Shown here in pieces: positions 1 to 45,198 of a stretch of 45,198 nt of DNA (position 1 is the first letter of the stretch; every line of letters begins with the position of its first letter). Below the pieces are notes generated by a model. The model was not told the DNA's origin and did not search any database. It saw nothing but the letters and a program-made list of their open reading frames with translations. The stretch lies in NCBI GenBank assembly GCA_937925855.1, contig CALAMO010000053.1, positions 1-45,198 on the forward strand, read 5' to 3'. This DNA is from an uncultured Thiotrichaceae bacterium. Lineage in GTDB: Bacteria > Pseudomonadota > Gammaproteobacteria > Thiotrichales > Thiotrichaceae. The position numbers and the translations under genes were made by a program.

Positions 1-111
1 CTTTTCTTTATCCGCGCCCGCAATATGGGCATCGATAATTTCTTTCTTACGCTTCATGCGCGCATTGTGACGGGCATTTTTCTGCTCATCCTGTAATTGA
101 GCGTCGCTCAT
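1..111 (-). CDS. cobO: Cob(I)yrinic acid a,c-diamide adenosyltransferase, N-terminus only (cut by window edge)
   Basis: Only the first 37 codons lie in the window; the rest continues past position 1. The peptide begins MSDAQLQDEQKNARHNARMK and is rich in basic residues and in the ERxxARMxRKK-type pattern that precedes the P-loop in CobO/BtuR corrinoid adenosyltransferases, which attach the adenosyl group of ATP to cob(I)alamin or its precursors. The ATG at 109-111 is backed by a perfect AGGAGG Shine-Dalgarno at 118-123. The start lies inside the 3' end of dusC (26-nt overlap), so the two may be translationally coupled. The catalytic P-loop is outside the window, so the assignment rests on the N-terminal signature alone. 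Confidence 0.7.
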   Translation of the reverse strand, partial: MSDAQLQDEQKNARHNARMKRKKEIIDAHIAGADKEK

Positions 112-1078
112 AATTTTCCTCCTGCAACCTTATTGAGCCAAAGTCACGCAGACTTCCGTCGATCTCAGCCAGCGTTTTTAAACGCTTTAACTGCTGAAAC
201 AACACTTCCGCCTCCGGGTATTGACGCCGTAAATAATTCAGCCACTGCTTCACCCGATTCGGCGCAAACTTCGGATTATCCAGCGGGATATTCGGGATGT
301 ACTCCAATAGCATATGGCGTACCTGCTCCCAGCTCAGTGCGGTATATGCGGCCTGTTGTTGCGCCGCCCGAATCGCCGGAGCCAAATCAGGTCGACATAA
401 GCTGCCCCGCCCCAGCATTAAATCAATGCAGCCACTTTCCTGCTGTGCGCGCTGCGCATCAGCCGGTGACCAGATTTCACCGTTCACAATCAGCGGGATC
501 GTCAGCGCCGCCCGCACCTGAGCCAGTTGATGCCAATGCGCCGGTGGTTTATAGCCGTCTTTGCGGGTGCGCGCATGAATACACAGCTCAGTAGCCCCCG
601 CCGCCTCGACGCCAGTGGCAATATCCATCAGCAAACTGGCATCATGGAAGCCAAGGCGAATTTTAGCCGTTACCGGCGTCGTCGGACTCACCGCCGCCCG
701 CACCGCCGCTACGATACTGTGTACACGCTCCGGCTCACGTAATAAAGCAGACCCGCCATCATTACGGTTTACCGTCTTCGAAGGGCAGCCAAAATTCAAA
801 TCAATACCCGGCGCGCCGACCTGCTCAGCTTTACGGGCATTCAGCGCCATATACGCCGGATCACCCCCCAACAGCTGCACATAAACCGGGGTGCCCGCAG
901 GTGTTTTACCACCCGCTCGCAGCTCCGGGCAGTAGCGGTAAAACACCCGCGCTGGCAGCTTTTGCTGCGTGATACGCACAAACTCAGTGACACAGCGGTC
1001 GAAACCACCTAAGCGAGTCAGCATATCACGCATCGTGTAGTCGACCACGCCTTCCATCGGAGCTAAAAGAATACGCAT
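86..1078 (-). CDS. dusC: tRNA-dihydrouridine(16) synthase DusC
   Basis: FMN-dependent enzyme that reduces uridine 16 in the D-loop of tRNAs using NADPH. The 330-residue product starts MRILLAPMEGVVD, matching the family start, so I choose the ATG at 1078 over the upstream TTG at 1090. Visible Dus signatures are LAPMEGV at the N-terminus (FMN-binding TIM-barrel strand), CVTEFVRI, NFGCPSKTVN with the catalytic cysteine, AKIRLG, ELCIHARTR, VNGEIW and LMLGRGSL. The TEFVR plus GCPSKTVN combination and the C-terminal RVKQWLNYLRR segment favour the DusC subfamily over DusA or DusB. The gene overlaps the downstream cobO start by 26 nt and is divergent from folE across 162 bp. Confidence 0.93.
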   Translation of the reverse strand: MRILLAPMEGVVDYTMRDMLTRLGGFDRCVTEFVRITQQKLPARVFYRYCPELRAGGKTPAGTPVYVQLLGGDPAYMALNARKAEQVGAPGIDLNFGCPSKTVNRNDGGSALLREPERVHSIVAAVRAAVSPTTPVTAKIRLGFHDASLLMDIATGVEAAGATELCIHARTRKDGYKPPAHWHQLAQVRAALTIPLIVNGEIWSPADAQRAQQESGCIDLMLGRGSLCRPDLAPAIRAAQQQAAYTALSWEQVRHMLLEYIPNIPLDNPKFAPNRVKQWLNYLRRQYPEAEVLFQQLKRLKTLAEIDGSLRDFGSIRLQEENYERRSITG

Positions 1079-1240
1079 CTGCTTTAGCAAACTATTGTGA
1101 ATGAAGCGCGCAAACTGGCATTAACCACTATAGAAGTCAATCCATATTGATATACACTGCAACGCACACCATCATTAACTAATGATCAGCAGCAAGCGTT
1201 AACGTAGCGCCCCATTATACCTAGCAGCCGGAGCCAAGCG

Positions 1241-1924
1241 ATGAGCACCTATCCCACGCACACCGAAGACAAACAGGATAGCGCAATTAGCGCAGAAGCC
1301 GCCTTAGTCCAGCAGGCACTGCTGGCAAACGGCCTAGAAACCCCAATGCTCGCTACTGGCCTCAGTGCAACGCAGAAATATGAGCGCATCAAAGCATTAA
1401 TGGCAGACGTGGTCAGCACCCTCGGCCTCGACTTAACGGATGACAGCCTGGCGGAGACGCCACACCGCATTGCCAAAATGTATGTGCATGAAATTTTCTC
1501 CGGGCTGAATTACCAGCATTTCCCCAGGCTGTCCTTGGTGGATAATAAAATGAATGCGCGTGAGATGATTAAGGTGCGCGACATCGAGTTAACCAGCACC
1601 TGCGAACATCATTTTGTCACCATCGACGGCAAAGCCAAGGTCGCCTATATCCCCAGCGATAAAATCATTGGTCTGTCCAAAATCAACCGGATCGTGCGTT
1701 TCTTTGGACAGCGGCCACAGATTCAGGAGCGTCTGACCCGCCAAATTTTGGTGGCGCTACAGACCCTGCTTAATACCGACAATGTCGCGGTCAGCATCGA
1801 TGCCGTGCATTACTGCGTTAAATCGCGCGGGGTGATGGACGCTAATTCTCTCACCAGCACCACCGCACTCGGCGGCTGTTTTAAAGAGAATATCCATACG
1901 CGGGCCGAATTTCTGAATCCCTAA
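1241..1924 (+). CDS. folE: GTP cyclohydrolase I (FolE)
   Basis: Catalyses GTP to 7,8-dihydroneopterin triphosphate, the first step of tetrahydrofolate synthesis. The 227-residue length is close to E. coli FolE (222). Motifs: [36 protein letters not shown] with the zinc-binding Cys and the His pair, [28 protein letters not shown], and a second zinc cysteine in HYCVKSRGV followed by the usual [10 protein letters not shown]. The first 40 residues are variable, as in the family. GGAG at 1230-1233 sits 7 nt before the ATG. The next gene begins 2 nt after the stop, so the two are probably one transcript. Confidence 0.96.
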
Positions 1925-1926
1925 CC

Positions 1927-3576
1927 ATGCAGGCGACCCCACCTCCGACTGAACAGATAGACTGGCTGGCTGAGAACGCAACAACCGATGCCCTATCCCC
2001 CGGTTTCCCCGAAAAAATGGTCATTCTCGACTGTGAAACCACTGGCGGTAAGGCCACCTACCACCGCATCACTGAGATCGGCCTGTTGGTGGTGGAACAG
2101 GGTAAAATCACTGCGCGCTGGCAGCAGCTACTTAACCCCGAAGCCCATATCCCACCGGAAATTCAGCGCCTCACCGGCATCACTCCCGCCTTGGTTAAGG
2201 ATGCGCCCGTCTTTGCTGACATCGCTGAAGAACTGCTGACTTATCTCACGGGCCGCGTCCTGGTCGCACACAACGCCCGTTTTGATTATGGCTTCCTCAA
2301 AAACGAGTTCGCCCGCATTGAACAGGCTTATAGCACCAAACCGCTGTGCTCCGTTAAACTCAGTCGACGGCTGTTCCCACAGTACAAACGCCACAGCCTG
2401 AGTGCGATTATAAAACGCTTCAACTTCAGCATCGAGAACCGCCACCGTGGCCTGGACGATGCGCTTATGGTGTGGAAACTATTGCTTAAAGCCAGCGCGC
2501 TCTTCCCGGAAGATGACATTGCCGCCGCCTGTGGGCAGGCATTAAAGCGGCCTGCGCTGCCGATGCAGCTTGATCCAGCGGAGATTGACCGCCTGCCGAA
2601 AGCGCCAGGGGTCTATTACTTCTATGACAGTAAAGGCAAACTGCTATACATCGGCAAGTCTATCAACATCCGCGACCGCGTCATGAGCCACTTCACCCAG
2701 GACTACCGCAACGCCAAAGACCTGCAAATGAGCGCGCTGATTGCACATATTGATTTTGAGCGCACGCCCTCGGATTTTGGCGCGCAAATTCATGAAAGCA
2801 AACAAATCAAAGCCCTCAGCCCACACTATAACCGCCGCCTGCGAAAGGTGAGCCGCCTCTACCAGCTGGTGACAGCAACGGATGCGGCGGGTTATCTGCG
2901 CATTACGATCCGCCCGACTGAAAAGACCGCGCACCCCGCGAGCGAGCAGTTCGGTCTGTTTCGCAGTCAGCGGCACGCTGAAGGCCGCCTCAGTAAATTA
3001 GCCGAACACTTTTTCCTGTGTCAGAAACTATGTGGCCTGCAGGCCGACGGGCGCGGCAACGCCCCTTGCTTTGGCTTCCAACTTAAACGCTGCTTCGGTG
3101 CCTGCTGCCAGCAGGAAGCCGCCACTGCTTACAATGAACGAGTGCGCATTGCGCTGCAAGCATACCGCCAGCGTATTTGGCCCTGGCCGGATGCCGTATT
3201 ACTGGAAGAGCGTGATCAGAACGATAGCGAACTAGTGGTCTGGCATCTGCTGTACCAATGGCGCTATCTGGCGCAGGTAAAGGAGTGGACTGAGCTAGAG
3301 GAATGGGGCTATCTGCTGGCCGCTACGACTCCCCATGCCGCTGCTGGCAACACCAACGTAGCGGATGAAACCACGCCGCAAAGCAGCAGCCTGCCGCTGG
3401 CTGATGATGACACGACATCGACGTCAAGCAGTGCGTCAGTCACGCAGGCCGGAGATTTTGATCTCGATCTCTATCTGATTATGGTGCGCTTTATGCTCCA
3501 ACCCGCGCTAATGCAACAGCACGGGTTACGCATTATACCGCTGTGTTCAGCGCAGACAGCATCCGCTGAACCTTAG
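1927..3576 (+). CDS. DEDDh 3'-5' exonuclease fused to GIY-YIG (Cho/UvrC-N-like) endonuclease
   Basis: A 549-residue two-nuclease fusion. Residues 31-200 form a DnaQ-like exonuclease: VILDCETTGG (D35, E37), an HNARFDYGFL motif, and HRGLDDALMVW as the HxxxxD motif. Residues 220-300 form a GIY-YIG domain (APGVYYFYDSKGKLLYIGKS, with R of NIRDRVMSHF). A cysteine cluster follows (CQKLCGL, then APCFGFQLKRCFGACC) resembling the iron-sulfur-type cysteines after the GIY-YIG domain of UvrC and Cho. The C-terminal 120 residues are low in recognisable motifs and include a Ser/Thr/Asp-rich linker (about 475-505). Such fusions are known as bacterial epsilon/GIY-YIG proteins with a presumed DNA-repair role; substrate unknown. 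No Shine-Dalgarno precedes the ATG 2 nt after folE; M31 is an alternative start. Confidence 0.88.
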   Translation: MQATPPPTEQIDWLAENATTDALSPGFPEKMVILDCETTGGKATYHRITEIGLLVVEQGKITARWQQLLNPEAHIPPEIQRLTGITPALVKDAPVFADIAEELLTYLTGRVLVAHNARFDYGFLKNEFARIEQAYSTKPLCSVKLSRRLFPQYKRHSLSAIIKRFNFSIENRHRGLDDALMVWKLLLKASALFPEDDIAAACGQALKRPALPMQLDPAEIDRLPKAPGVYYFYDSKGKLLYIGKSINIRDRVMSHFTQDYRNAKDLQMSALIAHIDFERTPSDFGAQIHESKQIKALSPHYNRRLRKVSRLYQLVTATDAAGYLRITIRPTEKTAHPASEQFGLFRSQRHAEGRLSKLAEHFFLCQKLCGLQADGRGNAPCFGFQLKRCFGACCQQEAATAYNERVRIALQAYRQRIWPWPDAVLLEERDQNDSELVVWHLLYQWRYLAQVKEWTELEEWGYLLAATTPHAAAGNTNVADETTPQSSSLPLADDDTTSTSSSASVTQAGDFDLDLYLIMVRFMLQPALMQQHGLRIIPLCSAQTASAEP

Positions 3577-3629
3577 GCGCGGCCGCCAAAGCCGCCAACA
3601 CATCGCCTTGCCGCCCTAAGCTTCTCAAC

Positions 3630-4433
3630 CTATGCCTCTAGATAATGTACCGCTGTCGTGATTCGACCATCGGCATGCAGGTCGAACTCCCGCCACGCCG
3701 GGCGGTTGTGATCGAGGCGTAAATCATGGTCGATATGCTTGACCTGTACGCAGGTCGCCGGGGTGCCCCACACCGCCACCGTACGCCCGCTGTCCAGCGT
3801 ATGGCTAGTCGCAAATTCACTGTGAATATGGCCAAAAGCAATGCCCGCCACCTGTGGGTGACGGTCGATCATCTGCCAGAATGCTGTGGTTTGTTGCAGC
3901 CCCTGCTGATCCATCCAGGGACTACCAATCGGCAACGGATGATGATGCATAAAAACTAGGGCGTGCTCAGACGGTTTGAGCGCCGCCAGCTGCGCAGCGA
4001 TATGCTCAAACTGCACCGCCTCAAGATGTCCATCACTGTGCTGCGGCTTGCTCGTGTCTAAAAACAGCATGTGCCAGCCCCCAAAAGCCTGCCGAAGTTC
4101 AGCATGGATATTAGCGTCCTGCGCCACCAAATGCGGCTGCATCAACGTGGGAATATCATGATTACCGGGCAGCACATAAATCGGCTTGGGGAAGCCGCGT
4201 AGCAGGGCGGCAATCCGCTGGTAACTAGCCGCCGTTTCTTCCTGTACTAAATCACCGCTAATCACCAGCGCGTCAAAATCACCCGCATCAGTGATAAGGT
4301 GATTCAGCACCCGCCGCAGTGACCGATTCGGATAGACCGGAATATCCGACCATTCCAAAACAGCATTATCATCAGCATAACAATGTAGATCGCTTATTTG
4401 TATCAGCCTTAGCGCCCGCTGTGAATTATTCAT
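3630..4433 (-). CDS. cpdA: CpdA-like 3',5'-cyclic nucleotide phosphodiesterase (calcineurin-like)
   Basis: Class III metallophosphoesterase of 267 residues, close to E. coli CpdA (275), which hydrolyses cAMP to AMP. The full metal-ligand series is present in order: D15-L-H17 (QISDLH), VISGDLVQEE, LPGNHDIP, FMHHHPLP and FGHIHSEF. These are the five calcineurin-fold blocks. The VLPGNHD and HHHP context and the short length fit CpdA rather than larger phosphoesterases. It is divergent from the TatD-family gene across a 73-bp AT-rich gap and convergent with the exonuclease fusion. I see no strong ribosome binding site; the ATG at 4433 is the only start that keeps the first beta strand. Confidence 0.85.
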   Translation of the reverse strand: MNNSQRALRLIQISDLHCYADDNAVLEWSDIPVYPNRSLRRVLNHLITDAGDFDALVISGDLVQEETAASYQRIAALLRGFPKPIYVLPGNHDIPTLMQPHLVAQDANIHAELRQAFGGWHMLFLDTSKPQHSDGHLEAVQFEHIAAQLAALKPSEHALVFMHHHPLPIGSPWMDQQGLQQTTAFWQMIDRHPQVAGIAFGHIHSEFATSHTLDSGRTVAVWGTPATCVQVKHIDHDLRLDHNRPAWREFDLHADGRITTAVHYLEA

Positions 4434-4506
4434 TCTATTTAATCCAATGATGCTCTGTAATAACTATTATGTTAATTTAGTATTACATTAATAGGTTTTC
4501 GTTCAA

Positions 4507-5271
4507 ATGCGTTTAATCGATAGTCACTGCCATTTTGATAACCCCGCGTTTAATCATGATCGCACACAGTTACAGCAGCAAATGTCCCTATACGGCGTAA
4601 CCGATATTATTATTCCGGCGACAACGGCTGCGCGCTGGCCCGACCTTAAAACACTGACGGACAGTCGGCCTAACTACCACGCCAGCTATGGTCTGCACCC
4701 CCTGTTCATGCAAGAACATAAGCCGGAACACTTGGCCCAGCTACGTCACTGGCTGGAACGTGAACCCGCGATTGCCGTCGGTGAATGCGGGCTGGACTTT
4801 TTTATTCCTGGATTTAATCAAAGCGAACAAGAGCAGCTTTTTCAACATCACTTAACTTTAGCGCGGGATTTTAATTTACCCCTTATTATTCATGCACGTA
4901 AATCCTTAGATATTATTTTAAAACATATCCGCCGCTGCGGCGATTTACGCGGCGTGATTCACAGTTTCTCTGGCAGCCAACAGCAGGCTGATCAATTAAT
5001 CGCAGCGGGCTTTTATCTCGGCATCGGCGGCACCGTGAGCTATGACCGCGCACAACGGCTGCGCCGGATTGTGCGTCAAATACCGGAAGACTATTTATTA
5101 TTGGAAACGGATGCACCGGATCAGCCAGATAGCCAATGGCGCGGCCAGCGGAATGAACCCAGCAGGCTGCCGGTTATAGCGCGGGCCGTGGCAGAAATAC
5201 GCCAGACCTCACCTGAGCATACTGCCGAGGTCACCACTGCGAATGCGCTGCGGCTGTTTGGCTTAATTTAG
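4507..5271 (+). CDS. TatD/YjjV-family metal-dependent hydrolase
   Basis: 254-residue TIM-barrel deoxyribonuclease-type hydrolase. Motifs: LIDSHCHFD (H7, H9 metal ligands), AVGECGLDF, LIIHARKS, GVIHSFSGS and LLLETDAPDQP, the standard metal-site set of the TatD family. E. coli members (TatD, YcfH, YjjV) are Mg-dependent DNases or 3'-5' exonucleases; this one has the short YjjV-like length and the SFSG hairpin. The start follows AGG about 11 nt upstream in an AT-rich leader. It stands alone on the plus strand between two minus-strand genes, so context adds nothing to function. The exact subfamily is inferred. Confidence 0.88.
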   Translation: MRLIDSHCHFDNPAFNHDRTQLQQQMSLYGVTDIIIPATTAARWPDLKTLTDSRPNYHASYGLHPLFMQEHKPEHLAQLRHWLEREPAIAVGECGLDFFIPGFNQSEQEQLFQHHLTLARDFNLPLIIHARKSLDIILKHIRRCGDLRGVIHSFSGSQQQADQLIAAGFYLGIGGTVSYDRAQRLRRIVRQIPEDYLLLETDAPDQPDSQWRGQRNEPSRLPVIARAVAEIRQTSPEHTAEVTTANALRLFGLI

Positions 5272-5326
5272 CCGCTGCCATGGGTTCTGCCTTTTGTCGA
5301 TGAGGTCAAGCCTAAGCGACTCGCCA

Positions 5327-6070
5327 TCATCCATCCTGCAACACGCTGATTTCAACCCGGCGGTTGCGCTGTTTACCCTGTAGCGTGGCGTTACTGGCGA
5401 TGGGTCGAGTGGCACCATAGCCGGTGGTCAACAGCTGTTCCGGCAACACGCCCTGGGCTAACATATAGCGGCGCAGCGTATTTGCCCGCAGCTCGGTAAG
5501 CGCCATCTGACCCAGAACCGTACCCTGATTGTCCACATGCACCGACAGCTCAACCTGAATGCCAGCGTTCGCTTGCAGCAGCGTTGCCAACCTATCCAAC
5601 ACCGGCAGCGCCGGCGGCATCAGGTCGGCGGTCGCATAGGCAAATTGCACAGCATCCAGGCTGTATTTTTCCAGCGGATGAAAACGCGGTGGGATATACA
5701 GGCCGTTCTCAAATTCCGGCTCAAATAGCGCAAGCCGCAACTCAGCCTCCTCACTCGCGGCTTGTTCCAGCTCATGCGTGACTGCGCGCACGCCCGCCAC
5801 ATTGCTAACGGTACGCACCACATCATCGACCAAATAATCATCCGCCAGTGGCCCGCTTAGCTGTGCGGCTCGCCCCTCAAACGCAATCGCTACCGGCGGC
5901 AAATCTGCCGCTAACAGCGCCTGCCGCGCCTGTTGCAGCAGCTGCATTTCCAGCTGATCTTTTTTAAAATAGGCCGTCACAGCCGATAGGATGATAGCAA
6001 ACAGTGCGGTTAACGCAATCAGGCGCATCGGAATCGGCAGCATGCGCTTATGTTTATTCAGTGCTAACAC
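5327..6070 (-). CDS. OmpA-family C-terminal domain protein with N-terminal membrane anchor
   Basis: 247 residues. Residues 16-36 (RLIALTALFAIILSAVTAYF) form a single membrane segment, so the protein is anchored in the inner membrane with its bulk in the periplasm. Residues 50-105 resemble a BON-type fold (AFEGRAAQLSGPL, then VRTVSNVAGVRAVTHELE). Residues 140-245 form an OmpA/MotB peptidoglycan-binding domain: VQFAYATADLMP, VELSVHVDN, LTELRANTLRRYML, LLTTGYGATRPI and QRNRRVEISV. In the usual OmpA motif GHTDxxG is read here as VHVDNQG, so one typical position differs. It is the last gene of the Roadblock/GTPase cluster, 27 bp after the FimV-like gene, which suggests it links that system to the cell wall. 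Confidence 0.85.
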   Translation of the reverse strand: MLALNKHKRMLPIPMRLIALTALFAIILSAVTAYFKKDQLEMQLLQQARQALLAADLPPVAIAFEGRAAQLSGPLADDYLVDDVVRTVSNVAGVRAVTHELEQAASEEAELRLALFEPEFENGLYIPPRFHPLEKYSLDAVQFAYATADLMPPALPVLDRLATLLQANAGIQVELSVHVDNQGTVLGQMALTELRANTLRRYMLAQGVLPEQLLTTGYGATRPIASNATLQGKQRNRRVEISVLQDG

Positions 6071-6097
6071 TAGATAACTCCCTCACAACGCCAGCGT

Positions 6098-8014
6098 TTA
6101 GCCGACAAATGACAGTATTTCGCGTGCTTCCTGCTGCTGCTGTGTGCCGCCGTCGCGTAAGACTTCGCGCAGCATGTCGTTCGCTGCATCTGCATTGCGC
6201 AAGTCCAGATACGCACGCGCGATATCTAGCTTAAGCGCAGCATCAGGACTGTCGGGGCGTACCGGTGCCTGACTCAGCTGCGCAATCGCATCCAGCTCAC
6301 CCGGCTCCGCCACCGGGATCACCGGATCGTTAATGGCGTGCTCGAAACCAGCAGCCACCGGTGCCGAAACCGTCGTCACCAAAGCCGGAGACGGTTTACT
6401 GCGCCGCCCCAGCAACCAAGCAATCGGCAGCAGCAGCAGAGCCAATAGCCATGGCCCAAGTGACTTCCAATCGAACGTGGGCTGTACGGTTTCGACTAGA
6501 TTAACATCATTTGCAGCCGCCGCATTGATTTGCACAATCTCATTCTGCAAGGTTGCGGCACGTTCATTAGCACTGTCCAGCGCACCCTGTAAATCCGTAT
6601 TCTTGAGCTTACTGGCTGCAAGATCACGGTTCAACTGGGTATTACTATCACCCAGCGCCGCTAGCTCAGCACGCAGACCGCTAACATCCTGCTGACTCAG
6701 GGCCAGTTCTGCCTGCTGTGCCGCCAGTTTTTCATCCAGCGTCGCATTCTCAGTCTTCAGCTGCGTGCTGCTACGCTGCAATACCGCTAACTGCTGCTGT
6801 AATTCCGGCGCATCGGCCTGGAGTAAGTCAACCTGCTGCTGCAAATCGCTGTTGCTGGCAGCAGCGGCATCTTTCGCCTGCTGCGCCACCTGTAATTGCT
6901 GCGTCAGCTCGGCGTTCTCTGCCTGCAAGTCGCTCTTGCTGGCAGCAGCGACATCTTTCGCCTGCTGCGCTGCCTGTAGTTGCTCGGTCAACTCGGCGTT
7001 CGTCGCCTGCAAGTCGGCCGCAGTCGCCGTCTGCTCACGCTGTGTCTGCTGCAAGTCGCTGAGCTGCTGGGTCAGCTGCGCGTTCGTCGCCTGTAAATCA
7101 GATACAGCAGCGGCTTGCGCATCGGCCCCCTGTTGCAGGCTTGCTAACTGTTGGCGCAGTGTCTCATTGCTACGCGCTAACTCGGCTACCTTGCTGGACT
7201 CAGCCTGCTGCGCATTATTTTGCTGCGTATTGAGCTGATCATTAAGCTGCTCATTCTGCGTTTGCAGTACGGCATGGGCAGATTTGAGCTGCTCAAATTC
7301 AGCCTGGGTGCGGCTTTGTTCGGCCTGCAGCTGAGTGAGTTCAGCCTGCGTGGCGTCGGCCCCAGCCTGCAGCTGCTGTAATGCAGTTTGTGCCGCTGTA
7401 TTGCTGCGCTGTAATTGCTGCACCGTCGACTGCTGCACCGCGTTCGCACTGACGACTGAGTTGGCGCTCAACGTTTGCAACTCGCTAATCTGCGCTTCCA
7501 GCTGCGCCAGCTCAGCATCCTGCCCGGTCTTGAGCTGTTCTAGCTGCACCAAACGATCTTGGAGCTCACGATTCTCAGCGTCAAGCTGCGCCAGCGCGCT
7601 GCTCAACTGATCACGTTCGGTGGTTAATGCCGCTGGTTCCACTGTTGGCGTCGCTGTCTCAGCAGCACGACTGCGCTGCTCACCGGCGAGTCCCGTCGTG
7701 GCCGCACGCCGCACCGCTGCCGCCGCTGGCAAATCAGCCAGCGCCGGTAGCACCAGCGTCTTGCCCACAATCAGGCGGTCGATATTGTCGTCGATGAAAG
7801 CATCCCGGTTTTTTTCCAGGATAATCTGCATCACGGCGCGCCGGTTCGCCAAATCTGGGTACGCCTGAACAACAATAGCACTCAAGGTGTCATTGCGTTT
7901 CACTTCAACTCGCGTTGGCTCCGCTGCCGTTACCGTTGCTAACTGACAGCACAACAGCAGCGCGCAGGTGTGTGCCAGCCGGTTAGGTTGGCGACGTTGG
8001 GATTTGTTGTTCAT
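6098..8014 (-). CDS. FimV-like LysM / coiled-coil / TM protein
   Basis: About 638 residues. A signal peptide (HTCALLLCCQLATVTAA) is followed by a LysM-type domain (VEVKRNDTLSAIVVQAYPD, then NRDAFIDDNIDRLIVGKTLVLP), which binds peptidoglycan. Next comes a roughly 350-residue Gln/Leu/Ala-rich coiled coil, one membrane segment (PWLLALLLLPIAWLLGRR), and a C-terminal cytoplasmic tail. The tail ends in the FimV C-terminal helix pair (DAALKLDIARAYLDLRNADAANDMLREVL, read in two parts). This architecture is that of FimV/HubP polar landmark proteins, which recruit motility and chemotaxis machinery. I choose ATG 8014 because it gives a clean signal peptide and no overlap with the Roadblock gene; 8032 and 8104 are in-frame alternatives. 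It lacks the usual asd/truA neighbourhood of the canonical fimV, so it may be a paralogue dedicated to this cluster. Confidence 0.85.
   Translation of the reverse strand: MNNKSQRRQPNRLAHTCALLLCCQLATVTAAEPTRVEVKRNDTLSAIVVQAYPDLANRRAVMQIILEKNRDAFIDDNIDRLIVGKTLVLPALADLPAAAAVRRAATTGLAGEQRSRAAETATPTVEPAALTTERDQLSSALAQLDAENRELQDRLVQLEQLKTGQDAELAQLEAQISELQTLSANSVVSANAVQQSTVQQLQRSNTAAQTALQQLQAGADATQAELTQLQAEQSRTQAEFEQLKSAHAVLQTQNEQLNDQLNTQQNNAQQAESSKVAELARSNETLRQQLASLQQGADAQAAAVSDLQATNAQLTQQLSDLQQTQREQTATAADLQATNAELTEQLQAAQQAKDVAAASKSDLQAENAELTQQLQVAQQAKDAAAASNSDLQQQVDLLQADAPELQQQLAVLQRSSTQLKTENATLDEKLAAQQAELALSQQDVSGLRAELAALGDSNTQLNRDLAASKLKNTDLQGALDSANERAATLQNEIVQINAAAANDVNLVETVQPTFDWKSLGPWLLALLLLPIAWLLGRRSKPSPALVTTVSAPVAAGFEHAINDPVIPVAEPGELDAIAQLSQAPVRPDSPDAALKLDIARAYLDLRNADAANDMLREVLRDGGTQQQQEAREILSFVG
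6841..7092 (-). repeat. 84-bp tandem repeats inside the FimV-like coiled coil
   Basis: Three consecutive 84-bp units begin at 6841, 6925 and 7009, with a degenerate continuation from 7093. Each begins near GCAAGTCG and ends near GTTCGTCGCCT. One unit encodes 28 residues, exactly four heptads (for example DLQAENAELTQQLQVAQQAK). The first two units are the most alike, indicating recent duplication. Copy number could vary between strains and so change the length of the periplasmic rod. Confidence 0.8.
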
Positions 8015-8060
8015 ATCAGCAGCCACTCTCATAGCAGATAAGCTTATCAGATAACGTCTA

Positions 8061-8423
8061 TCAGATAATTTTCCCAATGCCTTCAGCGGCACGCTTGACA
8101 TCAAGGAAAATCAGCCCTAAGCGGGCGTTTGGCTTCGCGAGTACGGTGACCACCGCATCGTTACCGGCGTGTGTCATCAGGATATAACCGGTCGCACCTT
8201 TAATCAGCACCTGTTCCAGCGCACCGCGCGCCAGCTCCTCCGCTGTACGATCACCCAGTGACAGCATGGCCGCACTCATCGCACCGACCCGGTCTTCGTC
8301 CATTCCCGCAGGAAGCAGCGAAGCCATCATGAGCCCATCGGTTGATAACACCGCCGACGCCTCAATATCCGCTGAAGAGCCGTTAAGATCACTGAGGATA
8401 GAATTCAACATTTCTGCACGCAT
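8061..8423 (-). CDS. Roadblock/LC7 domain protein (MglB/CvnB-like)
   Basis: 120 residues forming a complete Roadblock/LC7 fold: helix MLNSILSDLNGSS, strand AVLSTDGLMMASLL, helix DEDRVGAMSAAMLSLGDRTA, the GALEQVLIKGATGYILMTHA hairpin, then AVVTVLAKPNARLGLIFLDV. Proteins of this family act as regulators or activators of small Ras-like GTPases (MglB for MglA; CvnB in actinobacterial conservons). A strong Shine-Dalgarno (AAGGAGAT) precedes the ATG at 8423. It lies between a winged-helix-like protein and the FimV-like protein in the same orientation as the GTPase at 9173-9715, its likely partner. Confidence 0.93.
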   Translation of the reverse strand: MRAEMLNSILSDLNGSSADIEASAVLSTDGLMMASLLPAGMDEDRVGAMSAAMLSLGDRTAEELARGALEQVLIKGATGYILMTHAGNDAVVTVLAKPNARLGLIFLDVKRAAEGIGKII

Positions 8424-8522
8424 AGGATTTATCTCCTTTTCATCATTTCGTTGTACAAGCTTATTATCCCGTCATTACCGGAGCGGGTGCGGCTTTTAAA
8501 TCTCATTGTCTGTTACGGGAAG

Positions 8523-9173
8523 TCAGATCGACTCCATGACCGTATTGCCATAGCGAATTTCCAGCGCCCAGATAAGCTCCTTAAACGCAGGCTGGTTCAG
8601 CTGCGGCACTCCGCCAATAATCAGGGTGAAACGATTTTGGCCAATATGCACCGGCCAGAAACCCACTGCGCTGTTACCGCTGGCATCGACCAGCCCCCAG
8701 GCCTGCTGTTGATAGCCCAGGTTACCGCTCAATAACTCCTGGTGGCGGCTATACACCGTCGCCAGATTAGCGCTCAATGCCGCCAGCTCTTCCGCCGCCT
8801 CATGTGTATACCCCGCACTGCCCAGGTACAAACCGCGACTTTCAGCCAGCACCGCCTTACCTTCATCCGATAACGCCTTCAGCAAAGCGGGCAAGATAGT
8901 CTCAAGCGACGCCTCCGGTGCGCGTTCACGCTGCTCCAGACCGGCGACCAGTCCCGCTTCCTGTAGCCAGTGCACAAACTCCAGCGCCCGTCGTTTACCT
9001 AGCTTACTGAGCTTGCAGGCAATATCGACATCAAACAGCGGTGTTTCCGGTTCCTGTAACAGCTGATGCAGGAAGTTTCGCCCCGGTTCGGGCGAATCCG
9101 CTTGGATCGCATAATAAACCCCGCCGGGCGTTGCCCCCAGGTAAAGGTTTTCGGTGAGTATATATTCGCTCAT
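8523..9173 (-). CDS. Unrecognised winged-helix-like protein between GTPase and Roadblock genes
   Basis: 216 residues with no family I can name. Residues 40-80 (FDVDIACKLSKLGKRRALEF, then VHWLQEAGLVAG) have the pattern of a winged helix ending in EAGLV, similar in feel to the DUF742 component of conservons. Residues 150-215 (QQQAWGLVDASGNSAVGFWP, then FTLIIGGVPQLNQPAFKELI) look like a second alpha/beta domain, possibly a diverged Roadblock fold. Its ATG overlaps the stop of the GTPase gene as ATGA (9171-9175), so the two are translationally coupled and the products probably act together. The function is inference from context only. Confidence 0.85.
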   Translation of the reverse strand: MSEYILTENLYLGATPGGVYYAIQADSPEPGRNFLHQLLQEPETPLFDVDIACKLSKLGKRRALEFVHWLQEAGLVAGLEQRERAPEASLETILPALLKALSDEGKAVLAESRGLYLGSAGYTHEAAEELAALSANLATVYSRHQELLSGNLGYQQQAWGLVDASGNSAVGFWPVHIGQNRFTLIIGGVPQLNQPAFKELIWALEIRYGNTVMESI

Positions 9174-9715
9174 CAGGCAGTAACCCCTGGATCCAGTGAA
9201 TAGAGCAACGCCTGGACGAGAGCAGTCACATCCTTACGACTGCGGGCATCGACCTCAAATATCGGTGCCTGTATTGACAGTTCATCCAGCCAATTGCGGT
9301 AATCATTAAGACCGGGCCTACGCTGCAAATCCATGCGCGTTACCCCTAAAACCATCTGCTCTTGCTCAATAAAATCACGGAAAGCATTGGTGTAAAATTT
9401 CATATCGCGGAAGGGATCTTTCCGGGTATTATCCAGCAGTAAAATCAGCCCAATCCCCCCTTTCGTTAAAATATCCCACATAAAATCGAAGCGTTCCTGA
9501 CCCGGCGTCCCATAAAGATGAACACGCTCATCATCCCCCAAATTAATCAGGCCATAGTCCATCGCTACCGTGGTTTGTGGCTTCCGGCTTTTCGTCATGT
9601 CCGAGGCATGTTCATCGGTTTTGATCGTTTTGATGTCGCTAATCGCATCAATGGCCGTTGTTTTTCCTGCACCCACCGGTCCGGTAAAAATAATTTTCTT
9701 ATTGCTGGTAGTCAT
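9173..9715 (-). CDS. Small Ras-like GTPase of the MglA / CvnD (COG2229-type) class
   Basis: 180-residue single G-domain. G1/P-loop is GPVGAGKTT (K18, T19). The switch II region reads YGTPGQERFDFMW, so the Walker-B aspartate of classical DxxGQ is replaced, as in MglA (TVPGQ) and conservon GTPases. The G4 position is GVTRMD instead of NKxD. Strands IGLILLLDN and PIFEVDARS complete the fold. It lacks a lipidation or membrane signal. Together with the Roadblock protein it should form a nucleotide switch. It starts 5 bp after the receiver-like gene and couples by ATGA to the following gene. Confidence 0.92.
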   Translation of the reverse strand: MTTSNKKIIFTGPVGAGKTTAIDAISDIKTIKTDEHASDMTKSRKPQTTVAMDYGLINLGDDERVHLYGTPGQERFDFMWDILTKGGIGLILLLDNTRKDPFRDMKFYTNAFRDFIEQEQMVLGVTRMDLQRRPGLNDYRNWLDELSIQAPIFEVDARSRKDVTALVQALLYSLDPGVTA

Positions 9716-9720
9716 AGGGA

Positions 9721-11151
9721 TTATTTTGCGCCCCCTCCAAGTAAACGTTTCAACAGCCGTGAAAACAGCCCCCGATTTTTCCGAGGTGCTGCCGGTTCTG
9801 CCGCTGCGGGCGACACAGGCGCCTGCTCAACCGTCAGCAGGCTTAAGGTATGTGCTGCGTTATAAAAAGCGATGACGTAACGCTGGGGTATATCAAACCA
9901 CTCTGCCACATCGAATACGGTACCGGCACGCTGCTGCCAAGCTGCGGCAATCTGCATAACATGAGGGAACGCTTCCAGACGCGGCAGGTTAGGCCAATGA
10001 CGGAGTCGCAGTGGTTGAGTTAAATCCGCATTCCGGCTCAGGCGACCGCGTGAAGTCAGGAGGCTGGTTGTCCAGATCAATGCTTCCATATCGTAAGTAT
10101 TCTCAGCATCACGGCGCACCGTTTCCTCCAGCACAGCCAGTTCAGTAGTACTCGGCAAATGCAGCTGCACCGTACCGGTTTTTAACGGGCTGACACACCA
10201 AGCCGCAAATTCATCCGACAGCAACGCCGCGCTGGAATAAGCCAGATTCACATCCGGCATCAATAGCACATGGCCACGCGCCTGTGCGCCATTAATTTCC
10301 AGCTGCACGTATTGCTTAGACTGGTGTGACAGTTGAAGAGCGTCCACCAAACTATTCAGCAGGTAGTTTTCTGGCGAATACAGCGCCTCACTTTCATGCC
10401 AATGGGTGCGCGAAATCGGCTGCTCACGCCCACATAAGCTGTCCCAGCGCTGTTCCTGCTTAATGGGATCATCAACCACCTCCGCAGCGCTAAAACGCGC
10501 GCCGTCGGCGCTAGACAGTTCCTCGGCGGCCTCCAGCGGTGGCGGAATAAACACGTCTTCCGTACGCAGAAAATGCTGCTCGGGCGCTTCGAGTTCTGAC
10601 GGTTCTGGCTCGGGGGCTGATTCCGACGCCTGCACCAACGCCTCGATACACTTCGGCTGGGGTGCAACCGGCGGAGCCGCTTTGAAACGCTGCTGGCCGG
10701 ACAGGCCAAACGGTCGGAGTTCCGGGGTATTATCAGGCAACATCGGCGCAGGCGCTGCCTGGGTTTCTGCCAGCTGGGAAGGCGCTGCCGCCTGCTCAGC
10801 AGCGCTGACTGGGGCAACGACAGCGACGGGCGCCATTTCGCGGATTGTTTGCGCCGCAGCGGTCAAGGCCTTGGAGGTCAGTGGCTTGGGCACCCAGACG
10901 ACCTTATCCTCCATCGTTTCCTTCACTGAGATCACAATGGCAGGCTTAAAATCATCCGCATGCTGCGCCTGCCACTCCTGTTTGCCACCGGGATGATCAA
11001 AATCAATAATCAGTGCTTCAGCTTGCGCAGCCTCCACGGGGGTAAAGATTTTTTTACCGGCACCGGCAAAGAAAAATTCCAAAATAGCGCGGTTGTGCGG
11101 GCTAATACTCATTAGCGCCACTTTTAATGGATTATTCATCAAATTCAGCAT
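9721..11151 (-). CDS. Degenerate receiver-like protein with long Pro/Ala/Glu-rich linker
   Basis: 476 residues, family not recognised. Residues 8-115 follow the receiver (REC) pattern: strand LKVALMSIS, helix NRAILEFFFAGAGK, strand ALIIDFDHPGG, strand PAIVISVKE and VVWVPKPLTSKAL with a KP pair as in CheY-like domains. The acidic pocket is incomplete. Residues 115-240 are a disordered Ala/Pro/Glu linker. Residues 250-450 contain strand-rich segments (YVQLEINGAQARGHVLLMPD) and a helical end (FDVAEWFDIPQRYVIAFYNA), followed by a basic tail. MNNPLKV at 11139 is an alternative start. It sits directly upstream of the GTPase (5 bp) and may be its input or adaptor protein; that is inference. Confidence 0.85.
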   Translation of the reverse strand: MLNLMNNPLKVALMSISPHNRAILEFFFAGAGKKIFTPVEAAQAEALIIDFDHPGGKQEWQAQHADDFKPAIVISVKETMEDKVVWVPKPLTSKALTAAAQTIREMAPVAVVAPVSAAEQAAAPSQLAETQAAPAPMLPDNTPELRPFGLSGQQRFKAAPPVAPQPKCIEALVQASESAPEPEPSELEAPEQHFLRTEDVFIPPPLEAAEELSSADGARFSAAEVVDDPIKQEQRWDSLCGREQPISRTHWHESEALYSPENYLLNSLVDALQLSHQSKQYVQLEINGAQARGHVLLMPDVNLAYSSAALLSDEFAAWCVSPLKTGTVQLHLPSTTELAVLEETVRRDAENTYDMEALIWTTSLLTSRGRLSRNADLTQPLRLRHWPNLPRLEAFPHVMQIAAAWQQRAGTVFDVAEWFDIPQRYVIAFYNAAHTLSLLTVEQAPVSPAAAEPAAPRKNRGLFSRLLKRLLGGGAK

Positions 11152-11229
11152 CGCTCCTGCCTGTTCCCGCCCTTTATTATTGTTTTCACAGCCCGGCCTT
11201 CCCGCCCCATCACTGCATCCATACCTTAA

Positions 11230-11967
11230 TCACCAGTCCGCCGAGGCTTGCAAAGCACTGATCCAAGCTGCTGACAGCTCAGTGCCCTGCGCATTGAGGG
11301 CCAGCGCAAATTGCTCAAGCCCAACTTTATTCCGAGTGTGCTGGTAAATCGCTAACAGCTCCTGTTCCAGCTCGGGCGTCGCCTGCCCGCCAGTAAGCGC
11401 CTGCTCCAACAGCGCCTGCGCCCGCTCAATCTGCCCGTATTCGAGACAATCCTGAATTTCAGCCTGCAGGCTCTCATAGCGGTGTTCAACCTCAGTGCGC
11501 TGCGACGGCACAAGTAACTTATGTAGCTGGCGGCTGTCGCCCGTCGCGAGTACCGAACCTTTAATCCAAGCGGTACGATGCGCATCGTTGAAGTTGTTAT
11601 CCGGCATATCCTGTAACAATTGGCGGGTATCCGCGCTAATCGCATCGCCACACAATCGCATGACATGTGCTTTCAGCAACGCGCCCGACGACCCCAACGC
11701 CAAAAACAAATCCAGTACACTCCCCTCCAGGTAATCCGGCAAAGCAGCATCCTGTGCCAGCAAAATCCGCTGCACATGCGCTCTGAGATCCCGTGGATAG
11801 CGGCGTATATGATGAGAAAGATGACGCCACGTTGGTAGCGCCACAAAGCCCGCCGCAGTCGACAGGCGCAGGGAGCGTTCAGCCGACATTTTAAATGACA
11901 GGGGGAGTTGGGCTGAAGGAGCGGCAGTTCCTTCGGAAAACAATTTTCCTAGCATGCGGTTCGTCAC
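11230..11967 (-). CDS. Helical TPR-like protein with FimV-tail similarity, first gene of the GTPase cluster
   Basis: 245 residues, almost all helical. Residues 180-240 (IQDCLEYGQIERAQALLEQA, then ELEQELLAIYQHTRNKVGLE) resemble the tetratricopeptide-type segment in the cytoplasmic part of FimV proteins, where a LLEIYxxxxDxxxFE motif is common. No signal peptide or membrane segment is visible, so it should be cytoplasmic. As the first gene of the seven-gene minus-strand cluster, it lies downstream of the structured intergenic region at 11968-12310. It could be a soluble partner that binds the cytoplasmic tail of the FimV-like protein. I did not recognise a named family. Confidence 0.8.
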   Translation of the reverse strand: MTNRMLGKLFSEGTAAPSAQLPLSFKMSAERSLRLSTAAGFVALPTWRHLSHHIRRYPRDLRAHVQRILLAQDAALPDYLEGSVLDLFLALGSSGALLKAHVMRLCGDAISADTRQLLQDMPDNNFNDAHRTAWIKGSVLATGDSRQLHKLLVPSQRTEVEHRYESLQAEIQDCLEYGQIERAQALLEQALTGGQATPELEQELLAIYQHTRNKVGLEQFALALNAQGTELSAAWISALQASADW

Positions 11968-12042
11968 TCTATTAGCCCAATGGCTAAAATTCCTGGAAAA
12001 ATTCTTGTATCACTGTCAGGGACATGTCGGGGGATGCTCAAC

Positions 12043-12059
12043 AAGCAAAACGTTTGCTT
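12043..12059. promoter_or_regulatory. 17-bp dyad, candidate operator
   Basis: AAGCAAA-ACG-TTTGCTT is a perfect 7+7 inverted repeat with a 3-base spacer. The size and the CG-containing centre are like operators of LacI/GalR-type or other dimeric HTH regulators. Its place 76 bp upstream of the minus-strand cluster suggests a regulatory role. No protein is known to bind it. Confidence 0.4.
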
Positions 12060-12114
12060 CACAGTAATGAAGTGCCTTAAGCTATTCATTCACTAAGCCT
12101 TGCGTAACGCTCGA

Positions 12115-12180
12115 TAATATTTTATAGCTCATAAATACAAAATGAGCACAATTATTTTGATGATAACCTATAAAATATTA
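12115..12180. repeat. Nested inverted repeats in divergent promoter region
   Basis: A 13-bp perfect inverted repeat (12115-12127 TAATATTTTATAG against 12168-12180 CTATAAAATATTA) encloses a second one (12127-12132 GCTCAT against 12142-12147 ATGAGC, 9-nt loop). The AT-rich outer arms also contain TATAAA/TATAAT-like -10 matches on both strands. It is not followed by a T-run as a terminator would be, so an operator or a bidirectional promoter is more likely. Confidence 0.6.
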
Positions 12181-12310
12181 GCAAAGTGCGCTCTACCAGC
12201 GGCTTTTTGTTGGACATTTTTTGGTTGGGCATACAGTACTACTTGATGTTGAGCTGGCTTTCATTCAGCATGCTACCGTATCGCTGTTATTGGGTTTTGT
12301 GGAGATTAAC

Positions 12311-12685
12311 GTGCTTTACCTTACCGGTCAGATTTTATTGATTGTTGCGCTGGCAGCATTTTCCGGCCTTGTTTTGGGCTGGTGGTCACGCGGTTTAATG
12401 CCAGATATACAAGAGGATAGCCCACCTTCTACGGAAGTCGATCCCTTTGGCGCGCGCGCGCGGCTGGAACAGTGCCATCGTGATAACGCAGGACTGCGGC
12501 GCGAGCTACAGGACACCCAAGAGCAGCTTGAACAGCTACACAAAACCGCAGGCCTCACGCAGGATAAGCATCTTACGGATCGCTTGCAAACCGCCGAATC
12601 CAAGGTGACCGCCCTTATGGATGATTTGCAGTCGCGTGATGATACCATTGCCGTACTGGAAAACGAGCTGGAAAAGCTACGTTAG
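12311..12685 (+). CDS. Membrane-anchored coiled-coil protein upstream of bactofilin
   Basis: About 124 residues from the GTG at 12311, chosen because GGAG lies 6 nt upstream; an upstream TTG frame (12221) adds 30 residues with no ribosome site. Residues 2-22 (YLTGQILLIVALAAFSGLVL) form one membrane helix, followed by WWSRG and an acidic linker. The remaining 75 residues form a coiled coil (LRRELQDTQEQLEQLH, then AVLENELEKLR). The predicted form is an inner-membrane anchor with a cytoplasmic coiled-coil arm. It precedes the bactofilin gene by 112 bp and could tether the bactofilin filament to the membrane. No named family recognised. Confidence 0.8.
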   Translation: MLYLTGQILLIVALAAFSGLVLGWWSRGLMPDIQEDSPPSTEVDPFGARARLEQCHRDNAGLRRELQDTQEQLEQLHKTAGLTQDKHLTDRLQTAESKVTALMDDLQSRDDTIAVLENELEKLR

Positions 12686-12797
12686 TGCCCAACTCGCTGT
12701 GTTGAGTCACGTTTACGCTTTACCCCTCAATAACCTTTAACCCCCAATACTAATGGCTACCCCAACCTTACAACAAAAGCTTTAGGAGATGATTACG

Positions 12798-13169
12798 ATG
12801 ACAAAGACCACAACACCGGGCGCAGTTGCCGCCTCACTGTTTGAAACTGATATTGAGATTGTAGGCGACGTTTCCTTCGGCGGCGAACTCTATCTACAGG
12901 GTCGGGTTAATGGCAATCTGGTCGCCCCCAACGACTCGAATGCCTCACTATTTTTACAAGAATCGAGTGAAGTCATTGGCGAAATCCGCGTGCCGCTACT
13001 CATTGTCTCCGGCAAAGTATCAGGCGATATTTTCTCCACTCGGCGGATTTCGCTCAAAGCCGGGGCAGAAGTAGTCGGAAATATTCATTACGCTGAAATT
13101 CACGTCGAACAGGGCGCAAGCATCAACGGTAGTTTGGTATCGCTGCGTGAGTTAGAGGGCAAAAGCTAA
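12798..13169 (+). CDS. Bactofilin (polymer-forming cytoskeletal protein)
   Basis: 123 residues. The right-handed beta-helix bactofilin core (DUF583) is visible from FETDIEIVGDVSFGGELYLQ through GRVNGNL, SSEVIGEIRV, GKVSGDIFS, KAGAEVVGNIHY and GASINGSL, with the regular hydrophobic/Gly spacing of about 17-18 residues per turn. Bactofilins polymerise without nucleotide at membranes and organise polar, stalk or cell-wall functions; in Myxococcus they interact with small-GTPase systems. I use the ATG at 12798, since AGGAG at 12784-12788 abuts the ATG at 12789 but is 9 nt from 12798. Short flanking tails fit the family. Confidence 0.95.
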   Translation: MTKTTTPGAVAASLFETDIEIVGDVSFGGELYLQGRVNGNLVAPNDSNASLFLQESSEVIGEIRVPLLIVSGKVSGDIFSTRRISLKAGAEVVGNIHYAEIHVEQGASINGSLVSLRELEGKS

Positions 13170-13209
13170 CAGCCCTGTCTGGTGCAGTGACTTCTGGAAT
13201 AATCGCATT

Positions 13210-14097
13210 ATGCCACCTAAAACCCGACTTACCAGCCTGCATCATCGCCTGCGTTATTACAGTCAGCTCATGCGCATTGAGCGCCCTATTGGCACTTACT
13301 TATTACTGTGGCCGACCTTGTGGGCACTTTGGATTGCGGCGGAGGGCGTACCCGACGAATTGATTCTGCTGATATTTGTCGCGGGCGTGTTTATTATGCG
13401 CTCGGCGGGCTGTGTGATTAATGATATTGCGGATCGCAAGGTCGACGGTGCCGTAGCACGCACAAAAGACCGCCCACTGGCCGCAGGTAAAGTCAGCACT
13501 GGTGAAGCGCTGGGCTTGTTCGGCGCCCTCCTCTTTCTGGCGTTCATCTTAGTGCTGCAGCTCAACACACTGACACTGCTGTTTGCACTAGTCGGTGCGC
13601 TGCTAGCGGCCAGTTACCCCTTTATGAAGCGCTACCACCCTTTCCCACAGGTTTATCTAGGTGCTGCGTTCGGCTGGTCTATTCCCATGGCGTTTACCGC
13701 CGTTACCGGCGACTATCCGCCACCGGTTGCCTGGCTGCTGTTCTGCGCTAATCTGATCTGGACGACGGGCTATGACACGATGTATGGCATGTGTGATCGC
13801 GAAGATGATCTGAAGATTGGCGTCAAATCAACCGCCATCTTCTTCGGTACCTATGATCGCCTGGGCGTCGGCCTGACTCAGCTCCTGGCCCTGATCATGC
13901 TGCTACAAGCAGGCGCACTCGCTGGCCTCGGCCACTGGTTCAAATGGGGCCTACTTAGCGCTGCCCTGTTCTTTATCTATCAGCAATACCTGATTCGGGC
14001 GCGTGACCGCTGGCTCTGTTTGCAGGCCTTTCTGAATAATACCTGGCCGGGCATGATGATTTTTCTAGGCATTGCCGCTCACTACGCTTGGTCGTAA
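13210..14097 (+). CDS. ubiA: 4-hydroxybenzoate polyprenyltransferase
   Basis: Integral membrane prenyltransferase that attaches the polyprenyl tail to 4-hydroxybenzoate in ubiquinone synthesis. 295 residues, as E. coli UbiA (290). Both Asp-rich Mg-diphosphate motifs are present: CVINDIADRKVDGAVART near residue 75 and YGMCDREDDLKIGVKSTA near 195. At least seven hydrophobic segments are visible. MRIERPIGTYLLLWPTLWAL is the typical first membrane segment. ubiC is not adjacent. The gene starts 40 bp after bactofilin in the same direction; the SIMPL-domain gene follows. Confidence 0.96.
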   Translation: MPPKTRLTSLHHRLRYYSQLMRIERPIGTYLLLWPTLWALWIAAEGVPDELILLIFVAGVFIMRSAGCVINDIADRKVDGAVARTKDRPLAAGKVSTGEALGLFGALLFLAFILVLQLNTLTLLFALVGALLAASYPFMKRYHPFPQVYLGAAFGWSIPMAFTAVTGDYPPPVAWLLFCANLIWTTGYDTMYGMCDREDDLKIGVKSTAIFFGTYDRLGVGLTQLLALIMLLQAGALAGLGHWFKWGLLSAALFFIYQQYLIRARDRWLCLQAFLNNTWPGMMIFLGIAAHYAWS

Positions 14098-14142
14098 CGG
14101 TTGATCTATTCCACAACACTAAAATACTCAATGAGGCTCACC

Positions 14143-14865
14143 ATGTTCCAACCCACCCACTTAACCCTGCGTTTTATGGGCTACATCAGCCTATTATTAA
14201 TTCTATCAGTGATCAGTCCAGCACAGGCCGAACAACAACAGGCCTATAATCGCATTAGCTTTAGCGTCAGCGCAGAAAAAGAGGTCGAGAACGATGTTCT
14301 CACTGCTATTCTGTTTGCCAGTGAGACTGGACAAGACACCGCCATCCTCGCCGATGCGGTAAACCAGGATATTCGCTGGGCCCTAGCGATTGCCGATGAA
14401 GAAGCCGCAGTCGACAGCCGCACACTCGGCTACACCACTAATCCGGTTTACAAAAGTAATCGCATTGATGGCTGGCAAGTCAGGCAAAGCATCGAAATGA
14501 AAAGTAAAGACAGCGGCAAACTGAGCAGCCTGCTCGGCCAGCTGCAAAGCAAACTCCGCATTGAATCCGTCAGATACAGTATTTCTACCGAGGTACGCCG
14601 CGCAACCGAGGAAACTTTAATCAGTCAGGCGCTCGCCACGTTTAAAAACCGCGCAGCCCAGATACAGGCGAATATGGAGCGCGCCGAATACCGCGTGGTA
14701 CGCCTTAATATCAACACTGCCTCCAACTTCAACCGCCCAGTCGCCATGGCGCGTAGTAGCGCGATGGTGATGGCAGACGCGGCCCCGATTGCGCCCAGCC
14801 TTGATGCAGGCAAGCAAAAAGTTAGCGTCAGCATTGACGTAGAAATCGAACTGTCTTCTAATTAA
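14143..14865 (+). CDS. SIMPL-domain (DUF541) periplasmic protein
   Basis: 240 residues from ATG 14143, chosen because GAGG lies 6 nt upstream (14133-14136) and it yields a clean signal peptide (LRFMGYISLLLILSVISPAQ, cleavage after AQA). The mature part follows the SIMPL/DUF541 plan: FSVSAEKEVENDVLTAILFA, a QDIRWALAIADEE helix, SRTLGYTTNPVYKSNRIDGW, QSIEMKSKDSGKL and a C-terminal VSVSIDVEIEL strand. The family (E. coli YggE) is linked to oxidative-stress tolerance, mechanism unclear. It lies 45 bp after ubiA on the same strand. Confidence 0.85.
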   Translation: MFQPTHLTLRFMGYISLLLILSVISPAQAEQQQAYNRISFSVSAEKEVENDVLTAILFASETGQDTAILADAVNQDIRWALAIADEEAAVDSRTLGYTTNPVYKSNRIDGWQVRQSIEMKSKDSGKLSSLLGQLQSKLRIESVRYSISTEVRRATEETLISQALATFKNRAAQIQANMERAEYRVVRLNINTASNFNRPVAMARSSAMVMADAAPIAPSLDAGKQKVSVSIDVEIELSSN

Positions 14866-14969
14866 CCGCAGTCGGTAAATAATTGATTGCGGCGGGGTCT
14901 GCGCTTTTGTTACTATGTCGCCCTTTTCGCACAATCCGAATATAGTTTTCATATAACGAGGACAACGGC

Positions 14970-15212
14970 ATGAAGTCCGATATACATCCTAATTACCGAG
15001 AAGTTGTTTTCCAGGATCTGACCAGCGGTTTTACTTTCTTAACCCGCTCGACCGCAGATACGAAAGAAACAATTGATTATGAAGGTCAAGAGTACCCGCT
15101 GATTAAAGTGGAAGTATCCAGCCAGTCACATCCGTTTTACACTGGTAAGCAATCACTGAATACCACTGCGGGTCAGATCGACAAGTTCAACCGTCGCTTC
15201 ACCCGTGGCTAA
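14970..15212 (+). CDS. rpmE2: 50S ribosomal protein L31, type B (zinc-independent)
   Basis: 80 residues starting [16 protein letters not shown] and ending [17 protein letters not shown], typical of L31 type B. It contains no cysteine, so it lacks the Zn ribbon of RpmE and would serve under zinc limitation. GAGG 8 nt before the ATG is the ribosome site. I did not find a convincing Zur box upstream, so regulation by zinc is not shown here. It ends 31 bp before a strong terminator. Confidence 0.96.
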
Positions 15213-15243
15213 TTACAGCGGTGACAGGTAGTACAGAATCAAT

Positions 15244-15274
15244 AAAAAAAGCGCCCATTCAAGGCGCTTTTTTT
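15244..15274 (+). terminator. Rho-independent terminator after rpmE2
   Basis: GCGCC (15251-15255) pairs with GGCGC (15263-15267) around a CATTCAA loop, flanked by A7 on the left and T7 on the right that extend the stem. This is the clearest intrinsic terminator in the window. The A-run could also let it act on the opposite strand. Confidence 0.88.
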
Positions 15275-15332
15275 ATTGCGGCTTATCTTACCAACCACCG
15301 ATTTCCACATTTTCTTCCCCAGGAAAACTAAT

Positions 15333-16562
15333 ATGACGCATAAACTGAGACAGGAAGCCCTGCAATACCACGCAGAGCCACGCCCCGGCAAGCTGGCCAT
15401 CCAACTGACTAAACCAACGGCGAATCAACATGATCTGTCGCTGGCTTACAGCCCTGGCGTCGCCGAACCCGTCAAAGAAATTCATAAAGACCCAGAAAAT
15501 GCCTACCTGTACACCGGCAAAGGCAATTTGGTTGGCGTTATTTCAGAAGGCTCTGCCGTGCTTGGCTTGGGCAATGTCGGCGGTCTGGCGGGCAAACCGG
15601 TGATGGAAGGTAAAGGTGTGCTGTTTAAGCGCTTTGCGGATATTGATGTCTTTGACATCGAAGTGGAAACGCAGGACACCGAAGAATTCATCAATACGGT
15701 TAAAAATATTGCACCCACTTTTGGTGGTATCAACCTGGAAGACATCTCAGCCCCACGCTGCTTTGAAATTGAAAAGCGGCTCCAGGCCATGTTGGACATC
15801 CCAATATTCCATGATGACCAGCATGGCACTGCCGTAATTATCTGTGCGGGCTTGATGAGCGCGCTGGAAATCCAAGACAAAAAAATGGAAGATGTCCGCA
15901 TCGTGTGCATTGGTGCCGGGGCAGCAGGTATTGCGTCCATGAACCTACTGGTGGCGCTGGGAGCGAAAAAAGAAAATCTGTATATGATTGACCGCAAAGG
16001 GGTGATTCACACCGGGCGTGATGATCTAAACGAATATAAGCAGGCTTACGCCGTCACCACCGAACGGCGCTCGCTGGCCGACGCCTGTGAAGGAGCCGAT
16101 GTGATTATTGGCCTATCTGGCCCAGATCTGGTGACGCCAGATATGCTGAAGAGCATGGCAGATAAGCCCGTCGTCTTTGCCTTATCGAATCCCGACCCAG
16201 AAATTTCCCCGCCGCTGGCGCTGCAAACTCGCGACGACCTGATTATGGCGACCGGACGCAGTGACTACCCGAATCAAATTAATAACGTACTCTGCTTCCC
16301 CTTCCTGTTTCGCGGGGCGCTGGATGTACGCGCGCGTGCCATTAATACAGAAATGTTGGTCGCCACGGTACATGCCTTATCTGAACTAGCGCGGGAGCCG
16401 GTGCCACAGGTCGTCTTGGATGCTTACAACAAAACATCCATGAGCTTTGGTAAGGACTATATTATCCCAACGCCGCTTGACCCACGCTTGCGTGATCGTA
16501 TCCCGGCCGCAGTCTCCAGGGCAGCCATCGAAACCGGCGTCGCCCGCATTACGACGCGCTAA
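15333..16562 (+). CDS. maeB: Malic enzyme, short form (oxaloacetate-decarboxylating malate dehydrogenase)
   Basis: Converts malate to pyruvate, CO2 and NAD(P)H. 409 residues from ATG 15333, with AGGA 8 nt upstream. Motifs: LAYSPGVAEP, GNLVGVISEGSAVLGLGNVG, KPVMEGKGVLFKRFADIDVF, INLEDISAPRCFEIE, PIFHDDQHGTAV (metal and malate binding), the Rossmann motif IGAGAAGIA, and ALSNPDPEISPP. It ends at IPTPLDPRLRDRIPAAVSRA and lacks the phosphotransacetylase-like domain of E. coli MaeB (759 residues), like the 420-residue enzymes of Pseudomonas. Cofactor preference cannot be read with certainty. Confidence 0.93.
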   Translation: MTHKLRQEALQYHAEPRPGKLAIQLTKPTANQHDLSLAYSPGVAEPVKEIHKDPENAYLYTGKGNLVGVISEGSAVLGLGNVGGLAGKPVMEGKGVLFKRFADIDVFDIEVETQDTEEFINTVKNIAPTFGGINLEDISAPRCFEIEKRLQAMLDIPIFHDDQHGTAVIICAGLMSALEIQDKKMEDVRIVCIGAGAAGIASMNLLVALGAKKENLYMIDRKGVIHTGRDDLNEYKQAYAVTTERRSLADACEGADVIIGLSGPDLVTPDMLKSMADKPVVFALSNPDPEISPPLALQTRDDLIMATGRSDYPNQINNVLCFPFLFRGALDVRARAINTEMLVATVHALSELAREPVPQVVLDAYNKTSMSFGKDYIIPTPLDPRLRDRIPAAVSRAAIETGVARITTR

Positions 16563-16583
16563 CGCTACAAAAAGAGGGGGGCG

Positions 16584-17846
16584 TTAAGGCGGGGAAGTGA
16601 AGGTAGACTTGTCCGCTGGCGCTATCACTAGGCGCTCCCCTTTGGCGTGAATGCTAAACCTTAAGCCAATGCGATAACATTCCCGCGCATTGGCATAATC
16701 GCCCTGCCCGCTCAACATTTCCGCCAGCTCTAGATACGCTTCAGCGTTTGGCGACTGATTCAAGCTGGTCACATAGTAAGACAAGGCCCGCGTCCAGTCC
16801 TGCTGCTGACGGCACAAACGCCCCATGAGCAATAGATTAACCGGATTATCAGGCTGCACCCTCAGCCATTCCTCAGCCTGCGCCACGGCTTGCGCCCAAT
16901 CATCATGCGGCAACCTGCCATACAGCTCGATCAGTGCATCAGCAGACGGGCTTGCATCTGCTCCAGCCTGTGCGCGTACAATAAAAGCAGTGCACGCCGC
17001 GTGTGCCCCGCACTGATATAGCGCATATGCGTAGAACCGCTGGCTGGCGGGCTGCTGGCGAATAGACACCGGTAGCTGTCCCCAAGCGGCCTGTAGCTGC
17101 GCCTGCTGCTGGCGTTCAGCATAATGGGCAAATATACCGCGCAAGGTCGCGCTTTGCAGACGCTGCATGCTCACGCTGTCCTTATCCAACAGGCCCTGCT
17201 GCTGTAACTCCGGCAATAATTCCAGCAGTTGTGCCCAGTTTTCCTGGCGCAGCAGGGTCTTAGCAAATAGCTTCAACACGTAACGATTCTGCGGTGCCAA
17301 CGTTCGTAAATTATGCAGCGTGGCATGTGCCTGCTCCAGCTGCCCATCCACCATTTGCATTTCAGCACGCACCACCCCGACCGCAATCTGCGCGGCGCTA
17401 TCGCTAGCAATGGCCTGACGCAATAGTTCATCGCGCTGTGCGGTACGCCCCTGCATATGCGCTGCGCGGGCCGCCGTCAGATAGTTCAACAGCGGCGCCT
17501 CGCTATGCTGCACATCTTCAACCAGCAGCGCTTCAGCCTTATCCCATTGTCCTGCCGCTAACTGTATCAAACCCAGAGTCAGACGCTGCCCTGCGGCACG
17601 CCTACGACGCTGCTCCTGGGCGCGCGCAAAACGCTGGCGCAAACCCAAGAAGCTCAACAGCAGCCGTACACACAGATAAAACAGCACACCGCTTAGTAGC
17701 AGCGCCAGCAGCAGCGTGGCAGTCTGCATCTCCAGGCTCCACTGCCCCCAGACAATCGTGGTTCGACCCACCGTCGCCGACATCCGCTCCAGCAGCCATC
17801 CACCCACAACGACTACGACGACAGCTAACAGCAACCCCCCCCTCAT
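16584..17846 (-). CDS. hemY: HemY-type membrane TPR protein (heme biosynthesis operon)
   Basis: 420 residues. The N-terminus carries two membrane segments (LLLAVVVVVVGGWLLERM and MQTATLLLALLLSGVLFYLC) as in proteobacterial HemY, which is unrelated to protoporphyrinogen oxidase HemY of Bacillus. The rest is a helical TPR array (LNYLTAARAAHMQGR, YVLKLFAKTLLRQENW, and repeats near the C-terminus such as PVNLLLMGRLCRQQQDW and AEAYLELAEMLSGQGDY). The start at 17846 follows the hemX stop by 16 nt, without a clear ribosome site. Last gene of hemC-hemD-hemX-hemY; its biochemical role is not established. Confidence 0.9.
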   Translation of the reverse strand: MRGGLLLAVVVVVVGGWLLERMSATVGRTTIVWGQWSLEMQTATLLLALLLSGVLFYLCVRLLLSFLGLRQRFARAQEQRRRRAAGQRLTLGLIQLAAGQWDKAEALLVEDVQHSEAPLLNYLTAARAAHMQGRTAQRDELLRQAIASDSAAQIAVGVVRAEMQMVDGQLEQAHATLHNLRTLAPQNRYVLKLFAKTLLRQENWAQLLELLPELQQQGLLDKDSVSMQRLQSATLRGIFAHYAERQQQAQLQAAWGQLPVSIRQQPASQRFYAYALYQCGAHAACTAFIVRAQAGADASPSADALIELYGRLPHDDWAQAVAQAEEWLRVQPDNPVNLLLMGRLCRQQQDWTRALSYYVTSLNQSPNAEAYLELAEMLSGQGDYANARECYRIGLRFSIHAKGERLVIAPADKSTFTSPP

Positions 17847-17862
17847 CGCATTATGGCTCGGT

Positions 17863-18720
17863 TCATTGATCTGAGTCCGCCCGGTTCTCCGGTGAGCTTT
17901 GCCGCAGCTGACGTAAATCGACTGCAAAGTCGTGCCGCTCCGGTTGCAAATCTACGGCGGCCAATTCGTTTAGTGCGGTACGCCATACCGCAATCTGCTC
18001 CGCTGGGTAATGGTCAACCATCACTTCATTTAGAGTGTAGTACAACAATTCAAGCTGCTGCTGATAAGCATAGCTGTCTCCTTGGAGCGCCATCAATCGC
18101 AGGCTTTCCAGCCGCAGCCGAATCAGGTTATGTGCCGCGGCCTGCTGCTCCTGTTGCAGCGCTGACGCGACAGAAGGCTCGATTTTTTGCACTGTGACAA
18201 AATGACTGAGCACTGCTAACACGCGCTGCTGACTAGCCGACCAGAGCGAAGGATTTTCTGCCGTGACTAAGTTGGTCTCGTCATCCGACTTTGCGGTGTT
18301 GTTCGCTGCCGTTTGACCCAACGCTGTCTCCGGCGCGGCAGCCTGTACCGACAGCACCATTGGCCGCTCACTATGCAGCGGCAGCTGTGCCAGCAGCTGA
18401 TTAATTTTCACTGATACCTCAGTCACATTATGCACTGGCACGGTCATCAGCGCCGCGAGGCTGCGGCTGTCCATTTTATTCGCCAGGCCCGCTTCCAGCA
18501 CCTCAATCCGCCGCGCATTATCTTTGGCTCGATCATGCATACGCTGCCAATGTTTATAGCCCGCCGCAATGCCGACAACAGTAAAACACAGGGCAATGCC
18601 CGCAATAAAAAGGGCAAACCCGGCGCCTCTGGCCCGCGCAGGCCTGTTGCCTGCTGTCCGCACGCCCACTGAAGCGTCGGCAACGCGCTCATCCGTCGGG
18701 CTCATTGATTTACCTATCAT
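17863..18720 (-). CDS. hemX: HemX-like membrane protein
   Basis: 285 residues. One membrane helix (GFALFIAGIALCFTVVGIAA) follows a cytoplasmic basic tail. Then comes a short helical region (RRIEVLEAGL) and the HemX periplasmic segment with LVTAENPSLWSASQQRVLAV, VTVQKIEP, AAAHNLIRLRLESLRLMALQ and SYAYQQQLELLYYTLNEVMV. E. coli HemX is longer (393), so the coiled-coil part is shortened here. The domain is often mislabelled uroporphyrinogen-III methyltransferase but has no methyltransferase motif. ATG 18720 has AAGGA 7 nt upstream and overlaps the hemD stop by 11 nt; ATG 18705 is an alternative. Confidence 0.85.
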   Translation of the reverse strand: MIGKSMSPTDERVADASVGVRTAGNRPARARGAGFALFIAGIALCFTVVGIAAGYKHWQRMHDRAKDNARRIEVLEAGLANKMDSRSLAALMTVPVHNVTEVSVKINQLLAQLPLHSERPMVLSVQAAAPETALGQTAANNTAKSDDETNLVTAENPSLWSASQQRVLAVLSHFVTVQKIEPSVASALQQEQQAAAHNLIRLRLESLRLMALQGDSYAYQQQLELLYYTLNEVMVDHYPAEQIAVWRTALNELAAVDLQPERHDFAVDLRQLRQSSPENRADSDQ

Positions 18721-19510
18721 GCATAATTCCTTGCCTCCAATCAGACAGTGCGCTCAACATAGCGTGGTCGCTCGGGTTCGCGGCCACGATCACATCCGCG
18801 TTAAAGCCGAGCTGGCACGCCACGCTGGCAATGCGCTGGCTCCCCGCTAGCAGCGGCGTAGTGAATAGCCAAGCCGGTGACTGCAATAAATGCAGTAGAT
18901 TATGGAGTCCTTCGCAGCTGGTGATCGCAATCACATCCAGCGGTTTGAACGCCTGCTGCTGGATCAGTGCCTGTGCCGCTGCGGGTGACGGGCAAACCCG
19001 ATGATAAACCTCGGCGGCGGCCACATCGGCACCGCGCTGCCTTAATGTTTGCGCCAATAACGTCCGACCACCCTGCCCACGCACAATTAATAATTTGCGC
19101 CCGCGCACCTCTGCTGCCTGCATCGTACTCAGCGCCAGCAATTGCTCGCTGTTAAACCCCTGCGTTGGCACATCATCGACCGCTAGACCGTGCGCCGCTA
19201 GGGCCGCAGCCGTTTGCTGGCCAATGGCACCAATGCGGCACTGCGACCAGGGCGAGACGGCTAGTGTTGGCAACAATCGCCATGCCCATAGCACTGCATT
19301 GCAGCTAACGAAAATCACATTATCATATTTATCAATCTCTTGCAGAGCAGCACGCGCCTTATCTTTGGCCACCGGCGGCGCAATTTCAATCACCGGCAAA
19401 CAGGCCACTACAGCCCCCATCCTGCCGAGCTGCTGACAGATAGCCGCCGCCTGCGATGCGGGCCTTGTAACCAGTATATGCAGCCCTGCCAACTCAGTTT
19501 CAGTGTTCAT
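18710..19510 (-). CDS. hemD: Uroporphyrinogen-III synthase
   Basis: Cyclises hydroxymethylbilane to uroporphyrinogen III with inversion of ring D. 266 residues (E. coli 246). Signatures are weak in this family, but ILVTRPASQAAAICQQLGRM at the N-terminus, VIEIAPP, YDNVIFVSCNAV, CRIGAIGQQTAAALAAHG, LLIVRGQGGRTLLAQTLRQR, GADVAAAEVYHRV, IAITSCEGLHNLL and VACQLGF-type end strands are all in the usual order. It follows hemC by 17 bp and overlaps hemX, which supports the call. Confidence 0.92.
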   Translation of the reverse strand: MNTETELAGLHILVTRPASQAAAICQQLGRMGAVVACLPVIEIAPPVAKDKARAALQEIDKYDNVIFVSCNAVLWAWRLLPTLAVSPWSQCRIGAIGQQTAAALAAHGLAVDDVPTQGFNSEQLLALSTMQAAEVRGRKLLIVRGQGGRTLLAQTLRQRGADVAAAEVYHRVCPSPAAAQALIQQQAFKPLDVIAITSCEGLHNLLHLLQSPAWLFTTPLLAGSQRIASVACQLGFNADVIVAANPSDHAMLSALSDWRQGIMHDR

Positions 19511-19527
19511 ACAGCATCAAAATAGGC

Positions 19528-20463
19528 TCAGGCGTTATCGTGTATATCCAAGGTAGCCAATACTTTATCGCCGCCCTGAGCCAATAGGTTTTCTGCCACC
19601 GCAATACCCAAACTTTCCGGGTCGCTCGCCGGACCGGATAGTTCACAGCGATACAAAACAGACCCATCAGGATACCCCACCAGCCCGCGGAGTCGCAGCC
19701 GGTCCTGTTCTAATTCAGCATAACCGGCAATCGGCACCTGACAGCCACCATTTAAACGCTTATTCAGCGCACGCTCGGTGCGCACTCGCAGCGCGGTGAC
19801 ATCATGCTGTAACGGCAACAACAGGGCATTCACCCGCGCATCATCCGAACGGCATTCGATACCCAGCGCGCCCTGCCCCACGGACGGCAAACTCTGCTCC
19901 GGCGTGAGCACCTCCGTCATGCGTTCAGCAAATCCCATGCGCATCAGCCCCGCCGCCGCCAAAATAATCGCATCGTAATCGCCGTTGTCTAACTTCGCCA
20001 AACGGGTGTTAATATTACCGCGCAAGTCGCGTGTTTTCAGGTGTGGATAGCGGCTTAGCAGCTGAGTCTGACGCCGCAGGCTACAGGTACCAACCACAGC
20101 CCCCACTGGCAATTCGTCCAGGCTGTTATAACGATTCGACACCAACGCATCGCAGGGGTTCTCCCGCTGCATAATTACCGGCAGATGCAGCCCCACTGGC
20201 AGCGCCATCGGCACATCCTTCATGGAATGCACCGCGATATCCGCCGCACCTTCTAGCATGCCGGTTTCCAGCTCTTTCACGAATAAACCCTTACCCCCAA
20301 TTTTCGCCAGCGGGCTATCCAACAGCTTATCACCCCGGGTTTTCATGCCAATAATTTCAGGCTGTAAACCCGGATGCAATGTACGCAGCCGTGCAGCCAC
20401 ATGTTCGGCCTGCCACATTGCCAGCGGACTGTTGCGGGTCGCAATACGGATCGTATTCGTCAT
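19528..20463 (-). CDS. hemC: Porphobilinogen deaminase (hydroxymethylbilane synthase)
   Basis: Polymerises four porphobilinogens. 311 residues as in E. coli (313). Motifs: [103 protein letters not shown], and [14 protein letters not shown] with the cysteine that carries the dipyrromethane cofactor. AGGTGA precedes the ATG by 4 nt. It is the first gene of the hem operon and is divergent from the flavodoxin gene. Confidence 0.97.
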
Positions 20464-20522
20464 GATTCACCTACTTAATGCCCGGAAACTCAGGTCAGGC
20501 ACTTTACTATGAAACCCCGTGA

Positions 20523-21212
<690 letters not shown>

Positions 21213-21252
21213 CTGGAGCATTCAACTAATGAGCACGACAACGTGAACCCTT

Positions 21253-21660
21253 ATGCAAGATAAAAACAGCACATCCCAGCGCAAGGCAAAGCGCACATTC
21301 CCGCTACAGGTATGGTGGGTGCGCGGCTGCGCTATTGGCGGTCTGTTTGGCCTAATCGGCTTGATTGCTGCTTGGAATGGCTGGCTTGCACCGGTGCAGG
21401 AAGTGCAATTATGGCTGGAAATGCTGATTTTTATCCTGCCACTAGCGCTACTGATACGCGGCATTCTACGCGGCCACCCGGTGACTCATGTTTACGCCAC
21501 CATGGTTGCCCTGCTCTATATGATCTTCGGCTGCTGGTATGCCTTTACCCCCCAGGAAGAAATTTATGGCTACCTCATGCTGTTACTCGCCGTTATGCTC
21601 TATATCGGTGGTTTTTTTGGCGCAAAATTACTCGGCAACAAAGCGCAAAAATCCAGCTAA
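21253..21660 (+). CDS. DUF2069 membrane protein
   Basis: 135 residues with four membrane segments: CAIGGLFGLIGLIAAWNGWL, LEMLIFILPLALLIRGIL, THVYATMVALLYMIFGCWYA and YLMLLLAVMLYIGGFFGA. The GHPVTHVYATMVALLYMIFG segment and the overall order match DUF2069. The function is unknown. It starts 40 bp after the flavodoxin gene and is probably cotranscribed with it. Confidence 0.88.
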   Translation: MQDKNSTSQRKAKRTFPLQVWWVRGCAIGGLFGLIGLIAAWNGWLAPVQEVQLWLEMLIFILPLALLIRGILRGHPVTHVYATMVALLYMIFGCWYAFTPQEEIYGYLMLLLAVMLYIGGFFGAKLLGNKAQKSS

Positions 21661-21750
21661 AGCCCAACGTTAAGGCCGGATAAACCACAAACTGTTCCGT
21701 CTATACCGCTCATCTAAGTTTATTTGCGGCAGAATTGATAAATTTATTTT

Positions 21751-23883
21751 ATGATTAGAATAAACAATCCCCACTGCGCGCTATACCCCGCTACGTTATT
21801 ACTCGCCCTGTTATTCGCGCCACCAATAGCCGCTGCCACACCGCCGCTATGGCAGGATATAAACGCCCGCAGCCCAACAGCCGCCAACACCACTCAGCGC
21901 CGCACACTGCGCCTGAACAGCGCTGAACTGCTGACACGCATACAGTCAGCTGCCGCTGCAGAAACCCCACTGCGGCTGAACTTACCGCTGCCAGACGGCA
22001 GCAATAGCGTTGTTGAATTACAGCAGGTCGCCACCTTAGCACCAGAGTTGCAACAGCGTTATCCCCAGCTCAAAACTTGGCGATTGAGTAGCACCGATGC
22101 CCGCATTTTATCGGGCCGAGCCGAACTAACCGAGCTGGGTCTACGCATCTCATTACGCAGCACACGGGGTGAACAATGGCTGATAGAGCCGCAGTCACTG
22201 CCAAAATCCTCCCATCGCCGCATGGCCGCACCCACCAGCGATGCCCTCAATCGCCCTCTTAATCTCTACCAAAGTTATCAACGCCACACCCACACGGCCG
22301 CCACCTTCAGCTGCGGCGTACGTGCCAGTCAGACAAATAGGACATGGCCGCAACAGGCGCAGCTGAACCCACGATGGCAGCGTAAGGCAACGGCACAGCG
22401 CGGCAGCGCCGATAAACTCCGCCGCTATGCATTAGCAATCTCTGCAACCGGTGAATACACGCAAACATTTAATGGCTCAAAAACCGCCGCCTATAGTGCA
22501 ATTGTCAGTACCGTCAACCGCATTAATGAAATTTATGAGCAGGAATTGGGGGTTACCCTCCAACTGGTCAGCGGTACCGAGACGGTGTTTAACGACCCCG
22601 CGACCGACCCTTTTAATGGTGATTCGCTGCTGTCCATCGCCAACCAAAATCAGCAGGTACTGGATACCTGGGTCGGCAGCAACCGCTATGACATTGGGCA
22701 TGTACTAGGGGCCGCTGCACGCAATAATGGCGTCGCCTATGTGGAATCGATTTGTAAGCACAACCGCAAAGCACAAGGTGTCACCGTATCCAATGCGCCG
22801 CTGGCGGACGCCTCAATAGTGGATTACGTTGCCCATGAGATAGGACACCAGCTGGGTGCCACCCACACGTTTAATAGCACCAACAGCGCCTGTGCTGGTG
22901 GCCGGTTTGCCAGCACAGCAGTTGAACCAGGAAGCGGCAGCACGATTATGAGCTATGCCGGTCTGTGCGTCGCGGACGACCTCCAGCCCAATGTTGACCC
23001 TCAGCTGCACAGCGCTTCTATCGATCAAATTCACCGCATTCTATTCGACGGCCACGGCGCGTCTTGCGCCGAGGATACCACGATTAACAATCTGGCCCCG
23101 CGCGTTAATGCCGGCAATGATTATACCATTCCAGCCCGCACGCCTTTTATCTTGCAAGGCTCCGCCAGCGATGGTGATGGCGATAAGCTGTTGTATGGCT
23201 GGGATCAGTTAGACATCGGTACGGCCTCTGGCACAGACATCGATACCGCCAATAATCCGCTGATCAAGAGTAACCGTCTCAGCACCAACGGCCTGCGGTA
23301 TGTGCCAGACATAAAGCGATTGCTGCAAGGCCAGGCCGCCGCCGCTGGGGAAAGCCTGCCACGCTCAAATCGCCGTTTAAACTTTCGGCTTAATGTACGC
23401 GATGGCAAGGGCGCGAGTAGCAGTGATGATATTACACTCAGTGTCCACGATACCGGCTCAGACTTCCGTGTGCTCTCACCCGCTGGCAACCTAAGCACGG
23501 GTGAACATGAAATCCGCTGGCAGGTCGCAGGCACCGATCAGGCGCCCATTAACTGTGCCACTGTTGATATTGCCTATACCAATGATCGCGGGGTCAGTTT
23601 TCAGAACCTTCAGCTCAAGACACCCAATGATGGCAGCACCACTATCCAGCTCAGCACAGCGGCACAAACGCTGCGAGTCAAATGCAGTGATAATGTCTTT
23701 TTTGCACTGTCTGGCCTCATACCGCGCATTGCCACTTACCGGCAGGATAATGCCCAGCCCAGCAACGCTAACACTGCGACTACGACTAATACGCCCCAGA
23801 ATGGTGGCGGTGGCTCGCTACCCTTGCATTTATTGCTAATCTGCGGGAGCTTCGCCGCATTCAGGCGCATGCGCAGTCAATAG
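21751..23883 (+). CDS. Secreted zinc metalloprotease (reprolysin-type) with GlyGly-CTERM-like tail
   Basis: 710 residues. A signal peptide (YPATLLLALLFAPPIAAA) is followed by a propeptide of about 200 residues. The metzincin catalytic domain begins RRYALAISATGEYTQTF and carries the zinc site H362-EIGHQLGATH (HExxHxxGxxH) with the Met-turn TIMSYAG. A PKD/Ig-like module (VNAGNDYTIPARTPFILQGS) and a second beta domain (SPAGNLSTGEHEIRWQVAG) follow. The tail is a Thr/Asn linker, NGGGGSLPLHLLLICGSFAA and a basic FRRMRSQ end, which looks like a GlyGly-CTERM sorting signal for rhombosortase. No clear ribosome site precedes ATG 21751. Confidence 0.92.
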   Translation: MIRINNPHCALYPATLLLALLFAPPIAAATPPLWQDINARSPTAANTTQRRTLRLNSAELLTRIQSAAAAETPLRLNLPLPDGSNSVVELQQVATLAPELQQRYPQLKTWRLSSTDARILSGRAELTELGLRISLRSTRGEQWLIEPQSLPKSSHRRMAAPTSDALNRPLNLYQSYQRHTHTAATFSCGVRASQTNRTWPQQAQLNPRWQRKATAQRGSADKLRRYALAISATGEYTQTFNGSKTAAYSAIVSTVNRINEIYEQELGVTLQLVSGTETVFNDPATDPFNGDSLLSIANQNQQVLDTWVGSNRYDIGHVLGAAARNNGVAYVESICKHNRKAQGVTVSNAPLADASIVDYVAHEIGHQLGATHTFNSTNSACAGGRFASTAVEPGSGSTIMSYAGLCVADDLQPNVDPQLHSASIDQIHRILFDGHGASCAEDTTINNLAPRVNAGNDYTIPARTPFILQGSASDGDGDKLLYGWDQLDIGTASGTDIDTANNPLIKSNRLSTNGLRYVPDIKRLLQGQAAAAGESLPRSNRRLNFRLNVRDGKGASSSDDITLSVHDTGSDFRVLSPAGNLSTGEHEIRWQVAGTDQAPINCATVDIAYTNDRGVSFQNLQLKTPNDGSTTIQLSTAAQTLRVKCSDNVFFALSGLIPRIATYRQDNAQPSNANTATTTNTPQNGGGGSLPLHLLLICGSFAAFRRMRSQ

Positions 23884-23894
23884 CAGCCGCGGAA

Positions 23895-24476
23895 TCATGT
23901 TGATGCCGTGGGTTCCTGCTGGGACTCCAATAACCCGGCGGCTTCCTGATAGCTCAGACCGCTTATCCCAGCGGATTGCATCGAAGCACCCAGCGACCCG
24001 GCCAGCGCTGAGGCAAACACCCGCTGATAAAACGGCAGCTCTTCTTTAAACACCGGCAGTAAATCATCAACGCTGGCAGCGGCCTGTAATTGCTGCTCAA
24101 AGACTTCTCGTTGACGAGCGATGTAGCGCATCAATAGGGGGTCGGCCAAAGCCTCAGCGCCCAGGGTAAGCGTCCAAGTTAAATCCGTATGCAATTCACA
24201 CGCCCCCACATATTGGCCGTACACTAGGGCACTCCACTGCTCTGGGGCTAACAAAGATAAGTTAAACACGCCGTCCCGCCGGTAGAGCCAATAGCTGCGT
24301 CCCACCACGGGCTTAAACCCAAAACGACTGCCGAGCACAAAGAGCGAGGTAAAAAGCTCACCCGATACCTGCTGCACCTGCTTAGGCGGCACAACAATAC
24401 TGCGCCCAGCAGCATGCAACGCCGCCAGCACAGGCACCAGACCTTTACCCTGTGGGTTTGGATTTTTTGTAGTCAC
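23895..24476 (-). CDS. DUF2452-like protein
   Basis: 193 residues starting at GTG 24476, with GAGG 7 nt upstream. The beginning NPNPQGKGLVPVLAALHAAG is the conserved start I associate with DUF2452. The remaining text is helical (LADPLLMRYIARQREVFEQQ) and mildly hydrophobic near SALAGSLGASMQSAG, with no signal peptide or clear membrane helix. Function unknown. It is convergent with the metalloprotease gene (11-bp gap). Confidence 0.7.
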   Translation of the reverse strand: MTTKNPNPQGKGLVPVLAALHAAGRSIVVPPKQVQQVSGELFTSLFVLGSRFGFKPVVGRSYWLYRRDGVFNLSLLAPEQWSALVYGQYVGACELHTDLTWTLTLGAEALADPLLMRYIARQREVFEQQLQAAASVDDLLPVFKEELPFYQRVFASALAGSLGASMQSAGISGLSYQEAAGLLESQQEPTAST

Positions 24477-24884
24477 ACTATTACCTCATCTTCGTCACAT
24501 TAACCTTATGTTTGAGCCTGGCCTTTGGCGCAGCACCCGAACTGATTGTGATTATCCGACGCAGCAGACAAGCATAGGTTCTCCGCATAGCCAACAGGCT
24601 TTACATCAGTGCGCCATACTTGTTTTACCGGATTACGCATTCTCTTACGAGTCGGGGTGAAATTAGCCCCGCTGCGCGCAGCCCGAGCAGCACAGCAGCA
24701 CGCCCCCCAACAGGCCTCGCATTTTTCTTCCGCCTAACAGCGGTTGTAGGGGTGTTTCGATGCTATCATGGAACAGATAAAACCTTGCAGGCCAGCAGGG
24801 GGAAACGTGTTTAGCCTGCGCTTCAGCTTCGTCGCGTTGGAAATTAACGCCAATCATTTAACCTCATAAGAGCCATGAAAGCCT
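24477..24884. other. 408-bp region without gene; candidate promoter for HAD gene
   Basis: No convincing gene. It holds a hairpin CGGGG(24653-24657)/CCCCG(24667-24671), immediately followed by the palindrome GCTGCGCGCAGC (24671-24682). An extended -10 match TGCTATCAT (24761-24769) could be the promoter of the downstream HAD gene. A 12-codon frame (24875-24913) begins upstream of and overlaps the HAD start and might be a leader peptide. The short plus-strand frame 24620-24814 has no coding features. Confidence 0.5.
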
Positions 24885-25574
24885 ATGTCGCCTATCTGCT
24901 GCATTGCGTTTGACCTTGATGATACCTTCTGGGATTGTAAAACCGTTATTGATCGCGCCGAGCAAGCACTATACCGGTGGCTGGAACAGCATCAGCCGGT
25001 CATTACCCAACGCTACTCACTCGACCAATTAGTCAGCGCACGCGGTAAATTTATGCGCAAACATCCCAGTCTGCATCATGACCTCGGTCAATTGCGCATC
25101 CTCTGGCTGGAGGACCTCGCGCAAGAGTTTGGGCTTGAGACCTCGTGGGTTAGCGCCGCTTTTGAACGCTTTCTGACGGCCCGCAATCAGGTCGAATTGT
25201 TTCCAAATGTGGTACCCGCGCTCGCACAGCTCAGCAAGCACTATCAGCTCGGCGTGATTACCAACGGCAATGCTGAAGTCCGGCGCGTGCAAGAAATCGG
25301 CCACTTTTTTTCTTTCGCTCACAGCTCAGCCGCCGCGGGTGTTGCCAAGCCTAACCCGCTGATTTTTCAGCAGGCCCTTAAGCTGGCTGCGGTCGATGCC
25401 AGCGCTATGGTTTATGTGGGTGATGACCCAGAAAAAGATATTATTGGCGCAAACCACGCCGGATTGCGTACTATCTGGTTCAACCCCACCAAGCAAGCTT
25501 GGCACGGAGACGTTGAACCCGATGCAATCATGACAAATTTCAGCGAAATTGTTACACTCATCCAATCATTATAA
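24885..25574 (+). CDS. HAD-IA family hydrolase (YigB-like phosphatase)
   Basis: 229 residues with the four HAD motifs: FDLDDTFWD (catalytic Asp pair), LGVITNGNAEVRR (Thr), AGVAKPNPLIFQQAL (Lys) and YVGDDPEKDIIGANHAGLRT (acidic pair). The cap domain between motifs I and II (residues 20-100) is helical, so this is subfamily IA. The closest well-known type is E. coli YigB/YjjG, small-molecule phosphatases; the substrate cannot be told. The start codon overlaps a 12-codon frame (ATG at 24875). relA follows after 31 bp and is probably cotranscribed. Confidence 0.9.
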   Translation: MSPICCIAFDLDDTFWDCKTVIDRAEQALYRWLEQHQPVITQRYSLDQLVSARGKFMRKHPSLHHDLGQLRILWLEDLAQEFGLETSWVSAAFERFLTARNQVELFPNVVPALAQLSKHYQLGVITNGNAEVRRVQEIGHFFSFAHSSAAAGVAKPNPLIFQQALKLAAVDASAMVYVGDDPEKDIIGANHAGLRTIWFNPTKQAWHGDVEPDAIMTNFSEIVTLIQSL

Positions 25575-25605
25575 GCATTTATTGGGGCATATTTTTTAAC
25601 ACGCC

Positions 25606-27762
25606 ATGCAACACAGTCAGCTGGTAAATACAGAGTCACGCGACCTGGAGCGCTGGGTTGAGCGGCTATGGGTGTCAGATAATCCCGCAGACCGCGAGCT
25701 GTTGGAACAGACTGTGCGCGTCTTACTCGACCCCGTACAATACGACAGCGAAAGCCTTTACCCCAACAGCCTGGACGTTGCCGAAACCCTACGCAGTATT
25801 GATGTTGATCAGGCGACGCTGCTGGCGACGCTGCTCTCCGATCCTAGTTTTCTGGACACGACAGAAATCGAAGATATTGCGACAGAATATGGTGCCGCAG
25901 TTGCTGCTCTATGCGAGAACATGCGCACTCTGCACCACTTCCGCGAGTCCACACAAAGTAACGCCGCCACACTCACCGAAAAACAACAGGCCGAACAAAT
26001 CCGGCGTATGCTGTTAGCCCTGGTAAAAGATATTCGTGCGGTACTGATCAAACTGGCTTGGCACCTACAATTTCTGCGCTTATTAGCCGAATCAGAGATC
26101 ACCGACAAACACCGCTGTGCCGGCCACCAAACCATGGATATTTATGCGCCGATCACCAATCGTCTGGGTATCAGCCATATCAAGTGGGAGATGGAAGATC
26201 TTGCCTTCCGCTTCATTGAGCCAGAACAATACAAGAGTATCGCCAAGTCGCTGCAAAATACCCGGCTGGAGCGCGAAGGCTACATCGAGGACTTCACTGC
26301 GGTAATTAGCAAAATGATGCAGGGCGCAGGCATCGACGGTCAGGTCTCGGGTCGCCCCAAACATATCTATAGCATCTGGAAAAAAATGCGCCGCAAAGGC
26401 ATTGGCATTGCGCAGCTGTACGACTTGCGCGCCATTCGCATTGTCGTCACGGACATTGAAACCTGCTACAAGATACTCGGCATGGTACATGAGCGCTGGC
26501 CACACATCCCAGAAGAGTGGGATGATTACATCGCCAATCGCAAACCCAATGGCTATCAATCCATCCACACCGTGGTGATTGGGCCGCGCGGACGCCATGT
26601 CGAAATTCAGATTCGTACCGAGCATATGCACCATTTTGCAGAACTGGGCGTGGCCGCACACTGGCGCTATAAGGAAGGCGGCAAGTACGATCAGGCGCTG
26701 GAGAACGTGGTCTCCTCCTTACGTCGCCTACTCGATAGTGAAATTGAAGACAGTGAATTACTGGAAGATTTCCATACCGAGCTGTTCTCTGACCGGGTAT
26801 TTGTGCTAACGCCGAAAGGCAAAGTCATTGACCTGGTCAAGGGGGCTACCCCCATCGACTTCGCCTACGCCATCCACACGGATATTGGCCACCGCTGCCA
26901 GGGGGCGAAAGTGAATGGCGCGATTGTCCCGCTAAACTATGAGTTACATAACAGCGAACAGGTCGAAATTCTCACCGGCAAAGAAGCGCGCCCTCGGATG
27001 AACTGGCTAAATGAATCATTCGGCTACATTAAATCGACCCGCACCCGCCAGAAAATCAATCATTGGTTCCGACAACAAGACCATGACAATAATCACAAAG
27101 AGGGCCTAGAAATCCTGGAGCGCGAAAAGCACCTGCTGAACCTGCCCGCCTTAAAAACTGATGCGCTGATTAAAACGTTTGGTCGTCAAAATGAACGTGA
27201 CTTCCTCATTGCCCTCGGGCGCGGCGACATCAGCCCGAAACAGCTGGCGGATACTCTGATTCGCTCGCAGACCAAAGAAATCCGCTTTCGCAAAGTTAAA
27301 AAGAAAGAAACGCCGCGTGTCTCTGATATTGTGGTGCGGGGCGTGGAGGATTTATACACACAAACCGCGCAGTGTTGCCAGCCCGTGTTTGGTGACACGA
27401 TTGTTGGTTATATTACGCAGGGACGCGGTATTTCAGTCCACCGCACAGACTGTTCAAATATCACGCACATGCCAGCGGAGCAAAAGAACCGCCTGATTGA
27501 GGTGAGCTGGGGCTTAAATGCGACCGACTATGCCGCTGATATTTTGGTATCAGGCTACAATCAGCCCGGCATGCTGCGCGACATTGCGGATGTGCTGGCA
27601 CGCCAGCAGATTAATATTATTAGCATTAACAGCAGGCCGACGCACGACAGCGAATTCTCACTGTTTGAGATTACGATTCAGATCAGTGACACGCTGCAAT
27701 TAGCCGATGCGCTAGAGCGTTTGGTTCAGCTGGCCTCAGTCACCGATGCCCAACGGCATTAA
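25606..27762 (+). CDS. relA: GTP pyrophosphokinase RelA
   Basis: Ribosome-associated (p)ppGpp synthetase of the stringent response, 718 residues (E. coli 744). The N-terminal HD-hydrolase domain is degenerate: ATLLATLLSDPSFLDTTEIE lacks the HD pair, so the enzyme should be synthetase-only. The synthetase domain has GRPKHIYSIWKKMRRKGIG, YDLRAIRIVV, RKPNGYQSIHTVVIGPRG and EIQIRTEHMHHFAELGVAAH. TGS (FVLTPKGKVIDLVKGATPID), a zinc-finger-like CC region (TAQCCQPVFGDTIVGYITQG) and a C-terminal ACT domain (ISINSRPTHDSEFSLFEI) follow. It is convergent with gspC with only 12 bp between stops. Confidence 0.97.
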   Translation: MQHSQLVNTESRDLERWVERLWVSDNPADRELLEQTVRVLLDPVQYDSESLYPNSLDVAETLRSIDVDQATLLATLLSDPSFLDTTEIEDIATEYGAAVAALCENMRTLHHFRESTQSNAATLTEKQQAEQIRRMLLALVKDIRAVLIKLAWHLQFLRLLAESEITDKHRCAGHQTMDIYAPITNRLGISHIKWEMEDLAFRFIEPEQYKSIAKSLQNTRLEREGYIEDFTAVISKMMQGAGIDGQVSGRPKHIYSIWKKMRRKGIGIAQLYDLRAIRIVVTDIETCYKILGMVHERWPHIPEEWDDYIANRKPNGYQSIHTVVIGPRGRHVEIQIRTEHMHHFAELGVAAHWRYKEGGKYDQALENVVSSLRRLLDSEIEDSELLEDFHTELFSDRVFVLTPKGKVIDLVKGATPIDFAYAIHTDIGHRCQGAKVNGAIVPLNYELHNSEQVEILTGKEARPRMNWLNESFGYIKSTRTRQKINHWFRQQDHDNNHKEGLEILEREKHLLNLPALKTDALIKTFGRQNERDFLIALGRGDISPKQLADTLIRSQTKEIRFRKVKKKETPRVSDIVVRGVEDLYTQTAQCCQPVFGDTIVGYITQGRGISVHRTDCSNITHMPAEQKNRLIEVSWGLNATDYAADILVSGYNQPGMLRDIADVLARQQINIISINSRPTHDSEFSLFEITIQISDTLQLADALERLVQLASVTDAQRH

Positions 27763-27774
27763 ACTGGCACGCGG

Positions 27775-28974
27775 CTAGAACGACACATTGACCGTCGTTG
27801 GCTGGCCGCCGCGCATCACGTTCAACACCGCCCCTGAGCCCGTAGACAGCGAACGCATCGCCTGCATGCTTACCGTATTGCTGGTCAGCGGCGTACCATT
27901 AACGTGCGTCACAATATCGCCGGACTGTAGACCCGTTTGCTGGAACAGTGCTCGATTGGTGCCGGGCCGAATCCGAAAACCAACCAGCTTACCATTTTCT
28001 CTTTTGGGACTGGGCCGAATCACTTGCAGCAAGTTGATATTATTACTTAGGATTTTCTCCCGGAAATCAGCCAAACGCGGCGCAGCGTTATTGGCATTAT
28101 TGGTGTTGCCGCCACTGCTGCTTCCCAACGCATTATTATTCACCGGGTTAGCCCGATTTTGTATTACTGTCGGTGGCAGCCTGGGCTCCACGCCACCTGC
28201 GCCAGTACCGCCGCCGCTGAAACTATCGGCCACAATGCCAGCGCCTAAATCAGCGCCTATATCAGCGCCCAGATCCGCATCCTGATCATTAAACTGCGGC
28301 TGAAGCTCGGTAGTCATTTCAGCATTAAACTGCTGCTGGCCCTGCGCTAATGCCTCTGGCTGCATGGCCTGCTGGTCTGTCGGCTGCTGACTCGCTGGCA
28401 ACTGGATCGCCGACAGTGCTGTTTTATCAATATTAGGCATGTGCAGCGTCGAAACCTCACCTTCCCAGGAGACCTCCACGCTTTGGGCCAGCACTTTGAC
28501 TAGGGTTGCGTCGCTCTCACCAATCGTTTCACCCAACCCAACGACTTCCTGCTTACCGTTGAGGTTGATAATCGCAACGCCTGACTTACCGCCCAATGCA
28601 TAAACACCCACCAAATTCATCGGAGGCAGTGGCTTTTTAGGTTCGGGCTGAGGCTCTGCCACTTCGAAAGACTGAGACTGCGCTACTTTTTGCGGTGCTG
28701 GTGGCTTGTACACCCCCAGCAAGTGATAGCTGGCAATTTCTTTACCTAAATCAGCTGATTTAGCATGCGCCTTAATCACTGAGACCCCCCCCTGTAGGGA
28801 GGACACTTCCTGTTCTGTCGCTACAGAGCCAATGAGCGTGGGGTCTGAGGGGAACATCATCCAGGTCAGACGGGCCAATAGAAAACCGCTAATAATAATT
28901 AACAGCAGCGTGACATGATCCGGCAATCTGTCGAATACACGGTCAAATAATTGTTGTTGCCTGAGCTTTTGCAT
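27775..28974 (-). CDS. gspC: Type II secretion protein GspC-like (TM, HR and PDZ domains)
   Basis: 399 residues. One membrane helix (HVTLLLIIISGFLLARLTWM) is followed by the homology region (SYHLLGVYKP and MNLVGVYALGGKSGVAIINL, then LGETI). A low-complexity stretch (GADIGADLGAGIVADS) and an Asn-rich linker lead to a C-terminal PDZ domain (LVGFRIRPGTNRALFQQTGL, then SGDIVTHVNGTPL). GspC links the outer-membrane secretin to the inner-membrane platform of the type II system. No other gsp gene is in the window, so this is an orphan gspC here. It may serve a type II system encoded elsewhere, possibly the exporter of the metalloprotease at 21751. Confidence 0.87.
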   Translation of the reverse strand: MQKLRQQQLFDRVFDRLPDHVTLLLIIISGFLLARLTWMMFPSDPTLIGSVATEQEVSSLQGGVSVIKAHAKSADLGKEIASYHLLGVYKPPAPQKVAQSQSFEVAEPQPEPKKPLPPMNLVGVYALGGKSGVAIINLNGKQEVVGLGETIGESDATLVKVLAQSVEVSWEGEVSTLHMPNIDKTALSAIQLPASQQPTDQQAMQPEALAQGQQQFNAEMTTELQPQFNDQDADLGADIGADLGAGIVADSFSGGGTGAGGVEPRLPPTVIQNRANPVNNNALGSSSGGNTNNANNAAPRLADFREKILSNNINLLQVIRPSPKRENGKLVGFRIRPGTNRALFQQTGLQSGDIVTHVNGTPLTSNTVSMQAMRSLSTGSGAVLNVMRGGQPTTVNVSF

Positions 28975-28990
28975 ACCAAAAAACCTGAAA

Positions 28991-30010
28991 TCAGCAAATC
29001 CCGTAATAGTCCTTAAACCAGCGGATAAAGTGGTCGATCCCTTCTTTTACGGGTACAGAAGGTCGATAACCAACGTCTTTGGCTAATGCATCCACATCAG
29101 CATAAGTGTCTATCACGTCGCCGGGTTGCAGGGGCAAAAGATTCATCTCAGCCTTTTTGCCAAGGCGCTCCTCGATCGCAGCAATATAATCCAATAACTC
29201 AACAGGCTGCTGGTTCCCTATATTATAGACACGCCATGGGGCTAAACTGCTTCCAGGATCCGGTGTTTTTCCGTCCCAGCTGCTATTTCCACAGGCCGGA
29301 CGGTCTAAGGTGCCCACTATCCCTGCGATTATATCATCAATGTAGGTGAAGTCGCGCCTATGCTTACCATAGTTATAAACATCAATCGAATCACCGGCTG
29401 AAATAGCGCGCGCAAACTTAATGGGCGACATATCAGGCCGCCCCCATGGCCCATAAACCGTAAAAAAGCGCAGGCCAGTCGTCGGCAACCCATAAAGGTG
29501 CGAATAGGTGTGCGCCATTAGCTCATTGGACTTTTTGGAAGCCGCATACAGTGAAAGGGGATGATCAACATTATCATGCACCGAAAACGGCATCGACTGG
29601 TTGGCACCGTATACCGAGCTAGAAGAGGCATACACTAAGTGCTTGACGCCATGATGGCGACAGCCTTCCAGTACATGGGCAAAGCCGGTGATATTGCTAT
29701 CGATATACGCCAGCGGATTCTCCAGCGAATAGCGCACGCCCGCCTGCGCCGCCAGATTAATCACGGCATCAAACGACTGTGCTTTAAATAGCTGTTCCAT
29801 CGCAGCGCGATCAGCAATATCCAACGGCAGAAACGAAAACGTCTGCTGTGGGTCATGGGCCGCAATGTTTGCCAAACGATCCTGTTTGAGCTGCACCGGG
29901 TAATAATCATTAAGATTATCAACACCCGTCACTCGGTCACCGCGTGCCAACAGTGCAATCACTGCGTGCATGCCGATAAAACCAGCAGCACCTGTTACTA
30001 GTACGTGCAT
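28991..30010 (-). CDS. UDP-glucuronate 4-epimerase-like NAD-dependent SDR
   Basis: 339 residues. VTGAAGFIGMHAVIALLARG is the Rossmann glycine motif, D-loop GVDNLNDYYPVQLK is characteristic of UDP-glucuronate epimerases, and the catalytic SSSVYG...YAASKKSNELMAHTYSHLYG carries the Ser/Tyr/Lys set. FFTVYGPWGRPDMSPIKFAR is the diagnostic region of this subfamily. The product would be UDP-galacturonate for envelope polysaccharide or O-antigen. It ends 16 bp before the gspC start. No other polysaccharide genes are nearby. Confidence 0.92.
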   Translation of the reverse strand: MHVLVTGAAGFIGMHAVIALLARGDRVTGVDNLNDYYPVQLKQDRLANIAAHDPQQTFSFLPLDIADRAAMEQLFKAQSFDAVINLAAQAGVRYSLENPLAYIDSNITGFAHVLEGCRHHGVKHLVYASSSSVYGANQSMPFSVHDNVDHPLSLYAASKKSNELMAHTYSHLYGLPTTGLRFFTVYGPWGRPDMSPIKFARAISAGDSIDVYNYGKHRRDFTYIDDIIAGIVGTLDRPACGNSSWDGKTPDPGSSLAPWRVYNIGNQQPVELLDYIAAIEERLGKKAEMNLLPLQPGDVIDTYADVDALAKDVGYRPSVPVKEGIDHFIRWFKDYYGIC

Positions 30011-30092
30011 TTTGTCCTCATACTGCGCCTAAGCTGCGCCTGTATTAACGATTTAAGATTGATCCAATCTCGGCGAATACGCGCATCAACCA

Positions 30093-31034
30093 CTAAGCGC
30101 TAGCGGGCTGCATCAATAAATCAGCCACTTCCTGATACTTGGCGGCGGTGCGCTTAATAATATCATCCGGCAACATCGGCCCAGGTGGGGTTTTGTCCCA
30201 GCTCAGCGTTTCCAGATAGTCGCGCACGAATTGTTTATCAAACGACGGCGGGCTCATGCCAGGCTGATAATGCGCGGCGGGCCAGAAGCGCGATGAATCA
30301 GGGGTTAAAATCTCATCAATCAACACCAGCTCATCATTGTCATCCAACCCAAATTCAAATTTGGTATCGGCGATAATAATACCCCGCGCGGCGGCGTGGC
30401 GCGCCGCACGTTCATATAGCGCCAGACTCACCTGTTGAATCTGTTCCGCGCGCTCAGCGCCTATCTTGTCCTGCATCAGCGCAAAACTGATATTAATATC
30501 ATGACCGCCGACAGCCGCCTTAGTTGATGGGGTGAAAATTGGCTCAGGCAGAAGGCTAGCCTGCGACAAACCGGAAGGCAATTCCAGGCCGCATAGACTA
30601 CCGCTGGCCTGATAATCTTTCCAACCCGAACCGATCAAATAACCCCGCACAATCGCTTCCACCGGCAGTGGCCGCAGCCGCTGCACCAGCATACTCCGGT
30701 GTTGTAGGTTGTGTTTCTCATCCGGGGTTAACGGCAGGTCATCCAAGGTTAAGGCACTGATGTGATTAGGAATAATATCAGCGAGCTGAGCAAACCAGAA
30801 CAGCGCTACGCGGGTGAGCAACGCGCCCTTACCGGGTATCGCCTGCGGCAAGATAACGTCAAAAGCAGACAGACGATCGCTAGCCACAATCAACAGGTGC
30901 TGCTCATCAACCGCATAAATATCGCGCACCTTACCGCGCGCCAGCAGGGCCAGTCCCGCTAAGTTCGTTTCCAGCACCTCCGGCCCCAACTCAGAGTCCG
31001 CAGATGGCACAACAGAAGCCTGATTCATGTCCAT
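30093..31034 (-). CDS. purC: Phosphoribosylaminoimidazole-succinocarboxamide synthase, long type
   Basis: Seventh step-type enzyme of purine synthesis, joining CAIR and aspartate. 313 residues, the longer yeast/alphaproteobacterial-like form rather than the 237-residue E. coli form. Motifs: [113 protein letters not shown] and [15 protein letters not shown] 31034 and 31028 are both possible; neither has a good ribosome site. It is divergent from purE, sharing a 67-bp promoter region. Confidence 0.96.
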
Positions 31035-31101
31035 TCAGTAGTGTGAAGTGATTCAAGGCGCTATACTAACAGATTTTCTTGTAAAGGCAGGCAACAAACG
31101 C

Positions 31102-31593
31102 ATGCAGCCGTTAGTGGGAATTGTAATGGGTAGCAACAGTGATTGGCCGGTGATGTCAGCCGCTGTTGCACAACTGGAACATTTTGGTATCGCTCATACG
31201 TATAAAGTAGTCTCGGCACACCGCACCCCAGACTTGTTGTTTGAATATGCCGAAACCGCAGAAGCGAGCGGCCTGAAATGCATTATCGCAGGTGCAGGCG
31301 GCGCGGCACACTTACCGGGCATGCTAGCGGCCAAAACCACGGTCCCGGTGATGGGTGTACCCGTGCCATCACGTCACCTGAAAGGCGTGGACTCACTCCA
31401 CTCTATCGTACAAATGCCAAAAGGTATCCCGGTGGCCACGTTTGCCATTGGCGAAGCGGGCGCGGCCAATGCGGCTTTATTTGCCGTCGCCATGTTAGCC
31501 AATGAAGATAAGGCGCTGGCTGAGAAACTGCATGCTTTTCGTGAAGCACAGCGGCAGGCCGCCATGAATATGACGCTGCCGCCGGAACACTGA
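31102..31593 (+). CDS. purE: N5-carboxyaminoimidazole ribonucleotide mutase PurE
   Basis: 163 residues from ATG 31102, beginning [20 protein letters not shown], the conserved PurE start with the SNSDW phosphate loop. Other motifs: [20 protein letters not shown] (active-site His), [40 protein letters not shown] and [20 protein letters not shown]. Upstream in-frame codons (31048) do not fit the family. A TATACT -10 box at 31062-31067 is well placed, but its -35 is poor. purK follows after 138 bp. Confidence 0.97.
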
Positions 31594-31731
31594 CGCCGCC
31601 CAAACAGACCGCGCAGCCTAGCCTTAGGCCAATGCTGCTGTCAGTACAGGAACAAACCCTAAACCTATTATCACCCGCTGATCCCCTCTATATAAACGCT
31701 TAAGGATTAGCGCCCCCGGAGCAATGGATAT

Positions 31732-32910
31732 ATGTTATTACCCGGTTCTACTATCGGTATGTTAGGTGGCGGCCAGCTCGGCCGCATGTTTACGGTAGCC
31801 GCCCGCACCATGGGTTATCGTGTGATTGTGCTCGAACCCGACCCGCTTAGCCCGGCGGGCCAGCTCGCTAATGAACACCTGATTGCCGCTTATGATGATG
31901 AGCATATGCTGCATGCGCTGGGCCAACGCTGCGCGGTGATCACCACCGAATTTGAGAATATTCCAGCCCAAACCTTGGAATTACTCAGCCAGCTGTGTCC
32001 GGTACACCCCGGTGCTGCTGCGGTCAAGGTCGCACAGGATCGCATCGTCGAAAAGCAGTTTATTAGCGACTGCGGTTTATCACCCGTCCCTTACGTCACT
32101 GTCCGCCAAATTGCGGATATTGCCGAAGCCGCCAAAGATTTTAGCTTCCCGGCGATCATGAAAACCGCACGCTTTGGCTATGACGGCAAAGGCCAACTGA
32201 GCGTACACAGCCCGGATGAAGCGCTGGCAGCGTTTAATACGCTACAACAAGTGGCCTGCGTGTTGGAACAGCGGGTTGCTTTAGCCTGTGAGATTTCCGT
32301 GATTCTAGCGCGTAATGAAGCCGGGGACAGCGACTGCTTTCCAGTCGCAGAGAACATTCACCACAACGGCATCCTGCATCAAACCCTGGTGCCCGCACGG
32401 GTGGAACCCAAGCTTGCCCAGGCCGCACAGGCCGCCGCCCGACAGCTGGCCGATAAACTGGCCTTCGTCGGCGTAATGGCCGTGGAATTTTTTGTCACCT
32501 CACAAGGCGAGCTATTGGTGAATGAAATAGCGCCGCGCACCCACAATAGCGGCCACTATACGCTTAATGCCTGCCTGACCTCACAATTTGAGCAGCAGGT
32601 ACGCATGGTATGTGGCCTGCCGTTTGGTGATTCTACACTGCACACCCCCGTAGTGATGACTAATCTGCTGGGTGAGGTTTGGGGCAGCGCGACACCGGAC
32701 TGGCACAGCCTGCTAGCACAGCCCGCAAACCATTTGCATTTATATGGTAAACACGAAGCGCGTCCAGGCCGTAAAATGGGTCACTTCTGCACGCTCAACG
32801 TGGACTTATCCGCTGCGCTAGCGACTGCACAACAGGTTTTCCAGCAGCTGGAAGACGCCGCCGCGCAGACGGCTGCGGCACCTGCGACTCACAATGGACA
32901 GCAAGCATGA
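31732..32910 (+). CDS. purK: N5-carboxyaminoimidazole ribonucleotide synthase PurK
   Basis: ATP-grasp enzyme that carboxylates AIR with bicarbonate. 392 residues. STIGMLGGGQLGRMFTVAAR and VLEPDPLSPAGQLANEHLIA at the N-terminus, VITTEFENIPAQTLELLSQL, KVAQDRIVEKQFISDCGL, FPAIMKTARFGYDGKGQLSV, VLEQRVALACEISVILARN, LAFVGVMAVEFFVTSQGELL, VNEIAPRTHNSGHYTLNACL, and KMGHFCTL near the end are standard PurK blocks. Its TGA overlaps the ATG of the next gene (ATGA), so the methyltransferase is translationally coupled. Confidence 0.96.
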   Translation: MLLPGSTIGMLGGGQLGRMFTVAARTMGYRVIVLEPDPLSPAGQLANEHLIAAYDDEHMLHALGQRCAVITTEFENIPAQTLELLSQLCPVHPGAAAVKVAQDRIVEKQFISDCGLSPVPYVTVRQIADIAEAAKDFSFPAIMKTARFGYDGKGQLSVHSPDEALAAFNTLQQVACVLEQRVALACEISVILARNEAGDSDCFPVAENIHHNGILHQTLVPARVEPKLAQAAQAAARQLADKLAFVGVMAVEFFVTSQGELLVNEIAPRTHNSGHYTLNACLTSQFEQQVRMVCGLPFGDSTLHTPVVMTNLLGEVWGSATPDWHSLLAQPANHLHLYGKHEARPGRKMGHFCTLNVDLSAALATAQQVFQQLEDAAAQTAAAPATHNGQQA

Positions 32911-33503
32911 ACGCAAACACTAACCCAGCTTACCTGCGCGAAATTCGTAAAGACCTGCGCTTTGAGGCCGAACTCTGCGGCCACACGCTGACCTTCACTA
33001 GCACCTGGGGCATCTTTTCACCGCGCGCGATTGATGAAGGCACTGAACTACTGCTGAAATATATTCACCTTACTGCTGATGATGACTGCTTTGATTTAGG
33101 CTGTGGTTACGGCCCGATTGGGCTAAGCATGGCTAAGCTCGCCTCCCAGGGCCAGACGCTCATGGCCGACAAGGATTTTATGGCGGTGGAATACAGCAAT
33201 CGCAATGCTGAATTAAACCGCCTGCCCAATGCGCAAGCCATACTCAGCAACGGTTTTCAGCACTTAGACAAAGCCCAGCGCTTTGATGTAATCGCCTCTA
33301 ATGTACCCGCGAAAGTGGGCAAGGAAATGATGAGCATCATGCTGCATGATGCTAAACACCACCTAAAGCCGGGTGGACGCTTATACCTCGTGACGATTAA
33401 TGGCCTGCGTGAGTACATGAAACGCAACTTGAAAGAAGTGTTTGGTAACTATAAGAAACTGAAACAAGGCAAGAACTATACGGTTTCTTATGCTGAGCGT
33501 TAG
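32907..33503 (+). CDS. YbxB/RsmC-like small-domain SAM methyltransferase
   Basis: 198 residues. An N-terminal strand pair (LCGHTLTFTSTWGIFSPRAI) precedes the SAM domain: DCFDLGCGYGPIGLSMAKLA (motif I), ADKDFMAVEYSNRNAELN (motif II) and GGRLYLVTI (motif V/VI). These match the RsmC/YbxB class of RNA guanine-N2 methyltransferase-like proteins. The catalytic motif IV, normally NPPF/Y/I, reads ASNVPAKVG, so the first proline is replaced by valine. It may be catalytically divergent. It is translationally coupled to purK (ATGA). Confidence 0.87.
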   Translation: MNANTNPAYLREIRKDLRFEAELCGHTLTFTSTWGIFSPRAIDEGTELLLKYIHLTADDDCFDLGCGYGPIGLSMAKLASQGQTLMADKDFMAVEYSNRNAELNRLPNAQAILSNGFQHLDKAQRFDVIASNVPAKVGKEMMSIMLHDAKHHLKPGGRLYLVTINGLREYMKRNLKEVFGNYKKLKQGKNYTVSYAER

Positions 33504-33555
33504 CACTACGCATCGTCAGTTCCAACGCAATAGTTCTACTCAGTTAGTAGCACCA

Positions 33556-34551
33556 TCAACCCGCAGACCCCCGCACCACCAACCGGGCCTCAGCCACTCG
33601 GTGTGCTGGGTTCACCACTTTGTGCTCCATCTGCTCCAGCAGAATCTCCGCCGCAGCGGTAATCATCTCATCCACCGGCTGCTCGACCGTGGTTAAGTCA
33701 TACGCAGGCCACGCCGCTTCTGGCACATCATCGTAACCCACCACTGAAATATCCGCCGGAATGCGCAGGCCAAACTCGCTGCGAATCACATCCATGACCG
33801 CAAACGCCATATGATCATTCGCGACAAAAATAGCATCCGGTCGCTCATCGGACTGCAATAAACGCCGCGCCGCCTCCGCCGCACCTTCAAACAGGTAATC
33901 ACCAACCTCGCGCTTCCACAGCCGCTGACCGGACTCGGCCAGTCCTTGCACAAACCCCTGTTCACGATCCAGGTTAGTCGAAGCGTTCTCCTGCCCGGCG
34001 ATATAGGCAATGCGTTGGAAGCCTTTCGCTACCAAAAACCGCGCCAGCTTGTAACCACCGTCCACATTATCTGAAGTCACTGAACTGGCCTGAGCATCGG
34101 CGATATAGCGATTAAACAGCACCACCGGCACCCCCAGCGCCGCACATTCCTCCGCGATCTGCGAGGACAGCGTGACCGACGCCAGCACCACTCCGTCAAT
34201 CTGATACTGCAAAATATCACCGATCACCTTGTCCTGCTGCCCTGGTTCGGTCATAAACAACAGCACATGATAACCCCGCGCCTGTAACGCCCGCGACAGC
34301 CGCTCGATCACAATGGAATAAAAATGATTCTCCAGATAAGCGACAACCAGCCCAACGATGTGCGAGCGCCCACTAATTAATGAACGGGCCAACGCATTAG
34401 GCCGATACCCCAGCGTTTCTGCCGCCGCCAGCACTTTGCTGCGCGTGCTGTCTGACACACTCGCCCCGGATGTGAAGGTGCGACTAACCGCTGACTGCGA
34501 GACATTCGCCAGTCTGGCAACATCGGTGGAGGTGACTGAGGGTTTAGCCAT
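33556..34551 (-). CDS. LacI-family transcriptional regulator
   Basis: 331 residues from ATG 34551 (MAKPSVTS). The HTH is TSTDVARLANVSQSAVSRTF with the hinge helix NALARSLISGRS. The periplasmic-binding-like effector domain follows: VGLVVAYLENHFYSIVIERL, IDGVVLASVTLSS, VPVVLFNRYI, IAYIAGQENASTNLDREQGF, PDAIFVANDHMAFAVMDVI and ISVVGYDDVPEAAWPAYDLT. Ligand and targets are unknown; no sugar or nucleoside operon is adjacent. It lies divergent from ytoQ, so it might control that gene or itself. Its gene is convergent with the methyltransferase. Confidence 0.94.
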   Translation of the reverse strand: MAKPSVTSTDVARLANVSQSAVSRTFTSGASVSDSTRSKVLAAAETLGYRPNALARSLISGRSHIVGLVVAYLENHFYSIVIERLSRALQARGYHVLLFMTEPGQQDKVIGDILQYQIDGVVLASVTLSSQIAEECAALGVPVVLFNRYIADAQASSVTSDNVDGGYKLARFLVAKGFQRIAYIAGQENASTNLDREQGFVQGLAESGQRLWKREVGDYLFEGAAEAARRLLQSDERPDAIFVANDHMAFAVMDVIRSEFGLRIPADISVVGYDDVPEAAWPAYDLTTVEQPVDEMITAAAEILLEQMEHKVVNPAHRVAEARLVVRGSAG

Positions 34552-34697
34552 AAGGCGCATTCCGTTGGATTTGGACAGCGCCTAGTATACGTGCGGCGGG
34601 GTGAAGTTTCGAGCCTACACCGGGCTTATAAATCTAGAGCGGACTGTTTATACTGGCGTTAACCGACGACCTTAATCAACGTTATCAGGAAATCATA

Positions 34698-35138
34698 ATG
34701 GACTGGACTGTTTACCTCTCAGGCGAAATTCACACCGACTGGCGCGACCAAATCATGCAGGGTGCCGCAGCCCTTGAACTGCCAATCACCTTTACCTCAG
34801 CGGTCACCGATCACGCGGCCAGTGATGCGGCGGGCGACGTCCTAGGAGCGGAAGACCAAGCTTTCTGGCGTGATCATAAGTCAGCCAAAGTGAACGCCAT
34901 TCGGACTAAAAACCGGCTGGAGCAATGTGATATCGCCATCATTCGCTTCGGTGATCAATACAAGCAGTGGAACGCTGCCTTTGACGCAGGCTATTGTGCC
35001 GCGCTGGGCACGCCTTATATCACCCTGCATGATGCCAAGCTCATTCATCCGCTGAAAGAAGTCGACGGCGCAGCCATGGCTTGGGCACAGACACCAGAAC
35101 AGGTCGTTACCCTACTGCGCTATGTGGTCAGTCAGTAA
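34698..35138 (+). CDS. ytoQ: YtoQ-family protein
   Basis: 146 residues. WTVYLSGEIHTDWRDQIMQG at the start, TFTSAVTDHAASD, KVNAIRTKNRLEQCDIAIIR, FGDQYKQWNAAFDAGYCAAL and ITLHDAKLIHPLKEVDGAA are typical of the YtoQ family, which resembles nucleoside 2-deoxyribosyltransferase-type folds. The biological role is not established. It is a single gene between the LacI regulator and LysE. AGGAAATC lies about 7 nt before the ATG. Confidence 0.88.
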   Translation: MDWTVYLSGEIHTDWRDQIMQGAAALELPITFTSAVTDHAASDAAGDVLGAEDQAFWRDHKSAKVNAIRTKNRLEQCDIAIIRFGDQYKQWNAAFDAGYCAALGTPYITLHDAKLIHPLKEVDGAAMAWAQTPEQVVTLLRYVVSQ

Positions 35139-35194
35139 TACCGCGTACGGCTCCATAGCACGCCAGCTCGCAGCGCTGTACCGACTGCCCTAAA

Positions 35195-35797
35195 TCAAGC
35201 AGACTGCGCTACCCACGCCGCCAGCCCCACCACCAGCAGCATCGCCAGGGCCATCGCAATATTAATGCCGCGCTGGAGGCTCGCTGGCAACTCCAGCCGC
35301 TGGAGGCCAACGCCCAGGCCCAACCAGATGAAGTGAATGGGTATCCAGAACAGGTTGATAATGACGAATTTTAGCGCTACTTCCGTCACTGGCGCCTGTT
35401 CCAATAAGGCAAAGTTCGACAGGAAAAAGGCATTCACCGCATAAGCCTTCGGGTTGACAAACTGCAGTAGCACCCCGCCCCAAAAACTGGGCGGTTGCTG
35501 CGGCTTGATAAACGCCACCTGCGCTCCGGCCAATGCAATCTTCAGCGCCAGATACAGCAGGTACAATAGCGAAACCACCGCCAGTGCCATGCGTAGCGTT
35601 GGCAACGCTTCCAGCACGCTAAACATGCCGAGCGCAACCGCGAGATACACGCTGTTATTGCCGACAAACAGCCCGGCCACAAAACGGATACCGGCTTGAA
35701 AACCGAAATTTGCCCCGATGCCTGCCGTCGTCAATACACCAGGGCCGGGCGTAATGAGCGCGAAAAAAATGGCGGCGCTGAAACTTGCTAAAACCAT
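35195..35797 (-). CDS. LysE-family amino-acid exporter
   Basis: 200 residues with six membrane segments. FFALITPGPGVLTTAGIGAN contains the conserved PGPxxL/N motif of LysE/RhtB translocators; also FVAGLFVGNNSVYLAVALGM, LYLLYLALKIALAG and FVNPKAYAVNAFFLSNFALL (the NPKA motif). The substrate is unknown. AAGG precedes the start. It is divergent from the metallo-hydrolase, with only 24 bp between start codons that contain an exact dyad. Confidence 0.93.
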   Translation of the reverse strand: MVLASFSAAIFFALITPGPGVLTTAGIGANFGFQAGIRFVAGLFVGNNSVYLAVALGMFSVLEALPTLRMALAVVSLLYLLYLALKIALAGAQVAFIKPQQPPSFWGGVLLQFVNPKAYAVNAFFLSNFALLEQAPVTEVALKFVIINLFWIPIHFIWLGLGVGLQRLELPASLQRGINIAMALAMLLVVGLAAWVAQSA

Positions 35798-35805
35798 AAG
35801 CCTTA

Positions 35806-35821
35806 CTATACCGTAGTATAG
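35806..35821. promoter_or_regulatory. 16-bp dyad between divergent starts
   Basis: CTATAC-CGTA-GTATAG is a perfect 6+6 inverted repeat filling most of the 24-bp gap between the lysE-type and metallo-hydrolase start codons. It could be an operator for both genes, or paired -10 elements; a protein bound here would block both starts. Confidence 0.45.
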
Positions 35822-36934
35822 ATGAAAACTGTTTACCCATTACTCAAAATCGTTCAATGGCTGCTCATCATTGGCCTAATCACTATTATTGGTGCCTGCG
35901 CCGTCAACAGTCAACTCAGCGCCAGCGTCACCGCCCGCCTCAAAGACTCCCAGCACTTTCAAGACGGTAAATTTCAAAATACTGCCCCGCAGCCAGCGCG
36001 CGGTTTCACTACATTCATTAAAATCATGGGTCGCTGGGTAACCGCAGAGAAAGTTGACCCGGAACCGACCAAACCGGTACCCGTAAAAACCGTGAGCCGT
36101 GCCCAGCTGGAAGCCCTCAGCGACACCACTCTACACCTGATTAAGCTCGGCCACTCCTCCGTGTTATTGAAAGTGTATGGCGAATACTGGCTGATTGACC
36201 CTATGTTTTCACAGCGGGCCTCACCGTTCAGCTTTATTGGCCCAAAACGCTTCCACCCGCCGCCCATTGGCCTAGCTGAGCTGCCACCGATTACGCGCGT
36301 GCTGATCTCGCATAATCATTACGACCACCTGGATAAAGCCAGCATCGAGCAACTCGCAGCCACCACACAACAATTTCTAGTGCCACTCGGCACCGATGGT
36401 GACCTAAAGAAATGGGGCGTCGCGCCAGAGAAAATCCAGGTTTTTGACTGGTGGCAGGAACTGCAAACCGAGCATGCCCTACTGGCCTTCACCCCATCGC
36501 AACACTTTTCTGGGCGTGGCCTGAATGATCGTAACTCGACCCTGTGGGGGAGCTGGGTGATTAAAACTCGCGGGGAAAGCCTGTATTACAGCGGCGATTC
36601 CGGTTATTTTGCTGGCTTTAAAACCATCGGCGACAAGTACGGGCCGTTTGACCTAACGCTGCTGGAAACAGGCGCTTATAATACGGACTGGCCGGATGTC
36701 CACATGTTCCCCGAAGAAGTTGTCCAGGCGCATCTCGACCTGCGCGGCAAAGTGCTGCTGCCAGTACATAATGGCACGTTTGATCTATCGTTCCATCCCT
36801 GGTACGAACCGTTGGAGCGAGTCACCGCAGCAGCGAAGAAACGCGGCGTTAAACTCACTACGCCCATCGCAGGTGATGTTTTAACCGCCCAGCAACCGGG
36901 GACGGTTAAGCCCTGGTGGCAAGCGCTGCGTTAG
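35822..36934 (+). CDS. MBL-fold metallo-hydrolase, lipoprotein
   Basis: 370 residues. A membrane leader (IVQWLLIIGLITIIGACAVN) has the lipobox-like IGAC, so the protein is probably lipidated and acts in the periplasm or outer membrane. The metallo-beta-lactamase fold has SHNHYDHLDKASIEQL (HxHxDH), a LPLGTDG segment, FTPSQHFSGRGLNDRN, YYSGDSGYFAGFK (metal Asp), LLETGAYN and VLLPVHNGTFDLS. This resembles the lactamase_B_2 / NAPE-PLD-like family. ATG 35822 has no Shine-Dalgarno, and no other Met is available before residue 50; the dyad sits directly before it. Confidence 0.92.
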   Translation: MKTVYPLLKIVQWLLIIGLITIIGACAVNSQLSASVTARLKDSQHFQDGKFQNTAPQPARGFTTFIKIMGRWVTAEKVDPEPTKPVPVKTVSRAQLEALSDTTLHLIKLGHSSVLLKVYGEYWLIDPMFSQRASPFSFIGPKRFHPPPIGLAELPPITRVLISHNHYDHLDKASIEQLAATTQQFLVPLGTDGDLKKWGVAPEKIQVFDWWQELQTEHALLAFTPSQHFSGRGLNDRNSTLWGSWVIKTRGESLYYSGDSGYFAGFKTIGDKYGPFDLTLLETGAYNTDWPDVHMFPEEVVQAHLDLRGKVLLPVHNGTFDLSFHPWYEPLERVTAAAKKRGVKLTTPIAGDVLTAQQPGTVKPWWQALR

Positions 36935-36964
36935 GTGGCGGCGGGTGTGGCGGGTGCATAACAA

Positions 36965-39900
36965 TCACTTAGTCGCATGCTGCGCGACCCGCACCAAGAC
37001 CTTGCGCAATAACACTGGGTTAACCGGCTTGCGCAAGTAGCGATAGCCGCGTGCCTTGGCCTCCAACATCAGCTGTTCATCCACATCCGCCGTAATCAGC
37101 ACTCCCGGAATATCCTGTCCCAAGGCCGCACGCAACTGATCCATCACCGCCAGCCCCTTCTCATTATTATTCAGATGATAATCCACCAGTATCACATCCG
37201 GGCGATAACCCCGCGCGCCCATCTCAGCCAGCGCTGTCGCAGCCGTAGTCGCCCCCAAAGACTGACACGACCAACGTGCTAACAACGCCGCCATCGCATC
37301 GAGAATGTCCTTATCATTATCGATGCACAGCACATTCAGGCCCGCAATCGGCAGCGACGGTGACGCCGCTGCCGCCAACTCGGGCTGCGCGGCCAGCGCA
37401 GGCTGACTTAGTTCAAGACTCACCGGCACCGTAACCGCAAACAGGCTGCCCCGGCCCAGCTCTGAGACCATCGTTAGCGGATGCGCCATAATCTGTCCCA
37501 GCCGTCGCGCAATCGACAACCCCAGACCAACGCCTTTGGTCTCATCGAACTGTTGGTTATCCAGCTGCCGAAACTCCTCAAAAATCACTTCCTGGTCGCT
37601 ATAGGCAATCCCGATCCCGGTATCCAGCGTACAAACGGTCAATTGCGGCTCCCCGGTCGCAAAACCGACCCGCCGACACCCCACCGTCACCCGCCCCCCC
37701 GGTGGGGTATAGCGCAGCGCATTGGAAATAAAGTTCTGGAGGATACGGCGCAGCAAATGGGCATCGCTACGCACCATCACCTGACAGGGCAGCATCCTAA
37801 ACCGAATCTGCTTATTCGCCGCAATCACCGCAAACTCCGTTTGCAGCGTGCTCAGCACTTTATTAATATTAAACGTGGTGATATTGGCCTTCACCACGCC
37901 GCTGTCCAGCTTGGAAATGGCAATCAGCGTTTGAATAATTTCCTCCGCCGAACGTAATGAACTGCTAATCCGATCCGTCAGTACGGCCCGCTCATCCGGG
38001 CTTTCTGCCAGCGCTGAATTAAATAAGCGCGCCGCATTGAGGGGTTGCATCACATCATGATTCACCGCCGCCAGAAAACGACTTTTACTGCGGTTTGCCT
38101 GCTGTAGCTCTTCATTGACCTGCGATAATTCCAACGTGCGGTCGCCGACCATTTGCTCCAGATTCTCATTAATATCCCGCAGCTCACGCTCCACTTTTTT
38201 GTATTCGGTGATGTCAGTGAAACTCGTGACAAAACCACCGCGCGGCAGGGGCCGCCCCTGAATCTGTAAGACAGTGCCATCCGGGCGATAGCGCTGGAAT
38301 GCGTGTACCGTGCCGGCCCGCATGTGATTGAGGCGCTTTTCCACATGCTCATCCACCTCACCCGGCCCACACTCTCCGGCGAGGGCGTTATGGCGAATAA
38401 TTTCGGCAATAGGTCGTCCCACCTGAATCAGGCCCGCAGGATAGGCATAAATCTCCAAATAACGACTGTTCCAGGCGACTAGATTCAGGTGCTCATCCAC
38501 CACACTCACGCCCTGGTCTAAGTGCTCGATCGTGGCATGCAGCAGCGCCTGACTGAATTGCAGGGCCTGTGAGGTTTCGCCGACAATGCTGAACACATCC
38601 TCCAGCGGCAGGTCTTTTTTCTTATTCAGCACCGAGTTAATCATGACCCGCGCCGATGAGGCACCAATGGCCCCAGCCAGCAAATTCTCAGTAAAATTCA
38701 CCAACTCAGCATCGGCCTGCTCGCTTGGCACCAGCTCACCCCGGCGCGCTGCGGTGTAATCAGCAAAGGCTTGGCGCGTCGCATTTTTACCGACAAATTT
38801 TTCTGCCAGCAGACGCAGCTCACCCACTTCCGCAGTGCTCCACCACGGTAAGCCCTGCGCCATCGTGCCCGCATTCACCGTATGAGTGAAGCTTGCGGCC
38901 TGCATACGCTCTAACAGCTGAGGTTTGCGCTGCACTGAAAACAGCAGGAAGCACAGAATATTTAGCCCGAGACTAAACAGCAGGCTATGGGTCACCGCAT
39001 CCAACCCAGTAACGCCCAGCAGCTGCGAGGGTCGCAGCCAGTCAATGCCCCATGGCCCGGCGCTAAGCAGGCGATCAAAACCAGAAACACCCGCCAGCAG
39101 ACCAGGTAAAAACAGGGTATACAGCCAGACGGCAAAGCCCGCCACCAAGCCCGCGATGGCTCCACGTCCAGTGGCCTGCTTCCAGTACACCGCACCCATC
39201 AGCGCCGGGGCAAACTGAATCGCCGCCACAAACGCAGTTAAGCCAATCGAGGCCAGCGCCTTTTCATCATCGATATACCGATAATAGAAATAGCTCAGAA
39301 TCAGGATGAGCACGATAGACACGCGCCGGATGAGCAGCAGCAGCTGCGTCAGATCATCTTTCCGACGCAGCTCAAGTGACTGCACCCGGAACAGCAGCGG
39401 CATCACAATGTCATTACACACCATAGTGCTCAGCGTAATCACCGCGACAATAATCATGCCGGTCGCCGCTGAAAACCCCCCAATAAACGCCAGCAGCGTC
39501 AGCGCCTCACTGCCCTCTAGCATCGGCAGGGTCAGTACAAACATATCTGGCACAATCGCCGCTACATTCATCCCGGTTTGAGTATTCACCATCGACCCGG
39601 CCAGCGTGATCGGAATCACCACCAGCGTCGTCAGCAGCAAGTACAGCGGAAACAGCCAGCGCGCACGCCGCATATCACCGGGATGCGTCACCTCAACGAA
39701 GCTAACGTGAAACTGTCGCGGCAGGCAGAAAATAGCCGCCATCGCCAGCACGGTATGGCTCAGGAACGTCAGTTCCAGCATTTCGGTGGGTAAAGAATAC
39801 GTCAACAGTTTCGCCGACTGCGGATCAGCCATCAGGCGATCCCACGCAAAGTCTGGCGCCTCAAACAGTACAAACAGTGCTAGCAACGCCACCAAAGTCA

Positions 39901-40579
39901 GCGCAAACAGTTTCACAATCGACTCAAAGGCAATCGCCAGAATCAGCCCTTCATGATGTTCACTGGCATGCACATAGCGCGTACCAAACAGAATACTAAA
40001 CACCGCCATCACCAGGGCCACGATAAAACCGGTATCACGCCACAGTGAATTGCCCACAGAACTGCTCGCAGCATCTAGATCAGGTGCCCAATTAAGCGGG
40101 TGATGCAGCGCTCCCCCAACCTCGCCCAGCGGCAAACCGGTCAGCACGCCGTAACTGGAGGCAATAGCCTTCAGCTGGAGTGCGATATAAGGCAGCGTGC
40201 CGGTAATCGCAATCAGCGTCACCAGTACCGCCAGCTGGGGTGATTTACCATAGCGCGAAGAAATAAAATCGGCGATCGAGGTAATATTCTGTTCGCTACA
40301 AATGGTGGCCACTTTTTTCAGAAAGCGGTAGCCGAATAAAATCAGCAGCATCGGGCCGAGGTAAATCGCAATATAGCGCCAGCCGTTGGTCGCCGCGCTG
40401 CCCACCGCGCCGTAATAGGTCCAAGAGGTACAATAAATGGCTAATGACAGGCTGTAGATAATGCCGCGATAGGGGCGCAGCTTATTCGCATAACTGACGC
40501 TGTCGCCATAGTAGGCGATGGCAAACAGGATACCGATATACACCAGCGCGCACAGGACGATTATCCAGGAAGGCAGCAT
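36965..40579 (-). CDS. Hybrid histidine kinase with Na+/solute symporter domain (SSS-PAS-HK-REC)
   Basis: 1204 residues. Residues 1-555 are a sodium:solute symporter fold of about 13 membrane helices. A PAS domain (about 690-800: LDQGVSVVDEHLNLVAWNSR) precedes the HisKA helix with the phosphorylated H841 in AAVNHDVMQPLNAARL. The ATPase domain has the N box NALRYTPPGGRV, DTGIGIAYSDQEVIFEEFRQ and GVGLGLSIARRLG. A C-terminal receiver has the acceptor D1133 in VILVDYHLNN and TADVDEQ and KP motifs. This is the plan of CbrA-like and MxtR/ErcS-type kinases, which link nutrient uptake or sensing to gene control. The proC-like gene lies 13 bp upstream in the same direction. Confidence 0.95.
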   Translation of the reverse strand: MLPSWIIVLCALVYIGILFAIAYYGDSVSYANKLRPYRGIIYSLSLAIYCTSWTYYGAVGSAATNGWRYIAIYLGPMLLILFGYRFLKKVATICSEQNITSIADFISSRYGKSPQLAVLVTLIAITGTLPYIALQLKAIASSYGVLTGLPLGEVGGALHHPLNWAPDLDAASSSVGNSLWRDTGFIVALVMAVFSILFGTRYVHASEHHEGLILAIAFESIVKLFALTLVALLALFVLFEAPDFAWDRLMADPQSAKLLTYSLPTEMLELTFLSHTVLAMAAIFCLPRQFHVSFVEVTHPGDMRRARWLFPLYLLLTTLVVIPITLAGSMVNTQTGMNVAAIVPDMFVLTLPMLEGSEALTLLAFIGGFSAATGMIIVAVITLSTMVCNDIVMPLLFRVQSLELRRKDDLTQLLLLIRRVSIVLILILSYFYYRYIDDEKALASIGLTAFVAAIQFAPALMGAVYWKQATGRGAIAGLVAGFAVWLYTLFLPGLLAGVSGFDRLLSAGPWGIDWLRPSQLLGVTGLDAVTHSLLFSLGLNILCFLLFSVQRKPQLLERMQAASFTHTVNAGTMAQGLPWWSTAEVGELRLLAEKFVGKNATRQAFADYTAARRGELVPSEQADAELVNFTENLLAGAIGASSARVMINSVLNKKKDLPLEDVFSIVGETSQALQFSQALLHATIEHLDQGVSVVDEHLNLVAWNSRYLEIYAYPAGLIQVGRPIAEIIRHNALAGECGPGEVDEHVEKRLNHMRAGTVHAFQRYRPDGTVLQIQGRPLPRGGFVTSFTDITEYKKVERELRDINENLEQMVGDRTLELSQVNEELQQANRSKSRFLAAVNHDVMQPLNAARLFNSALAESPDERAVLTDRISSSLRSAEEIIQTLIAISKLDSGVVKANITTFNINKVLSTLQTEFAVIAANKQIRFRMLPCQVMVRSDAHLLRRILQNFISNALRYTPPGGRVTVGCRRVGFATGEPQLTVCTLDTGIGIAYSDQEVIFEEFRQLDNQQFDETKGVGLGLSIARRLGQIMAHPLTMVSELGRGSLFAVTVPVSLELSQPALAAQPELAAAASPSLPIAGLNVLCIDNDKDILDAMAALLARWSCQSLGATTAATALAEMGARGYRPDVILVDYHLNNNEKGLAVMDQLRAALGQDIPGVLITADVDEQLMLEAKARGYRYLRKPVNPVLLRKVLVRVAQHATK

Positions 40580-40592
40580 GACACTTAGACCC

Positions 40593-41369
40593 TCACGCCT
40601 GATAACTCATGCGCTGTAGCAATAGCTGGCAGGCTTCATCCCAGGGCGCAAACGCCCCCTGCTGTTGCAGCATATCCAGCCCCAGCTTGGAAAACGTGCC
40701 CTCCGTGGCTATCGCCGTCGCAATTTCGCCCGGTGAAGCCGCTTTTTGCAGCGCCAAACTGGCCGCGCCCTGCGCCATGCCCAACACCAGCTGCCGCGCC
40801 TTATCCGGCGGCAATGCGGCGTTACTGGTGGACTGGATGATTTGCTCAAACAGTGAAAAATACCAGGTGTACACGCAGGCCAACACGCTGCCCTGGTCAA
40901 ACGCTGCCTCAGTCTCCAACCCAATACTGTCACCGCAGTAGTCAAACAGGGCCTCCACCGTCGCATGGCGCGGGTATACCAGCGTTGGACTGGCTCCGGC
41001 CTGCGCAGCATTCACCGGCATGGCGCGTACGATCTCAGTCTGCTCTGGTACCACCGCCCGCAACGCGGCCAGCTGCATACCCGCCACGACGCTAATCAGC
41101 AGCTGCCCCGGCTGCAATGACAAGGCTTTCAGGGCGTCAATACAGTGGGTGGGGCGAGTCGAAATAAATAAACACTCACTGGCATCCGCAACGGCCTGAT
41201 TGCTGTCTAACACACTGCAATCCCAGGTCGCCGCCAACTGAGCCGACATCTTACGGTTCCGCGGGCAAAGATAGATCGTGCCTGAGAAACCACCGCGACG
41301 AATGCCTTGGATCGTGTATTCGGCCAGATCGCCCACCCCGACAAAACCGATTGAATTAATTGTGTGCAT
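40593..41369 (-). CDS. Pyrroline-5-carboxylate reductase-like dehydrogenase
   Basis: 258 residues. The Rossmann start IGFVGVGDLAEYTIQGI is like ProC but with GVGDLA instead of GxGNMA. Next come YLCPRNRKMSAQLAATWDCS, LLISVVAGMQLAALRAVVPE, IVRAMPVNAAQAGASPTLVY and a C-terminal ProC dimer domain (VLGMAQGAASLALQKAASPG, then IATEGTFSKLGLDMLQQQGA) where TxPGGxT is SPGEIATAI-like. It would reduce pyrroline-5-carboxylate to proline, but the altered motifs make the substrate uncertain. It lies 13 bp upstream of the symporter-kinase and is likely cotranscribed. Confidence 0.88.
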   Translation of the reverse strand: MHTINSIGFVGVGDLAEYTIQGIRRGGFSGTIYLCPRNRKMSAQLAATWDCSVLDSNQAVADASECLFISTRPTHCIDALKALSLQPGQLLISVVAGMQLAALRAVVPEQTEIVRAMPVNAAQAGASPTLVYPRHATVEALFDYCGDSIGLETEAAFDQGSVLACVYTWYFSLFEQIIQSTSNAALPPDKARQLVLGMAQGAASLALQKAASPGEIATAIATEGTFSKLGLDMLQQQGAFAPWDEACQLLLQRMSYQA

Positions 41370-41772
41370 AGTCTGCTGCCTGTTTCAGAGAGAAGGTTAT
41401 ACTTCGATTTTGGGGGTATGAGAAGACCATCCTTTTGCAAGACTACCACACCCCAGGCTATTCAAAATAGTCATGCAGGACCATACTAGCAACGACAGAA
41501 AGGTCAACTTTACCACCTTGAATCGAGCTAAAAGTAAGTTCGCCTAGCCAGAGTAGCTCACTACCGGTTGACACCTTTCGCCTAGAAAACGTCATCTGGA
41601 TAAATTTTATAAAAATAGTAATTAAGACCTAGTGGTGTTATGTTGGCGGGCTTATCTTTTTTAGCCCAAATTCACACAGATAAGCAGGCTCAATAGTCTG
41701 TCGATCTTGTGATGTTAATATCATAATGCTGACGGTTTAAGTTTAAATTACCTAATTCATAGGTGAACTAAA
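41370..41772. other. 403-bp junction to AT-rich island, no gene
   Basis: No coding region is seen. Composition turns from GC-rich core DNA to AT-rich island DNA around 41580. It contains CTATT-caaa-ATAG (41457-41470 region) and a hairpin GGGCT/AGCCC at about 41649-41668, which has no T-run behind it. AGGTGA at about 41761-41766 is the ribosome site of the next gene. Confidence 0.6.
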
Positions 41773-42762
41773 ATGATAATTGAAATAATAACTGCACCGG
41801 ATGTTAAAATAAAAGAGACAGGATTTGGATCTAACTCAGCATGTGCAAATGTTACAGATGCCATAAAAAGACTTGGTCACACTGCGAAGACTTCGATCTG
41901 CAATTCCATGCAAGATTTAAACAGTGTAACAAAAAGAAAACCTGATTTAGTAATCTTAGCTGTAAAATATATTTCAATAGAAAATGGCGACAACATATGG
42001 CTTTCCGAATATTTTAGCAAGCAGGACATAACATTCTCCGGTTCTAATAGAAATATTTTAAACTTCGACTCTGACAAAGTATCAGCCAAATCACGCTTAA
42101 CTAATGAAGGCATTAATACTGCAAAGTATTTTACCGCTATGCCACATCAGTTTAGCGATGAAGACGATCTGCCTCTCTTGTTCCCGTTATTTTTGAAGCC
42201 TACAGATGCTGCCAATGGCAATGGTATTGATGATTTTTCATTTGTTCAAAACTTCAGTGAATTTAAGTCAAAAGTTGAATCACTTCATGCGTTGTATGGA
42301 CAACCTATACTTGTTGAAGAATACTTATGTGGCAGAGAATTTACTGTGGCAATTATAGTATCTGACAAAGGTAAAATTACCGCATCCGCTATTGAAATAG
42401 TCCCACCTAAATCTTCTGGAGGCATTAGAATATTGGGAGAGGAAGTTAAAAAATCTGACACGGAGGTTTTGAAAAAAATCAAAAAGAGTGAAGCTCACTA
42501 TATCAAAAGCATAGCAATCAAAGCTTTCATTGCTTTAGAAGCGAGAGGTTTTGGCCGCATAGATATTAAGATGGATGGAAACGGCAAATGCTATTTCATG
42601 GAAGCCAACCTAATTCCAGGAATGAAATTAGGGTCTAGCTACTTCCCTCAAGCTTGTAAAATCGCCAATAATCTATCTTATGATAGAGTTATCAGTTTAA
42701 TATTGGAAGAGTGCCTAGCCAGGGCAGCTCCAGCCCTTATGCCTTTCAAGGTAAAGAATTAG
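41773..42762 (+). CDS. ATP-grasp ligase, D-alanine-D-alanine ligase-like, AT-rich
   Basis: 329 residues. The N-terminal part (LVILAVKYISIENGDNIWLS) leads to ATP-grasp blocks: FPLFLKPTDAANGNGIDDFS (ATP-binding lysine and glycine loop), PILVEEYLCGREFTVAIIVS, GFGRIDIKMDGNGKCYFMEA and NLIPGM, the usual metal-ligand end. The order and spacing are those of Ddl. The missing standard serine loop (EGSSVGV) and short central domain mean another carboxylate-amine ligase is possible. Codon use is far more AT-rich than the neighbours, so it is probably transferred. AGGTGA lies 6 nt before the ATG. Single gene, no partner that shows its substrate. Confidence 0.9.
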   Translation: MIIEIITAPDVKIKETGFGSNSACANVTDAIKRLGHTAKTSICNSMQDLNSVTKRKPDLVILAVKYISIENGDNIWLSEYFSKQDITFSGSNRNILNFDSDKVSAKSRLTNEGINTAKYFTAMPHQFSDEDDLPLLFPLFLKPTDAANGNGIDDFSFVQNFSEFKSKVESLHALYGQPILVEEYLCGREFTVAIIVSDKGKITASAIEIVPPKSSGGIRILGEEVKKSDTEVLKKIKKSEAHYIKSIAIKAFIALEARGFGRIDIKMDGNGKCYFMEANLIPGMKLGSSYFPQACKIANNLSYDRVISLILEECLARAAPALMPFKVKN

Positions 42763-42889
42763 GCATTACTTATTGATCAGCCTTGCCGTTGCGACGTGTG
42801 GCTTCGTCGGGTCATTTTTTCGTGGTTGTGGTGTTTTCTTTTTGCCACGCGGGTGTTTTTTTGTATTTCCGCAACTGCGCCCGACCAGC

Positions 42890-43105
42890 CTACAACAGCA
42901 GCCACCCAACCATCGTTTTATCATCAGCTTCTACTATTGGGAGCCAGTCTTCTGCATCAATGATTTTGTCCAGGCTCTCTGCCATGTTGGCCATTTCATT
43001 AGCGATATAATACGCGGAGACCTCTTGTTCAATATCGACTTCAGGATGCGTCACCCGCAAGGCAGCCATAATGACGGCCAGTATATGACCGATATCAGTA
43101 AGCAA
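42890..43105 (-). pseudogene. Short minus-strand ORF, possibly a truncated gene remnant
   Basis: The frame encodes about 71 residues with a plausible coding look (PEVDIEQEVSAYYIANEMAN, then KIIDAEDWLPIVEADD). It opens directly after a TAA and has only TTG or an internal ATG as start, with no ribosome site. It sits inside an otherwise gene-free stretch (42763-43240). I do not recognise a family. It may be the end of a degraded gene, or a real small protein; confidence is low. Confidence 0.35.
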
Positions 43106-43110
43106 TTAAA

Positions 43111-43159
43111 AATCCCGCTTCTATAACCTTGCCCCGTGGCCAACATTTCCAAAGGGGTT
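43111..43159. repeat. Island direct repeat, copy A
   Basis: AATCCCGCTTCTATAACC (43111-43128), then CTTGCCCCGTGGC, AAC(A)TT and AAAGGGGTT. It matches copy B (44393-44477) at both ends; B has a 37-bp insertion in the middle. AACC and GGTT at the edges pair to a hairpin. The ProQ and HigBA genes lie between the two copies. Confidence 0.65.
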
Positions 43160-43240
43160 CGCTTGTTCTGCGATTTAGCATAGCCATAAAATTTTCTAAA
43201 AGGGGCAGGCATAAAAAAGGCCGATCAATCGTCTAAGTTA

Positions 43241-43564
43241 TTGATAAAAATATTAAATTTTTCACCCGCTGAAATCCGGGCGCGTGAACTGTATCAACGT
43301 CTCAATGATTTTGAAGTCTGGAGAAGCTATAAACCGCTGGCATTGGGTATCGAGAAAGCGATTTTCAAACTGTGTAATGATGAACAGTTCCCCGGTGGTT
43401 CAAAAAAGGTAGTACAGAAAGTGCTGCGCATGCACACCGGGCACGATGTTTACCGGGCCAATGTTTCCAGGGGCGGTAAGCGTTACCCGCTGGACGCGAA
43501 AGAGGGCGGCGAAGTGACCAGCGACCAGATAGCGCATGCTGCAAAAGAACTTAAAGCCGGATAG
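43241..43564 (+). CDS. ProQ/FinO-family RNA-binding protein
   Basis: 107 residues from TTG 43241; the frame is open from 43190. ProQ/FinO features: YKPLALGIEKAIFKL, FPGGSKKVVQKVLRMHTGHD, VYRANVSRGGKRYPLDAKEG and GEVTSDQIAHA, the core RNA-binding fold of FinO, ProQ and RocC-type chaperones. A likely longer start is ATA 43211 (IKKADQSSKLLIKIL), because AGGGG lies 5 nt before it and no ATG or GTG exists in the frame. The product has only the FinO domain, as in plasmid or phage members. It lies between repeat A and HigBA. Confidence 0.85.
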   Translation: MIKILNFSPAEIRARELYQRLNDFEVWRSYKPLALGIEKAIFKLCNDEQFPGGSKKVVQKVLRMHTGHDVYRANVSRGGKRYPLDAKEGGEVTSDQIAHAAKELKAG

Positions 43565-43584
43565 CAGAAATCATTTGCAATATA

Positions 43585-43599
43585 TAAACAATTTGTTTA
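43585..43599. promoter_or_regulatory. Dyad upstream of HigBA, candidate antitoxin operator
   Basis: TAAACA-ATT-TGTTTA is a perfect 6+6 inverted repeat, 11 bp upstream of the toxin start. Position and size suit autoregulation by HigA. TTGCAA at 43575-43580 could be a -35 box. Confidence 0.5.
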
Positions 43600-43609
43600 C
43601 GTTCATGTG

Positions 43610-43891
43610 ATGATTAAAACATTCGGCGATTCTGAAACAGAGCGCTTTTTTCAAACAGGACGCTCTCGGCGCATTGGAGCCAATATTAGACAACGCGCTT
43701 CGATGCGATTGCTACAGCTCCACAATGCCACCAGTATCGAAGACTTGAGGGTTCCACCGTCTAACCGGCTGGAAAAGCTCGCGGGCAATCGAGAGGGTCA
43801 ATGGAGCATACGCATTAATCAGCAGTTCCGCGTCTGTTTCCGCGTTGAAGATGGCGACGCTTACGACGTTGAAATAACGGATTACCATTAA
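43610..43891 (+). CDS. higB: HigB/GraT-type toxin (RelE superfamily)
   Basis: 93 residues from ATG 43610 (GTG at 43607 is adjacent). The sequence follows GraT and HigB: IKTFGDSETERFFQTGRSRR, RASMRLLQLHNATSIEDLRV, PPSNRLEKLAGNREGQWSIR and INQQFRVCFRVEDGDAYDVE. The end motif ITDYH is the family signature. HigB toxins cleave mRNA on ribosomes. The toxin gene precedes the antitoxin by 9 bp, the usual order of higBA. Confidence 0.93.
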   Translation: MIKTFGDSETERFFQTGRSRRIGANIRQRASMRLLQLHNATSIEDLRVPPSNRLEKLAGNREGQWSIRINQQFRVCFRVEDGDAYDVEITDYH

Positions 43892-43900
43892 GGTGCAACT

Positions 43901-44197
43901 ATGAGTAGTGACAACGGCTTACCTGCGATTCACCCCGGCGTATTTCTTGAGGAAATTATCGAAGACCTCAGTATCAGTCAGGCGCAATTTGCAAAAGCGC
44001 TGCGTGTATCGCCTATGCGAATCTCTCACATTATCAACGGTAGCAGGCCGGTAGGTGCTGATATGGCCTTACGTTTAGGCCGTGCGCTGCAACAATCTCC
44101 CCGGTACTGGCTAAACCTACAGGCAGATTTTGATATTAAGACCACTGAACGCGAAACCGGCGAAGAACTAGCGGAAGTAAAGCCCATAGCCGCATGA
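43901..44197 (+). CDS. higA: HigA-type antitoxin (XRE HTH)
   Basis: 98 residues. The HTH block is PAIHPGVFLEEIIEDLSISQ, AQFAKALRVSPMRISHIING and SRPVGADMALRLGRALQQSP, then RYWLNLQADFDI, the VapI/HigA signature. It neutralises HigB and normally represses its own promoter, for which the dyad at 43585-43599 is the candidate. The C-terminal tail (TTERETGEELAEVKPIA) is short and disordered. Confidence 0.94.
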   Translation: MSSDNGLPAIHPGVFLEEIIEDLSISQAQFAKALRVSPMRISHIINGSRPVGADMALRLGRALQQSPRYWLNLQADFDIKTTERETGEELAEVKPIAA

Positions 44198-44606
44198 TTC
44201 CCAGCCTTTCCCCGTCAAGGCTGGCTATGCTGTCCACCAGCCTGAAACCCTGCGCCACTGGATATTAAATTATCCAATCTCTCAGCCCCAGCCAATCCAA
44301 AGCAGCATAGACACCCGTAGGGTTTAGCCTTGTGACCCCGGTAGTGATCCGCAACCAGCGGGCGCGGCTGCACAATCCCTCACACGCCCATCAATCCCGC
44401 TTCTATACCCTTGTACGCGGGTTGCAGTGCCGTAGAAGCTGCAACCCTTGCCCCGTGGCGAACGTTCCCGAAGGGTTAAGCAAAAGTTACAAAATAGTCA
44501 AATTTAACACCGGCACCTCCCAAGTGTATGACAGGTACCAGTACATAAGACAGTCTAGAACACCTCCTGCATCATACCTTTAATTTCAATGCATAAGGTT
44601 ATGAAC
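44198..44606. other. 409-bp non-coding stretch with repeat copy B
   Basis: No convincing coding region. It carries repeat copy B (44393-44477), separately listed. The rest has no clear promoter or terminator. Short frames here (44332-44583) have no family features. It separates HigBA from the capsid fragment. Confidence 0.55.
44393..44477. repeat. Island direct repeat, copy B, with two hairpins
   Basis: The ends match copy A (AATCCCGCTTCTATA; CTTGCCCCGTGGCGAACGTT). The central insert holds GGGTTGCAG (44419-44427) paired with CTGCAACCC (44439-44447). The outer part pairs AACCCTT (44443-44449) with AAGGGTT (44471-44477) around a 21-nt loop. GAACGTTC inside is also palindromic. The two stems share bases, so they could switch. 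Confidence 0.65.
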
Positions 44607-45082
44607 ATGCGCAATAAAACAAGACAACTAGCCACCGCTTATTTCAACAGCGTCGCAGTATCGAACGGCTACAGCAGTTATGCTGCCGTCAGAAATGAAA
44701 AATCAATTACACCCCGGAACGTCAACAAAAGATGTTTGAATCCATGGGTGAACAATCTGACTTTCTCAGGCAAATTAATAACATTCCCGTTAACGCACAA
44801 GTCGGACAGCGTGTCGGACTGGGCATTAATCGACCTATCGCCAGCCGTACCAACACCGAAGAAGGCGAGCGCAAGACACAGTATGTTGGTGATATGAGTG
44901 GAGATGAATACCACGCCAAGCAGACTAATTTTGATACGCACTTAACTTACAGGCTGCTAGATTCATGGGCGCATGTCGGTAATTTTGGTATGCATTACAT
45001 CAGCCAGGTATTAAAGCAGGTCGCCCGTGATCAGCTAATGATTGGCTGGAATGGCGAGACCGCAGCTCCTGTTCTGGTCTAA
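44607..45082 (+). pseudogene. P2-like major capsid protein (GpN-type), frameshifted and truncated
   Basis: The reading begins MRNKTRQLATAYFNSVAVSN in one frame and continues in another as YTPERQQKMFESMGEQSDFL, RQINNIPVNAQVGQRVGLGI, NRPIASRTNTEEGERKTQYV, YEHAK-like KQTNFDTHLTYRLLDSWAHV and MIGWNGETAAP. This is the N-terminal third of the P2 GpN family. A single missing A in the A-run at 44698-44702 explains the shift. The match stops at about 45070, where the IS begins, and the frame ends at TAA 45080-45082. It is a prophage remnant; no scaffold or portal gene lies upstream. Confidence 0.85.
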
Positions 45083-45198
45083 TGGAACCTGACACATCGA
45101 AATAGGATAATGTGATTATCAATCGAGGTGTCTATGAGCAAGAAACGACAGTACAAAAGTTACAGCCCGGAGTTTAAGGAAGAAGCCATCGCCCTGGT
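45083..45198 (+). mobile_element. IS3-family insertion sequence, left end (cut by window)
   Basis: The element's left part lies here, beginning near or slightly before 45083 (TGGAACCTGACACATCG region); its exact end and the target duplication cannot be fixed without the other side. It interrupts the P2-like capsid gene. Confidence 0.7.
45133..45198 (+). CDS. IS3-family transposase OrfA, N-terminus only (cut by window edge)
   Basis: The visible 22 residues read MSKKRQYKSYSPEFKEEAIA then LV. This is the typical OrfA beginning of IS3-group transposases (KK/RxYSPEFKxEAVALV), the helix-turn-helix end that binds the terminal repeats. GAGG lies 5 nt before the ATG. The remainder is beyond the window. 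Confidence 0.85.

Follow-up and report, generated by a model that had tools for sequence, protein, structure and literature searches.

A putative Group 3 MglA-type Roadblock/GTPase cluster linked to FimV-like and bactofilin genes in a Thiotrichaceae bacterium

Introduction

Do a small GTPase gene and a Roadblock gene that lie beside FimV-like, OmpA-type and bactofilin genes belong to one cell-organizing system, and has such a system already been described? This question is raised by a 45,198-nucleotide stretch of DNA (the window) from an uncultured member of the Thiotrichaceae. An earlier note on this DNA proposed an undescribed polar or envelope-organizing system, consisting of seven genes on the minus strand and two divergent genes. 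The core of the cluster fits, however, a published class, Group 3 MglA (PMC4316618), whose partner protein is described there with a receiver-like N-terminus, a variable linker and a C-terminal winged helix. Group 3 Mgl systems, known from reports on pathogens and also present in environmental bacteria, have been classified, but are almost unstudied.

Results

Layout of the Cluster

All nine ORFs of the cluster were present at 5327–13169, in the places and on the strands that had been claimed. Pfam matches above the curated cutoffs confirmed the OmpA, Roadblock, bactofilin and small GTPase identities, while the TPR-like, receiver-like and winged-helix-like genes gave no domain match above such cutoffs. 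According to the ORF coordinates, the tpr and coiled-coil genes diverge from an intergenic region at 11968–12220. A scan of 4800–13300 yielded 5 promoter-like matches (5.7 expected) and 9 terminator-like matches (9.4 expected), neither above chance; therefore, no claim is made on the control region. A defence system was also considered and rejected, as PADLOC returned only two weak matches for seven proteins (22.4 bits for the FimV-like protein and 20.6 bits for the GTPase).

The GTPase and the Assignment to Group 3

The GTPase gene (9173–9715, minus strand) matched ATP_bind_1 (46.5 bits) and Ras (27.6 bits) of Pfam. Its product has the four motif features of Group 3: G3 reads GTPGQ, G2 lacks an arginine finger, G4 (TRMD) is unlike [NT]KxD, and G5 reads DAR. 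The signature of Group 1 MglA/MglB, a G2 arginine finger with TVPGQ in G3, is absent from the window GTPase, which has TT in G2 and GTPGQ. Among 91 operon GTPases, GTPGQ was found in 89, DAR in 81 and the strict TTxA[MF]D in 83; TRMD was the commonest G4 (n = 42), at least 10 sequences kept the G4 lysine and 6 had no G4 match. Homologous pieces from Neisseria, which is named among the Group 3 genera, follow the order of the window operon, tpr-rec-GTPase-wH-Roadblock (rec, receiver-like gene; wH, the “winged-helix” gene), the GTPase match (55%) being in two pieces. The window cluster thus has homology to a named member and lies within the beta/gammaproteobacterial range of the group, and it encodes one Roadblock protein and a likely second one (the Roadblock-like half of wH), where one or two MglB homologues are expected. 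In a GTPase tree with five references, which were not sequences of the 2014 Group 3 paper, the window GTPase was set apart from the CvnD-type and Thermus/Deinococcus references. Judging by GTPase motifs and the Neisseria gene order, the core of the cluster fits Group 3 MglA.

Roadblock and Roadblock-Like Proteins

The Roadblock/LC7 gene (8061–8423, minus strand) was identified by PF03259 (53.2 bits, cutoff 23), by an alignment of 22 rows with 89% mean column identity, and by a profile match to 7f8m in the PDB (E = 3.8e-30). The protein is not relaxed in operons without the GTPase: in an Oceanospirillaceae set, which forms a tighter clade than the set used for comparison, 40 pairs had a mean identity of 96.8%. 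The main partner of Roadblock therefore need not be the GTPase.

The two-part wH protein (8523–9173, minus strand) had been read as winged-helix-like. The best PDB match of its family profile (A4) was instead the Roadblock protein CvnB5 (3leq, E = 0.0021, residues 89–143), with LAMTOR2 at about 0.5. Pfam gave no Roadblock match for the window protein, and an Amphritea homologue reached 19.1 bits with PF03259, below the cutoff of 23. In contrast to the PDB profile result, a profile-profile comparison of the Roadblock family (A3) with the wH family showed no Roadblock relation (probability 1.1). The C-terminal half of wH resembles a second Roadblock, newly recognized here, and its N-terminal half may or may not hold a winged helix. 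In a paralogous module the GTPase and a Roadblock-like domain are fused in one protein; Pfam gave no Roadblock match for this fusion domain, and its comparison with A3 (probability 8.1) likewise showed no Roadblock relation, in contrast to the PDB profile result.

The Receiver-Like Protein and Its Amphipathic Tail

The receiver-like protein (9721–11151, minus strand) consists of a degenerate receiver, a long linker that varies across relatives, a conserved C-terminal domain and a terminal basic amphipathic helix, RGLFSRLLKRLLGGG. Its profile (A6) matched a PDB receiver (2zwm, E = 0.0075), but the usual acidic pair is mostly missing from the domain. Of the loci with a GTPase match, 85/90 had the helix pattern on rec, against 4/17 of those without one; in betaproteobacteria the figures were 9/9 and 0/5. 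The loci are related, and these counts are therefore not independent. Exceptions occur in both directions, with four GTPase-less loci retaining the tail and five GTPase loci missing the pattern. By itself the pattern is not specific, since 153/703 tails from other cluster proteins show it too. The rec tail is similar to the end of Escherichia coli MinD (...EEKKGFLKRLFGG), where the best 11-residue moment within the last 26 residues falls outside the terminal helix of MinD. In one locus (L089) rec and the GTPase fell into a single frame in the ORF calls, and the family-locus and tree-tip counts stand so.

Of nine genomes whose operon lacks the GTPase, three had no GTPase match anywhere. The 13 operons that have neither tail nor GTPase retain tpr, rec, wH and the Roadblock gene; all 13 carry PAS, and all but one, which is cut short, carry PhnD. 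Relative to the published Group 3 description, as given in the main text of that paper, the terminal helix of the receiver-like partner would be a new feature.

TPR, FimV-Like, OmpA-Type and Coiled-Coil Proteins

The putative TPR-type adaptor (11230–11967, minus strand) has an N-terminal part of unknown fold and a TPR-like C-terminal part, whose family profile (A5) matched kinesin-light-chain-type TPR chains in the PDB (9.1e-13 and 3e-8) and FimV (4mal, 0.0089). By hhalign, the TPR profile aligned with the C-terminus of the cluster FimV over 32 columns (probability 69, E = 4.4e-5).

The short FimV-like protein (6098–8014, minus strand) comprises a signal-like segment, a coiled coil, one hydrophobic segment and a C-terminal FimV TPR-type domain; the hydrophobic stretches lie at residues 13–31 and 517–537. 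By eye, ATG 8014 is a likelier start than TTG 8104, as the signal-like segment follows the ATG. Its FimV-like identity was borne out by the C-terminal domain TIGR03504 (35.0 bits, cutoff 30.65). The LysM part of the earlier claim is weak: TIGR03505 (N-terminal FimV_core/LysM; cutoff 43.45) had no match in the window protein and stayed below its cutoff in the cluster FimV of L042 (26.4 bits) and L073 (22.9 bits), but exceeded it in L104 (64.9 bits) and L107 (59.6 bits). A separate, longer FimV frame of 1330 aa lies at G000:C27, and 21 of 24 family genomes likewise have, away from the cluster, an additional FimV match that is stronger and falls in a longer frame; the other three are 67–81% complete.

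The OmpA-type peptidoglycan-binding protein (5327–6070, minus strand; PF00691, 53.7 bits, cutoff 27.2) has one N-terminal hydrophobic segment (residues 9–36). Its membership in the system holds for the Thiothrix-like genera, to which it is local (strong orthologues in 9/23 family loci), and is not strong elsewhere in the family. The small membrane coiled-coil protein (12221–12685, plus strand), with hydrophobic segments within residues 6–57, had matches in 18 of the 23 family loci and none in five.

Bactofilin and Linkage Across Relatives

Two bactofilins were found in the window genome, of which one is the cluster bactofilin (12789–13169, plus strand; PF04519, 75.7 bits, cutoff 27.9). In family genomes with two bactofilins, one was at the cluster in 21/21, and among further carriers the gene was at the cluster in 10/10 by coordinates. 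Coordinates also revealed the L112 bactofilin, which was missed by the ORF calls, and the family-locus and tree-tip counts stand without it. The orientation of the gene varies between groups, and its linkage to the cluster stays. In the bactofilin tree, the cluster copies of betaproteobacteria group with their housekeeping copies and were therefore acquired or replaced separately, which suggests that bactofilin was recruited independently into the Thiotrichaceae and the Sphaerotilus/Leptothrix clusters.

The co-occurrence of all nine genes that had been proposed was found in 9/23 family loci, whereas rec-GTPase-wH-Roadblock stood together in 23/23. In nine family loci poor in flanking genes (L044–L052, some on short contigs), ubiA was retained in 1/9 and tatD and the metallophosphoesterase gene in 0/9; the five core genes and fimV remained in 9/9 and bactofilin in 8/9. 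The proposed coupling of the Roadblock/GTPase switch to FimV-like and bactofilin genes was upheld in so far as this genomic link outlives most of the flanking synteny, exceeds chance and, for bactofilin, recurs in two bacterial groups. Both companions were present at 38 of 103 tree tips, mainly in one core subtype found in Thiotrichaceae and Sphaerotilus/Leptothrix, with four changes on the tree for fimV and six for bactofilin. In two concatenated trees, Sphaerotilus (L107, L112) is placed next to the window and L104; the GTPase-only tree, in which supports are low, does not place it there. In many relatives the cluster includes a pair of PAS and PhnD-like genes; the pair is absent from the window cluster. 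Neither this pair nor the rec tail figured in the earlier note.

PilM_2, taken as a marker of type IV pili, matched in 257 of 276 sampled genomes (247 above the cutoff), and its co-occurrence therefore says little about output. PilM matches with E < 1e-50 were found in 33/35 genomes with Roadblock above 160 bits vs. about 173/241 others (hand count); this contrast is confounded by ancestry and was left unused as evidence.

Discussion

We give a little better than an even chance to the reading that the cluster encodes a membrane-tethered Group 3 MglA-type Roadblock/GTPase switch that a FimV-like landmark and bactofilin keep in position. Gene content, synteny, domain resemblances, motifs, the joint absence of tail and GTPase and the linkage to fimV and bactofilin are observed; that the proteins bind the membrane, form a complex and are positioned, and what their output is, are inferred from the genomes. 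Two Roadblock-type proteins, one carrying an additional N-terminal domain, would control the GTPase; the receiver-like protein may use its amphipathic tail to assemble the complex on the inner membrane, with the TPR protein as adaptor or effector. In this subtype, a dedicated short FimV-like protein could extend from the periplasm into the cytoplasm, where its TPR-type domain would lie, and position the complex in the envelope together with a dedicated bactofilin; the OmpA-type protein of Thiothrix-like genera might add a wall anchor. A scaffold that holds the switch would fit as well as a switch that places the FimV rod and bactofilin. A broader proposal seems doubtful when taken as a whole: Group 3 Mgl would act at the membrane through a MinD-like rec helix gained and lost with the GTPase, and the FimV/bactofilin subtype would be a polarity module of filamentous bacteria, transferred horizontally between Thiotrichaceae and Sphaerotilus/Leptothrix, with separate bactofilin recruitment.

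Alternatively, the genes for the FimV-like protein, the bactofilin, the coiled-coil protein and OmpA may be neighbors by descent with no functional link to the switch. Their restriction mainly to one part of the tree, the local occurrence of OmpA, the lack of a coiled-coil match in five loci and the position of fimV-ompA on a different contig in one genome (G007) agree with this. Such a reading is nevertheless unlikely, given that FimV-like and bactofilin genes persist where most flanks are lost, that the second bactofilin is at the locus in every one of the 21 family genomes, that the betaproteobacterial cluster bactofilins were separately acquired or replaced, and that linkage stays despite differing orientation. 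Less probable again is transcriptional signaling, proposed for Group 3 by Wuichet and Sogaard-Andersen (PMC4316618), in which the receiver-like protein would act as a regulator that binds DNA, with transcription gated by the GTPase/Roadblock module. The Phyre2 receiver and winged-helix folds of the partner described there, and the receiver resemblance seen here, speak for it; the basic amphipathic C-terminal pattern of the 85 GTPase loci is better explained by membrane binding, the acidic pair is mostly missing from the receiver, and linkage to FimV-like and bactofilin genes points elsewhere.

The retention of tpr, rec, wH, Roadblock and PAS, mostly with PhnD, in the 13 operons without tail and GTPase, together with the unrelaxed Roadblock, would suit a sensory integrator, in which Roadblock, wH, rec, PAS and PhnD-like proteins form a conserved signaling body that senses redox state or a ligand, and the GTPase, the tail and the TPR end serve as an output that can be dispensed with. 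We regard this as improbable to a similar, marginally greater degree, since the window and many relatives keep the GTPase without the PAS/PhnD-like pair at the cluster, and the window's own genome has no PhnD-like match at all. An analogue of the actinobacterial conservons (Group 2), a receptor-kinase-coupled developmental G-protein system, shares common GTPase motifs and a Roadblock partner, and CvnB5 was the best structural match of wH. It is nonetheless highly improbable and disfavored by gene content: neither a histidine kinase nor a DUF742 match occurs among the nine genes, and the GTPase, 34–36% identical to three CvnD-type proteins, groups apart. In Streptomyces conservons (CvnA-D, with CvnA the kinase and CvnC the DUF742 protein), likewise built on a Roadblock and GTPase pair, the partner protein is a different one, DUF742 adjoining a CvnD-type gene.

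The preferred membrane-tethered switch shares with FimV/HubP the C-terminal TIGR03504 domain and the signal-like and internal hydrophobic segments of its FimV-like protein, which is shorter and has a LysM region below the cutoff or without a match. To our knowledge, no FimV-like partner of Myxococcus MglA/MglB is known. The Myxococcus system, which also includes SofG, resembles the cluster in its GTPase with a Roadblock regulator, in the TPR protein SgmX, an MglA effector for pili (PMC7519303), and, judging from a cited title alone, in bactofilin involvement; it differs in its Group 1 G2/G3 motifs, and mglA lies there away from the genes that encode its response-regulator partners (PMC4316618). 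Group 3 MglA itself shares with the window the receiver-like partner, GTPGQ/DAR with an unusual G4, Roadblock partners and the beta/gamma range, whereas that account, as far as its main text goes, describes no TPR, PAS or PhnD-like partner, no amphipathic tail and no FimV-like/bactofilin subtype; the text has no mention of FimV, TPR, PAS domain or phosphonate and names bactofilin only in a cited title (PMC4316618).

The cluster names concrete partners for the switch and offers, in the tail, a possible physical mechanism for its membrane placement. In two lineages, operons with neither GTPase nor tail are natural experiments. If the FimV-like/bactofilin coupling is true, a small GTPase, a polar landmark and a bactofilin, studied separately so far, are joined in one locus; the core with its own landmark and cytoskeleton genes in filamentous bacteria of two lineages would make the positioning of such switches testable. 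Most likely, the switch acts on where a surface or polar machine, e.g., type IV pili, is sited or on how active it is. The only experimental lead that we found for Group 3 Mgl is an mglB mutation in Snodgrassella, a Group 3 genome, which gave motile flares that were read as altered T4P motility (PMC11112851).

Gene Content and Domain Identity

All nine open reading frames that the earlier note had placed at 5327–13169 were confirmed: seven minus-strand genes, and two plus-strand genes that diverge from them. Domain searches gave matches above the curated cutoffs for OmpA, Roadblock, bactofilin, GTPase and the FimV C-terminal domain, and none above cutoff for the receiver-like, TPR-like and winged-helix-like proteins. 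Comparison of family profiles with the PDB backed the first two of these labels: the receiver-like family matched the receiver 2zwm (E = 0.0075), and the TPR family matched kinesin-light-chain-type TPR chains (9.1e-13 and 3e-8), FimV 4mal (0.0089) and LapB (0.07). In the receiver part of 26 sequences, D52 (25/26), S/T75 (20/26), K89 (25/26) and P90 (26/26) are kept and the usual acidic pair is mostly missing. For the winged-helix-like protein, the C-terminal half appears to be Roadblock-like. Its top match there was CvnB5 (3leq, 0.0021), followed by five phosphoinositide kinase subunit entries (0.069–0.11), another Roadblock protein (0.15) and LAMTOR2 entries (about 0.5). These matches support a Roadblock-type C-terminal half; the relation was not reproduced by profile–profile comparison with the Roadblock family of the cluster (probability 1.1).

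Affiliation With Group 3 MglA Systems

The cluster had been proposed as an undescribed system. Its core, comprising the genes for the TPR-like, receiver-like, GTPase, winged-helix-like and Roadblock proteins, fits the published Group 3 MglA systems, defined by Wuichet and Sogaard-Andersen (2014). According to the available text of that paper (PMC4316618), they are almost confined to beta- and gamma-Proteobacteria and combine a receiver/winged-helix protein with homologues of MglA (one) and MglB (one or two). The hallmarks of their GTPases are GTPGQ, DAR in G5, an unusual G4 and a G2 that has no arginine. All of these are present in the GTPase of the window; among the operon GTPases GTPGQ occurs in 89/91 and DAR in 81/91. 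Judged by titles and abstract beginnings, the open-licence papers that join MglA, MglB and FimV, or bactofilin, FimV and a GTPase, or at least two of Thiothrix, roadblock, bactofilin and FimV, contain no description of the whole combination.

In Neisseria, a genus named in the available text of the Group 3 paper (PMC4316618), the matches follow the order TPR, receiver-like, GTPase, winged-helix-like, Roadblock. The gonococcal record (L219), a PLSDB plasmid entry of 2.17 Mb that is probably a chromosome, carries this operon with its TPR, receiver-like and GTPase matches spread over several frames and apparently disrupted. In a small GTPase tree whose references were CvnD-type and Thermus/Deinococcus sequences, the window GTPase and its relatives were separate from these references, most internal supports being low. 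The experimental data found for Group 3 concern Snodgrassella: the accessible part of one report (PMC11112851) describes an orphan mglB point mutation that improved colonization of a non-native host and, on soft agar, produced motile flares, which its authors interpret as altered T4P motility.

Conservation Among the Thiotrichaceae

The genome to which the window belongs, as contig C53, measures 3.57 Mb, and among the best 80 of 550 confirmed places the closest named records were Thiotrichaceae, e.g., Thiothrix, Thiolinea and Leucothrix. In 23 same-family relatives (L032–L054), sampled as one stretch each, the co-occurrence expected of the nine genes was found in part. The receiver-like, GTPase, winged-helix-like and Roadblock genes were matched in 23/23, TPR in 22/23, bactofilin in 20/23, fimV in 19/23 and the coiled-coil gene in 18/23, but the complete set stood together in 9/23 (L032, L033, L035, L037, L039–L043), a count affected by contig ends in some of the other 14 loci. 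OmpA was present in nine loci at 269 bits or more and in two more weakly (82 and 58 bits); OmpA and the coiled-coil gene are looser members. Nine loci of four genera with changed flanks (L044–L052) had fimV in 9/9, bactofilin in 8/9 and the coiled-coil gene in 6/9, while the flanking ubiA was found in 1/9 and tatD and metallophosphoesterase in 0/9, partly owing to short contigs. In one genome (G007, locus L163), the core and fimV-ompA-tatD-metallophosphoesterase occupy separate contigs, and in Leucothrix and relatives (L084, L085, L090, L092) a tandem pair of FimV-like genes follows Roadblock.

The FimV/Bactofilin Subtype

On a 103-tip tree of the winged-helix-like and Roadblock proteins, fimV was in the stretch at 44 tips, bactofilin at 41 and both at 38. 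This required 4 changes for fimV and 6 for bactofilin; with the states shuffled 300 times, the numbers were about 33 and 32. Bactofilin alone occurred at three tips and fimV alone at six, of which L112 does have bactofilin by coordinates and others are short contigs. The carriers are Thiotrichaceae outside the Cocleimonas flava clade, the Sphaerotilus/Leptothrix group and, as MAGs of Gammaproteobacteria, L104 and L116; a lone bactofilin (L169) was placed further off. Those carriers that are in culture and named come from filamentous genera, namely Thiothrix, Thiolinea, Thiofilum, Leucothrix, Sphaerotilus and Leptothrix. Twelve other betaproteobacterial loci of the Sphaerotilus family, one near a contig end, had no fimV or bactofilin match above 20 bits and a different gene order.

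Two bactofilins were found in 21/24 family genomes, one of them at the cluster in 21/21; in the other carriers a copy lies at the cluster in 10/10 by coordinates. A further, stronger FimV match exists elsewhere in 21/24 family genomes. In a midpoint-rooted tree of 52 sequences of the short bactofilin domain, the gammaproteobacterial cluster copies formed one clade (0.91) and the betaproteobacterial ones grouped with betaproteobacterial housekeeping copies (0.90), which points to separate recruitment or replacement. Two concatenated trees placed the Sphaerotilus/Leptothrix clusters beside those of Thiotrichaceae and L104/L116 (0.85; 0.875), the latter tree also separating them from ordinary betaproteobacterial clusters, and this suggests that they were obtained by transfer.

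The C-Terminal Tail of the Receiver-Like Protein

The window receiver-like protein ends in ...PRKNRGLFSRLLKRLLGGGAK. With the merged frame L089 left out, 107 loci have distinct tails; a terminal helix pattern occurs in 85/90 of those with a GTPase match in the stretch and in 4/17 of those without one; the background is 55/2600 random internal stretches of receiver-like proteins and 153/703 tails of other cluster proteins. With L089 included (108 loci), the tail extends more than 20 residues past the conserved C-terminal motif, or the motif is not locatable, in 90/90 GTPase loci versus 5/18 others. The 13 short-tailed GTPase-less loci are of Oceanospirillaceae type (Amphritea, Pontibacterium, Marinobacterium, Motiliproteus and MAGs), form one clade and have short TPR proteins (150–176 aa); in nine such genomes searched, the GTPase family was matched elsewhere in six and had no match in three. 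In 14 betaproteobacterial loci, assessed by eye and with some receiver-like genes identified by position where profile matches were weak or missing, a similar helix (e.g., RRGFFKSLLDKLF) ends 9/9 proteins with a GTPase versus 0/5 without one in the fetched stretch. The E. coli MinD end, from its gene, is EEEKKGFLKRLFGG, a membrane-targeting sequence. With such a tail, the receiver-like protein is more likely to act at the membrane than as a simple DNA-binding regulator; alternatively, the tail may be a docking peptide for the GTPase.

Taking the membrane role further, a Group 3 system would work at the membrane through a MinD-like helix gained or lost with the GTPase, and its FimV/bactofilin form would be a polarity subtype of filamentous bacteria, shared horizontally, with bactofilin recruited separately. 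We consider this joint reading doubtful rather than probable; the GTPase-only tree, which did not recover the Sphaerotilus/Leptothrix–Thiotrichaceae adjacency, counts slightly against it.

Proposed Mechanism

The GTPase would act as a Roadblock-regulated, membrane-tethered switch, with the TPR protein as its adaptor and the dedicated FimV-like protein and bactofilin positioning it; the output of the switch we infer. The resemblance of the TPR family to the TPRs of FimV makes a contact between the TPR adaptor and the tail of the FimV-like protein plausible. According to the available text of PMC7519303, MglA of Myxococcus has a TPR protein as its effector for pili. The two Roadblock-type proteins of the cluster would fit the habit of Roadblock proteins, often acting in heteromeric complexes as stated in the accessible part of PMC9481161.

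A paralogous family module joins a GTPase and a Roadblock-like domain in a single chain, and therefore supports joint working of the two. This C-terminal domain (L057, L059–L066, e.g., L062:9143–10294) had no Pfam Roadblock match, and its profile matched dynein roadblock chains best in the PDB (E = 0.0079). The fusion is followed by a protein of about 214 aa and, at both loci scanned, by a dCache-HAMP membrane sensor.

Pairwise identity in the GTPase-less Oceanospirillaceae set was 96.8% for Roadblock, 66.0% for the winged-helix-like and 45.8% for the receiver-like protein, against 79.6, 49.9 and 31.3% in the GTPase-bearing set (11 loci each, first 40 possible pairs, the sets differing in depth). 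The GTPase alone does not account for the constraint on Roadblock, which is 96.8% identical where the GTPase is missing.

Distribution and Further Partners

The distribution of the system is patchy. The Roadblock family matched 42/276 Gammaproteobacteria genomes (35 of the 42 above 160 bits by hand count) and 23/299 genomes from the Sphaerotilus family, some weakly; the winged-helix-like family matched 8/397 genomes of the phylum, two weakly. A search of 39 genomes gave PhnD-like matches in 19 at E ≤ 0.001, some weak, and none in the window genome. Many genomes have, after the Roadblock gene, a PAS gene and a gene for a PhnD-like binding protein (L073:7740–8971, L138:10443–11665 and many others), a pair that the window cluster lacks. 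An extra PhnD-like gene lies between the winged-helix-like and Roadblock genes at L137:8717–9472 and L133:9210–9962 and in L129, L111, L121 and L166, an arrangement seen, e.g., in Halothiobacillus and Methylophaga MAGs.
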